Below are positions 1-47,799 of a stretch of 47,799 bases of DNA, one piece after another. How positions within the stretch are numbered: position 1 is the first letter of the stretch; every line of letters starts with the position of its first letter. This DNA comes from Chryseobacterium gleum. Lineage in GTDB: Bacteria > Bacteroidota > Bacteroidia > Flavobacteriales_D > Sanyastnellaceae. The notes under the pieces were generated by a model. That model had not been told where the DNA came from. It did no database searches and worked only from the letters and a program-made list of their open reading frames with translations. The stretch covers positions 1 through 47,799 of the forward strand of contig CAMBPD010000003.1 in NCBI GenBank assembly GCA_945869405.1, given 5' to 3'. A program made the position numbers and the translations under genes.

Positions 1-516
1 AGTCACCGGACTGGCGTTGAAAGAGCCACACTAAATTGGAGACTCGCTGGCGCCTCCATTTTCAACACCGTCGAAATGAATAATCCTGGAGAAGATTGGC
101 AGGCCTTCATTCCCGCCCAATCCACAGGCTCTGTGGTTGAGTATTACATCGAAGGCGAATCGATGAGTGGAAAAATTCAAGTGCGTCCTATGCCAGCACC
201 TGTTGGCTATTGGAGCTTTACTGTTTTGGGAGAATCCATCGGATTGGAAGAGATTGGCGCACCAAGCATTAATCGAGTTTACCCCAATCCAGCATCTTCG
301 ATCACCTGCATCGAATTAAAAAGCGACCGCACGAGCAATTCAACACTTACTTTGGTGGATCTATTGGGGCGCACTGTGCAAACCATTCACGACGGATTCA
401 TACGATCGGGTGAATCTTCGTTTTTCTTCAATGCCGAACTACTTGATTCGGGTATCTACCGAGTAATAATTAAAACCAACAACGGTGTGCAATCGATTCC
501 AATAATGATCAACTAA
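1..516 (+). CDS. C-terminal part of a T9SS-secreted protein (5' end outside window)
   Basis: The frame is open from base 1 to the TAA at 514-516, so only the last 171 residues are present and the true start lies upstream. The last ~80 residues look like a type IX secretion sorting domain: a VYPNPASS motif, a beta-rich stretch with LVDLLGRTV, then SGIYRVIIKTNNG and a short tail ending at the stop. Such tails carry proteins through the outer membrane to the surface or medium. The part before it (VEYYIEGESMSGKIQVRP, then APVGYWSFTV) resembles the Ig-like module that follows agmatine/peptidylarginine deiminase domains in Bacteroidota. That assignment is from memory and weak, because the catalytic part is not in the window. 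Confidence 0.8.
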   Translation, partial: SHRTGVERATLNWRLAGASIFNTVEMNNPGEDWQAFIPAQSTGSVVEYYIEGESMSGKIQVRPMPAPVGYWSFTVLGESIGLEEIGAPSINRVYPNPASSITCIELKSDRTSNSTLTLVDLLGRTVQTIHDGFIRSGESSFFFNAELLDSGIYRVIIKTNNGVQSIPIMIN

Positions 517-518
517 AC

Positions 519-2276
519 TTGACAACAAAAAAACTCATATCCAACGATGCCATTGCCACGGCCACTCGGTTACCAAAAGACAACTTGCTTGTCTCATTGC
601 TCACCAAGGTCGCACGCATTGAGGAGGTAAACGAGTTGTACGCCAGCATGTGCGAGTCGCCTGGTTTAGACAGTATTGAAACTTTATTTTCGCACCTCGA
701 CATTGTACTCGAAATAGATGAGAAACAACTAGAGAGTATTCCACGCTCCGGGCCATTTATCGTGGTAGCCAATCATCCGTTTGGCGCATTAGACGGGCTA
801 GCGATGATTCTTGCCATCGCGAAAGTTCGACCCGACTTCAAGGTTATGGCCAACTTTCTTTTACAAAATGTTGAGCCCATAAAAGATTATTTCATTGCGG
901 TTAATCCGTTTGAGTCGCGCAGGGAAGCATATTCAAATGTTAGTGGTATCAAAGCAGTCAGGCAGCACCTCGAAACTGGAGGAGGTCTAGGCATTTTTCC
1001 TGCAGGTGAAGTGAGCACATACCAAGGCGACATGAATAAAGTGGCCGATAAAAAATGGGCGAGTTCCGTAATCAAAATCGTTCGGGGTGCATCGGTGCCG
1101 GTGATTCCATTGTTTTTTGATGGAAGCAACTCACGCATTTTTCATTTACTTGGAATGATTCATCCCAATTTGCGCACACTCGCACTGCCCTCGGAAATGC
1201 TCCGTAAGAAAGGCGATACCATTCGAATGAAAATCGGGAAACCTATTCAAGCTAAGGAAACTGAAATGTTTGTGTCGCTCGATCAATATGGCCGGTATTT
1301 GCGTGCCAAGACGTACGCCCTCGGCAGCTCCTTCGAGGTTAGGCGCGACTACTTTCGGCTCTTTCGTATTGCTAAAACGCCAGAAGAGATTATCTCTCCG
1401 GTAGATCCATCGCTCATTCTTCGCGAAATAGCAACGTTGACAGACTGCAAAACGCTTAGCTACGACACATTCGATTGCTTCGTCGTAAATAGTGAACGTA
1501 TACCCAGCATTTTGCGGGAGATTGGTCGCTTGCGTGAAGTAACTTTTCGAGCAGTTGGTGAAGGAACCAACAAAAGCATCGACTTGGATGAGTACGACTT
1601 GTACTACAACCATCTCATTTTGTGGGATCGTAAGGCGCAAAAAATTGCCGGAGCCTATCGTGTAGGTAACGGAGCGCAAATCATGCAGCGTTTCGGTAAA
1701 CGTGGCTTTTACATTTCCTCGCTTTTCCGCATGGATTCACAAATGGATTCATTGCTGGAGCAGAGCCTAGAGCTTGGGCGGTCATTCATTGTGAGTGAGT
1801 ATCAAAAACACAGACTTTCTTTGTTCCTGCTTTGGAAAGGAATCCTTTACTACCTCCTATCGAATGTGAATTTCAGGTACATAATTGGCCCGGTGTCTAT
1901 CAGCAATCAGTACCAAGAAATTAGTAAAGATTTAATTATCCAGTTCATAACCAAACACTACTTCGATCATACGTTATCTGAACACGTAACGCCTAAAAAT
2001 GCATTCAAGCCAAAGGTTAGCAAAGTAGATACAGCCGCTTTGCTTGATTCTACCCAGAGCGACATAAAGAAAATGGACCGCATTATCAGCGAAATTGAAC
2101 CCACGAGTTTTACGATGCCTGTGCTGTTGAAGAAATATCTTCAACAAAACGCGAAGATTATTGCATTCAACTGCGATCCAAAATTCAATAATGCATTGGA
2201 CGGGTTGATGTATTTGGACATGATGAATTTGCCCGCGGACACCATTGAAACATTGCAACGCGAAATGGTGATTTGA
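519..2276 (+). CDS. Bifunctional OlsF-like acyltransferase (LPLAT domain fused to GNAT-type N-acyltransferase)
   Basis: 585 residues. The N-terminal half is a lysophospholipid-type O-acyltransferase: ANHPFGALDGL holds the catalytic His86 and Asp92 (spacing HX5D, not the commoner HX4D), followed by GIFPAGEVS and VPVIPLFFDGSNSR. The C-terminal half, from about residue 330, resembles OlsB-type N-acyltransferases (LREVTFRAVGEGTNKSIDLD, then YNHLILWD and AGAYRVG). This order matches OlsF of Flavobacterium and Serratia, which makes ornithine lipids by N- then O-acylation; a glycine-lipid product is also possible. The start is a TTG two bases after the preceding stop; the first in-frame ATG is at residue 44, only just ahead of the domain, so the TTG is preferred. 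It probably acts at the inner face of the cytoplasmic membrane. Confidence 0.82.
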   Translation: MTTKKLISNDAIATATRLPKDNLLVSLLTKVARIEEVNELYASMCESPGLDSIETLFSHLDIVLEIDEKQLESIPRSGPFIVVANHPFGALDGLAMILAIAKVRPDFKVMANFLLQNVEPIKDYFIAVNPFESRREAYSNVSGIKAVRQHLETGGGLGIFPAGEVSTYQGDMNKVADKKWASSVIKIVRGASVPVIPLFFDGSNSRIFHLLGMIHPNLRTLALPSEMLRKKGDTIRMKIGKPIQAKETEMFVSLDQYGRYLRAKTYALGSSFEVRRDYFRLFRIAKTPEEIISPVDPSLILREIATLTDCKTLSYDTFDCFVVNSERIPSILREIGRLREVTFRAVGEGTNKSIDLDEYDLYYNHLILWDRKAQKIAGAYRVGNGAQIMQRFGKRGFYISSLFRMDSQMDSLLEQSLELGRSFIVSEYQKHRLSLFLLWKGILYYLLSNVNFRYIIGPVSISNQYQEISKDLIIQFITKHYFDHTLSEHVTPKNAFKPKVSKVDTAALLDSTQSDIKKMDRIISEIEPTSFTMPVLLKKYLQQNAKIIAFNCDPKFNNALDGLMYLDMMNLPADTIETLQREMVI

Positions 2277-2319
2277 TTGGGTCGAATAACCTAACTTCCG
2301 CTCTCAAATACATCCAATA

Positions 2320-3318
2320 ATGACCAACCGTAGAAAATTTATCAAGGCTTCTGCTGCAACAGGGCTTGGTATTGGCCTAGGGGCTTTTTCACGTTTCTTT
2401 TCACAAACCCAATCAGTAAACACTGCGGAAACTAGTCCGCAAGTATTTACCGAAGGCCTTGTTCTTTCCACCTGGGATGCAGGCATACCAGCCAATGCAG
2501 CGGCCTGGAAAGCTATGCTCGACGGAGGAAATGCACTTGACATGGCAGAGAAGGGAGTGAACGATACAGAAGCAGAGCTCTCGAATTCAACGGTAGGCCT
2601 CGGTGGCTGTCCAGATCGTGATGGCCATACAACATTAGACGCCTGTATCATGGATAGTGCAGGCAATGCGGGCAGTGTTATGTTTCTTGAACATATAAAA
2701 CACCCCGCCTCCGTGGCACGGAAAATAATGGAGAAGACACCGCACGTAATCTTGGTTGGTGAGGGCGCGTATCAGTTTGCCCTTGCTGAAGGGTTTAAAC
2801 ACGACGATTATGTGAGCGCTGATTCCCAAAAAGCCTGGCAAGACTGGCTTAAAACAAGTCAATACAAGCCCATCATAAACATAGAAAACCACGACACCAT
2901 TGGTCTTCTTGCAATGGACGCAAGTGGTGACTTGGCGGGTGCCTGCACAACGAGTGGCATGGCCTTTAAAATGCATGGAAGAGTTGGCGATAGCCCAGTT
3001 ATCGGTGCAGGTTTATATGTTGACAATGAAATCGGCGCAGCCACTTCAAGCGGGTTGGGCGAGGCCGTAATACGCACGTGTGGTTCGTTTTTGGTTGTAG
3101 AAATGATGCGCCAAGGAGCTACACCACAGCAAGCCTGCGAAGAAGCAATAAACCGAATCAAAATCAAACATACCAACTTCGAAGATTTTCAAGTTGGCTA
3201 CCTCGCGGTAAACAAAGCGGGTGAAATTGGAGCCTTTGCGATTCACCCCGGTTTCACCTATTCACTTCACAAGTGGGGAGAAAACAAAGTGTATAAATCG
3301 AAGAGTTTGCTAGAATAA
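2320..3318 (+). CDS. Glycosylasparaginase (N4-(beta-N-acetylglucosaminyl)-L-asparaginase), Tat-exported
   Basis: 332 residues, family-typical length. It begins with a twin-arginine signal (RRKFIK followed by a hydrophobic stretch), so it should be exported folded to the periplasm. NHDTIGLLAMD carries the nucleophile Thr193, at which this Ntn-hydrolase precursor cuts itself into alpha and beta chains. HGRVGDSPVIGAGLYVDNE and the TSSGLGEA stretch match the substrate-binding part of the Elizabethkingia enzyme. It cleaves the GlcNAc-Asn bond of degraded N-glycopeptides, releasing aspartate and the glycosylamine. It follows the OlsF-like gene by 43 bp on the same strand. The stop lies 7 bp from the stop of the convergent gene at 3326. 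Confidence 0.92.
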   Translation: MTNRRKFIKASAATGLGIGLGAFSRFFSQTQSVNTAETSPQVFTEGLVLSTWDAGIPANAAAWKAMLDGGNALDMAEKGVNDTEAELSNSTVGLGGCPDRDGHTTLDACIMDSAGNAGSVMFLEHIKHPASVARKIMEKTPHVILVGEGAYQFALAEGFKHDDYVSADSQKAWQDWLKTSQYKPIINIENHDTIGLLAMDASGDLAGACTTSGMAFKMHGRVGDSPVIGAGLYVDNEIGAATSSGLGEAVIRTCGSFLVVEMMRQGATPQQACEEAINRIKIKHTNFEDFQVGYLAVNKAGEIGAFAIHPGFTYSLHKWGENKVYKSKSLLE

Positions 3319-3325
3319 GCAGAAA

Positions 3326-3661
3326 CTACAACTTAATCATCGCACCGCGCACGTCGGCGAGCACAGTTGCTGGTCCACCAAAATGATCTACGATACGCGT
3401 ATTTAGTGACCAAGCTTTAATACTGTTCTGAATTTTAATACGATCATGCGGATCAACACCACCAACCATTACAACGAGTTGGGGGTGGTTGTTTTCTATG
3501 AACTGAAGTGCCTGTGCTAAAACAACCGAACCTGAGCAAATGAATTCTGCCTTTTCCAATTGTGCTTTCACATTACTAACGATGTAATCGTGTTTACCAA
3601 ATACCAACACTTGAACGGTGTCTACATTGGCGGGGGATGATTCTATTAAGGCAAGTTCCAT
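3326..3661 (-). CDS. Small receiver-like protein, function unknown
   Basis: 111 residues from the ATG at 3661; the frame extends to 3715 but that would run into the divergent UbiA gene, and a -7-like box lies at 3681-3688. Alternating beta and alpha stretches (VQVLVFGKHDYIV, then QALQFIENNHPQLVVMVGG) look like a response-regulator receiver fold. However, the position where the phospho-acceptor Asp should end strand 3 reads VVMVGG, so it cannot work as a classical receiver. The sequence ends with an HFGG motif. Similar short orphan proteins occur in Bacteroidota, but I know of no function. No kinase gene is nearby. Confidence 0.65.
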   Translation of the reverse strand: MELALIESSPANVDTVQVLVFGKHDYIVSNVKAQLEKAEFICSGSVVLAQALQFIENNHPQLVVMVGGVDPHDRIKIQNSIKAWSLNTRIVDHFGGPATVLADVRGAMIKL

Positions 3662-3680
3662 TTTCTTTACGGCTATATTG

Positions 3681-3688
3681 CGAATGTA
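3681..3688 (-). promoter_or_regulatory. Candidate -7 box TACATTCG for the 3326-3661 gene
   Basis: Reads TACATTCG on the minus strand, 19 nt before the ATG at 3661. Fits the window-wide TAnnTT(T/C)G pattern. No well-spaced TTG -33 element is seen. Confidence 0.45.
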
Positions 3689-3697
3689 AAGAATGTA

Positions 3698-4669
3698 TTG
3701 CCCAACCTTATTCACAAAAACTCAACAATCGTGCGACTGAAATCCATCTTAATGCTTTCCAGGCCGTTGAATCTTTTCATAGTAGCAATCACTATGTTTC
3801 TCACGCGCTATGTTGTACTTGTGGATGTGTTGGGAAAAGGAGGCAAAGAGGACTTAGCGCTCAGTCATTTGCACTTTACCTCACTTGTGTTGAGTGCTTT
3901 GTTAATTACGGCCGCGGGAAACGTAATCAATGATTACTTCGATCAAAAAGTCGACAAAATCAACAAGCCCGAAAAAGTCATTGTTGGTAAAACGATAAAT
4001 CGGAAAGTAGCCATACTCGTTCATCAAGGGTTAAATACCCTAGCATTTCTATTGGTTTTCTGGGTGAGTTGGAAAACACATTTTTGGCAGCTTCTGATAT
4101 TCCCTAGTGTAATTACATTTTTGCTTTGGTGGTATTCACCCATCTTCAAGAAAAAACCGCTGATTGGAAATCTACTTGTAGCGCTATGCACAGCTTCAGT
4201 ACCTGTTTTTGCTGTCATTTCCGATATCCATATTCTTGGTCACTCCTTGCGCAATCATTCACATGTCGGCATGTCGCTTTATACCTACGCTTGGCTCTGG
4301 GTGCTGGGCATTGCCGCGTTTGCGTTTGTACTAACGATGATCCGCGAAGCGGTGAAGGATGTGCAAGACTCACCGGGCGACAGCGCGGAGCAATACAAAA
4401 CGCTACCCATTATTTGGGGAATACAACTCACCAAGCGCTATGTCTTAGTGTGGATGTTTGTTTTCTTCGCAATGACCGGATGGTGTATGTCTAGAACAGA
4501 TACCTTCAATGATTTAATCTGGATAGCGTCATGCTTAGCATTGCCGATGGCCATTGCACTTATCCAAGTAATGCGCGCTACAACCCCTGAAAGCTTTGGC
4601 CGAGTGAGTCGTTGGATAAAATGGGTGATGGTTGGTGGCTTGTTACTTATACTAGCCCTCCTGCAATAG
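3698..4669 (+). CDS. UbiA-family prenyltransferase
   Basis: Up to 323 residues and highly hydrophobic, with about eight or nine membrane segments. The first Asp-rich motif NDYFDQKVDKINKPEK (N78 to D86, pattern NDxxDxxxD) and a second one, REAVKDVQDSPGD, bind the Mg-diphosphate of the isoprenoid donor. Bacteroidota homologues are often labelled geranylgeranylglycerol-phosphate geranylgeranyltransferase, but the acceptor cannot be read from the sequence; menaquinone or heme side-chain transfer are alternatives. The start given is a TTG; a GTG at 3731 or the ATG at 3752 would still keep the first membrane helix and may be the real start. The 3' end overlaps the convergent MFS gene by 18 bp. Confidence 0.85.
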   Translation: MPNLIHKNSTIVRLKSILMLSRPLNLFIVAITMFLTRYVVLVDVLGKGGKEDLALSHLHFTSLVLSALLITAAGNVINDYFDQKVDKINKPEKVIVGKTINRKVAILVHQGLNTLAFLLVFWVSWKTHFWQLLIFPSVITFLLWWYSPIFKKKPLIGNLLVALCTASVPVFAVISDIHILGHSLRNHSHVGMSLYTYAWLWVLGIAAFAFVLTMIREAVKDVQDSPGDSAEQYKTLPIIWGIQLTKRYVLVWMFVFFAMTGWCMSRTDTFNDLIWIASCLALPMAIALIQVMRATTPESFGRVSRWIKWVMVGGLLLILALLQ

Positions 4670-5965
4670 AGATTCTTTGCGCGGCACTCGCATGAGCAAT
4701 ACCAAGCCAATAAGGAAGAAGACAATCAATGCCAATATGCTTGCGCGCATGCTTCCGAACGTTCCTTCAATGTAGCCGAATGAAAGCAAGCCAATGATCA
4801 ATCCAACCTTCTCTGTGACGTCGTAGAAGCTGAAAAACGATGCTGTATCCTTTGTGGAGGGCAGCAACTTGGAGTAAGTGCTTCTAGCGAGCGATTGTGT
4901 TCCACCCATTATGAATCCAATTGATGCAGCTGCCACATAAAATTCCATAGGCGTATAGACAAACCAATAGGCAACCACACAGATGAGAGCCCACACCACA
5001 AGAGCAAGTATCAGTGTGGGCAGATTACCGAGTTTTCTACTAACCCAAGAAAACGCAAATGCTCCCGGAATAGCGATTATCTGCACAAGCAACACGGCAC
5101 CTATTAATTGGCCATCTGCAAGACCCATAACCGTTTTACCGGTTTCGTCGACACGTTCAATTTCTTTGGTACCGAACAAGGACGCCATTTGCATTATGGT
5201 CTGTACTCCCATTGAGAATACAAAAAAACTCAATAAGTATCTTTTCAAAACAGGACTATAAGTGAGTTGATTCCAAACCTTCTTCAATTCTCTGAAACCA
5301 TTATTAAGCACAGCGCGCGTCATTTTTTTTCCTGTTGAATTTTCTGGCAAATAAGCAAACGTGTATTGCGCAAAACCGGCCCACCATATGCCCACGGTAA
5401 TAAAGCACCACTTTGCTGGAATTTCAAACACCATTATCATTACCAGATTAATCACCAACAAAAGCACACTTCCCACATAACCGAGCGAATAACCTTTGGC
5501 GCTCAGCTTGTCTTGCTCCTCCGTAGAAGCTACGTTGGGAAGAAATGAATTGTAAAGCGCGTAGCTGCACCAAAACCCGATACACGCCAGCATGATGCTG
5601 AGCATACTCCATTCCAGATGATGCACATCAAAAAAGAAGAGAGAAGCGCAAGAAGCTGATCCGACGTAGCACGCCCATTTCATAAAGAACTTTTTTCTTC
5701 CGAGATAATCCGCCAAACCAGCAATAGTGGGTGCTAGAATACATACTATAACCATACCCGCCGCCAACACGTAGGAGAGCGCTTCTGTATTCTTGTAGAC
5801 ACTTCCGAAGAACAGTACATTGTCTCCTTCCGCTCCATCTTCGGCAGTGCGTGTAACAGCGCTATAAAATATCGGGAAGATTGCAGTGCTAATAACCAAA
5901 TTGTAGGTCGAGTTTGCCCAATCATACATTGCCCATGCACGTTGCGCCCTTGTTGTGATTTTCAT
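4652..5965 (-). CDS. UMF1-family MFS transporter
   Basis: 437 residues from the ATG at 5965. The open frame runs on to 6163, but the extension is rich in Cys, His and Gln, overlaps lhgO, and lacks family features. RAQRAWAMYDWANSTYNLV at the N-terminus is the hallmark of the UMF1/Atg22-like branch of the major facilitator superfamily. About twelve hydrophobic segments follow, with LADYLGRKK in the conserved loop 2-3 and FSWVSRKLGNLPT in loop 8-9. The substrate is unknown in bacteria; the eukaryotic relatives export amino acids from the vacuole. It is divergent from lhgO with 65 bp between the start codons, so co-regulation is possible but unproven. Confidence 0.85.
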   Translation of the reverse strand: MKITTRAQRAWAMYDWANSTYNLVISTAIFPIFYSAVTRTAEDGAEGDNVLFFGSVYKNTEALSYVLAAGMVIVCILAPTIAGLADYLGRKKFFMKWACYVGSASCASLFFFDVHHLEWSMLSIMLACIGFWCSYALYNSFLPNVASTEEQDKLSAKGYSLGYVGSVLLLVINLVMIMVFEIPAKWCFITVGIWWAGFAQYTFAYLPENSTGKKMTRAVLNNGFRELKKVWNQLTYSPVLKRYLLSFFVFSMGVQTIMQMASLFGTKEIERVDETGKTVMGLADGQLIGAVLLVQIIAIPGAFAFSWVSRKLGNLPTLILALVVWALICVVAYWFVYTPMEFYVAAASIGFIMGGTQSLARSTYSKLLPSTKDTASFFSFYDVTEKVGLIIGLLSFGYIEGTFGSMRASILALIVFFLIGLVLLMRVPRKESLLQEG

Positions 5966-6030
5966 GGCATAAACATACACTGCCCCTTCATAGAATCGCA
6001 CCCCGACCAAACGCGTTTTATTACTAGCGC

Positions 6031-7263
6031 ATGTATATTCGAACCGTGGAAAAAACATTCGATATTGTGATTGTTGGTGGAGGCATCGTGGGTGCTGCCA
6101 CATTGTATAAAATACAAGTTGCATACCCGCACCTGAGCATTTTGCTTCTTGAAAAAGAAGCACATTTAGCTAAACATCAAACGGGCAACAACAGTGGTGT
6201 AATACATTCAGGATTGTACTACAAACCAGGTTCGTTGAAGGCTATAAACTGCGTAAACGGTCGCCGAGAACTGGTTCGATTTGCGAAGGAACATGGTATC
6301 AAGCACGACATCTGTGGAAAACTCATTGTAGCCACCAAGGCCTCGGAGCTTCCGAATATGGAGAAAATTTGGAATAACGGCATTGAGAATGGCATTGAAA
6401 ATATGCGCCGTGTGACCAAAGAAGAAATCACAGAGATTGAACCTTTCTGCGAGGGTATTGGGGGGTTGCATATAGGGTGTACGGGAATAATCGATTACCG
6501 CGGAGCCACCCAAAAAATGGCAGATATCGCACTATCGAAACAACCCAACAGCGAAGTGCACACCGATGAAGAAGCGCTATCCTTTGAACGAGAAGGGGAA
6601 CACACACGGGTGGTTACCGCGCGCGGAACCTATAAAGCGAGAAGAATGATTTTTTGCGGTGGCCTTCAGGCCGATCGCTTGGCAAGAAAAGATGGTGTTG
6701 ACCTGAAAGAGAAGGTAGTTGGTTTTCGAGGAGACTACTATGAGTTAACTGAAGATGCGAAACACAAAGTAAAGCATCTTATTTATCCCGTTCCTAATCC
6801 AGACTTTCCATTTTTAGGAGTGCACTTTACTCGCATGGTAGATGGTGAGATTGAATGCGGACCCAATGCGGTGTTTACCTTCAAGCGGGAAGGCTATGGC
6901 AAGACCGATTTCAATCTGCGTGATACCATGGACGCGCTGAGCTACATTGGCACATGGCGTCTTTTCATGAACAACATGAAATTTGGCATCGACGAATACC
7001 GGCGAGCTTTTTCAAAACGTCTATTCTTAAAGACACTCCAAACCTTGGTTCCCTCGCTCACCATGGACGACATCCATCCGGGAAGAGCTGGGGTTCGTGC
7101 CTTGCTGTTGCGGCAGGATGGCGACACGCGCGACGATTTCAGAATAGAGTACACAGACCACAGCATACACGTTCTTAATGCGCCATCTCCGGCAGCTACA
7201 GCGGCATTGGCCATCGGAGAGAACGTTCGCGAGATGGCCGAACAACATTTCGGATTGAAGTAA
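6031..7263 (+). CDS. lhgO: L-2-hydroxyglutarate oxidase
   Basis: 410 residues. The N-terminal FAD-binding motif VIVGGGIVGAATLY (residues 13-26) is followed by HQTGNNSGVIHSGLYYKPGS, which is diagnostic for this branch of the DAO flavoenzyme family. Later stretches GFRGDYYEL, YPVPNPDFPFLGVHFTR and HPGRAGVRA also fit. It oxidises L-2-hydroxyglutarate to 2-oxoglutarate, passing electrons to oxygen or the quinone pool, and so recovers a by-product of central metabolism. It works at the membrane or in the cytosol. An ATG at 6031 gives a normal N-terminus. A strong bidirectional terminator follows 12 bp after the stop. Confidence 0.93.
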   Translation: MYIRTVEKTFDIVIVGGGIVGAATLYKIQVAYPHLSILLLEKEAHLAKHQTGNNSGVIHSGLYYKPGSLKAINCVNGRRELVRFAKEHGIKHDICGKLIVATKASELPNMEKIWNNGIENGIENMRRVTKEEITEIEPFCEGIGGLHIGCTGIIDYRGATQKMADIALSKQPNSEVHTDEEALSFEREGEHTRVVTARGTYKARRMIFCGGLQADRLARKDGVDLKEKVVGFRGDYYELTEDAKHKVKHLIYPVPNPDFPFLGVHFTRMVDGEIECGPNAVFTFKREGYGKTDFNLRDTMDALSYIGTWRLFMNNMKFGIDEYRRAFSKRLFLKTLQTLVPSLTMDDIHPGRAGVRALLLRQDGDTRDDFRIEYTDHSIHVLNAPSPAATAALAIGENVREMAEQHFGLK

Positions 7264-7275
7264 TTGAATGGCAAT

Positions 7276-7307
7276 AAAAAAGCCTCTTCGATTGAAGAGG
7301 CTTTTTT
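7276..7307. terminator. Bidirectional Rho-independent terminator
   Basis: Stem GCCTCTTC/GAAGAGGC with a GATT loop, flanked by six As on the left and six Ts on the right, so it gives a U-tract on both strands. It lies between the convergent stops of lhgO (7263) and the Cys-rich gene (7327) and should end both transcripts. Confidence 0.92.
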
Positions 7308-7326
7308 GCTTTGTTTTGACAACCGA

Positions 7327-7662
7327 TTATTTCTTCGGTTCAGCCATTGCTATTGTTTTTGTGCGCTTCGCTTTTTTACCTTCAGCTGGTGCCGCTTCAG
7401 CAGTACCACCCTTTTGGCAGCATGAGCCACCTGCACTTGCAGTACCCTTGCTGCAGCAAGACTTTTCCGTGGCAACTGCACCAGTGGTTTCGCACTTTGC
7501 TCCTGTTTGAGCCGCAGTTTTCTCGCACTTAGCCTTGTCGGCCTCAGAGCATTTCATTGTTTCTTGTTTTGAAGCTGTGCTTTTAGCTGCAGCGTTCTGA
7601 CATTGGGCACTGGCCACTCCGCAGAAAGCAACGAAGGCCAATAGGGCAAAGAACTTTTTCAT
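7327..7662 (-). CDS. Small secreted Cys-rich protein, function unknown
   Basis: 111 residues. A clear Sec signal peptide (MKKFFALLAFVAFCGVASA, cut near Ala-Gln) precedes a mature part of about 90 residues rich in Ala, Lys and Thr. The mature part holds eight Cys: four spaced singles (QC, MKC, AKC, AKC) and then two CC pairs (KSCCSKG and GSCCQKG). The C-terminus is basic and Lys-rich. I do not recognise a named family. The repeated Cys pattern with little hydrophobic core suggests metal binding or a disulfide-knotted periplasmic peptide, but this is inference. It is a single-gene unit with its own terminator and a possible promoter box at 7722-7729. Confidence 0.72.
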   Translation of the reverse strand: MKKFFALLAFVAFCGVASAQCQNAAAKSTASKQETMKCSEADKAKCEKTAAQTGAKCETTGAVATEKSCCSKGTASAGGSCCQKGGTAEAAPAEGKKAKRTKTIAMAEPKK

Positions 7663-7721
7663 TGTATTGTTTTAAATTATTACGTGATCGTTTTTTGAGG
7701 ATATAAATGTAACCCTCTGTG

Positions 7722-7729
7722 CGAATATA
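7722..7729 (-). promoter_or_regulatory. Candidate -7 box TATATTCG for the Cys-rich gene
   Basis: TATATTCG on the minus strand, 59 nt before the ATG at 7662, implying a leader of roughly 50 nt. The 232-bp gap 7663-7894 holds nothing else that I recognise apart from weaker -7-like strings on the plus strand for the gene at 7895. Confidence 0.4.
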
Positions 7730-7894
7730 CACTCAAATTTGAGTCTACACACGAGTCAGCCGCAGGTAGAACTATTTTTAACATTGAGCAACTATCGACG
7801 CATGTTACCTCATAACTCTCTGAACGTTCTGGAACCTTTGCTGTATTAAACCTAACTTGCAAATGGCTTCACAGCTAAGTCTACTACAAAGTAA

Positions 7895-8746
7895 ATGTCT
7901 GAAAGGCAAAAACATACACAAAGCACAGCTGATACAGGCGCTCCTGCACTTAAGATAAATCCAGCGCGCGCCGATGAGTTTTTGAAGGCGCTTGATAAGC
8001 GGCCTAAAGACCAATTGGCATTTATCTACCAAGCCATTATCGTGTCACTGCTTGCCCACATCTTCATTTTGTTTGTGACTCAAATGCTTACCGAGGACCA
8101 TCGAGCTACTGAAGACGAAGTGATCTATGAAGAACTCGCAATGGATATGCTCAGCGAAGAACCTTTACCCGAAGAACAACAGGAGCAGCAGCAAACAGAT
8201 CAGAATGCCGCATTGCGCAACCTTGTGGCCAACGAAAACTCTGAACGCACTTCGGATGCTCGCAGCTACCGTGGCATGAGCACTTCTCAAATGAAGGAGC
8301 AGGTATCCAATGATTTAAAAGCGATGGAAGCCGAAGAATTTGCCAAACTCAAGGATGGTTCTCCCGACTACACCGTCAAACAAAAATCGGAAGGAGGTCA
8401 ACAAGAGAAAAGCAGCTTCCAAAAAGGTGAGAACGACTGGTTTAAAGAGCAGCAGAACAAAAGCTACAGCGGTCCGGTAACAGCATCATTCAATATGAAA
8501 GGTCGTGAACCGTTAGACAATCCCATTCCCACCTATCGCTGCAAGACCGATGGGGTCGTAGTTATCTTAGTGAGCATCGACGAAAGCGGCAAAGTAATAG
8601 AGGCCAGAATCAACGAGACTAAGTCCACATCAAACGAATGTCTTCGAGAGGAATCAGTCAATTATGCAAAGAAGTGGAAATTCGACTACAGCAGCAGCAA
8701 GCGCAAGCAAGACGGCACCATCACATTCACATTCAACAAGCAGTAA
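7895..8746 (+). CDS. TonB-like energy transducer protein
   Basis: 283 residues. A cytoplasmic N-terminus of about 45 residues is followed by one membrane helix (AIIVSLLAHIFILFVTQML). Then comes a long acidic, Glu/Gln-rich periplasmic linker (EEPLPEEQQEQQQ), and from about residue 200 a TonB-like C-terminal fold (GVVVILVSIDESGKVIEA, then ECLREESVNYAKKWKF and GTITFTFNKQ). This layout fits TonB-family or AgmX-like proteins, which couple an inner-membrane ExbBD motor to outer-membrane receptors. No exbB or exbD lies nearby. The linker is acidic rather than Pro/Lys-rich, so a role other than classical TonB is possible. It converges with the gene at 8751, 4 bp between stops. Confidence 0.65.
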   Translation: MSERQKHTQSTADTGAPALKINPARADEFLKALDKRPKDQLAFIYQAIIVSLLAHIFILFVTQMLTEDHRATEDEVIYEELAMDMLSEEPLPEEQQEQQQTDQNAALRNLVANENSERTSDARSYRGMSTSQMKEQVSNDLKAMEAEEFAKLKDGSPDYTVKQKSEGGQQEKSSFQKGENDWFKEQQNKSYSGPVTASFNMKGREPLDNPIPTYRCKTDGVVVILVSIDESGKVIEARINETKSTSNECLREESVNYAKKWKFDYSSSKRKQDGTITFTFNKQ

Positions 8747-8750
8747 CAAC

Positions 8751-9968
8751 CTAGGCCCCTTCCGCGTATTCCTTCAAATAAGCAAAGTGAGGAGTAAGGT
8801 GTCCGTCGAGCGTTGTTTCCGTTGCATGCCAAATAATCTCCTGTAGATCATCAACACCCAACATCAATGGCAACACGTGCTTAATTAGTTCATTGCCGAA
8901 ATCCTCGGATGCATCCTTGGGCAGTTCACAGGGCAGATTATCAATTGCCATGACGCAAATAGCCTCTGGTAATTTCCAATCGCACTCTGCACCTGTTCTT
9001 GGTTGATAGCCATACAACGGATCCGAAATCTTGGATGCCCTGAGGGTCGAAGCAATTGGTCCGGCAACATCACAACTTATATCGGCAATGACCTTACACC
9101 TCCAATCTGCATCATTCATATCAGCCGCGCTCAGCAGGTAGGGGTTTCCCGAAGCCCACAAATGACAAGCTAAATACAAATCAGCCGTTCGCACTGTTTC
9201 AGCAAGCGTTGATTGATACGCCTGCGGGTTGTTGTAAAAATCCGCTTTATCGAAGCCTCCTCGATCCTTTCTGACATAATAATCTTGAGTATCCAAATGC
9301 GCGTATACCGGCTGGCCAAAACTTTCGCTCAGCAACTCACCCTCTGTCACTTTTCGCAAAGGCAATAACTGGAGAATCTCAGCCGCTCCATTGCCTACTC
9401 TGCCAAAGCCGGTAACTACAATCTTCATGTTTTCGGGCAGTTTCACAAGAGACAGTTGCTGTTCCATTTCAACTCGATCTGCGCATTCGTATGGCGGTTT
9501 AATTTCGTACAAACCATGCTTTAACCCAAACGCTCTAAAAGCGTGGTAAGCCCCTACGATACCGGCATAGCGTCCAAAGCCAATTAATCTTTTTTTGCGT
9601 TCATCTTTTATCACCTCATAATCGATGAGTCGGATTTTTTTGTTCAGAATTGCCCTGAGCAATTTGGCGTTATAGGGTTGCTTTTTAAACGTATGAGAGA
9701 AGAACATGTAGGTCTTGCCATCGATAAGCATAGGGAGTGGCACTTCTTTTACCCCGATGATAAGATCACAATCGGACAAGTCCTCTTGAAGCGCTATACC
9801 ATTGGCCTCATACTGATCATCGGTGAACCGGCGAATGGAGCTAGGCTGGGCCACGACCACTACGTTGAACATAGATTTTACGGCAGCGCATTGCTCTGGC
9901 GTTAGCGCCACACGATGATCTGGGGGCACCTTGCCCTCACGAATGATACCTATTTTCTTGATTTTCAT
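8751..9968 (-). CDS. Saccharopine/alanine dehydrogenase-family NAD(P)-dependent oxidoreductase
   Basis: 405 residues from the ATG at 9968; the frame upstream to 10109 is Cys-rich and lacks family features, and a -7-like box lies at 9985-9992. GIIREGKVPPDHRVALTP is the classic N-terminus of the AlaDH/PNT and lysine-forming saccharopine dehydrogenase (Lys1) families. KEVPLPMLIDGKTYMFFSHT and IRLIDYEVI are closer to Lys1-type enzymes than to alanine dehydrogenase. The nucleotide-binding stretch is MKIVVTGFGRVGNGAAEIL. The likely reaction is NAD(P)-linked reductive amination of a 2-oxo acid, possibly 2-oxoglutarate with lysine; the exact substrate cannot be fixed by eye. No lysine-pathway gene is adjacent. 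Confidence 0.8.
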   Translation of the reverse strand: MKIKKIGIIREGKVPPDHRVALTPEQCAAVKSMFNVVVVAQPSSIRRFTDDQYEANGIALQEDLSDCDLIIGVKEVPLPMLIDGKTYMFFSHTFKKQPYNAKLLRAILNKKIRLIDYEVIKDERKKRLIGFGRYAGIVGAYHAFRAFGLKHGLYEIKPPYECADRVEMEQQLSLVKLPENMKIVVTGFGRVGNGAAEILQLLPLRKVTEGELLSESFGQPVYAHLDTQDYYVRKDRGGFDKADFYNNPQAYQSTLAETVRTADLYLACHLWASGNPYLLSAADMNDADWRCKVIADISCDVAGPIASTLRASKISDPLYGYQPRTGAECDWKLPEAICVMAIDNLPCELPKDASEDFGNELIKHVLPLMLGVDDLQEIIWHATETTLDGHLTPHFAYLKEYAEGA

Positions 9969-9984
9969 TGAATCAAACTTTCGA

Positions 9985-9992
9985 CAAAAATA
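9985..9992 (-). promoter_or_regulatory. Candidate -7 box TATTTTTG for the 8751-9968 gene
   Basis: TATTTTTG on the minus strand, 16 nt before the ATG at 9968. A TTG is present 26 bp further upstream, a long but not impossible spacing. Confidence 0.45.
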
Positions 9993-10147
9993 CCTTGACT
10001 GTTGCCGTATGACCGCCACAACAAAAGAAATGCTCGATGCATGGCGGACTTTAGCATTTAATTGGTTGGAACAAGCGCTACATGTGCAATGTTCTTTGAA
10101 ATTATTCATCTTCAGCGCAGCCCATGGGTTGTGTTAATTATAATCTT

Positions 10148-10548
10148 GGGCCCGTTTCCCGGATTTGACAGCAAGAAGAATAGCTGAGTAAGCATGCAGA
10201 GCGTTTTACAGTGAGGCTCTGAAATATGAAACTGTAAGTCAGAAATGACAACACTTCCTACGCGCTTGCAGCCTAATCACCGGGTGTGATTATGCCTAAT
10301 CTCGAATTGGATTCGGGACAAGCACTGTCTCGTCGGCTGACCCCGCTCTTGGTTACCGGCAATGAGGCTTCATCAAAAAGAGATCGCAAAAGCCGAAGCT
10401 TGTAGGTAATTGTTAAAAAACTCAAGCTAAGTGTGTTGTTTGGTTGTCTGTAGCCTGACTCACATCGAAAACCAATTACAGAATAAGCATGTAGAAACCT
10501 TTGACATTCCTTGTTTGGACGTGGGTTCGACCCCCACCGGGTCCACCA
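10148..10548 (+). ncRNA. ssrA: tmRNA (transfer-messenger RNA)
   Basis: One-piece tmRNA of 401 nt. The 5' end GGGCCCG (10148-10154) pairs with CGGGTCC (10538-10544) in a 7-bp acceptor stem with one G-U pair, followed by A and an encoded CCA. The T-arm is GTGGG-TTCGACC-CCCAC (10521-10537). The tag frame runs from AGA at 10241 to TAA at 10274-10276 and encodes RNDNTSYALAA, preceded by TAAGTC as in the E. coli UAGUC context; the charged Ala would precede it. The YALAA ending is the standard protease degron. It rescues stalled ribosomes with SmpB. The Arg resume codon is unusual (see findings). Confidence 0.95.
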
Positions 10549-10576
10549 AAAAATGAGCTTCGGCTCATTTTTTATT
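10549..10576 (+). terminator. Terminator after tmRNA
   Basis: Stem ATGAGC/GCTCAT closed by the very stable C(TTCG)G tetraloop and followed by six Ts, directly after the encoded CCA of ssrA. A-rich on the left, so it could also act on the minus strand. Confidence 0.88.
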
Positions 10577-10579
10577 TTA

Positions 10580-10657
10580 GGGCAATTAGCTCAGTTGGTT
10601 CAGAGCACTACCTCGACAAGGTAGGGGTCACTGGTTCGAGCCCAGTATTGCCCACCA
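10580..10657 (+). tRNA. tRNA-Val (GAC), with C33
   Basis: 78 nt including encoded CCA. Acceptor stem GGGCAAT/ATTGCCC, D-stem GCTC/GAGC, anticodon stem CTACC/GGTAG, T-arm ACTGG-TTCGAGC-CCAGT. The 7-base anticodon loop is TCGACAA, giving anticodon GAC at 10615-10617, which reads GUC and GUU valine codons. All stems are perfect, so it looks functional, but position 33 (10614) is C rather than the almost universal U. It sits 31 bp after tmRNA and probably shares its promoter, although a terminator lies between them. Confidence 0.93.
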
Positions 10658-10671
10658 CGATTGTCTTCAAA

Positions 10672-10706
10672 AGAAAGAGCCGGAAAAACAGGCTCTTTCT
10701 TTTTCT
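10672..10706. terminator. Terminator after tRNA-Val, probably bidirectional
   Basis: Stem AGAAAGAGCC/GGCTCTTTCT with a 9-nt loop and a T-rich tail on the plus strand. On the minus strand the same hairpin is followed by CTTTTG, so it may also end the fahA transcript, whose stop is at 10783. Confidence 0.85.
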
Positions 10707-10782
10707 ATTCGTTTTCCTTTTTCCGGAAATCAAAATTGTATGAAAGAGACGCTACGATGCCATGGTCATACTTACTTCCCGA

Positions 10783-12063
10783 TCACTCCATAGCAGGAAG
10801 TATCGGTGCCATGCACGTTCCAAAACCAATTCTCACTCCATCGCGCTCTGCATGCCCGCTCATAATAACTGTATCACCATCTTGGATGAACGTGCGCTGC
10901 GAGCCATCGTTCATTGCAACGGGCTTCGTTCCTTTCCAAGCAATTTCGAGCATGCTTCCATACGAACCTTCATGAGGCCCGCTGATGGTGCCGCTCGCAA
11001 TCATGTCGCCACAGCGAATGTTGCATCCATTCACGGTGTGATGGGCCAGTTGCTGGGTCATGTTCCAATACATGTATTTGTAGTTGCTGTTTGAAACAAC
11101 CGTTTCTTGTCCATTTTCTGGCTGAATAGCGACTTGCAGATTAATAGCGATATTCTTCTTGCCATCGTATTCCAGGTATGGCAGCACCTTAGGGTCTTGA
11201 AGGGGGCCGGGCACTCGAAACGGCTCCAAGGCATCCAATGTAACTACCCAAGGCGAAACGGTTGACGCAAAGTTCTTGGCTAAAAACGGTCCGAGGGGAA
11301 CATATTCCCAACGCTGAATATCGCGAGCGCTCCAGTCGTTGAAGAGCAACATACCGAAAATATAATCGTCTGCCTCGGCTGTTGTAATCCTTTGCCCGAG
11401 TGGTTTTCCATCAAACGTTACAAAGGCCATTTCCAATTCGAAATCGAGCTGCTTTGTGGGTCCGAAGGTGGGTTGTGTTTCATCACTTGCATTCATCTGA
11501 CCCATGGGACGATGAATGGGAGTGCCGCTGATAACAATACTGGAGGCTCTTCCATGATAACCGACGGGCATATGTTTCCAATTGGGAAGGAGCGCCTTGG
11601 CCGGATCGCGAAACATGGTGCCCACATTTCGCGCATGATCCTCACTGCTGTAGAAGTCGGTATAGTCGCCAACGGCAATGGGCATAAGGAGTTGCACCTC
11701 GTTTTGGGGAAACAACACCTGGCGCACATGGTGCTCCTTATCGCGCAGATCGGGCATATCGCTTCGAAGCAATTTCGAAATACGGTTGCGCAATTCACGC
11801 ATGGCTTGTTTTCCATGGCGCATGCAACGATTCAACGTTGGGCTCACCATATCTTCCAATGTGAAAGGCAGATTCTCCAAATACCCCATGACGTGTAATG
11901 CCTTCAAGTCGACCAACTGATCGCCTATTGCGCAGCACACGTGCGGAAACTGACTTTCCGTTCTGAAAATACCAAAGGGCAAGTTTTGAATTGGGAAATC
12001 TGAATCTTCCGCTACATGCACCCATGAGCGAAGAGAGGGATCGTTTGCTTTACTGTCTGCCAT
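10783..12063 (-). CDS. fahA: Fumarylacetoacetase
   Basis: 426 residues, the family's usual length. ATG at 12063 is chosen over a TTG two codons upstream. Key stretches are DYTDFYSSEDHARNVGTMFR (metal-binding Asp and catalytic His), LDFELEMAFV (metal-ligand Glu pair), NDWSARDIQRWEYVPLGPF and SGTISGP. It hydrolyses 4-fumarylacetoacetate to fumarate and acetoacetate, the last step of tyrosine and homogentisate breakdown. The other pathway genes (hmgA, hppD, maiA) are not in the window. It is divergent from the DUF5819-like gene with 73 bp between start codons; candidate -7 boxes for both directions lie in that gap. Confidence 0.95.
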   Translation of the reverse strand: MADSKANDPSLRSWVHVAEDSDFPIQNLPFGIFRTESQFPHVCCAIGDQLVDLKALHVMGYLENLPFTLEDMVSPTLNRCMRHGKQAMRELRNRISKLLRSDMPDLRDKEHHVRQVLFPQNEVQLLMPIAVGDYTDFYSSEDHARNVGTMFRDPAKALLPNWKHMPVGYHGRASSIVISGTPIHRPMGQMNASDETQPTFGPTKQLDFELEMAFVTFDGKPLGQRITTAEADDYIFGMLLFNDWSARDIQRWEYVPLGPFLAKNFASTVSPWVVTLDALEPFRVPGPLQDPKVLPYLEYDGKKNIAINLQVAIQPENGQETVVSNSNYKYMYWNMTQQLAHHTVNGCNIRCGDMIASGTISGPHEGSYGSMLEIAWKGTKPVAMNDGSQRTFIQDGDTVIMSGHAERDGVRIGFGTCMAPILPAME

Positions 12064-12079
12064 AACCAAGGATTTGAGA

Positions 12080-12087
12080 CAAACTTA
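12080..12087 (-). promoter_or_regulatory. Candidate -7 box TAAGTTTG for fahA
   Basis: TAAGTTTG on the minus strand, a full match to the Bacteroidota TAnnTTTG consensus, 16 nt before the fahA ATG. Confidence 0.55.
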
Positions 12088-12119
12088 CACCGAAGGAAGC
12101 GCCAATGCATAAGTAGAAT

Positions 12120-12127
12120 TACCTTCG
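12120..12127 (+). promoter_or_regulatory. Candidate -7 box TACCTTCG for the DUF5819-HTTM operon
   Basis: TACCTTCG ends only 9 nt before the ATG at 12137, so the predicted transcript has almost no leader. The identical octamer lies upstream of the genes at 28675 and 35719. Confidence 0.5.
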
Positions 12128-12136
12128 GTCCAAACT

Positions 12137-12682
12137 ATGAATCGGTCCATTTTAGGTGTTGTATTCGCATTCACTTTGCTCTCTGCTCACTTCGGGCTTT
12201 GCCTTTGGAGCTCATTAGCGCAAACCAATGCCCCTCCTGCATTTGTGAGCAAATACACTGCGCCCTTGTTTTTGCAACCGTGGTCAACCCTTGGAACCGA
12301 TTATCCGACGAGCTATTCCGAACTCGAATACCGCGCACTGAATGATAAAAAGTGGAGCGATTGGCAAGACGCCACGGCCTCCTTTGCCTACGATACATCC
12401 ACTCCAGTTGAGCGGTTGGAACAGGGCATCAACGAGCAGTTGCGATGGCAGCTTACGCACAACCTTTACACTGAACGTGGTCGCACGCAGTTTGATCGCG
12501 TGGTCGAGAGCAGCGCATACAGTAAGGCGTTGTATTACGTCTTGCGTATGGAAAACCAACACAAGCAAACTATTCCCGATTCTGTGCAACTTCGTTTGTC
12601 CATTTGCTTTACGCCGGAGCCCACACAGGCCCACACTCGGCAGTGTTCCTATTTGAACTTTCCCATTTACGGCAATCCATGA
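12137..12682 (+). CDS. DUF5819-like membrane-anchored protein (partner of HTTM protein)
   Basis: 181 residues. One N-terminal hydrophobic segment (residues 4-28) acts as signal anchor, and the rest is extracytoplasmic. The stretch KYTAPLFLQPWSTLG, then LEYRALNDKKWSDWQDATAS and INEQLRWQL resembles DUF5819/SdpA-like proteins, which are typically encoded just before an HTTM-domain protein. No catalytic motif is visible. The stop overlaps the start of the next gene as ATGA (12679-12682), so the two are translationally coupled. In Bacillus the SdpA-SdpB pair matures a toxin precursor; whether this pair handles a similar substrate is unknown, and no small toxin-like precursor is seen next to it. 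Confidence 0.62.
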   Translation: MNRSILGVVFAFTLLSAHFGLCLWSSLAQTNAPPAFVSKYTAPLFLQPWSTLGTDYPTSYSELEYRALNDKKWSDWQDATASFAYDTSTPVERLEQGINEQLRWQLTHNLYTERGRTQFDRVVESSAYSKALYYVLRMENQHKQTIPDSVQLRLSICFTPEPTQAHTRQCSYLNFPIYGNP

Positions 12683-13515
12683 AAAGTCGATTTCTCGCTC
12701 ACTACACTCGACTAGCGGATAATCGTGCACTGCGCTTCATGCCGCGCATTGTATTTGGATTTTTATTTGTTCAATGGCTTACAACGTTGCCCTATGCGGC
12801 ACTTGCTTGGGGCACCGACAACGTGCTTTTCCGCTATGGCATGCCAAGTTCAGCAATTGACAATGCAGTGCGAAGGCTATACTATCAACCTGAACTATTT
12901 TACTGGATTTATTACTCTCATGCAGCGCTTCTGCTCCTTAGCACATTAAATAGACCTTGGGTAATTGCTGCACGCGCCTTGTCATGGATTACAGGGCTCA
13001 TGCTCTATCATGCAGCACCCGATTTATTTGGTTGGGGAATGCTACTACTACTTCAAACTACTTTTTTCCTACTACCTGTTCAATACGGAAGTAGCTCGCC
13101 GCTGCGCATGTGGTTGAACAGCCTATCTCTACTGGCTCTTCGCATGCAGACACTCATTGTACTTTTCAGTATAGCATTATTCATGTGGGGATCGCAGCAA
13201 TGGCAAACAGGGAGCGCGTTGTATTACCTCGTGCACCAAGTTTTTCATTTACGCTCGGCCTTCTTTGCATTCTTTTCGGAAAAAACCACTTTGCTTCAAC
13301 TCCTTAGTTATGCCTGGTTGATTGTATGCAGCGTTCTTCCCGTCGGGTTTCTTTGGCGGAGGACACGTGTTTTTGCATCTACGATTCTACTCGTCGTTGG
13401 GGGTACAGCCATTATCGTAGCAACGAACTTGGCGGTTGGCTTTGGCCTAATAGCACTTGCGCTTCCATGGATCGACGCAAGCAGTGAAGACACATCTACA
13501 ACAATTCCGCGATAA
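12679..13515 (+). CDS. HTTM-like multi-pass membrane protein (SdpB/VKGC superfamily-like)
   Basis: 278 residues from the ATG at 12679, which overlaps the preceding stop; the frame extends back to 12604 but only inside the upstream gene. About seven or eight membrane helices are visible, beginning with MPRIVFGFLFVQWLTTLPYA. The layout (RI at the start of helix 1, a GMP loop, a long central helix pair, LYYLVHQ before the last third) fits the HTTM domain, the membrane part shared by SdpB and vitamin K-dependent gamma-carboxylase. The sequence match is by pattern only. It has no soluble epoxidase/carboxylase C-terminus. The 3' end overlaps the convergent moxR gene by 20 bp. Confidence 0.6.
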   Translation: MKSRFLAHYTRLADNRALRFMPRIVFGFLFVQWLTTLPYAALAWGTDNVLFRYGMPSSAIDNAVRRLYYQPELFYWIYYSHAALLLLSTLNRPWVIAARALSWITGLMLYHAAPDLFGWGMLLLLQTTFFLLPVQYGSSSPLRMWLNSLSLLALRMQTLIVLFSIALFMWGSQQWQTGSALYYLVHQVFHLRSAFFAFFSEKTTLLQLLSYAWLIVCSVLPVGFLWRRTRVFASTILLVVGGTAIIVATNLAVGFGLIALALPWIDASSEDTSTTIPR

Positions 13516-14467
13516 TCTTTTCTACGGTATATCCTTCTGCTTCGGCCTTGTAATTTCGCACGATTCGATGACGTAAGACTGGCGTAGCTATGGCCTTCAC
13601 GTCCTCTATATCGGGACTGTATTTCCCTTTGAGAGCAGCCACACATTTCGCCCCTATGATCAGGAACTGCGAAGCGCGCGGGCCGGCACCCCAGCTCAAG
13701 AAATTATTCACCATTGTTGGCGCTAGTTCATTCTGAGGTCGAGTTTTGGCCACAAGCCTAACGGCATATTCAATGACATTGTCGGGTACTGGCATTTTGC
13801 GAATAAGCTGCTGGTAAAAAACAATTTCCTGACCAGAGATCACAGTCGACAGTTGCGGAACGGTATTGGTCGTAGTTGATTTAACAATTTGAATTTCCTC
13901 GGCGAGGGTTGGATAATCTAACCACACGTTCATCATGAAACGGTCTAACTGCGCTTCCGGCAGAGGATATGTTCCTTCTTGTTCGATCGGATTTTGAGTG
14001 GCTAACACGAAAAACGGTGAGGGCAAATCGTATGTTTTTCCACCTGAAGTCACTCGTCTTTCCTGCATCGCTTCGAGCAAGGCAGACTGTGTTTTGGGAG
14101 GTGTACGATTTATTTCGTCGGCCAAGATGATATTAGAAAAAATAGGACCTTTAACGAATTTGAAATTTCTGGACTCATCAAGAATTTCAGATCCCACAAT
14201 ATCACCCGGCATAAGATCGGGAGTGAATTGAATACGATTGAAAGACAACCCGAGCGACTTGCCAATAGTGCTGACTAAAAGAGTCTTGGCCAATCCAGGC
14301 ACCCCTACCAAAAGGCAGTGGCCATTGCCAAAAATGGAGATGAGTACATCCCGTACCACCTCGTCTTGTCCTACGATTGCTTTACGAATTTCTCGTTGCA
14401 AGTCATTGTATCGCCCCTTAAGCGAATCGATGGCCTCAGCGTCGGTATTGAACTTTATCTCTGACAT
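13496..14467 (-). CDS. MoxR-family AAA+ ATPase
   Basis: 323 residues. Walker A GVPGLAKT (55-62), Walker B IILADEINR (about 113-121), sensor stretch LATQNPIEQEGTYPLPEAQ and LDRFMM. MoxR ATPases are chaperones that mature or insert cofactors into partner proteins, usually with a VWA-domain partner; no such partner gene is in the window, though it could lie elsewhere. It sits 69 bp downstream of the SurA-like operon on the same strand, an order often seen in Bacteroidota, and a -7-like box in the gap (14496-14503) suggests it can be transcribed alone. Confidence 0.92.
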   Translation of the reverse strand: MSEIKFNTDAEAIDSLKGRYNDLQREIRKAIVGQDEVVRDVLISIFGNGHCLLVGVPGLAKTLLVSTIGKSLGLSFNRIQFTPDLMPGDIVGSEILDESRNFKFVKGPIFSNIILADEINRTPPKTQSALLEAMQERRVTSGGKTYDLPSPFFVLATQNPIEQEGTYPLPEAQLDRFMMNVWLDYPTLAEEIQIVKSTTTNTVPQLSTVISGQEIVFYQQLIRKMPVPDNVIEYAVRLVAKTRPQNELAPTMVNNFLSWGAGPRASQFLIIGAKCVAALKGKYSPDIEDVKAIATPVLRHRIVRNYKAEAEGYTVEKIIAELL

Positions 14468-14495
14468 ACATGATGAGTGTTAAAACGATAGAAGG

Positions 14496-14503
14496 CGAAA
14501 ATA
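14496..14503 (-). promoter_or_regulatory. Candidate -7 box TATTTTCG for moxR
   Basis: TATTTTCG on the minus strand, 28 nt before the moxR ATG at 14467, in the gap after the SurA-like gene. Confidence 0.45.
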
Positions 14504-14536
14504 AAAACGAAACCACCCATATGGGGCGGCAAGTTG

Positions 14537-15880
14537 TTAAGGATTGTTTTTTGGCCAGGGAAACTGTGTTGTGCAGCCTGCGTATTCAGCGTCGACCTTC
14601 ACATAGGTCGATGCAATTCTCTTCTTCACCCACTTATCGGTTTCCATTTGTTTTGCGCGAGCCTCCGCAACCTGCTTAAAAATCTCGTAATCATCTTTCA
14701 TATTGGCATCATGCGCAGGCAAACGGTTGTCGAGATGATACGCGGTATAAGCCTGCTTGCCATCTTCGGGCGTAACCAATATCGCATCACTAATATCGCC
14801 CGACTTCATGCCCATGAATACCAAATTGAGCTCAGAGCTCAGCGAAGCCACATCATGGCGTGTTCCTCCACTTGCGGCGTTTATTACCTTCCCTCCTTGA
14901 TTTTTTGAATCCTCATCTGTGCTATACCTCAAAGCAGCCTCAGAAAAGGCGAGCGTATCGTTAATCATTGCAACGATGTTATCCAAGTTGTTTCGCGCCG
15001 CGTCTAAGTCGTCTGCCTTGACCTTGGGCGACATGAGGATGTGGCAAGACTCGTAAAACTCGCCACGTTTTTCAACCACTTTCACAAAATGATATCCGTA
15101 GACGGTTGAAAACACGGGAGAATAGGAGCCTTCCGGAGTATTGTAGACGGCGGCCTCAAATTCTGGCACAAAAGAGCCCTTGCGTTGAAGAGGATAGCAA
15201 CCACCCTTGTATTTAGAACCTGGGTCTTCACTCCACTTAGCAGCCTCGAGCGTCATAGATGATTTGCCGTTGGCAAGGTTCATACGAATGGAATCCATCG
15301 CATGAATTATTCGTTGAACTTCTGCGTCGCGAACCTTCGGGGCAATTTGAATTTTGGAATACTCAACCTGTTCGCCTATGAGTGGAATAGAATCTTTTGC
15401 CACCGATTGATAGTAACGAAGAACATCTGCAGGAGTAACCTTCACATTTCGCGTAACACTCTCTTGCATCTTCTGTACGAGCAACTGATCTTTGATGAGG
15501 TCGAAATATTCGTCTTTGAGTTGCGACTGTGATTTGCCGTAGTATTTCTCGAACTCTTCCACGCTTCCAAACATTTGTATGAAGTACTCAATACGTCGTT
15601 CGACTTGAGACTGTACCTCACCATCACTAACCTCTATACTATCCAATTTGGCCTGGTTGAGAAGTAACTTTTGGTAGAGCAAGTTTTCGTAGACCGAGCA
15701 GCGCATAGCCGGGTCATCGGTTCCTTTGCCTTCAGTCATTTCAAGAACCGAAGATTCCAAATCACTTTGAAGCACGATTTCATTTCCCACCACACCAATG
15801 ATTCTATCGACGACCTTTCCCGGTTGTGCAGACACCGATGTGTAGATAACGAGCAGTATACTTAAGGCAATCCACCTCAT
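14537..15880 (-). CDS. SurA-like periplasmic peptidyl-prolyl isomerase
   Basis: 447 residues with a Sec signal peptide (cut near VSA-QPG). The SurA N-terminal motif VDRIIGVVGNEIVLQSDLESSV follows, with a helical chaperone part to about residue 165. Two parvulin domains come next: the first around YSKIQIAPK ... WSEDPGSKYKGGCYPL and VYGYHFVKVV, the second around CHILMSPKV ... YSTDEDSKNQGGK. It folds and escorts outer-membrane proteins across the periplasm. It is the last of three coupled genes; its ATG overlaps the stop of the upstream gene by 4 bp. The C-terminal helix (KWVKKRIASTYVKVD) matches SurA's return to the chaperone core. Confidence 0.92.
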   Translation of the reverse strand: MRWIALSILLVIYTSVSAQPGKVVDRIIGVVGNEIVLQSDLESSVLEMTEGKGTDDPAMRCSVYENLLYQKLLLNQAKLDSIEVSDGEVQSQVERRIEYFIQMFGSVEEFEKYYGKSQSQLKDEYFDLIKDQLLVQKMQESVTRNVKVTPADVLRYYQSVAKDSIPLIGEQVEYSKIQIAPKVRDAEVQRIIHAMDSIRMNLANGKSSMTLEAAKWSEDPGSKYKGGCYPLQRKGSFVPEFEAAVYNTPEGSYSPVFSTVYGYHFVKVVEKRGEFYESCHILMSPKVKADDLDAARNNLDNIVAMINDTLAFSEAALRYSTDEDSKNQGGKVINAASGGTRHDVASLSSELNLVFMGMKSGDISDAILVTPEDGKQAYTAYHLDNRLPAHDANMKDDYEIFKQVAEARAKQMETDKWVKKRIASTYVKVDAEYAGCTTQFPWPKNNP

Positions 15881-16731
15881 TGTTTCGAGTAATAAAGTTT
15901 GATGTCGCCGTCTTGCTCGGCCTTGGTGTAAATATCCTGACGCATGTTTTCAAGCAATGTCAACTTGCGCTTATTAATTATCATAGCTCGAATCTTTTCC
16001 GTCTCGAAGCTGATGGGTGATTTGCTTCCAGCGAGCTGGTAGTCGGTTATTGAGATGAGGTAGAGGTTATTGTTCTTTTCAAACTCTATGGTGTTTTTCT
16101 TTTTCAAGAATCCTTCCACATCATAGACCTCCATTGGGATTTGCTGAATAAATTCATCCCACTTCAGCCATTCCTCTTCGTTGAAATAATAGCTAGCACC
16201 AATTTCTACACAGAGTTGCTGCCACTTCACGAGGTCTTCCGGTTTGGTAGAATTGAATACTTTCTTCAACGCGCCCAACTGCTTGCTATCGGCTGCAATC
16301 GCAGTAAACTTGACCTTCAGGATGTAATCCTTTAGTTGGAAATTCTTTTCATTCTCGTTGTAATACTTTTCAATTTCCGGCTCACCAACAACAGTATCCA
16401 ACTTTTGTCGCACCCATTCTTGTTCGAATGCATAAATGAGCAACGAGCTTCGGTAATTCTCAATCATCTCCTCGAACGACTTCAACTCATCCGGCAAACT
16501 GGACTCGGCCTTTGAGATAATGAGTTGTTTGGTAATCCAATCGCGTATGTAGTGATCAGCCAATGCTGAACTGTCTTCTGAGGTTGAATTATCGGGCACC
16601 ACTTCAGAGACCTCCTTCCATGTGAGTTGGTTGTCGCCTATTTCAGCGATCACCTGAGCACGATCATCGCCCCAATTGCAGGAGGCGAGGGCGCAGGCTA
16701 CCGTGAGTGCTAGAGCACTGGAAAATCTCAT
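15877..16731 (-). CDS. SurA/PrsA-like periplasmic lipoprotein lacking a parvulin domain
   Basis: 284 residues. A lipobox (CALASC, lipidated Cys18) predicts a lipoprotein, probably anchored to the inner leaflet of the outer membrane. IAEIGDNQLTWKEVSEVVPD is the usual N-terminal motif of the SurA/PrsA group, followed by long helices (WITKQLIISKAESS, then YAFEQEWVRQKLDTVV). The core of a parvulin domain is missing: where its GGDLG-type loop should be there is only helical and charged sequence. It therefore looks like a chaperone-only member. It is translationally coupled on both sides: ATG overlaps the previous stop (TAATG, 16729-16733) and its stop overlaps the next ATG. Confidence 0.82.
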   Translation of the reverse strand: MRFSSALALTVACALASCNWGDDRAQVIAEIGDNQLTWKEVSEVVPDNSTSEDSSALADHYIRDWITKQLIISKAESSLPDELKSFEEMIENYRSSLLIYAFEQEWVRQKLDTVVGEPEIEKYYNENEKNFQLKDYILKVKFTAIAADSKQLGALKKVFNSTKPEDLVKWQQLCVEIGASYYFNEEEWLKWDEFIQQIPMEVYDVEGFLKKKNTIEFEKNNNLYLISITDYQLAGSKSPISFETEKIRAMIINKRKLTLLENMRQDIYTKAEQDGDIKLYYSKQ

Positions 16732-18671
16732 TACTTGATTGAGTGAAGCACCTGACTATCTACAGTGTATTTGTGCTCCTTACGCATCCCTGCAATCCAC
16801 TCCTTTTCCAGATATGTTTGGTATTCTGAGGTTATCATTCCACGAGCTTCCTCGAGTTTTTTCACCGTTGGAGGAATGATTTCTTTGAATTGAATAAGCA
16901 CGGTTTGGTCGTTGTCGGCTATTTCGCCGCTGAGGCCAACTTGCCATGGGGCCTTCGCCAAAAGGGCGTTGTCATCCATCGCATAGATTCCTTCTTGCAA
17001 TTGAAGATTCAGTTGTGACTCTTTGTTGAGTTCCCCCGCAATAGCCGATTTGTCCTTACCGTCTTTCACCATCTTCTTCACTTTCTTGGCTATGTCAGGC
17101 GTTGCACAGGTGTAAATGACCACCGAGGCTCGCTCAGGCCACATAAAACTCTCCTTATTCATGGCGTAGAATGATGCCAATCCAGCGGTATCCTTCACAG
17201 CCTTTGACCACACCATTTGATCCGTCATTTCGAACAATAAAATTCCTTCGTGGTATTCCTTCATGAGCAATCTAAACGGCGTGTATTTCTCTTCCAGCTT
17301 GGCATCTTCAATTTGAAGAAGCTTATCCTCTCCAAGTTTGTTGGCTGACGTGCGTATGTAGTCACCTGGACTCATTGTAGGTTTTGAACGCCCTTTGGTG
17401 CGCATGTTCTCATTAAACTCGCTAACCGTTATAGTCAGGCCGTTCATGCGAATGAGCGGTTTCTCCAGTGACTTTTTTGCCACGTATAGCTTGCCCTCAA
17501 ATGCGTTTGAGTCAGCCTTTTCAATCAGTTTAGCAAGCTCAATCTCATCAATCGAGTAGTTATATTCCTTTTTGAGTTTTTCGATAAAGGATTTTTTCGT
17601 TTGTTCTGCGCGACTGTCTTTCGAAACTTTATTTTTGATTTCCTTCTCCATCGACTCGAAAGACGCGAGTGGTCTGTATTCTAGTCGCTTCACGATATGC
17701 CATCCGAATGCTGTTTTAAAAGGCGCTGAATAATCGCCATTGTTCATCAAGGCAAAGGCCGCATCTTCAAATTCGACAACCATTTTCCCGGTGCCAAACC
17801 ATGGCAGATCCCCACCCTTTTTTGCAGATGTAGCATCATCGCTATATTTTCCCGCCAGCTCTTCGAATGTCGACTCACCGCTGACCAGTTTTTGATAGAT
17901 TTCCTGGATTTTCGATTCAGCGTTCGCCTCACTATTTGTTTCTGACTTTGGTTTTACGACTATATGCGCTACGTGCATTTCGCCGCGTGCTGGTCGTTTA
18001 TCGTTCACGAAAATCAAATGATAACCGTAGCGCGTGCGAATGGGCAAAGACACCTCTCCGGTTTTGGTTAGAAATGCGGCTTTCTCGAATGGATAGACCA
18101 TTTGGAATGCGGTAAAGTAACCAAGATCACCTCCATTTTCCTTGGCGCTTGGGTCTTCGCTGACCGCTTTTGCAAGCGAGTTAAACTCTTCTCCTTTGGT
18201 AATTCGTTCGCGAATGGCAACTATTTTGGCGTAGGCCTTGGCTGTATCTGTTGGCGATGCATTTGCATCCACTTTAATCAAGATATGCGCAGCACGAACT
18301 TCCTGCTTGTAGTTTTCATAAGCCTCTTTTACCAGATCATTCAGCTTATCGGCATCGGTGAGGTAGGGTCGCGCCAACTGAGCTCTGTATCCTTCTAATT
18401 CAGTCTTGAATTTCTTCACTGTATCTAAGCCAGCTTCTTTGGCCTCTTTAACCTTCAACTTAAAGTTGATAAACAGCTCCATATACTCATCCAATGCTTG
18501 GGCTGTGATGGCGGAGTCGCGATTGTTTTTGCGAAATATATTTTCAAACTCTTCGAGTGATGTTGGTTCACCGTCTACCGTGAGCACGGCGGTGTATTTA
18601 TCTTGAGCTTCAACGTGTAAAAAAGAACAGCCAACAAGCATGAAAACAGTAACAATAGATTTCACCTTCAT
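16731..18671 (-). CDS. PpiD/SurA-like peptidyl-prolyl isomerase with two parvulin domains
   Basis: 646 residues from the ATG at 18671; a TTG seven codons upstream is less likely. The signal peptide ends near EAQ, with a possible lipobox LVGC. Two intact parvulin repeats are seen: RAAHILIKVD ... SEDPSAKENGGDLGYF ... TRYGYHLIFVNDKRPA, and MHVAHIVVKPK ... YSDDATSAKKGGDLPWF ... FGWHIVKRLEYRP. A further ~300-residue helical region has a degenerate SurA-like part (IRMNGLTITVSEFNENM). It is the first gene of the three-gene chaperone operon and should act on outer-membrane protein folding. A -7-like box lies 56 nt upstream. Confidence 0.9.
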   Translation of the reverse strand: MKVKSIVTVFMLVGCSFLHVEAQDKYTAVLTVDGEPTSLEEFENIFRKNNRDSAITAQALDEYMELFINFKLKVKEAKEAGLDTVKKFKTELEGYRAQLARPYLTDADKLNDLVKEAYENYKQEVRAAHILIKVDANASPTDTAKAYAKIVAIRERITKGEEFNSLAKAVSEDPSAKENGGDLGYFTAFQMVYPFEKAAFLTKTGEVSLPIRTRYGYHLIFVNDKRPARGEMHVAHIVVKPKSETNSEANAESKIQEIYQKLVSGESTFEELAGKYSDDATSAKKGGDLPWFGTGKMVVEFEDAAFALMNNGDYSAPFKTAFGWHIVKRLEYRPLASFESMEKEIKNKVSKDSRAEQTKKSFIEKLKKEYNYSIDEIELAKLIEKADSNAFEGKLYVAKKSLEKPLIRMNGLTITVSEFNENMRTKGRSKPTMSPGDYIRTSANKLGEDKLLQIEDAKLEEKYTPFRLLMKEYHEGILLFEMTDQMVWSKAVKDTAGLASFYAMNKESFMWPERASVVIYTCATPDIAKKVKKMVKDGKDKSAIAGELNKESQLNLQLQEGIYAMDDNALLAKAPWQVGLSGEIADNDQTVLIQFKEIIPPTVKKLEEARGMITSEYQTYLEKEWIAGMRKEHKYTVDSQVLHSIK

Positions 18672-18727
18672 AAATCGGTTAATTAAATTCAATGGAATGG
18701 TAAGTCAAATCCCTTCAGGAACGGAGG

Positions 18728-18735
18728 CAAATGTA
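18728..18735 (-). promoter_or_regulatory. Candidate -7 box TACATTTG for the chaperone operon
   Basis: TACATTTG on the minus strand, full match to TAnnTTTG, 56 nt before the ATG at 18671. Between it and guaB (18736-18803) I see only a run of nine As, which is a U-run on the guaB transcript without a hairpin. Confidence 0.5.
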
Positions 18736-18803
18736 ACACGCGACGGGGTGAAATCCACACGAATAAGCGCTGTGAAACGGCGTTAAAGTAAAAAAAAACG
18801 GTA

Positions 18804-20333
<1,530 letters not shown>

Positions 20334-21716
20334 TTACTGTGGGCAAAATGAGCCGTAAAGGCCATTGAACACTTGCAAATCGGTTACCCCTACAATGGTG
20401 TCGCCATCTAAATCTGCGAAACAATCGTTGCCTACACAACCGAACTGACCAATTAAAATGAGGAGGTCAGCAACGCTAATGGCGCCATCGCAATTCAAAT
20501 CGCCGAGGCAGCAACCTTCAAGCGTCGTTGTAACGTTGACCAAAACAGAACACTGCGACGTGTTGCCACTTGAGTCTGATGCGGTGTATACAACCACGGT
20601 GTTTCCTACGGAGTAAAATGCGGTTGCGGGCTGATCTCCATTAATACTATTGGTAAGAACGGGGGTCTCACAATTGTCGATAACCACTGGGTTTGGCAAA
20701 ATCACTTCTGCGGTGATGCTTCCGGGCAAAGCATCCACAAACACCGATGGGGGGCATTCAAAGATGGGGGAGTCATCGTCTACAAGCGTTAGATTAAATG
20801 CGCACGAGTTTGAATTTCCGGAAAAGTCGGTAGCTACGACCGTTATGAGATGTTGACCGGGTGCCAATAATGTCTCAACCAGAGGGGTCTGTTCGATAGA
20901 TGGGAAAAGATCGAGGTTATCGTTGACCACTGATAAACTTTCGAAATCACCAAGGAAATAGCAAAAATCCTCTGTGAAGATAACCGTGTCGGAGGGGCAA
21001 GTGATGGATGGTGGTGTAGCATCCTCTCCGAATTCTCCGGCAATACTTATATCATCGACTGCGAAGCTGGGGTCGAGCGCTTCACCGTCGTCGTTGTTTT
21101 GCCAACGAAATCCTATGCGCACATTGGAGTTATTGTTGGCGCTTTGCGGCAACGGGATAGAAAACGCGCTCCATTGACCCTGCCCATTTGCACATAGCGG
21201 CGTTTTGGGTAGATCGCTTATCATCGACCATTGGGCTCCATCAAAATACCATAGAGTAGCATTATCGAGTAGGTTTCCTCCTTCGATATACAAAAATGAG
21301 ATTGTGTTATTGATAAAGATGCTGCAGTCCACGATACCCGATTCAATTCGCTTATCCGTTGCCCCGCAACCGAGCAAGTCACAAAAACCATCGAGGCCTT
21401 CAAAATAGGCAGCGCCCAAATCGGTTCCTAAGAATGAGTTGAGTGCCCCGACGTGTAAAGTAGGATCGCTTCCACAACCGCTTCCACACTGACCTGCGGC
21501 ATTGCCGTTTTCGGCCGCCGATACGAACCAAGTGTTGGCCACGTCTGCATTGGCACCAGTTTCTGTGATTGTCCAAGGGCCATTCGTAAACGAAAAATAA
21601 TCAGTGGCTAGCGTGCCGGTGTTGCAACCCGACCCAAAGTTTTCCGACCAAAAATCTACCACTTGCGCGCGCACAAAACAAGGGAGCGTACAAAGCACAA
21701 CGAGCGAGAGTCTCAT
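20334..21716 (-). CDS. Secreted HYR-domain protein with C-terminal dockerin-like EF-hand pair
   Basis: 460 residues. A Sec signal peptide (cut near VRA-QVV) is followed by a Cys-rich beta domain of about 200 residues resembling a MAM/jelly-roll-like ligand-binding module (SFLYIEGGNLLDNATLWYFD, then IGFRWQNNDDGEALDP). Two HYR (hyalin) repeats follow, each ending in an SGN-x-S-x-C motif (TDFSGNSNSC and SDSSGNTSQC). The last 56 residues hold two calcium-loop motifs, DLNCDGAISVAD (406-417) and DLDGDTIVGVTD (435-446), as in dockerin type I. No T9SS sorting tail is present. It is probably an extracellular or periplasmic binding protein; the ligand is unknown. Confidence 0.75.
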   Translation of the reverse strand: MRLSLVVLCTLPCFVRAQVVDFWSENFGSGCNTGTLATDYFSFTNGPWTITETGANADVANTWFVSAAENGNAAGQCGSGCGSDPTLHVGALNSFLGTDLGAAYFEGLDGFCDLLGCGATDKRIESGIVDCSIFINNTISFLYIEGGNLLDNATLWYFDGAQWSMISDLPKTPLCANGQGQWSAFSIPLPQSANNNSNVRIGFRWQNNDDGEALDPSFAVDDISIAGEFGEDATPPSITCPSDTVIFTEDFCYFLGDFESLSVVNDNLDLFPSIEQTPLVETLLAPGQHLITVVATDFSGNSNSCAFNLTLVDDDSPIFECPPSVFVDALPGSITAEVILPNPVVIDNCETPVLTNSINGDQPATAFYSVGNTVVVYTASDSSGNTSQCSVLVNVTTTLEGCCLGDLNCDGAISVADLLILIGQFGCVGNDCFADLDGDTIVGVTDLQVFNGLYGSFCPQ

Positions 21717-21792
21717 ATTGAAGGAATTAGATAGGGTTAAAGATATCCCAAAAGCACTTCAACCTTTCAAACAACTAAAACGAGTTGCAATG

Positions 21793-23997
21793 TCACACAT
21801 TCAACCCAAGGGTGATGGTAATGTTGCGGCCTGTGCCCGGAAGCAGACCCGGCCCAGGGTATCCACCAGCTCGGCGTGTGGCATACCGTGTGTCGAGTAG
21901 ATTATTACAAGAAGATTGAAGGAAAATCTGTTTGGTAAACTCATACTTCAATGATAAATCGAACAGGCCATACTGGTCGATTAAACCCGTTTGTGCATTG
22001 GACGATGGTATCACCGTATTCAATGCATCAGTGAAAACTTGGCCCACGAAACTCCATTGTAAAGACGCTGTAAATCCCTCCACTTTATAGTTGGCCCCGC
22101 AGCGCCAAATTTGTTTTGGTGCATATTCCACTCGCCTGTTGACAATAGACGTTGCAGGGTCGGCTTCGAGCGCTGGGTTGTCCCACCGCACATAGCGCGC
22201 GTCTAATAATGTTCCACTTACAAAAAGACAAACTGACCCGAATTTAGGCTGCGCATTGAACACCTTAATCGGATCAACTTCCACAAAAATCTCTACTCCC
22301 TTGCTCACGCTCGAGCCAATATTGGTTCTGAAATTCACGCCATCTCGTTGCACCGTTCCGATACGGTTGTCGTAGAGTAAGTAAAACACACCAGCATCGA
22401 AATTTAGCCAACCACTTTGGGTGCCTCTTATTCCCAACTCTGCGTTATACCCAGAGCCGTCTTTCAATTCTGGGTCGATTATATCCGTTGTAGACGCAGG
22501 TGTAAAATCCGAAAATGTAACCGGCCGAAACGCTTGACTAGCGTTGGCATACATATTCACGTTCTTCCATTCGTACTGAATTCCTAAGCCAGCCAGCAGG
22601 AACTCACGCCTGTTTTCCAATGGCTCAAAATCTCCAATGGGAGCTGAAATATACCCTTTGCTCCTGCTTAAAAGATTCTCCATGCGAAGGGCAGGCGTCA
22701 CTGTAAGCCTACTGCCAATGTGGAAGATATTCTCTACGAATGCTGCGGAATTGACATTGTCAAAAAAGAGATTTTTACCGAAGCTACCCGAGGCCAACCC
22801 CATGTCACTGCCTGCACCAGTTGTACCTATGCCATCGTTTTGCCGATGTGTGTGTGCATCGGAATAACGAACCCCTGCAGCGAGTTGATGTTCTTTCCCC
22901 CACAAGCTATACTCCAACAACCACCGCAGTTCTGCGCCCCACGTTTGATAAGCGTCGACATCCAACTTCCGTGTGTTGTAATTGTTTGTTTCAGCATTGA
23001 TCGTGTCAAGCACCGTAATCGCCTTCATAAAACCAACACTCGATCGCTGCGCCAATACGCCAAACAACTTCACGTCGAGCATTGAGTGATTGGAGGTGCG
23101 TACTTTAGCGAAAACGGCGGCCACATTCCATGGAACATGCAACCAATTGCGCGAGCGCGAGCTCGATCGCCAATTGCTTGAATACTGATTATCGGTAAGC
23201 CCTCCCGGTTGTTGACTCTCGACATCAGAATGCGTCACATTCAATCCCAAAACAATCTTTTCATTTGGTCTAAACTCGACGCTACCGTGCAGTGTTGCGC
23301 AATCAAAAGCGGAATTTTCGCGCCATCCATTTCCTTTTCGCTGTTGGGCAAATGTGTAGTAGCTCCACTTTCCCTTTGTGCCACCAATAGCATTGAATGA
23401 AGAGAGCATGCCGAAGCTTCCCATCGATTGTCGGCCTTCATAGAAAAGTGATTTCTCCCCGTGACCATTCTTAAGTACATAGTTGACCATGCCACCGAAT
23501 TGTGGACCGAATTGAAGAGATGCCGCACCGCGCATGAATTCAATGCGCTCGACAGCTTCCATAGGGGGCGTATAATACGCTTCAGGATACCCGAAAACAT
23601 CCGGCGTAATGTCGTACCCATTCTGACGGGTGTTGAACTCCCAAGAGCGGTTTGGACTTAATCCGCGCGCTGCAATTCCAATCTGTACTCCACTTCCATC
23701 GCTTTCCCAAATCATCAGCCCAGGCACTCGGGCAAAAATTTGTCGCTGATTCACCGATGCTAAATCGGCGTTTGACTTCGACAATTCAATCACTTCATTT
23801 TTCTTTCCCGCAACGAGAATATTTCCATGCACGTTTGACAACCGATGCACGGGCAGTAACACTCTCTGAGTCACAATCTCTACGCCTTTGAGCGTTAGAG
23901 ACGGAATGGTATCAGACTCAATGTGGACAGCATTTGCACGCAAAATAGCTGCCATTGACAGCAACATAATCGTAAAGCTTCTCTTCCATCTCATCAT
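21793..23997 (-). CDS. TonB-dependent outer-membrane receptor (FecA-like)
   Basis: 734 residues from the ATG at 23997 (a second ATG follows directly; the GTG at 24003 is less likely). A signal peptide ends near RANA. The plug domain includes NQRQIFARVPGLMIWESD, then IAARGLSPNRSWEFNTRQNG and AVERIEFMRGAASLQFGPQFGG. The barrel ends with a typical NLLDTRYATRRAGGYPGPG and TGRNITITLGLNV. The plug pattern is that of the Fe3+-dicitrate/catecholate branch, so the ligand may be a ferric siderophore or another large solute. No sigma/anti-sigma signalling pair is adjacent. No carboxypeptidase-regulatory domain is seen. Confidence 0.9.
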   Translation of the reverse strand: MMRWKRSFTIMLLSMAAILRANAVHIESDTIPSLTLKGVEIVTQRVLLPVHRLSNVHGNILVAGKKNEVIELSKSNADLASVNQRQIFARVPGLMIWESDGSGVQIGIAARGLSPNRSWEFNTRQNGYDITPDVFGYPEAYYTPPMEAVERIEFMRGAASLQFGPQFGGMVNYVLKNGHGEKSLFYEGRQSMGSFGMLSSFNAIGGTKGKWSYYTFAQQRKGNGWRENSAFDCATLHGSVEFRPNEKIVLGLNVTHSDVESQQPGGLTDNQYSSNWRSSSRSRNWLHVPWNVAAVFAKVRTSNHSMLDVKLFGVLAQRSSVGFMKAITVLDTINAETNNYNTRKLDVDAYQTWGAELRWLLEYSLWGKEHQLAAGVRYSDAHTHRQNDGIGTTGAGSDMGLASGSFGKNLFFDNVNSAAFVENIFHIGSRLTVTPALRMENLLSRSKGYISAPIGDFEPLENRREFLLAGLGIQYEWKNVNMYANASQAFRPVTFSDFTPASTTDIIDPELKDGSGYNAELGIRGTQSGWLNFDAGVFYLLYDNRIGTVQRDGVNFRTNIGSSVSKGVEIFVEVDPIKVFNAQPKFGSVCLFVSGTLLDARYVRWDNPALEADPATSIVNRRVEYAPKQIWRCGANYKVEGFTASLQWSFVGQVFTDALNTVIPSSNAQTGLIDQYGLFDLSLKYEFTKQIFLQSSCNNLLDTRYATRRAGGYPGPGLLPGTGRNITITLGLNV

Positions 23998-24086
23998 AGA
24001 CACAAAGAGAGAAAGAACCTCAGCAAAACGCTATACCTTAACAGAGGTATTTCGAGGGGCCCATTGCAAAATACCTTGAATAGGGT

Positions 24087-24119
24087 AAAAAAAAGGAGGG
24101 CCCTTGTCGTTGGCCCTCC
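24087..24119 (-). terminator. Rho-independent terminator of gdhA
   Basis: Stem GGAGGGCC/GGCCCTCC with a 9-nt loop; on the minus strand it is followed by eight Ts (the A-run at 24087-24094). It starts 23 bp after the gdhA stop. Confidence 0.92.
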
Positions 24120-24142
24120 CTTGATGAGTTATTCAATCCCTT

Positions 24143-25510
<1,368 letters not shown>

Positions 25511-25530
25511 TTAAATTGAAAAAATCGGGT

Positions 25531-25538
25531 CGAAATTA
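25531..25538 (-). promoter_or_regulatory. Candidate -7 box TAATTTCG for gdhA
   Basis: TAATTTCG on the minus strand, 38 nt before the gdhA ATG, in the 113-bp divergent gap with the lipoprotein gene. Confidence 0.42.
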
Positions 25539-25576
25539 ACATAGTTGTACCTTTGAAGTGCGAAATCGGTGAAAAG

Positions 25577-25584
25577 TAACTTTG
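25577..25584 (+). promoter_or_regulatory. Candidate promoter (TTTG-N21-TAACTTTG) for the 25606 lipoprotein gene
   Basis: TAACTTTG is a full -7 match ending 21 nt before the ATG, with TTTG at 25552-25555 placed 21 bp upstream as a -33 element. A second full -7 match, TACCTTTG, occurs at 25548-25555 and could serve as an alternative promoter. Confidence 0.6.
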
Positions 25585-25605
25585 ACAACGTACAAAACCT
25601 CTCTT

Positions 25606-26160
25606 ATGACTAAAGCAATTTCACAGGCAATCGGGCTGCTTTTAGCAATAAGCCTGTTCTCCGTAACCTCATGCATGAAAGATGATGACGGCGTGAATTG
25701 GTCACCCACTCAGGCGTTACCTGCAGACACAACAGACAATAGCAACAACCCCAACGACAGCAATCAGGTTACCTCGTTTCCATTTGTTTGGCAAGCAATT
25801 TTAATTGGAGATCAACCTTTTTATGGCGATAGTGCCTCAACTCAGTATATGTATGACACCCTATCTGCACTGCATGAATTTTCGTGTCTGGATCAATTGG
25901 GCCGTCAGCTAATCCTTCGCATGCCCGACTTGGATTTAGGTACAGACACTCTCTCTTTTTCAAGCACTGCGAGTATTGCGCTTCTAGACGGCTCTTTGGT
26001 TTACGATTCCAACTTTAATCCTAACGGCTACATAATCATTTATGAAAACACCAATGGGAGAATTTCAGCCCTCTTCGAATCTGATTTGAATGACAACTCG
26101 GGCTCAGGCCAAGACAAAGAATTGGTAAATGGAATACTTCAGAACGTGCGTTACCAATAG
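25606..26160 (+). CDS. Lipoprotein of unknown function
   Basis: 184 residues from the ATG at 25606; a TTG at 25582 is inside the predicted promoter box and so is rejected. A lipobox (FSVTSC) predicts lipidation at Cys23 of this form, followed by an acidic MKDDDG, which may favour a particular leaflet. A Ser/Asn/Asp-rich linker leads into a beta-rich domain (FPFVWQAILIGDQPFYGD, then LSFSSTASIALLDGSLVYD). No family is recognised. It is convergent with the large TonB-dependent receptor, 6 bp between stops, so any functional link is not implied by operon structure. Confidence 0.68.
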   Translation: MTKAISQAIGLLLAISLFSVTSCMKDDDGVNWSPTQALPADTTDNSNNPNDSNQVTSFPFVWQAILIGDQPFYGDSASTQYMYDTLSALHEFSCLDQLGRQLILRMPDLDLGTDTLSFSSTASIALLDGSLVYDSNFNPNGYIIIYENTNGRISALFESDLNDNSGSGQDKELVNGILQNVRYQ

Positions 26161-26166
26161 GAATTA

Positions 26167-28593
26167 TCAGAAGGTAAAATCAATACCAATTGTTGGCAAG
26201 AGTGGCAGTTGGTCTATTCGTTCGCCCGTCACGCGGTCGATGTAAAACACATTGGCCCTATTGTAGGCATTGGTGATGCCCGCGTTTAGTTCAAGGCTTG
26301 TCTTTTTGCTCAATTTTACAGTATGCTTCACATTGACATCAAGCCTATGGTAAAACGGTAAGCGCCCACCGTTCAACTCAGCGTATTGAACGCTCAGGTA
26401 TTGGCTGTTGTTGGTGACGTAGTCTAGACTAATTCCTTGCGCGACACTCTGTCCATTGTAAAATCCTTGTGTCTGAGTGAATGGCAATCCACTACCCAAA
26501 TTCCAACGCATAGAGAGTTCGTAGCCCTTATTTTTTCCAAACAAATAGGTCCCAATAAGATTCAAGTTGTGTCGGCGATCGAACACAGGGGAATAATACT
26601 GAAATCCGTCCCAACGTTGCACCTTTGCAATGGAGTATACAATGTTTAAGTAATACGATTTGTCTTCGTATTTCAACACCACATCCGTTCCGTAGGCGTT
26701 GCCCGTTTCAATAACGTAGTCGCGCGTGAGTTCATCTGGTTTGTCGTTATTCTGACCGAAATCGTTCTCGAATATTTTGTTACGATTAACGTTGGTCTGC
26801 TGACTAAAGCGTTTGTAGTAGCTCTCTACATTTAAGTTCCAACGCTCGGAAAGATCGAACTCAAAACCAATCACCAGGTGCTTGGCCGTTTGCAACACGT
26901 TCTTAATTGACTGGTTGGTTGGTGTGCGTCCGAAAGAGAGTCCACCATCACCGGCCGCGCCAATCAACCCACCGAGTGAAGTTACAGCCTCACCGTTGGA
27001 CTGTATGGCGGGATCGCCTGTGAATTCATTCTGCAAGTTCTCGGGGCTAGCTAGAAACCCGTAAAAAAGATTTACCACGTCTCTGTCGCTGTTGGTGGCC
27101 ATAAGATTCTGGGTGTATTTACCCGTAGCTCCCTTCAAGCGAAAACGCTCACTCACTCTATACTTTACACCCAGGCGTGGTTCTGGAGAGAAAACGCTGA
27201 GGGTACCGTAGTACTGAAAGCGTATACTTGGCTCTATAACCCAAGTGCCTCGATTGATTTTGTAATCGAAAAACGTGTTGAGCTCCGTCGTGTTTTGCGT
27301 AATCTGAACCACCTGCGCATTGTCCAATAAAGCAAACGTCTTGTAATCGGTAGAGAAACCAACTACTTCAACGCCATACTTAAGCACGTCGTTCTTAATA
27401 CCGTATTTGAAGTCGAGACCAAAATTGAAGCTATTGATTTTACTAATGCGATCGGGACTGTTTACTTCGCTCATCACAACTTCGTATTGACTACGCGCAA
27501 AATTGCCACTGATGAGCACTGCCGAACTTGACGGTACCACCACGAAATTTCCGCCACCACCGTTATTCTTCCAATTGAGCGATGCAAGGTTTTTGTAGCT
27601 GCTCACACCATCGTTGAAGCTAAACCCGAAGGCGTTAAACTTCGATCCGTTGGAGCCACTAAAAGACATTTTCCCGTAGATATCGGTATAGTTGAAGGGC
27701 AAGCCGTTTCCATCGTTCACGTAGGGATACAGGAGCTTGGAGCTGCGATCGAGATACGAATGTTTTGCAGAGAGCACGTATGAGATACCGCTGCCGTTTT
27801 CACGCAACTTCTTGAGCGGACCTTCAATCTGAATCTTAGCACCGAAGGGATTCAGCCCAACGTGTCCGTCAACCTCACGCTTGTTTCCGTCGCGCGTGGT
27901 AATATCCATAATGGAAGAAATGCGACCGCCGAACTGAGCGCTGTAACCACCGGTATACACATCGGCATTGGCAATAATATCGGTGTCAAACACCGAGAAT
28001 AGGCCTATGGAGTGAAACGCGTTATAGACAATCATTCCATCAAGCAGGACCTTGTTTTGAACCGGTGAACCACCGCGAACATAAATCTGTCCGCCTTGGT
28101 CGCCAGTGCTAATAAAACCAGGCAGGGTCGTGAGGGCCTGCGCTAAATCTGGGGCTCCACCCACGCTCGGAATACGTTTGATATCCTTGGCGCGCATCGA
28201 TTCCACAGAGATGTTGACATTGTTTTTTTGAGCGCTTCCTCGATCAGAGATTTCCACCTCATTCATCACGACATCATCTTTATCCAAAAAATAGTTACGC
28301 CCGAGCACCTTCGAGCCTGCGATATTGACCTCCTCACGCACTTGTTTGAACCCAAATTCGTTGATGACCAAGGTGTAGTTACCGTCTGGGATTTTGGTGA
28401 GCGTATAGAATCCGTTTTCGTCGGTTTGGGTACCAAAAGCAGTACCCTCAAGCCCTACCAAAATAAAAATCACAGGTTGGCCTGTTTCCTGATCCTTTAC
28501 AAAACCACGGATGGAACCCTGGGCAAAGGCGGCAGCACCAGCAAGAATGCATCCTGTAAATGTTATCAGTCGGGCAATTGAAGAAGTTGTCAT
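26167..28593 (-). CDS. TonB-dependent receptor with carboxypeptidase-regulatory N-terminal domain
   Basis: 808 residues from the ATG at 28593 (MTTSSIARLI...); the 18 upstream codons cross the promoter. A signal peptide ends near AFA-QGS. Residues ~28-110 form a CarboxypepD_reg-like beta sandwich (GSIRGFVKDQETGQPVIFIL, then YTLTKIPDGNYTLVI). The plug contains RIPSVGGAPDLAQALTTLPG, then DQGGQIYVRGGSPVQNKVLL and GYSAQFGGRISSIMDI. The barrel ends with ELNAGITNAYNRANVFYIDR and IGIDFTF. No SusD partner is present, so a ligand such as a peptide, metal complex or a small saccharide cannot be distinguished. Two short genes flank it in opposite orientation. Confidence 0.92.
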   Translation of the reverse strand: MTTSSIARLITFTGCILAGAAAFAQGSIRGFVKDQETGQPVIFILVGLEGTAFGTQTDENGFYTLTKIPDGNYTLVINEFGFKQVREEVNIAGSKVLGRNYFLDKDDVVMNEVEISDRGSAQKNNVNISVESMRAKDIKRIPSVGGAPDLAQALTTLPGFISTGDQGGQIYVRGGSPVQNKVLLDGMIVYNAFHSIGLFSVFDTDIIANADVYTGGYSAQFGGRISSIMDITTRDGNKREVDGHVGLNPFGAKIQIEGPLKKLRENGSGISYVLSAKHSYLDRSSKLLYPYVNDGNGLPFNYTDIYGKMSFSGSNGSKFNAFGFSFNDGVSSYKNLASLNWKNNGGGGNFVVVPSSSAVLISGNFARSQYEVVMSEVNSPDRISKINSFNFGLDFKYGIKNDVLKYGVEVVGFSTDYKTFALLDNAQVVQITQNTTELNTFFDYKINRGTWVIEPSIRFQYYGTLSVFSPEPRLGVKYRVSERFRLKGATGKYTQNLMATNSDRDVVNLFYGFLASPENLQNEFTGDPAIQSNGEAVTSLGGLIGAAGDGGLSFGRTPTNQSIKNVLQTAKHLVIGFEFDLSERWNLNVESYYKRFSQQTNVNRNKIFENDFGQNNDKPDELTRDYVIETGNAYGTDVVLKYEDKSYYLNIVYSIAKVQRWDGFQYYSPVFDRRHNLNLIGTYLFGKNKGYELSMRWNLGSGLPFTQTQGFYNGQSVAQGISLDYVTNNSQYLSVQYAELNGGRLPFYHRLDVNVKHTVKLSKKTSLELNAGITNAYNRANVFYIDRVTGERIDQLPLLPTIGIDFTF

Positions 28594-28614
28594 AAACCAA
28601 AAAAAAAGGTAACG

Positions 28615-28622
28615 CGAAAGTA
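28615..28622 (-). promoter_or_regulatory. Candidate promoter (TTG-N22-TACTTTCG) for the 26167-28593 receptor
   Basis: TACTTTCG on the minus strand, 21 nt before the ATG at 28593, with TTG (plus-strand CAA at 28645-28647) 22 bp upstream. Its -33 element lies inside the divergent promoter of the 28675 gene. Confidence 0.55.
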
Positions 28623-28661
28623 AGGAAGTGTACAGTTGAACTAGCAACTACCCTAAAGGGC

Positions 28662-28669
28662 TACCTTCG
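28662..28669 (+). promoter_or_regulatory. Candidate promoter (TTG-N23-TACCTTCG) for the 28675 gene, leaderless
   Basis: TACCTTCG ends 5 nt before the ATG at 28675, with TTG at 28636-28638. Transcription would start at or next to the ATG, giving a leaderless mRNA. Confidence 0.55.
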
Positions 28670-28674
28670 TTTGC

Positions 28675-29031
28675 ATGATGGACCTGCCTATTCCTTTCAC
28701 CGAGAAGCTACCCACGGAGCAACACACGGCATTTTTAAAAAAACTTACAGACCAAATCGCAAAAGATCTCTATCCTTTGGAGTGGTCGGCCGTGCCCGAC
28801 GAACCGACACCTACCTGGATCGTTCAGAAACTCCATAAAAGTATCGAAGACCTGCTTGAAAACCATAGTTCACTACTGGGCAGCATACTTTACCGCATCG
28901 ACATTTCAGAGGTAAAAATCAGAGGCTTGATGGATCAAGCGGCTGTAGGAGATCGCCCACGGGTTTTGGCCCAACAAATACTTGAACGCGAGGCCCAGAA
29001 GGTATGGATGCGCATGCATTACTCTTCCTAG
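28675..29031 (+). CDS. Small conserved-looking protein of unknown function
   Basis: 118 residues, mostly helical and charged (LTDQIAKDLYPLEW, then WIVQKLHKSIEDLLENHSSL and LYRIDISEVKIRGLMDQA), soluble, with no signal peptide. It starts with a double ATG (28675 and 28678). The predicted -7 box is 5 nt upstream, so the mRNA is probably leaderless. An inverted repeat follows the stop by 7 bp. I recognise no domain. Codon use looks like its neighbours, and the promoter plus the clean end support a real gene. It precedes sucA by 96 bp, and sucA has its own box, so a shared operon is not required. Confidence 0.68.
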   Translation: MMDLPIPFTEKLPTEQHTAFLKKLTDQIAKDLYPLEWSAVPDEPTPTWIVQKLHKSIEDLLENHSSLLGSILYRIDISEVKIRGLMDQAAVGDRPRVLAQQILEREAQKVWMRMHYSS

Positions 29032-29038
29032 ACTAGAG

Positions 29039-29063
29039 GCGCATTGCGCGCGAACCAATGCGC
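29039..29063. repeat. Inverted repeat between the 28675 gene and sucA
   Basis: Perfect 8-bp arms GCGCATTG and CAATGCGC around a 9-nt loop. The plus-strand RNA hairpin is followed by seven As, not Us, so it is not a standard terminator; it may protect the 3' end of the upstream mRNA or bind a regulator. Confidence 0.6.
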
Positions 29064-29093
29064 AAAAAAAGAGATTTATTAAAAAGACCGCCC

Positions 29094-29101
29094 TAACTTC
29101 G
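29094..29101 (+). promoter_or_regulatory. Candidate -7 box TAACTTCG for sucA
   Basis: TAACTTCG, ending 26 nt before the sucA ATG. No clear -33 TTG at the expected distance; the inverted repeat lies 30 bp upstream. Confidence 0.45.
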
Positions 29102-29127
29102 CAAACGAATTCAATTTATTTGTCAGA

Positions 29128-31884
29128 ATGGACCCTCATTCATACCTAGCAAACAGCGATTTAAACGCAATCGAAACGCTGTATACGCAATACAAAAGCG
29201 ACCCACAATCGGTAGATAGTTCATGGCAACGCTTTTTCGAAGGATTCGAATTTCAGCGTGCGGAATTTTCTCCGCTTCCCGGTGCAGATAATCTTGCAGG
29301 AGCTGCAAGTTCTGAGGTAATCAAGGAGTTCAAAGTAATAAACCTGATCAACGGATACCGCCAGCGAGGACATTTGTTTACGGAGACTAATCCTGTTCGT
29401 GAGCGTCGCAAGCACCAGCCCACCTTGGCATTGGAAAACTTCGGGTTGAGTGACCAAGACTTAGACACAGTCTTCCAAGCGGGAAATGAAATAGGCATTG
29501 GTGCAGCAAAGCTCCGCGATATCCTCAAGCACTTAAACGATTGTTACTGCAAGCACATTGGAATAGAATACACTTACGTGCGCACTCCAGAGCGTGTGCA
29601 GTGGCTGCGAGATCGCATTGAAGCTGTCAATAAGCCAACGTTTAGTGCTGCAGAGAAAAAGCAGTTTTTGGAAATGGCGAGCAAGGCCTCGTTGTTTGAA
29701 CAGTACATACACCGCAAGTTCGTAGGTGCCAAGCGCTTCAGTGTGGAAGGCTGCGAGGCAATGGTACCAGCGATGGACTATCTCGTGCGAAAGGGCTGCG
29801 ATTTGGGTGTAAAAGAATTCGTAATTGGTATGGCCCATCGCGGTCGGCTCAACGTCCTCACCAACATCATGGGCAAACCGCAAGAGCAAGTTTTTGCTGA
29901 GTTTGAAGGACTTGAATTCGAAGATTCTGATAATTTTGATGGCGACGTAAAATACCACTACGGATATTCCAATGACGTGGTGACCAAAAGTGGCAATCAG
30001 GTGCACCTCACCCTATGCCCCAACCCTTCTCACTTGGAGGCAGTAAACCCAGTGGTAGAAGGCCTTTCAAGAGCAAAAATAGACCACTACCTACACACCG
30101 AAGACAAAATTGTGCCCGTGCTCGTGCATGGCGATGCCGCTATTGCAGGCCAGGGCATCATGTATGAGATTGTTCAAATGGCATTGCTCGACGGTTATCG
30201 CACCGGGGGCACTATTCATATCGTAACCAACAACCAAGTAGGCTTTACCACCAACTACCTCGATGGTCGTTCGTCTACCTATTGTACCGACGTAGCCAAG
30301 ACCACGCTTTGCCCTGTTTTCCATGTAAACGCAGACGATGTAGAGGCTGTGATTGAGACGATGAAAATGGCCTTAGAATACCGCATGACATTTCACATGG
30401 ATGTTTTCGTGGATTTGTTGGGTTATCGGAAATATGGTCACAACGAAGGCGACGAACCGAAGTTCACGCAGCCTTCGCTCTACAAACTAATCGCCTCGCA
30501 TCTTTCCCTGCGAGAGATTTACATGAACCAACTCATTGCAGATGGAACAATAACCCAAGATTATGCTGACGGGATCAAACGAGAGTTTGAGGCTATGCTC
30601 GACACGAAACTGGAAATTGCCAAGGGAATGAAGATGGCCCACGTAAGGCATTTTATGGATGAGACGTGGAAGGGATACACGAAGGCCACTGCATCAGACC
30701 TTGAGCAGGCGGTGAACACCAAGTTCAACTTGCCACGTCTCACGGAAATTGCAAAGACCATCAGCACGCTCCCGGCGAACGAGAAGTTTATAGCAAAAAC
30801 AGCAAAAGTTTTTGCAGATCGATTGAAGATGATCGACGACAACAAACTCGATTGGGCCATGGGCGAACTTCTGGGTTATGCGACGCTTTTGGAAGAGCGC
30901 CATCCTGTGCGCATCAGCGGACAAGACGTTGAGCGCGGAACATTTTCACACCGCCATGCGGTAGTGAAAACAGACGAGGACCTAGAGAAAGAATTCATCA
31001 TCGTAAATCAGATTAGCGAGAAGCAGGCGCGTTTGACGATTTTCAATTCCTTGCTCAGCGAATATGGTGTTTTAGGTTTCGACTACGGTTATGCCTTCGG
31101 AACTCCTCAAGGATTGACCATTTGGGAAGCGCAATTTGGCGACTTCAACAACGGTGCTCAGATCATCATCGACCAGTTCATTTCTGCAGCTGAGGATAAG
31201 TGGCGCACTATGAATGGCATTACGCTTTTTCTTCCTCACGGCTATGAAGGCCAAGGGAGTGAGCATAGCTCGGCTCGCATGGAGCGTTTTCTGCAGTTGT
31301 GTGCCGAGCAAAACATGCTCGTATGCAACCCCACCACGCCGTCGAACCACTATCACCTGCTTCGCCGACAGGTGAAGGCCAAATACCGCAAACCGCTGGT
31401 CGTATTCACGCCTAAGAAATTATTACGCTATCCCAAAGCAGTATCTACTTTGGAGGAGCTCTCTCAAGGAGGGTTCCAAGAGGTTATCAGCGACACTGGG
31501 GTCGACACCAAGGCAGTAGATACAGTTGTTTTATGTTCAGGGAAAATATACTACGACATCTTAGAACAAAAAGAGAAGCGGCAAACAGGTTCACACCTGG
31601 CCGTGGTTCGTTTGGAGCAACTTTATCCATTGCCAGAGAAGCAACTTCGCTCTGCCATCGCTTCGTTTGGCAAGGCGAAAAAAATCATCTGGGCACAAGA
31701 AGAACCGGAGAACATGGGAGCGTGGAGCTACATGCTTCGGTCCATGCGCGACCTAAACCTTGAAGTAATCGCTCCGGCTGCCTCGGCATCACCGGCGGCA
31801 GGATCGTCGAAGGTGCATGAGAAGCGAATGATTGCAATGATGGACAGATTGTTTGGCCAAGGTGTTGCGATGAAATCGAACTAG
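29128..31884 (+). CDS. sucA: 2-oxoglutarate dehydrogenase E1 component
   Basis: 918 residues, typical length. The N-terminal E2-binding stretch is YLANSDLNAIETLYTQYK with SSWQRFFEGFEF. The thiamine-diphosphate region includes GMAHRGRLNVLTNIMGKP, LCPNPSHLEAVNPVV, VHGDAAIAGQGIMYEIVQM (about 333-351) and TNNQVGFTTN. The C-terminal transketolase part has YAFGTPQGLTIWEAQFGDF and HGYEGQGSEHSSARMERFLQ. It decarboxylates 2-oxoglutarate and transfers the succinyl group to E2 lipoamide in the TCA cycle. Its normal partner sucB lies 1.3 kb downstream, but an inverted glycosyltransferase gene separates them; the stop overlaps that gene's stop in the palindrome CTAG. Confidence 0.97.
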   Translation: MDPHSYLANSDLNAIETLYTQYKSDPQSVDSSWQRFFEGFEFQRAEFSPLPGADNLAGAASSEVIKEFKVINLINGYRQRGHLFTETNPVRERRKHQPTLALENFGLSDQDLDTVFQAGNEIGIGAAKLRDILKHLNDCYCKHIGIEYTYVRTPERVQWLRDRIEAVNKPTFSAAEKKQFLEMASKASLFEQYIHRKFVGAKRFSVEGCEAMVPAMDYLVRKGCDLGVKEFVIGMAHRGRLNVLTNIMGKPQEQVFAEFEGLEFEDSDNFDGDVKYHYGYSNDVVTKSGNQVHLTLCPNPSHLEAVNPVVEGLSRAKIDHYLHTEDKIVPVLVHGDAAIAGQGIMYEIVQMALLDGYRTGGTIHIVTNNQVGFTTNYLDGRSSTYCTDVAKTTLCPVFHVNADDVEAVIETMKMALEYRMTFHMDVFVDLLGYRKYGHNEGDEPKFTQPSLYKLIASHLSLREIYMNQLIADGTITQDYADGIKREFEAMLDTKLEIAKGMKMAHVRHFMDETWKGYTKATASDLEQAVNTKFNLPRLTEIAKTISTLPANEKFIAKTAKVFADRLKMIDDNKLDWAMGELLGYATLLEERHPVRISGQDVERGTFSHRHAVVKTDEDLEKEFIIVNQISEKQARLTIFNSLLSEYGVLGFDYGYAFGTPQGLTIWEAQFGDFNNGAQIIIDQFISAAEDKWRTMNGITLFLPHGYEGQGSEHSSARMERFLQLCAEQNMLVCNPTTPSNHYHLLRRQVKAKYRKPLVVFTPKKLLRYPKAVSTLEELSQGGFQEVISDTGVDTKAVDTVVLCSGKIYYDILEQKEKRQTGSHLAVVRLEQLYPLPEKQLRSAIASFGKAKKIIWAQEEPENMGAWSYMLRSMRDLNLEVIAPAASASPAAGSSKVHEKRMIAMMDRLFGQGVAMKSN

Positions 31885-33116
31885 TACTGTTTTCCTAACC
31901 CCGCGAGGCGCGCAGCAAAGTCAGCATAATTGGCATCTGCATTGAAAAACTCCGTGAAGTGTTTTCGCGCGTTATCTCTGTAGACTTTCGACTCTGCAGA
32001 ATCCATCATGTATTGAAATGCTTCAACCAAATCGCCAGAGCTAAACCCCTGAGGCAACAATCTGCCTGTGTATCGATCGATAACGATTTCGCTTGTGCCA
32101 AAATCTTTGACTCCAATTGCGGGAATGCCGTGCGACATGCTCTCCATTATAGCCACAGGCAAGCCTTCCGACATGCTCACGTTCACAAACACATCTACAT
32201 GGTGCCCGTTGTAGAAACTCCTTATTTCCTTATTGGGCGTTTGGCCACGATAGTCGAAAACCACCTGTTTTGAAGTGACCGAGTCGATGGCCAATTGTTT
32301 TAGTGGACCATCGCCAAAGTGAATCCATCGAACCGGTCTATTCAATTGTGACAAAGCGTTGCCGATGAGGTGAATTCGTTTTCGCTCATCGACACCAGAG
32401 CACGACACAACCACAAATTCGCCGCTGTTCTTTTGCTCTGGGTTCAACCCAAAATCAAAAACGCCCAGGTATCTTCTCTCCAATTTTTCGGGGCTCATGG
32501 AGCGAAGGAGAAATTGTTTTCCGTGATCGCTTATTGGAAATAGAATATCGACGTTTCGTTGTTTGAAGAATCGAAAAGGCAACGAGAAGATGTTTGGATT
32601 TGGAGACTTCCATTCTTCGTGGTATAGGTCTAGCGCATGGGCGCGGCATACGAAGTGTTTAATTTTTCCACGCCACTTTAGAATAGACAAACAGACAGCC
32701 GACATACTGAACCAATACGAGTAATACACTATTTCACTTTCTCTGCTCACATTATGACTCACGAACCTCTCTAACCCATTTGAAAGGCTCCACTGGGTGA
32801 GCCACATCCCATAAAATTTCCTGCAGTTTCTGATCCACCAACCCTTGCGTTTTACTACTAAAAGCTCTCTAAAAAAGAGCCATAGGAAAACAACGCTAGG
32901 CCATAGCTTGCTCACGCGGCCCACAGTGACGTTCAAATCGACAATCTGGCAGTTGTTTGGCAACTCAAATTCGAGCGTATCGTTGTGTTTAAAATGATCG
33001 TGCGGGTAGATGATGACATGATCAAATTTTTCCGACAGATATTTCAATTCGTGCGAGATGTATTGCTCCTTATTTCCAAAAGGAAATTGTTTGGATAACA
33101 ATATCAAAGTTTTCAT
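31881..33116 (-). CDS. GT4-like glycosyltransferase inserted between sucA and sucB
   Basis: 411 residues from the ATG at 33116, where a normal GT N-terminus begins (MKTLILLSKQFPFGNKEQYI). The C-terminal half is a GT4-type donor site: VVVSCSGVDERKRIHLIGNA, then SEGLPVAIMESMSHGIPAIG with the catalytic-type Glu, and GTSEIVIDRYTGRLL. It probably adds a sugar from a nucleotide sugar to a cell-surface glycan in the cytoplasm. A hydrophobic stretch (LWPSVVFLWLFFRELLVV) may attach it to the membrane. No other polysaccharide gene is near. Its location on the opposite strand inside the sucAB pair suggests a later arrival. Confidence 0.85.
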   Translation of the reverse strand: MKTLILLSKQFPFGNKEQYISHELKYLSEKFDHVIIYPHDHFKHNDTLEFELPNNCQIVDLNVTVGRVSKLWPSVVFLWLFFRELLVVKRKGWWIRNCRKFYGMWLTQWSLSNGLERFVSHNVSRESEIVYYSYWFSMSAVCLSILKWRGKIKHFVCRAHALDLYHEEWKSPNPNIFSLPFRFFKQRNVDILFPISDHGKQFLLRSMSPEKLERRYLGVFDFGLNPEQKNSGEFVVVSCSGVDERKRIHLIGNALSQLNRPVRWIHFGDGPLKQLAIDSVTSKQVVFDYRGQTPNKEIRSFYNGHHVDVFVNVSMSEGLPVAIMESMSHGIPAIGVKDFGTSEIVIDRYTGRLLPQGFSSGDLVEAFQYMMDSAESKVYRDNARKHFTEFFNADANYADFAARLAGLGKQY

Positions 33117-33214
33117 CTGTTCAGGTAATTTTGCGCCAATATATATACAATTGAAGGACTGCAAAATTCAAAGATTTTGTAGCTTTCGCGACTATTAATC
33201 TTAGCTTAGGCCAC

Positions 33215-34444
33215 ATGAGTGTTATTGAAATAAAAGTCCCCTCTCCAGGCGAGAGCATCAGCGAAGTAATCGTTGCAAATTGGTTGGTGAAAAATGGCGA
33301 CTACGTGCAAAACGGTCAGGTAATCGCAGAGATTGACAGCGACAAGGCTACGCTAGAATTGGCTGCCGAAGCGAGCGGAACCATCAAGATAATAGCACAA
33401 GCGGGCGATACTGTGGCGGTGGGCGGAGTAGCGTGTTCGATAGACACCTCTGCTGCAAAACCCGCCGACGCTCCATCCGCACCTGTAAAAAAGGAGGAGC
33501 CCAAGATGGCACCTCAGGCAGAAGCCAACGCTCCTGCTGCGTCCTACGCAAGCGGCACGCCTTCACCAGCGGCAGCTAAATTGATGGCCGAGCAGAGCAT
33601 TAGCTCCGCGCAAGTTGCAGGAAGCGGTCCTGGTGGACGTATTACCAAAGGCGATGTTATTTCAGCCATGGCAGCAGGTTTCGACACCAACGCAGTTGCG
33701 CGTCACACAGGAGCACGCACCGAGCGTCGCGAGAAAATGACCAACCTACGCAAGAAGATTTCAGAGCGTTTGGTAAGTGTAAAAAACAACACGGCCATGC
33801 TTACCACCTTCAATGAGGTGAACATGAAACCCATCATGGATTTGCGTGCGAAGTACAAAGATGTGTTTAAGGAAAAGCACGGTGTAGGTCTTGGATTCAT
33901 GTCGTTCTTCACAAAAGCTTGTGCTGAGGCCTTGTTTGCTTTCCCAGCGGTGAATGCCCGCATAGAGAATGGTGAAATTGTATACCACGACTACTCCGAC
34001 ATCGGCATCGCCGTTTCTTCTCCGAAAGGACTCATGGTGCCTATCGTGCGCAACACTGAAATGATGGGACTAGCGGATATCGAGCGCAGCATTGGGGCAC
34101 TTGCCAAGAAAGTGCGCGACGGAAAAATCACCGTCGACGAAATGCAGGGCGGCACATTCACCATTACCAATGGCGGTGTTTTCGGCTCTATGCTTTCCAC
34201 ACCAATCATCAATCCTCCGCAAAGTGCCATCTTGGGTATGCACAACATCGTGGAGCGTCCGGTTGCTGAAAACGGTCAGGTAGTGATTCGTCCAATCATG
34301 TATGTCGCACTGTCCTACGACCACCGCATCATCGACGGACGTGAGAGCGTAAGCTTCCTGGTGAAAGTGAAAGACATGCTGGAAAATCCGGAGCGCATGC
34401 TATTCGGCGGTAAGAGTGCCGAAGAAGTATTGCTTGGGTTGTAA
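33215..34444 (+). CDS. sucB: 2-oxoglutarate dehydrogenase E2 (dihydrolipoyl succinyltransferase)
   Basis: 409 residues with one lipoyl domain (1-78; lipoylated Lys44 in DSDKATLEL), an Ala/Pro-rich hinge, a peripheral subunit-binding domain (about 115-150, [11 protein letters not shown] ... [11 protein letters not shown]) and a catalytic domain with [16 protein letters not shown] (His370, Asp374). It transfers the succinyl group from E1 to CoA. The start at 33215 gives the usual [18 protein letters not shown]. It is divergent from the glycosyltransferase with a 98-bp gap, where a weak -7-like TAGCTTTC sits at 33180-33187. It abuts kynU with no base between their stops. Confidence 0.97.
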
Positions 34445-35719
34445 TCAGCGTGTGAAAATCTGCTCGAGCACCTTGCCGAGTTGATACACATCTTCGAACG
34501 AATTATAGAGCGGCACAGGAGCCAAGCGAATGACGTTGGGTTCTCGCCAGTCAACGATAACGCCTTGCTCATAGAGTTTGCTCACCAGCTTGCGATCATA
34601 GCCCTCCACAATTACCGACAACTGGCAACCTCGCTGAGCTGGGTCTTCAGGCGTGATACGCTTTAAGATTTGTCCCGTACTGCGCATCACCTCATCCAAT
34701 ACAAAATCAAGGTACGCTGTGAGAAGGAGTGACTTTTCGCGCAGAGCCGGCATTCCAACTTCCGAAAAAATTTCCAGCGACACTTCGTGCGCAATCATGT
34801 TGAACACAGGCGCGTTACTCATCGACCACGACTCTGCCGTTGGGATGGGATCGAAATCGGGGGCCATCTGAAAACGCGTCTCCTTGTTGTGTCCCCACCA
34901 ACCGGCAAGGCGAAACAAATCGCGGTTGGTAGCGTGGCGTTCATGCACATACACGCCCCCCACACTGCCGGGACCACTGTTGAGGTATTTGTAAGTGCAC
35001 CAGCATGCAAAATCGACATTCCATTGGTGAAGCGACAAGGGTACGTTGCCTGCAGCATGCGCAAGGTCGAAACCACACACGGCACCTATCTCGTGGGCCG
35101 CTTGAGTAATTTCCTGCATATTGAATAGCTGACCCGTAAAATAATTAACCCCTCCAAAGCAAACCAGAGCCAACTCATCTCCTAGTTCTTGAATGGTCTT
35201 CAATACATCCTCCATGCGCAAAGTAACCTCACCACTGCGCGGCAGCAGTTCAACCAACACCTCGTTGGGCTCCAGTCCGTGCAAACGCGCTTGCGAGGCG
35301 AATGCATATTGATCTGAGGGAAAAGGTTTCGCTTCAAATAAAATTTTGTGGCGCTTTCCTTCGGGTTTATAAAACGACACGAGTAGCAAATTCAGGTTCA
35401 CTGTGAGCTGGTTCATCATGACTACCTCATGCTCTTTTGCACCCACCAATTTAGCAGCACCGGCCGCAAAGCGTTCATGGTAGCTAAGCCAGGGTTTACG
35501 TGCTAAAAAATGGCCTTCTACACCAAAGGCGGCCCAATCATCGCACTCTTCAACAAAAGCTTCCTTCACACCCTTCGGCTGCAAGCCCAATGAATTACCA
35601 GTGAAATACAATACATGGTTCCCATTGTGTTGCGGGAAAAGGAAACGTTCACGGTAGACCGACAACGTATCGGATCTATCGAGCGATTGGGCAAAAGCTA
35701 AATCGTATTGAAAATTCAT
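34445..35719 (-). CDS. kynU: Kynureninase
   Basis: 424 residues from the ATG at 35719; the frame upstream to 35830 overlaps hemL and is not conserved. YFTGNSLGLQPKGV and PFPSDQYAFASQARLHG are diagnostic, and the PLP Lys244 sits in CTYKYLNSGPGSVGGVYVHE. FDLAHAAGNVPLSLHQW holds the Asp that contacts the PLP ring. It cleaves kynurenine (or 3-hydroxykynurenine) to (hydroxy)anthranilate and alanine in tryptophan breakdown or NAD synthesis. Other pathway genes (tryptophan dioxygenase, kynurenine monooxygenase) are not in the window. It is divergent from hemL, with a -7 box 19 nt upstream. Confidence 0.96.
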   Translation of the reverse strand: MNFQYDLAFAQSLDRSDTLSVYRERFLFPQHNGNHVLYFTGNSLGLQPKGVKEAFVEECDDWAAFGVEGHFLARKPWLSYHERFAAGAAKLVGAKEHEVVMMNQLTVNLNLLLVSFYKPEGKRHKILFEAKPFPSDQYAFASQARLHGLEPNEVLVELLPRSGEVTLRMEDVLKTIQELGDELALVCFGGVNYFTGQLFNMQEITQAAHEIGAVCGFDLAHAAGNVPLSLHQWNVDFACWCTYKYLNSGPGSVGGVYVHERHATNRDLFRLAGWWGHNKETRFQMAPDFDPIPTAESWSMSNAPVFNMIAHEVSLEIFSEVGMPALREKSLLLTAYLDFVLDEVMRSTGQILKRITPEDPAQRGCQLSVIVEGYDRKLVSKLYEQGVIVDWREPNVIRLAPVPLYNSFEDVYQLGKVLEQIFTR

Positions 35720-35738
35720 GACAGTGTGTTTGGGTTGG

Positions 35739-35746
35739 CGAAGGTA
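35739..35746 (-). promoter_or_regulatory. Candidate -7 box TACCTTCG for kynU
   Basis: TACCTTCG on the minus strand, 19 nt before the kynU ATG; the same octamer as at 12120 and 28662. TTG on the minus strand lies 25 bp upstream. Confidence 0.5.
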
Positions 35747-35817
35747 TCTTGCGCAGCGCATTTTTGTGTTGCAAAAAACGGCATTCCAACTGCTGCAAAA
35801 ACTTTCAATTTCGAAAA

Positions 35818-37110
35818 ATGAATACATCACGTTCAGCCGAATTATTTGAAAAAGCCAAAACCTTTTTCCCCGGTGGAGTCAATTCACCCGTGCGCGCGTT
35901 CAAATCGGTCGGTGGTACGCCGATATTCTTTGCCAAGGGACAAGGATCGCATTTGTGGGATGAAGACTGCAACGAGTATATCGATTATTGCTGCTCGTGG
36001 GGGCCTCTCATTTTGGGTCATGCTCCTCCAGCTGTAGTGAAAGCCGTTCAACAGACCGTTGCTAACGGCAGCAGCTTTGGCGCTCCTACTCGGCTGGAAA
36101 ACGACTTAGCCGAGCTGATACTCAAAAATCATCGGTATATCGAGAAGATACGTTTTGTGAGCAGCGGAACGGAAGCAGCGATGAGCGCCATTCGATTGGC
36201 ACGTGGATATACTGGCCGCGATAAAATCATCAAGTTCGAAGGGTGCTATCATGGTCATGTCGACAGTTTGCTTGTGAAAGCGGGCAGTGGCTTGGCCACA
36301 TTAGGCACTTCGAGTTCTGCAGGCATCCCTGAATCCTATGCCAAAGAAACCATCGTTCTTCCGCTCAACGACATCAGCGCGCTTGAGCAGGCTGTCGCTG
36401 AGTATCGAGGACAAATTGCTGTTGTGGCCATTGAGCCCATACCGGCCAACAACGGCCTGTTATTGCAAGAGGGCGATTTCTTAAGACAACTGCGGGAGGT
36501 GTGCACACGCGAAAAGATATTGCTTCTGTTCGATGAGGTCATCAGTGGGTTTAGAGTAGGCTTCGAAGGGGCTTCAGGCTATTATGGCATTCAACCCGAT
36601 GTGCTTGCGTTTGGAAAAATAATCGGAGGCGGTTTACCCGTGGGTGCCTATGCCTCGAGCGCAGAGGTTATGAGCCACGTAGCACCCGAAGGACCTGTAT
36701 ACCAGGCGGGCACGCTAAGCGGTAATCCCGTCGCCATGTCCGCAGGAATTGCGCAGCTCACCGAATGTTTGCGGCCTGGTTTCTATGAAGAGTTAAAGGA
36801 AAAAACAGACTACTTGGTAAACAACGTGCTGGGGTACGCTAGGAGCAAGAACTACAAATTCAATATGTTCAGTGTGGGCAGTATTTTCTGGGTGACCTTT
36901 TCTGCTCAAAAAGCCATCCGCCGGAGCGATGAAATTGACAGCGAAGAGATGCAAAAGTTTGCTCCGTTCCACCGATCGCTGCTCGAGCAAGGCATATACC
37001 TCGGGCCTAGCGGCTATGAGGTTGGGTTTGTGTCGGCAGCGCATTCAACCTCAGACTTAGACATCACAATTACTGCCATGCAGCGGGCGCTCGACGCGGT
37101 ATTCGCATAA
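35818..37110 (+). CDS. hemL: Glutamate-1-semialdehyde 2,1-aminomutase
   Basis: 430 residues from the ATG at 35818; the upstream 23 codons are Cys-rich and lie in the kynU promoter. FPGGVNSPVRAFKSVGGTP is the signature N-terminus, followed by VSSGTEAAMSAIRLARG, GCYHGHVDSLLVKAGSG and LFDEVISGFR. The PLP Lys267 is in AFGKIIGGGLPVGAYAS. It converts glutamate-1-semialdehyde to 5-aminolevulinate, the C5 route to heme. The stop is one base from that of the convergent membrane-protein gene. Heme supply is relevant to the di-heme cytochromes encoded nearby, but no regulatory tie is visible. Confidence 0.97.
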   Translation: MNTSRSAELFEKAKTFFPGGVNSPVRAFKSVGGTPIFFAKGQGSHLWDEDCNEYIDYCCSWGPLILGHAPPAVVKAVQQTVANGSSFGAPTRLENDLAELILKNHRYIEKIRFVSSGTEAAMSAIRLARGYTGRDKIIKFEGCYHGHVDSLLVKAGSGLATLGTSSSAGIPESYAKETIVLPLNDISALEQAVAEYRGQIAVVAIEPIPANNGLLLQEGDFLRQLREVCTREKILLLFDEVISGFRVGFEGASGYYGIQPDVLAFGKIIGGGLPVGAYASSAEVMSHVAPEGPVYQAGTLSGNPVAMSAGIAQLTECLRPGFYEELKEKTDYLVNNVLGYARSKNYKFNMFSVGSIFWVTFSAQKAIRRSDEIDSEEMQKFAPFHRSLLEQGIYLGPSGYEVGFVSAAHSTSDLDITITAMQRALDAVFA

Positions 37111-37111
37111 T

Positions 37112-37846
37112 TCAAAATGGATAACGCAACACAATCATTGCGTCGATAAGCAACGATTTCCCCGGAGTGCGCTTACCTCCTGGTAAGAGCAGAAGTGTAA
37201 GGATAGAGAGTGACATAGAAATCCAAACGGACACACTTTGTTCGTTGGCAACAAGGGAGATGATTAGCGCTATCGAAACACAGGCAATTGCTAAGGCCCT
37301 TATTCCCTTTTCACCGAGCAAGCGAAGCGTGGCATCGGGTGTTGATTCCACAAACATATCTTCGCTCATGGATAACGCGGTAATCCATAGCACGGCAGCT
37401 GCCAAGAATGGCAATTGAGACTCCACCGAAATTCCTATTTGCTGGATGGGCCAAAGCATGCACAATGTTGTCCAGCACAACCCAATAACCAAATTGTTTA
37501 GGATGGGTATGTTGCGCAACGACATCCTTGCCAATCGCCAAGACACCGGCATCCAATGGGTCCGATAAATCGCCACAAGAACAGCACACAGCAGGGGCAA
37601 TTTCATTGCATCTAACCCTTGGAACGTAACACACGCTCCAGTGAGGGCTACCAACACCGATGAGCGTTGCTTGCGCATGACATCATCGGTCAAAAAAAGA
37701 TACGCCAACCACGTAAAAAAAAACACTTGTGCTACCAGCGTCCAGCGAATCCAGACATCGCAGCGCACAAACGACTCAACACACCATGCAGCCGCAGCAA
37801 TAGCAACCCACAATCGCGAAGCGACAAGCCGATGAATGATTTTCAT
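37112..37846 (-). CDS. UbiA-like integral membrane protein lacking the Asp-rich motifs
   Basis: 244 residues with about seven hydrophobic segments. The order of segments and MSLRNIPILNNLVIGLCWTT resembles a group of UbiA-like membrane proteins in Bacteroidota, but no NDxxDxxxD motif is present; only TDD follows the second helix. It is therefore unlikely to be an active prenyltransferase of the usual type. Compare the intact UbiA enzyme at 3698. Its ATG overlaps the stop of the upstream gene (37843-37846), so the two are coupled. The family call is tentative; what is certain is a small polytopic membrane protein. Confidence 0.6.
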   Translation of the reverse strand: MKIIHRLVASRLWVAIAAAAWCVESFVRCDVWIRWTLVAQVFFFTWLAYLFLTDDVMRKQRSSVLVALTGACVTFQGLDAMKLPLLCAVLVAIYRTHWMPVSWRLARMSLRNIPILNNLVIGLCWTTLCMLWPIQQIGISVESQLPFLAAAVLWITALSMSEDMFVESTPDATLRLLGEKGIRALAIACVSIALIISLVANEQSVSVWISMSLSILTLLLLPGGKRTPGKSLLIDAMIVLRYPF

Positions 37847-38463
37847 TTATTGAGGAAGAGAAACCAGTAGGCAACACCCGCCGCCGAGCCCAAGAAACCG
37901 CCCTCCATTGCTCGCGACAGCTTTCGCGTGCGCGCAGGTGGCTCGTAGCCATCGGCATAGATATCGTTGTATTTGTACTCCGGATGGCTCATGGTCTTCT
38001 CCCGAATCTTGATTTTCGGAATGAGCTGAATCAACGTATACATGATAGGCGGCCCTACAGCAGTCATATACCCATCGCCACCCCACAAAGAGACGCCAGC
38101 GCAAAGAGCAAATCCCACTGCGAAGGTTGGCCAAGGGTCAAAGTTTTGGCGCGCATCGTTCTCGCCCGCCAAGTAATAGCGCATTTCATCGACCGAGTAA
38201 ATGTTGCCCAGCATTTCGTCTTTCAGATAAAAAACCTCTTCGCCTCCTGCACCATAGCTAACACTAAACACATCATTCTTATGGATTTCTCTAACGATTA
38301 CTTTGCCATTGGGCTTGGTAAGTTGCAACAGCAAAACGGTTCCAGAATCCGACAAGATAGTGCACTCCATTGCCCTTCCATTCATGAGTAACACGGAGTC
38401 TTGAGCGCATGCGTGAAGCATGAATAAAGAAGCTGTAAAAGCTAGTAGCAACCGACTAATCAT
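37843..38463 (-). CDS. Exported protein of unknown function with C-terminal hydrophobic segments
   Basis: 206 residues from the ATG at 38463. The N-terminus is a signal peptide with a lipobox-like LHAC-AQ. A beta-rich domain follows (SVLLMNGRAMECTILSDSG, then VIVREIHKNDVFSVSYG), of the type that in many Bacteroidota proteins begins 'D.I.L.NG..I...V....' and reads as a small SH3-like fold. Two hydrophobic segments come later (FAVGFALCAGVSLWGG and AMEGGFLGSAAGVAYWFLFL), so it is membrane-associated. A full -7 box ends 3 nt before the ATG, predicting a leaderless mRNA. It is coupled to the UbiA-like gene. No function can be assigned. Confidence 0.65.
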   Translation of the reverse strand: MISRLLLAFTASLFMLHACAQDSVLLMNGRAMECTILSDSGTVLLLQLTKPNGKVIVREIHKNDVFSVSYGAGGEEVFYLKDEMLGNIYSVDEMRYYLAGENDARQNFDPWPTFAVGFALCAGVSLWGGDGYMTAVGPPIMYTLIQLIPKIKIREKTMSHPEYKYNDIYADGYEPPARTRKLSRAMEGGFLGSAAGVAYWFLFLNK

Positions 38464-38466
38464 GAA

Positions 38467-38474
38467 CAAATATA
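38467..38474 (-). promoter_or_regulatory. Candidate -7 box TATATTTG, leaderless transcript
   Basis: TATATTTG on the minus strand, a full consensus match, ends 3 nt before the ATG at 38463. The transcription start would fall at the start codon. Confidence 0.5.
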
Positions 38475-38499
38475 AGCGCGCAGTTACGAGCCTATCACA

Positions 38500-39186
38500 T
38501 CATGAGGGTATAGCCAACGCACCAACCGACAACTGCACTCCGTTTATCTTGAGCAGCGCCATAGCACATGCTTCTATTGTAGCACCTGTGGTAATCACAT
38601 CATCGATGAGGAGTATTCGTTTGTTTTCAAATTTCTCTGGTTCGCGCACCCAGAAAATATCCTTGACGTTGGTCCACCGCGAAACCCTTCCGCGGCGGGT
38701 TTGTGTTGCATTAAAGTGCACACGCGTCAGATTATTCAACGATACTTCGACGCCCAATGTTTCGGCCATACCGCGCGCTATGCAATCGCATTGGTTATAA
38801 CCGCGTATATGCAGTTTCTTGGGGTGAAGCGGCACAGGCACAATTACATCAATGCCTTTCATGCGTTCCGATTCGAGCAACTCATGCGCGAACAAAGCAC
38901 CCAGCCGTTCGCCTACTTCCTGGTCGCCGTGATACTTCAAGCGGTGAATGAGTCGATGTGAAATACCATTGCGCGGCATGCTCAAAAATGCCGTTGCCGC
39001 TTCCAATTCGATTCTACCCCAAAACAATTTCTCCACTGTGTTGCCAGATTCATCGCTCATTTGCAACCGAGGCAAATGTGTGAGGCAGTGCATACACACG
39101 GCCTTTTCGTAATGCATCAAATTGCGATTACAGGAAGAGCAATACTTGGGGAAAAAAAGGGCGCCTAAATCTGTTGCGTAGCTCAT
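38500..39186 (-). CDS. ComF-family phosphoribosyltransferase-like protein
   Basis: 228 residues. The N-terminus holds a four-Cys zinc site (CSSC at 16-19 and CMHC at 31-34) and the last third a PRPP-binding loop (LLIDDVITTGAT, about 193-204). IHRLKYHGDQEVGERLG and VPVPLHPKKLHIRGYNQCD are also typical. ComF is needed for uptake of transforming DNA in competent bacteria, and the same family occurs widely in species not known to be competent, so the role here is open. It stands alone, 36 bp upstream of the 38463 gene on the same strand, whose own -7 box lies in that gap. Confidence 0.92.
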   Translation of the reverse strand: MSYATDLGALFFPKYCSSCNRNLMHYEKAVCMHCLTHLPRLQMSDESGNTVEKLFWGRIELEAATAFLSMPRNGISHRLIHRLKYHGDQEVGERLGALFAHELLESERMKGIDVIVPVPLHPKKLHIRGYNQCDCIARGMAETLGVEVSLNNLTRVHFNATQTRRGRVSRWTNVKDIFWVREPEKFENKRILLIDDVITTGATIEACAMALLKINGVQLSVGALAIPS

Positions 39187-39285
39187 AGAAACTGGATTTT
39201 TTTACAATGATCCAGTGCCGAACGAAACCAGGCTATTCCTATTTGGAATACCTCATGCCCATATAAAAAACAGAAACTATACTCC

Positions 39286-39792
39286 TCAGCCCAACTGAGC
39301 CCGCTGCATGCGGAGTTTATCTACGATGGATGCCACCGCAGGACACACCATAGTATTCTTATAGGTAAGATCCATAATCTGGTGCATGTTCTTTCGGTCG
39401 GTATGCGGGAATTCACGGCAGGCCTTTGGACGCACATCATAAATACTACAATAGTTGTCGGCTCCCAAGAACGCGCAAGGGGCTGTATTTAGAACCCAGT
39501 CATTCTCCTCATCGATATGCAGATAACGCTCGGTAAATTGCGCCGACTTCATCCCCAGGTGCTTTGCAATTCTGTCTATATCGACATCACGAAAAATTGG
39601 AGAGGTTGTTTTACAACAATTCGCGCATTGCAGGCAATCAATACGTTTGAATGCTTCCTCATGCAGTGGATGAAACGATTGATCGACATCTTTTCTGCGT
39701 GTGAGATTCTGTAAAAATTTCTTGTTTTCCTTCTTGAACTGGATCGCCTTGTTGAGCGGTTTAAGAAGATTAGCGGGGAGTGGTTCGTTCAT
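39286..39792 (-). CDS. YkgJ-family Cys-cluster protein
   Basis: 168 residues. IDCLQCANCCKTTSPIF gives the CxxCxxCC core (Cys53, 56, 59, 60), with further Cys at 106, 115 and 125 (CAFLGADNYCSIYDVRPKAC). The RPKACREFP motif is typical of the YkgJ (CxxCxxxCC) group, thought to bind zinc or iron-sulfur. There is no signal peptide, so it should be cytoplasmic. Its start codon overlaps the stop of the second di-heme peroxidase by one base (39792), making it the last gene of the MbnP operon. A role in metal supply or in maturation of the operon products is inference. Confidence 0.85.
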   Translation of the reverse strand: MNEPLPANLLKPLNKAIQFKKENKKFLQNLTRRKDVDQSFHPLHEEAFKRIDCLQCANCCKTTSPIFRDVDIDRIAKHLGMKSAQFTERYLHIDEENDWVLNTAPCAFLGADNYCSIYDVRPKACREFPHTDRKNMHQIMDLTYKNTMVCPAVASIVDKLRMQRAQLG

Positions 39793-40889
39793 CAGTGGGG
39801 ATCGCTGAAAGCAGGGTTATTTATAAATGAGGTGTCGGTCAGCGTTTTCAAGAAAGCAATAATCGCCAACTCATCCACTTCGTCGAGGAACAAGCCACCA
39901 CCGGCAGCTTCCATGAACGGGTCGATAGTTGTGCTCACCTGACCTCCGGTATTGTAATGGGCAATCACCTCATTCAACGTGGCAAATCGTCCGTCGTGCA
40001 TGTAAGGCGCAGTGAGTTCAATGTTGCGCAGGGTCGGTGTTTTGAAGCGACCACTATCGAGAGGATTTCCGGTAACCGCAGCCAGCCCCGGATCAGACTG
40101 GAACTGGGCGTCTAGGCCATTGTTGTGCATCAAGTAGTCGCCTATTTGCATTCCTGCCGGACCATGGCAGTGGAAACAATCTGCTCCACCCCACGGCTGC
40201 CCTGTATTTGGGTTTAAGCCGCCCTCGGTAAGGAAAAGATTGAAACCCGTTTCTTCGAGCAACGAGAATGAGTATTGCCCGGCTCGTTCACGATCAAACT
40301 TTGAATTGGCGCTAATCATTGTTCGTAGAAACGAGGCCATTGCTTTTGCAGCTTTGTCGCGTGTGATATCGGTTGATCCATACGCCGCGTAAAACATCTG
40401 CGAATAGCTGGGGTTGCTGCGAAGCGCATCAAGCGCGGCATCCCATGTATTATTCATTTCAATGGGGTTGATGATGGGTTCCAACACTTGTTCTTCCAGT
40501 GTGCGCGAGCGTCCGTCCCAAAAATAATTGTATGCCCATCCTAAGTTGACCAATGCCATGGATTGGCGGTTGCCCTGGGCACCAGTAATACCTGTGCTGA
40601 ATTGATTTGGATCGGAAAAACCGTGCTCTGGTAAATGGCATGAACCGCAGCTCTGTGTTCCATCTGCACTCAAGTTTTTCTCCCAAAACAAATAACGCCC
40701 GAGTGCAACACCCTCGACGGTGAGCGGATTGTCGGCCGGAATATCCATAGGTGGAAACAACGCCGGTATCACCAGGTTATACGGAGTCGCTTCATAGGCT
40801 GGCGCAACGGGAAATTCAGGCTCATATGGATTGCAGGAAGCAAGCACGATGAAAAAACACAACACAGTGTATAATGATAATTTTCTCAT
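39792..40889 (-). CDS. Di-heme cytochrome c peroxidase / MauG-MbnH-like lipoprotein (second copy)
   Basis: 365 residues. A lipobox (VLASC, Cys19) predicts a lipoprotein. Two c-type heme sites are seen: CGSCH (81-85) and CFHCH (238-242). [17 protein letters not shown] before the first heme, [18 protein letters not shown], and [17 protein letters not shown] are standard for the CcpA/MauG superfamily. Members either reduce peroxide or, like MauG and MbnH, use a bis-Fe(IV) state to oxidise a protein partner. Linkage to an MbnP-family gene favours the second role. The ATG overlaps the stop of the first copy by 4 bp. Tandem paralogue of the gene at 40886. Confidence 0.92.
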
Positions 40890-41905
40890 TGTATCAAAGG
40901 TAGTAGGTCTTTATTCTGAACAAAATTCCAATCTGTGAGCGTAGTCAAGAAGAGCACTAAATCGGCCTGCTCCTGCGGAGACAAGCCAAGGGGGTGTATG
41001 CGCGCATCCTTGTTGCGATGATCTCTGCCCCCGCTGTTGTAAAAGGCCACGACCTCCTCAAGCGACGCTATACTTCCATCGTGCATATAGGGCCCCGTTA
41101 GTTGGATATTTCGCAGGGTGGGCGTTTTGAAGCGACCCACATCCTCATCGCGGTGCGTGGCACGTGCCTTTCCCACATCCGTGTAGTCCTCTTGCAACCC
41201 GATATTGTAATAGTCCATGTCGGTATAGAAAACGCCACTGTGGCAAGAAGCACATTGTGTGCGCTCAGAAAAGAACAAGTCCCTCCCCCTCAACTCGTTT
41301 TCATTTACGATGTTCTTTTGCCCCTGTAAATAGCGATCATAGCGACCATCACCGGAGATTAGCGTGCGCTGAAAGCACCCCAAAGCGCGTGTCACCACGT
41401 ATGGATCAATTGTATCGCGATTGTAGGCCGCGCGAGAAAGCTCGCGCAGCAGCGGATCCAAATTCAACCGTGCGACCGCCAGCATCATGTTGCTACCCAT
41501 TTCCAGGCTATCGTGAAGAGGTGCGAGTGCCTGCGTTTCAAGGGAAGGAACTCCGCCCTCCATCATAAACCGGCTCATCCATGCGAGATTCACCAATGTC
41601 GGCGCGTTTCGCATGCCAGAAATTCCATGTATGCCCGGGCTCACCATTCGGCCATCTGTGAAGGCCGCGCTTAGCACATGGCAAGAACCACAATTCAATT
41701 CTTGATTCGCAGATAATCTGTTGTCGTAAAACAACCTTCGCCCCAGCTCGATACGCAGCTTCGTGGGCTCATTTCCCTGAGGGTAATCGATGGGCGGAAA
41801 ACCGGATGGAACACGCACTTGAATGGGCTCATCGGTCAATTTAGGTTGCGCCTTAGGAGAACAGGCTATCAAGAAAATGAACACGATGAGAACACGCCAA
41901 ATCAT
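40886..41905 (-). CDS. Di-heme cytochrome c peroxidase / MauG-MbnH-like lipoprotein (first copy)
   Basis: 339 residues. A lipobox (FLIAC, Cys15) predicts a lipoprotein facing the periplasm. Heme sites are CGSCH (72-76) and CASCH (218-222). [36 protein letters not shown] and [20 protein letters not shown] match the MauG/CcpA family. The two copies share the same domain order but differ clearly in sequence, so the duplication is old or the genes came together. It overlaps the MbnP-like gene upstream and the second copy downstream by 4 bp each, indicating production in fixed ratio. Confidence 0.92.
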
Positions 41906-42666
41906 GGCTGAAAACTCAAGGCCAACAAGTAATTATCCATGAAGTTATTTGTAAGATCCGGATTGGTACCTCCGTGCGTTATGGCCTCGAAAGCGATATT
42001 TACATCATTGCCATTTACCGGAGAAAATAGTTGGTCTACGTTGAGATGAACTGCAAACACGTGGTTGGTGCCTTTAAGCTCCAGGTTAAATGGCGCTGAA
42101 GTAAACTGCCTATAGCTGAAATCATCGCCCGTATGAATGGCAATAGGTGTCAACAAAGGTTGACCCTCTGTGCCTGTAGTGTCGCACTTACCTTCGAACT
42201 TCGCGAAAATGTACCCCGTATTCCACACCCAAAACATTCCTTGCGATCCCGCAACACTCAACGCGCTCGTGCTTGGGTATTGTGCAGGATCTTGGTCTTT
42301 ATTGTAATCTCGTGGAACACCAATACCAAATTTCATGGTAGTGTAATTACCTGCAGGAATTTCCGCTGTCGCGGTGTTGTTTCCGTAAAAATCCACAAGC
42401 ATAAAATCCTTGAGCAACAACTCAGTGCCGTCGTCTTTGACGAGTGTAATGAGAGAGATATAATTCATGAATTTGTCGGAGCGAAGTCGGTTTCCAAAAT
42501 CGTCTAGATACACTTGCTGCATTTGAAAGGGTTGTCCTTGCCAGAGCGCATCAAATGAAACCGTGGCGGTAGTTTTAGAATCAACAATTACTTGCGGCTC
42601 GTCTTTGCACGATTGCAAGAAAAACACAGATGCAATCACTAAAAGAGGGAATCGGAAGACTTTCAT
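41902..42666 (-). CDS. MbnP-family periplasmic lipoprotein (likely copper-binding)
   Basis: 254 residues. A lipobox (FLQSC, Cys20) is followed by a beta-sandwich-like domain: TATVSFDALWQGQPFQM, MNYISLITLVKDDGTELLLK, AEIPAGNYTTMKFGIGVP, and then GMFWVWNTGYIFAKFEG with Trp146 and Trp148. In the known MbnP/MbnH pair of methanotrophs, the di-heme MbnH oxidises a Trp of MbnP to kynurenine, and MbnP binds copper. The conserved W-x-W stretch and the two MbnH-like genes directly downstream support the same pairing here. First gene of a four-gene coupled operon. A -7 box lies 24 nt upstream. Confidence 0.8.
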   Translation of the reverse strand: MKVFRFPLLVIASVFFLQSCKDEPQVIVDSKTTATVSFDALWQGQPFQMQQVYLDDFGNRLRSDKFMNYISLITLVKDDGTELLLKDFMLVDFYGNNTATAEIPAGNYTTMKFGIGVPRDYNKDQDPAQYPSTSALSVAGSQGMFWVWNTGYIFAKFEGKCDTTGTEGQPLLTPIAIHTGDDFSYRQFTSAPFNLELKGTNHVFAVHLNVDQLFSPVNGNDVNIAFEAITHGGTNPDLTNNFMDNYLLALSFQP

Positions 42667-42690
42667 GAGGTACTTATTATCAATGTTCTA

Positions 42691-42698
42691 CAAAAATA
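42691..42698 (-). promoter_or_regulatory. Candidate -7 box TATTTTTG for the MbnP operon
   Basis: TATTTTTG on the minus strand, full match to TAnnTTTG, 24 nt before the MbnP ATG at 42666, in the 108-bp gap to the divergent helicase gene. No metal-regulator operator is recognisable. Confidence 0.5.
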
Positions 42699-42774
42699 AG
42701 TGACATTCATCCGAACAGCCGATGTAAAAAGTCAAAAATGGCAGATATTAGAGGCATTCGTCAATCGACACATT

Positions 42775-45700
42775 ATGAGCACCACGAAAAGATTTACGGT
42801 TATTAAGGCCAGCGCAGGCAGCGGCAAAACGTACATGCTAGTAAAGCACTACTTGATGTATGCGCTCCGCTTCGAGAACTATACCTACTACAAGCACATA
42901 CTTGCCATCACGTTCACCAATGCGGCTGCAGCAGAGATGAAGCATCGAGTGATGAAACGTCTGAGCGAGATTTCATCCAACACAGAATCATCCGGACTAA
43001 CGGAAGAACTGTGTAAGGTTTTGAATGTGTCACCGCAAGAAATTCAGTTACGATCAACGCGCGTGTACAAACACATGCTGCACAACTACCGCAAGCTGAG
43101 CATTCTCACCATCGACAGTTTTACCACACGTGTCGTTCGCTCGTTTGCCAAAGACCTCCAGCTCAATTCAGACTTCAACATTGAGCTCAACTCCGAAAAT
43201 TTTCAAGAAAAAATTGTTTCGCGCTTAATGGACGAGTTGGGAAGTGACACCTTGCTTACGAGTTATCTCAAAGGGTATAGCATGATGCAACTTGAAGACG
43301 GCAGTTCGTGGAATCCACGGGGGGATCTCATTAAAATCTCCAACGAGATCTTCCGCGAAAACGGACAAGACTCGCTGAAAAAACTAGCCGATATTGATTT
43401 GACGATGTTCCAAGAGGCACACAAACTATTGCGCGATAAGATCAAAAAGTATGAGCACTCACTCATGTCGACAGCGGGCAAGATGGTTGCGCTTTTGGAT
43501 AGAGCCAGCGTAACCACAAGCGACATTCCGAATAAGAAAAGTGGTTTTTTGAGTAAACTCAAAAACTACGCTGAGGGAGTTGTAAACCAAAAAAAATCGG
43601 GATACTTCACTGCAGCTATTGAAGAGGGGAAATGGCTGCATAAAGATGCTGATTCCAATGTCCGCGTATCATTCGAAACCATCGAACAAGAGCTCAACCA
43701 ACTTGCTTTGGAACTCTCCGCGCTTCTCACGAAAGAACAACAAGACGCCTATGCTCTTTGCAAAAAGGTAAACGCTAACATATACACCACAGGCCTTATC
43801 GACAGGCTCAATCAATATGCAGTCGAGGTTCGTAAAGAGGAAAACACCCTGTTGCTTGCGGACTTCCATCGGTTAATCAACGACATCATTCGAGCCAACG
43901 ATGCCCCGTTCATCTACGAGCGCATTGGAGCTCGCTACAAGCACATACTCATTGATGAGTTTCAAGACACTTCAAAAACACAATGGATGAATCTCATCCC
44001 ATTGGTGCAGAACTCTCTTTCCGAAGGACATGAGAGCTTCATTGTGGGCGATGCCAAGCAGAGCATTTACAGGTGGCGTGCGGGATATGTAGAGCAGTTC
44101 ATCATGCTGCCTTCGGTTCCACCTGAATTCGACATGTCGCTCGCCACAAAAACATTTAAAGAGAATTATCACGAAGAACCGCTCATCACCAACTACAGAA
44201 GCAGTCAGTCGGTGATTGACTTCAACAACCTGTTTTTTCCAGAACTAGCGACACTTCTTCCGGCGTATACGGAAGTGTACAAGGATGTATGCCAGGAAAA
44301 AAAGAATAGCCAAATTGGCTATGTAAAAGTTGTAAGCAATTTGAATTTAAAGAATGGAGAAGAGAAAAAGGACAGGTTCGCTAAGCCTGAAATCCTACGT
44401 GCGATAAGAGCTAGCGTAGCCGACGGATTTCAATTCAGAGACATTACGATTCTTGTTCGCACTGCTGGGCATGCCGCTGAATGCGCTTCGTATTTGCACG
44501 ATCAAAAAATACAATGCACTACAGCCGACAGCTTCTTGATATACCACTCGGTGAGCGCCAAGGTAATTATGGGATTCTTTGAATTCAGCATCTATCCCAA
44601 ACATCGCTTTGCGGCATTCGATGTAGTGCAAGGGTTGGCGTCTATACACGATCACATTTCCGTGAGGAGTTTTGTTGAAGATTACTTGAACAACAAAGAC
44701 AAGAAAACACTTCAACTACACACCTTCCTTGCTGCAGCATTTGGTGATTTATCGCACATTATGCAAGGGGAGAACGTGTTTCACATGGCTATATCACTGC
44801 TGCGAGCATTCCAGCTTCCGGCAGATAGTGGGGTGGAATATCTTTTGGATCACATTCGGAATCAATGCATAGGAAAAAACATGAGTCTGCAGCGCTTCAT
44901 CGAATGGTGGAAAGAGCATCGCCACAAGTTGAGTGCGGCCGCTGCGCAGCACGATGCAGCCGTTCAAATCATGACTATTCACAAGGCAAAAGGACTTGAG
45001 TTTCCTGTTGTGATACTGCCCAACTTCTCGTCCCAAGCCAAGGACAACAATATTTGGATTGATCTCGATGAACAGGAGTATAAAATCCCAAGTGCCTTTG
45101 TTTCGATACGCATGAAAGACGAAGAAGGCGATGAAGAGGAGTCTATGCACGAGGGAGTGTCTGAAGAAATTCAGCGCATCTTTCTAGACTACATGAACAC
45201 GCTTTATGTCGCTTGCACAAGAGCTTCACAGCGCATGTATTTCATACAGGAAAAAGGCCAAAACTCCTTCAACCGACTGGTAGATTTAGCGCTTACAAAA
45301 GCGCTTCCGGGTTTCGGTACTTCAGCGTCATTCGAGATCGGACAACCCGAACGTTTTACCCCAAAGCCCTCGGTGAACATTATCCAAAAAGTAACGCTGA
45401 AAGGCAGGGAGGCGCTCTATCCGAGAATGAAACTTATTCCAAGAACACAACAAGACTCTCCGGCGCTAGCCTACGGAAAATTACTTCATGAGTGCATTTG
45501 TCTTTTAAAAAACAAAGAAGGTATTGCAGGCGCGATCGAGCGTGTATTGCGTGGAAAGCAAAATCAACGGGTGTGGACAAGCAAACTGCAAACCGACCTG
45601 CATAACCTTTTGCATCATGCAGAGGCGGGGCATTGGTTCAGCGGCTCAGACCCCACATTCTGTGAGCAAGAAATCATAGATAACTCAGGAAACAGTATAC

Positions 45701-45882
45701 GACCCGACCGTGTGGTGGTTGGTGATTCAATGATTACTGTGATAGATTACAAGACAGGTATTGAACGCCCTGCGCACTCTGCACAAGTTGAAGGTTACAA
45801 GCGTGAGCTTGCCTCGATTTACAATAGGCCTGTTGAAGGGTACTTGCTGTATACCGATGGGCCGAAAATTTTGAAAGTTTAA
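42775..45882 (+). CDS. AddA/RecB-like UvrD-family helicase with C-terminal PD-(D/E)XK nuclease
   Basis: 1035 residues from the ATG at 42775; a GTG at 42700 would enter the divergent promoter region. Helicase motifs are KASAGSGKTYML (motif I), LAITFTNAAAAEMKHR (Ia), HILIDEFQDTSKTQW (II), VGDAKQSIYRWRAG (III), LITNYRSSQSVIDFN (IV) and IMTIHKAKGLEFPVVILP (V), then YVACTRASQRMYF (VI). The C-terminus is a RecB-type nuclease: YGKLLHECICL, RPDRVVVGDSMITVIDYKTG and QVEGYKRELA. It should process double-strand breaks for recombination together with an AddB subunit, whose gene is not seen in the window although it is usually adjacent. Confidence 0.92.
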   Translation: MSTTKRFTVIKASAGSGKTYMLVKHYLMYALRFENYTYYKHILAITFTNAAAAEMKHRVMKRLSEISSNTESSGLTEELCKVLNVSPQEIQLRSTRVYKHMLHNYRKLSILTIDSFTTRVVRSFAKDLQLNSDFNIELNSENFQEKIVSRLMDELGSDTLLTSYLKGYSMMQLEDGSSWNPRGDLIKISNEIFRENGQDSLKKLADIDLTMFQEAHKLLRDKIKKYEHSLMSTAGKMVALLDRASVTTSDIPNKKSGFLSKLKNYAEGVVNQKKSGYFTAAIEEGKWLHKDADSNVRVSFETIEQELNQLALELSALLTKEQQDAYALCKKVNANIYTTGLIDRLNQYAVEVRKEENTLLLADFHRLINDIIRANDAPFIYERIGARYKHILIDEFQDTSKTQWMNLIPLVQNSLSEGHESFIVGDAKQSIYRWRAGYVEQFIMLPSVPPEFDMSLATKTFKENYHEEPLITNYRSSQSVIDFNNLFFPELATLLPAYTEVYKDVCQEKKNSQIGYVKVVSNLNLKNGEEKKDRFAKPEILRAIRASVADGFQFRDITILVRTAGHAAECASYLHDQKIQCTTADSFLIYHSVSAKVIMGFFEFSIYPKHRFAAFDVVQGLASIHDHISVRSFVEDYLNNKDKKTLQLHTFLAAAFGDLSHIMQGENVFHMAISLLRAFQLPADSGVEYLLDHIRNQCIGKNMSLQRFIEWWKEHRHKLSAAAAQHDAAVQIMTIHKAKGLEFPVVILPNFSSQAKDNNIWIDLDEQEYKIPSAFVSIRMKDEEGDEEESMHEGVSEEIQRIFLDYMNTLYVACTRASQRMYFIQEKGQNSFNRLVDLALTKALPGFGTSASFEIGQPERFTPKPSVNIIQKVTLKGREALYPRMKLIPRTQQDSPALAYGKLLHECICLLKNKEGIAGAIERVLRGKQNQRVWTSKLQTDLHNLLHHAEAGHWFSGSDPTFCEQEIIDNSGNSIRPDRVVVGDSMITVIDYKTGIERPAHSAQVEGYKRELASIYNRPVEGYLLYTDGPKILKV

Positions 45883-45910
45883 ATATCAATAAAAATCGTA
45901 TTGTAGCTAC

Positions 45911-47799
45911 ATGAATACTGCTCGAATGAAATGCTTGTTTTTTGCTTCGGCATATCTTCTCGTTTCCCTCTCTGTTTGGGGACAGGCAGAGCTACTAGCA
46001 TCCGGAAAACTAGACCATCTCTCGAACGTTCAAGAAAGTGAAAGCCGGGCTGCGGCGTGTGCTCCAGCGACCGCTCTGCGCGACTTAGAATGGAACAACA
46101 TCAATGCACTTATTGAAACGGGAGGTTCACTTTGGCAAGACAGAGCCAATGGCCGCTCTCATTATTTCGCACCAAAAAATGGCGATGCAGGTGTAATGTT
46201 TGCGGGTTCACTTTGGCTTGGAGGGGTATCTCCCGACCAACAATTGAAACTCGCAGCGTTGCTTTATCGCTATAGCGGAAACGACTATTGGCCTGGCCCA
46301 CTCACCAACGATGGTGCAGCTGAAGTGGATGCGAACACATGCCTGTCTTGGGATAAATTTTCTGTGAGCTTGCGCTCCGACGCAGCACTGCATCGCCAGT
46401 ACCACGATTGCATGCAAGACCCCAACTGCAACATGGGCCTTCTTTTCCCGGAGGGCTACAGCATGCCCAGCTACTTCAACGATTATCCCGCACATGGTAA
46501 CGTAGCGATTGGGCAAGACTTCTACATCGCACCGTTCTACGATTACAATGCGAACGGGGCGTATGACCCTGAAAATGGCGACTATCCGTGGTATGACCTC
46601 ACAAGGGAAATCGACTGCAAGTCGAGACGCCGGGAAGATATCGTGCCTCTATTTGGTGATCAAACCTTCTATTGGGTTTTCAACGACAAAGGCAACATAC
46701 ACTCCGAAACAGGCGGTCAACCCATTGGCATGGAAATACGCGCTCAAGCATTTGCCTTCAGCACCAATGACGAGGTGAACAACATGACCTTCTACAATTA
46801 TGTGCTCATCAACCAAGGATCGCAAACACTACAAGATACTTACTTCGGAACTTGGATTGATCTTGACATTGGTGGCCACGTAGACGACTATGTTGGTTGT
46901 GATGTACAGCGCGGACTTGGCTATGGCTATAACGGCGACGCCTTCGATGACCCTACAGCACTTTCACTTGGCTATGGCGACAACCCTCCTGCCGTGGGCG
47001 TTGATTTTTTTGAAGGACCTTATCAAGACAACGACGAGATCGACAATCCATTCACCACAGACATTCAACAAGCGAATGACCTCAAAGGAATACCATACAA
47101 AGGCATAGGTATAGGTTATGGCGATGGCATCATCGATAATGAGCGTTTCGGGATGCGTAAATTTCTCTATCACAACTCTGGCGTGTCGAACAATGGACCT
47201 CCGCAACAAGCAGTTCACTATTACAACTACCTCAGGGGTTTTTGGAAAAACGGCCAACGCATGGCCTATGGAGGCAATGCCCTTACCACAAGCAGTGGAG
47301 CAGATCTTTCCATAGCTGCAGATTATATGTTTCCCGGCGACACAGACCCTTATCATTTTGGAACAGGGGGTGTTGTTACAGAGCCGTGGACGGAGGTCAG
47401 CAGCGGAAACCCGCCTGCAGACAGACGTTTCATGCAAAGTGCAGGGCCCTTCACTCTCGAGCCGGGCGACTACAACAACATCACCGTTGGCGTTGTGTAT
47501 GCGGGCGCAACATCAGGCGATCCTGTTGAAAGCGTTGAAGCTGTGAGGGTAGCCGATGATAAAGCCCAAGCCCTCTTCGAAAATTGTTTCGAAATGTTTT
47601 CCGGACCAGATGCACCCGATGTAAGCGTAACCGAATTGTCGAATGAAATAATCCTGCAATGGACGAACAGCAACCCGCTCAGCAATAATTTTCAAGAGTC
47701 ATATAGCTTAATAGACCCGACCATCCCAGAACTAGATGCAAACGGAATAGCCTACACAGAGAGCGAGCGCAGCTATTCTTTTCAGGGCTATCTGATGTA
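45911..47799 (+). CDS. Large secreted protein, N-terminal 629 residues (runs off the window)
   Basis: Open frame from the ATG at 45911 to the end of the window with no stop, so the 3' end lies outside. A signal peptide (CLFFASAYLLVSLSVWGQA) is followed by LEWNNINALIETGGSLWQD, FAGSLWLGGVSPDQQLKLAA and WPGPLTNDG, stretches I associate with a very large family of Bacteroidota exported proteins that end in a T9SS tail. From about residue 555 a fibronectin-III-like part begins (DVSVTELSNEIILQWTNSN). Function unknown; it is probably a surface or released structural protein. It follows the helicase gene by 28 bp on the same strand, but no functional link is expected. Confidence 0.82.
   Translation, partial: MNTARMKCLFFASAYLLVSLSVWGQAELLASGKLDHLSNVQESESRAAACAPATALRDLEWNNINALIETGGSLWQDRANGRSHYFAPKNGDAGVMFAGSLWLGGVSPDQQLKLAALLYRYSGNDYWPGPLTNDGAAEVDANTCLSWDKFSVSLRSDAALHRQYHDCMQDPNCNMGLLFPEGYSMPSYFNDYPAHGNVAIGQDFYIAPFYDYNANGAYDPENGDYPWYDLTREIDCKSRRREDIVPLFGDQTFYWVFNDKGNIHSETGGQPIGMEIRAQAFAFSTNDEVNNMTFYNYVLINQGSQTLQDTYFGTWIDLDIGGHVDDYVGCDVQRGLGYGYNGDAFDDPTALSLGYGDNPPAVGVDFFEGPYQDNDEIDNPFTTDIQQANDLKGIPYKGIGIGYGDGIIDNERFGMRKFLYHNSGVSNNGPPQQAVHYYNYLRGFWKNGQRMAYGGNALTTSSGADLSIAADYMFPGDTDPYHFGTGGVVTEPWTEVSSGNPPADRRFMQSAGPFTLEPGDYNNITVGVVYAGATSGDPVESVEAVRVADDKAQALFENCFEMFSGPDAPDVSVTELSNEIILQWTNSNPLSNNFQESYSLIDPTIPELDANGIAYTESERSYSFQGYLM

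What the first reader, a model, noticed from the sequence alone, without database searches (positions are those of the whole stretch)
10580..10657. tRNA-Val(GAC) with C at the invariant U33 position
Seen: all four stems pair perfectly and CCA is encoded, but the anticodon loop is T-C-GAC-A-A, so position 33 (base 10614) is C. U33 makes the U-turn of the anticodon loop and is nearly universal in elongator tRNAs. Either the organism reads GUC/GUU with an atypical loop, a second normal tRNA-Val(GAC) exists elsewhere, or the base is an assembly error.
Basis: partly seen in the sequence, partly recalled or inferred. Interest (0 to 1): 0.58.

Follow-up and report, generated by a model that had tools for sequence, protein, structure and literature searches.

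The report
Valine tRNA lacking its usual U33
This bacterium's valine tRNA has a C where nearly all tRNAs have a U at the turn of the anticodon loop; it is not an error but a variant that recurs in many bacterial phyla, and it goes together with a second change in the same loop.

Summary
Window 10580-10657 is an intact tRNA-Val(GAC), and base 10614 (position 33) is C; the loop is U32 C33 G34 A35 C36 A37 A38. It is not an assembly error: five other genomes of the genus carry the same C33 loop at the same place downstream of tmRNA. It is the only Val(GAC) gene found in the 85.6% complete genome, and the only one of its 30 distinct tRNAs without U33. It is also not peculiar to this organism. In six surveys 150 of 662 GAC rows had C33, mostly in Planctomycetota, Actinomycetota and parts of the window's own phylum. 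The other 85 distinct tRNAs in the loci I held all had U33. Positions 33 and 38 are coupled: A38 occurs with C33 in 102 of 150 rows but with U33 in 2 of 512, and G38 never occurs with C33. In one genus both states sit at the same syntenic locus. I read it as a working elongator tRNA with a coupled 33/38 loop variant. Why the coupling exists is open; discrimination against IleRS is my preferred guess. I did not find this described in the papers I could search.

The parts
10580..10657 (+). tRNA-Val(GAC) gene, complete, CCA encoded
   Evidence: ARAGORN; Rfam RF00005 65.0 bits; sequence
10613..10619 (+). anticodon loop U32 C33 G34 A35 C36 A37 A38
10614..10614 (+). C33 in place of the usual U33
   Evidence: conserved in 5 other genomes of the genus
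10619..10619 (+). A38, the position coupled to C33
10148..10548 (+). tmRNA (ssrA), conserved upstream neighbour in the genus
   Evidence: Rfam RF00023 123.6 bits; synteny
10549..10579 (+). 31-base spacer with a hairpin (ATGAGC..GCTCAT) and T run between tmRNA and tRNA; no sigma-70-like promoter found in it

Best explanation
This is a functional elongator tRNA-Val that reads GUC and GUU with C33 instead of U33. It belongs to a recurrent class of bacterial tRNA-Val(GAC) genes whose loop exists in two coupled states: U33 with U, C or G at 38, and C33 with A, C or U at 38. Shown: the gene is intact, conserved, widespread, and the 33-38 coupling is strong. Inferred: the U-turn still forms, since the contact from the 2'-OH of residue 33 to N7 of a purine at 35 (A35 here) does not need the base U; the N3-H bond of U33 to the phosphate of 36 is lost. 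Inferred, about 0.3: the coupling exists because U33 with A38 would make a G34-A35-containing, A37-A38 loop too much like that of tRNA-Ile, and C33 removes that resemblance.
For: Intact gene and same locus in the genus. All 118 loci of the C33 pattern scan are tRNA-Val(GAC); 85 of 85 other distinct tRNAs in held loci are U33. A38 with C33 in 102 of 150 rows against 2 of 512 with U33; G38 in 0 of 150 against 107 of 512. In genus g29, 5 C33/A38 and 4 U33/G38 genomes share the same upstream locus, and no intermediate was seen. GUU+GUC are 349 of 884 Val codons in 26 window ORFs. U-turn contacts: passages of PMC5372741, PMC8080527, PMC9023292. Bacterial Ile determinants include A35, U36, A37, A38, C4-G69, U12-A23, C29-G41, A73 (table passage of PMC9976931); of these this tRNA lacks only C29-G41 and U36, and C29-G41 occurs in 1 of 249 distinct GAC genes.
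Against: No expression, charging or decoding data. Ile-like body determinants do not differ by state: C4-G69 in 66 of 95 C33/A38 and 70 of 102 U33 genes. C33 also occurs with C38 or U38 (48 of 150), which the Ile idea does not require. C29-G41 is absent from other Val tRNAs too (0 of 14) and is in 8 of 71 other tRNAs, so its absence is weak support. Rows are related genomes, so the coupling is not a count of independent events.
Confidence: 0.6

Rival explanations
1. Loop-shape model: with U32-A38 and an unmodified A37, U33 could pair with A37 and collapse the seven-base loop to three; C33 stops that pair.
For: ViennaRNA gives pair 33-37 probability 0.67 for UU-GAC-AA and 0.00 for UC-GAC-AA. 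PMC5372741 (passages) describes cross-loop U33-A37 bonding and its blocking by A37 modification; tRNAs ending in C36 may lack that modification.
Against: The same calculation gives 0.56 for UU-GAC-AG, which is common (107 rows with U33 and G38), and the same values for GCC, yet tRNA-Gly(GCC) uses UU-GCC-AA in this genome and in 4 of 7 distinct Gly(GCC) genes.
Confidence: 0.2
2. Decoding balance: base 38 and base 33 tune ribosome binding in opposite directions; C33 weakens and A38 strengthens, so the two change together.
For: Both unbalanced corners are nearly empty: U33 with A38 2 of 512, C33 with G38 0 of 150. Tuning by the 32-38 pair is mentioned in PMC9023292.
Against: No binding data for these loops; C33 with U38 or C38 exists (48 of 150).
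Confidence: 0.25
3. Relaxed constraint: Val(GAC) is an auxiliary tRNA, since Val(UAC) can cover GUN codons, so U33 drifted to C.
For: A Val(TAC) gene exists in this genome; G003, 99% complete and same genus, has no GAC match. GNN tRNAs of four-codon families are called auxiliary in PMC4041420 (passages).
Against: Only U or C, never A or G, at 33 in 662 rows; strong coupling to 38; other tRNAs keep U33; the rest of the tRNA is conserved.
Confidence: 0.15
4. C33 is edited to U in the mature tRNA.
For: None found here.
Against: Editing would yield UUGACAA, present in 1 of 512 U33 rows (G803).
Confidence: 0.03
5. Assembly or sequencing error at 10614.
For: None; reads could not be examined.
Against: Same base in five other genomes of the genus and in named genomes of many phyla.
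Confidence: 0.01

Closest known systems
Canonical bacterial tRNA-Val(GAC) with U33 (e.g. loops UUGACAU, UUGACAC, UUGACAG)
   Same: Same cloverleaf, anticodon, A73 and A37; same syntenic locus in genus g29
   Different: Position 33 is U, and position 38 is almost never A (2 of 512)
Mammalian initiator tRNA-Met with C33 (PMC8080527 and PMC9023262, passages read)
   Same: C33 in place of U33 in a natural functional tRNA
   Different: An initiator, eukaryotic; here an elongator tRNA of bacteria
Sulfolobales tRNA-Cys(GCA) with C33 (PMC7668247, passage read)
   Same: Lineage-conserved C33 in a non-initiator tRNA
   Different: Archaeal, other anticodon; reported with a G27-U43 pair; those authors could not isolate it

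Membership tests
elongator tRNA-Val(GAC) | complete cloverleaf, no broken pair | tested here: met
elongator tRNA-Val(GAC) | anticodon GAC with A35, C36 and discriminator A73 | tested here: met
   determinants from PMC9976931
elongator tRNA-Val(GAC) | bacterial Val determinants G3-C70 and U4-A69 | tested here: inconclusive
   G3-C70 present; 4-69 is C-G, as in most GAC genes examined (183 of 249 distinct sequences), so U4-A69 is not a general requirement
elongator tRNA-Val(GAC) | U33 | tested here: not met
   C33; but 150 of 662 bacterial GAC rows also have C33, so U33 does not define this family
elongator tRNA-Val(GAC) | charged with valine and used for GUC/GUU | not testable with these tools
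   needs biochemistry
initiator tRNA | CAU anticodon and initiator features | tested here: not met
   anticodon GAC; separate tRNA-Met genes exist
pseudogene or decayed tRNA | broken stems, low score, no conservation | tested here: not met

The most novel reading that the evidence does not exclude
Across bacteria the GAC loop of tRNA-Val is a two-state switch: U33 with any base but A at 38, or C33 with any base but G at 38. The switch is selected, probably because U33 plus A38 on a G34-A35 anticodon invites mischarging by IleRS or misdecoding, so the 'invariant' U33 is dispensable where A35 carries the U-turn.
Probability: 0.35. Interest if true: 0.68.

Novelty: new variant of a known kind. 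Interest (0 to 1): 0.5.

Why it matters
U33 is taught as the invariant base of the anticodon U-turn. Nearly a quarter of the bacterial tRNA-Val(GAC) rows surveyed here use C instead (150 of 662; sampling was uneven), and they do so in a way tied to base 38. This gives a natural set of pairs, some at the same locus in one genus, with which the need for U33 in decoding and charging can be tested directly. It also warns annotators and tRNA-sequencing groups not to treat C33 in Val(GAC) as an error.

Tried and rejected
Rejected: assembly error and pseudogene; initiator tRNA; phage-borne tRNA (phage hits to the gene are under 90% identical and, in the 20 listed of 49, mostly annotated tRNA-Ile).

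The loop-collapse idea was my first favourite. I demoted it because UU-GAC-AG is predicted to collapse almost as much, yet is common, and because tRNA-Gly(GCC) keeps UU-GCC-AA. A test whether Ile-like body determinants separate the C33/A38 genes from the U33 genes was negative.

Led nowhere: the first pattern was mis-spaced and found nothing. The pattern missed Actinomycetota with a short D loop, so I repeated it as and used only that. Searches did not show a paper on C33 in bacterial tRNA-Val in their listings; I read passages of only some of the listed papers. Two papers most likely to bear on it (Saks and Conery 2007, PMC1852809; Freyhult et al. 2006, PMC1363773) are not held.

Rows dropped before counting: G829:C189, G934:C26 and G1020, because the stems do not pair; G981:C277 was in a call not used. 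Eight of 158 order rows and one of 151 phylum rows were not listed by the tool. G000, G012 and G044 are counted in both. The centres of four surveys were chosen because they have C33; without them Bacillota has 0 of 59 and Pseudomonadota 0 of 90.

Full report
What is there. The window holds one ARAGORN-called tRNA, tRNA-Val(GAC) at 10580-10657 on the + strand, also found by Rfam at 65.0 bits. The four stems pair without a mismatch and CCA is encoded. The loop reads U32 C33 G34 A35 C36 A37 A38; base 10614 is C. The gene follows a tmRNA at 10148-10548 (Rfam 123.6 bits), with a hairpin and T run in the 31-base spacer, and precedes a fumarylacetoacetase-like gene on the other strand (10783-12069, Pfam FAA_hydrolase).

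In the own genome. The assembly (2.64 Mb, 220 contigs, 85.6% complete) gives 31 tRNA matches. Of 30 distinct tRNAs, 29 have U33 and this one has C33. No second GAC gene was found; a Val(TAC) gene, loop CU-UAC-AA, is present. GUU and GUC make up 349 of 884 valine codons in 26 long window ORFs, so the codons this tRNA reads are not rare.

In relatives. A search with the tRNA and 20 upstream bases matched 59 of 60 genomes, the own one included. Among 8 genomes of the genus, own included, 6 have the GAC gene and all 6 have loop UC-GAC-AA; G003 and G004 have none by the pattern used. The tmRNA-hairpin-tRNA order is kept in the five other genomes of the genus with the gene and in L080. In the wider order the loop is UCGACAA, UUGACAG or UUGACAU, with a few others.

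Across bacteria. ARAGORN calls all 118 tRNA-Val(GAC) with C33: 81 UCGACAA, 24 UCGACAC, 6 UCGACAU, 5 CCGACAC, 1 CCGACAA, 1 ACGACAU. By record title the listed ones include Planctomycetota, Flavobacterium, Pedobacter and other Bacteroidota, Lysinibacillus, Vagococcus, Solirubrobacterales, Nocardiopsis, Sulfuricurvum, Desulfobacterales, Spirochaetes, Alphaproteobacteria, Chlamydiae, Elusimicrobia and Patescibacteria. In 20 of these genomes searched whole, no U33 copy of Val(GAC) was seen, and the Val(TAC) and Val(CAC) genes all had U33. Of 85 distinct non-GAC tRNAs in all loci I held, 85 have U33. Within what I sampled, C33 is thus tied to the GAC anticodon.

How common. Six surveys used patterns that leave 32, 33 and 38 free: order of the window (155 of 399 genomes with a match), its phylum (151 of 218), Bacillota (56 of 149), Planctomycetota (123 of 148), Actinomycetota (78 of 149) and Pseudomonadota (82 of 150). 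Except for the window's own, the phylum names follow from the record title of the centre genome. C33 was read in 28 of 150, 7 of 150, 1 of 60, 79 of 127, 34 of 84 and 1 of 91 rows. The single C33 rows of Bacillota and Pseudomonadota are the centres, which I had chosen for having C33.

Coupling. Over these 662 rows U33 goes with A38 in 2 of 512 and C33 in 102 of 150; G38 goes with U33 in 107 of 512 and with C33 in 0 of 150. Fisher's p of 1e-79 ignores relatedness and should not be read as a probability. The two exceptions are G803 (UUGACAA) and G801 (GUGACAA), both Planctomycetota. Better evidence against simple inheritance is genus g29 of the same order: five genomes with C33/A38 and four with U33/G38 share the same upstream gene region of about 0.9-2.1 kb at 68-73% identity, ending in the tRNA. 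The tRNA bodies differ at 33, 38 and a few other places, and neither UUGACAA nor UCGACAG is seen. In another genus (g14) C33 occurs with U38 unchanged. The direction of change was not determined.

How it probably works. The U-turn has a bond from N3-H of U33 to the phosphate of residue 36 (PMC8080527, legend passage), which C cannot make. It also has a bond from the 2'-OH of residue 33 to N7 of a purine at 35 (PMC5372741, PMC9023292, passages). With A35 the second bond remains possible whatever the base at 33. That C33 is tolerated here for this reason is inference. Recalled, not looked up: older work in which changes of U33 lowered but did not abolish function.

Why 33 and 38 are coupled. (a) Loop shape: nearest-neighbour folding predicts a U33-A37 pair with probability 0.67 in UU-GAC-AA and none in UC-GAC-AA, but also 0.56 in the common UU-GAC-AG, and the same numbers for GCC, while tRNA-Gly(GCC) uses UU-GCC-AA here and elsewhere. 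So this alone does not explain it. (b) Identity: A38 is a bacterial isoleucine determinant together with A35, U36, A37, A73, C4-G69, U12-A23 and C29-G41 (PMC9976931, table passage). Val(GAC) genes carry many of these: U12-A23 and A73 in 249 of 249, C4-G69 in 183 of 249, but C29-G41 in 1 of 249. Val(UAC), whose U34 is not in that Ile set, does use A38 with U33. This fits C33 as a guard against IleRS when A38 is present, but body determinants do not differ between the C33 and U33 genes. (c) Tuning of ribosome binding fits both empty corners but is untested. I put about 0.3 on (b), 0.25 on (c), 0.2 on (a) and 0.15 on drift.

What is known. In the passages I read, C33 is recorded for mammalian initiator tRNA-Met and Sulfolobales tRNA-Cys. 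My searches did not show a description of C33 in bacterial tRNA-Val, but the library is partial and two likely papers are not held. The genes themselves are surely in public tRNA databases (recalled).

Verdict. Interest is moderate: it breaks a textbook invariant in a regular, testable way, but the mechanism is not settled.

Noticed in passing
window 10148-10548 (+): A tmRNA gene that ARAGORN did not report but Rfam does (123.6 bits); an in-frame reading gives a tag ending VRNDNTSYALAA* (10238-10276).
   Followed up: partly
window 10549-10579 (+): The spacer between tmRNA and tRNA-Val holds a hairpin with a T run and no sigma-70-like promoter hit, so the tRNA may depend on read-through from ssrA; the arrangement is conserved in the genus. 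The terminator scan itself reported no site there.
   Followed up: partly
G195:C8 and G195:C14 (L335, L336): One genome holds both a U33 (UUGACAG) and a C33 (UCGACAU) Val(GAC) gene.
   Followed up: no
L080 (CAMAYP010000103.1): A metagenome record labelled Chryseobacterium gleum has the same gene order as the window over about 6 kb (74-86% identity) and the same tRNA; the label looks doubtful.
   Followed up: no
249 distinct Val(GAC) genes in held loci: Pair 29-41 is C-G in only 1 of 249, against 8 of 71 other tRNAs and 0 of 14 other Val tRNAs.
   Followed up: partly
G003, same genus: A 99% complete congener shows no Val(GAC) gene by the pattern used, so the gene seems dispensable in the genus.
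   Followed up: no
own genome, 220 contigs: No tRNA-Ile(GAU) was found; it may lie in rRNA operons missing from the assembly.
   Followed up: no
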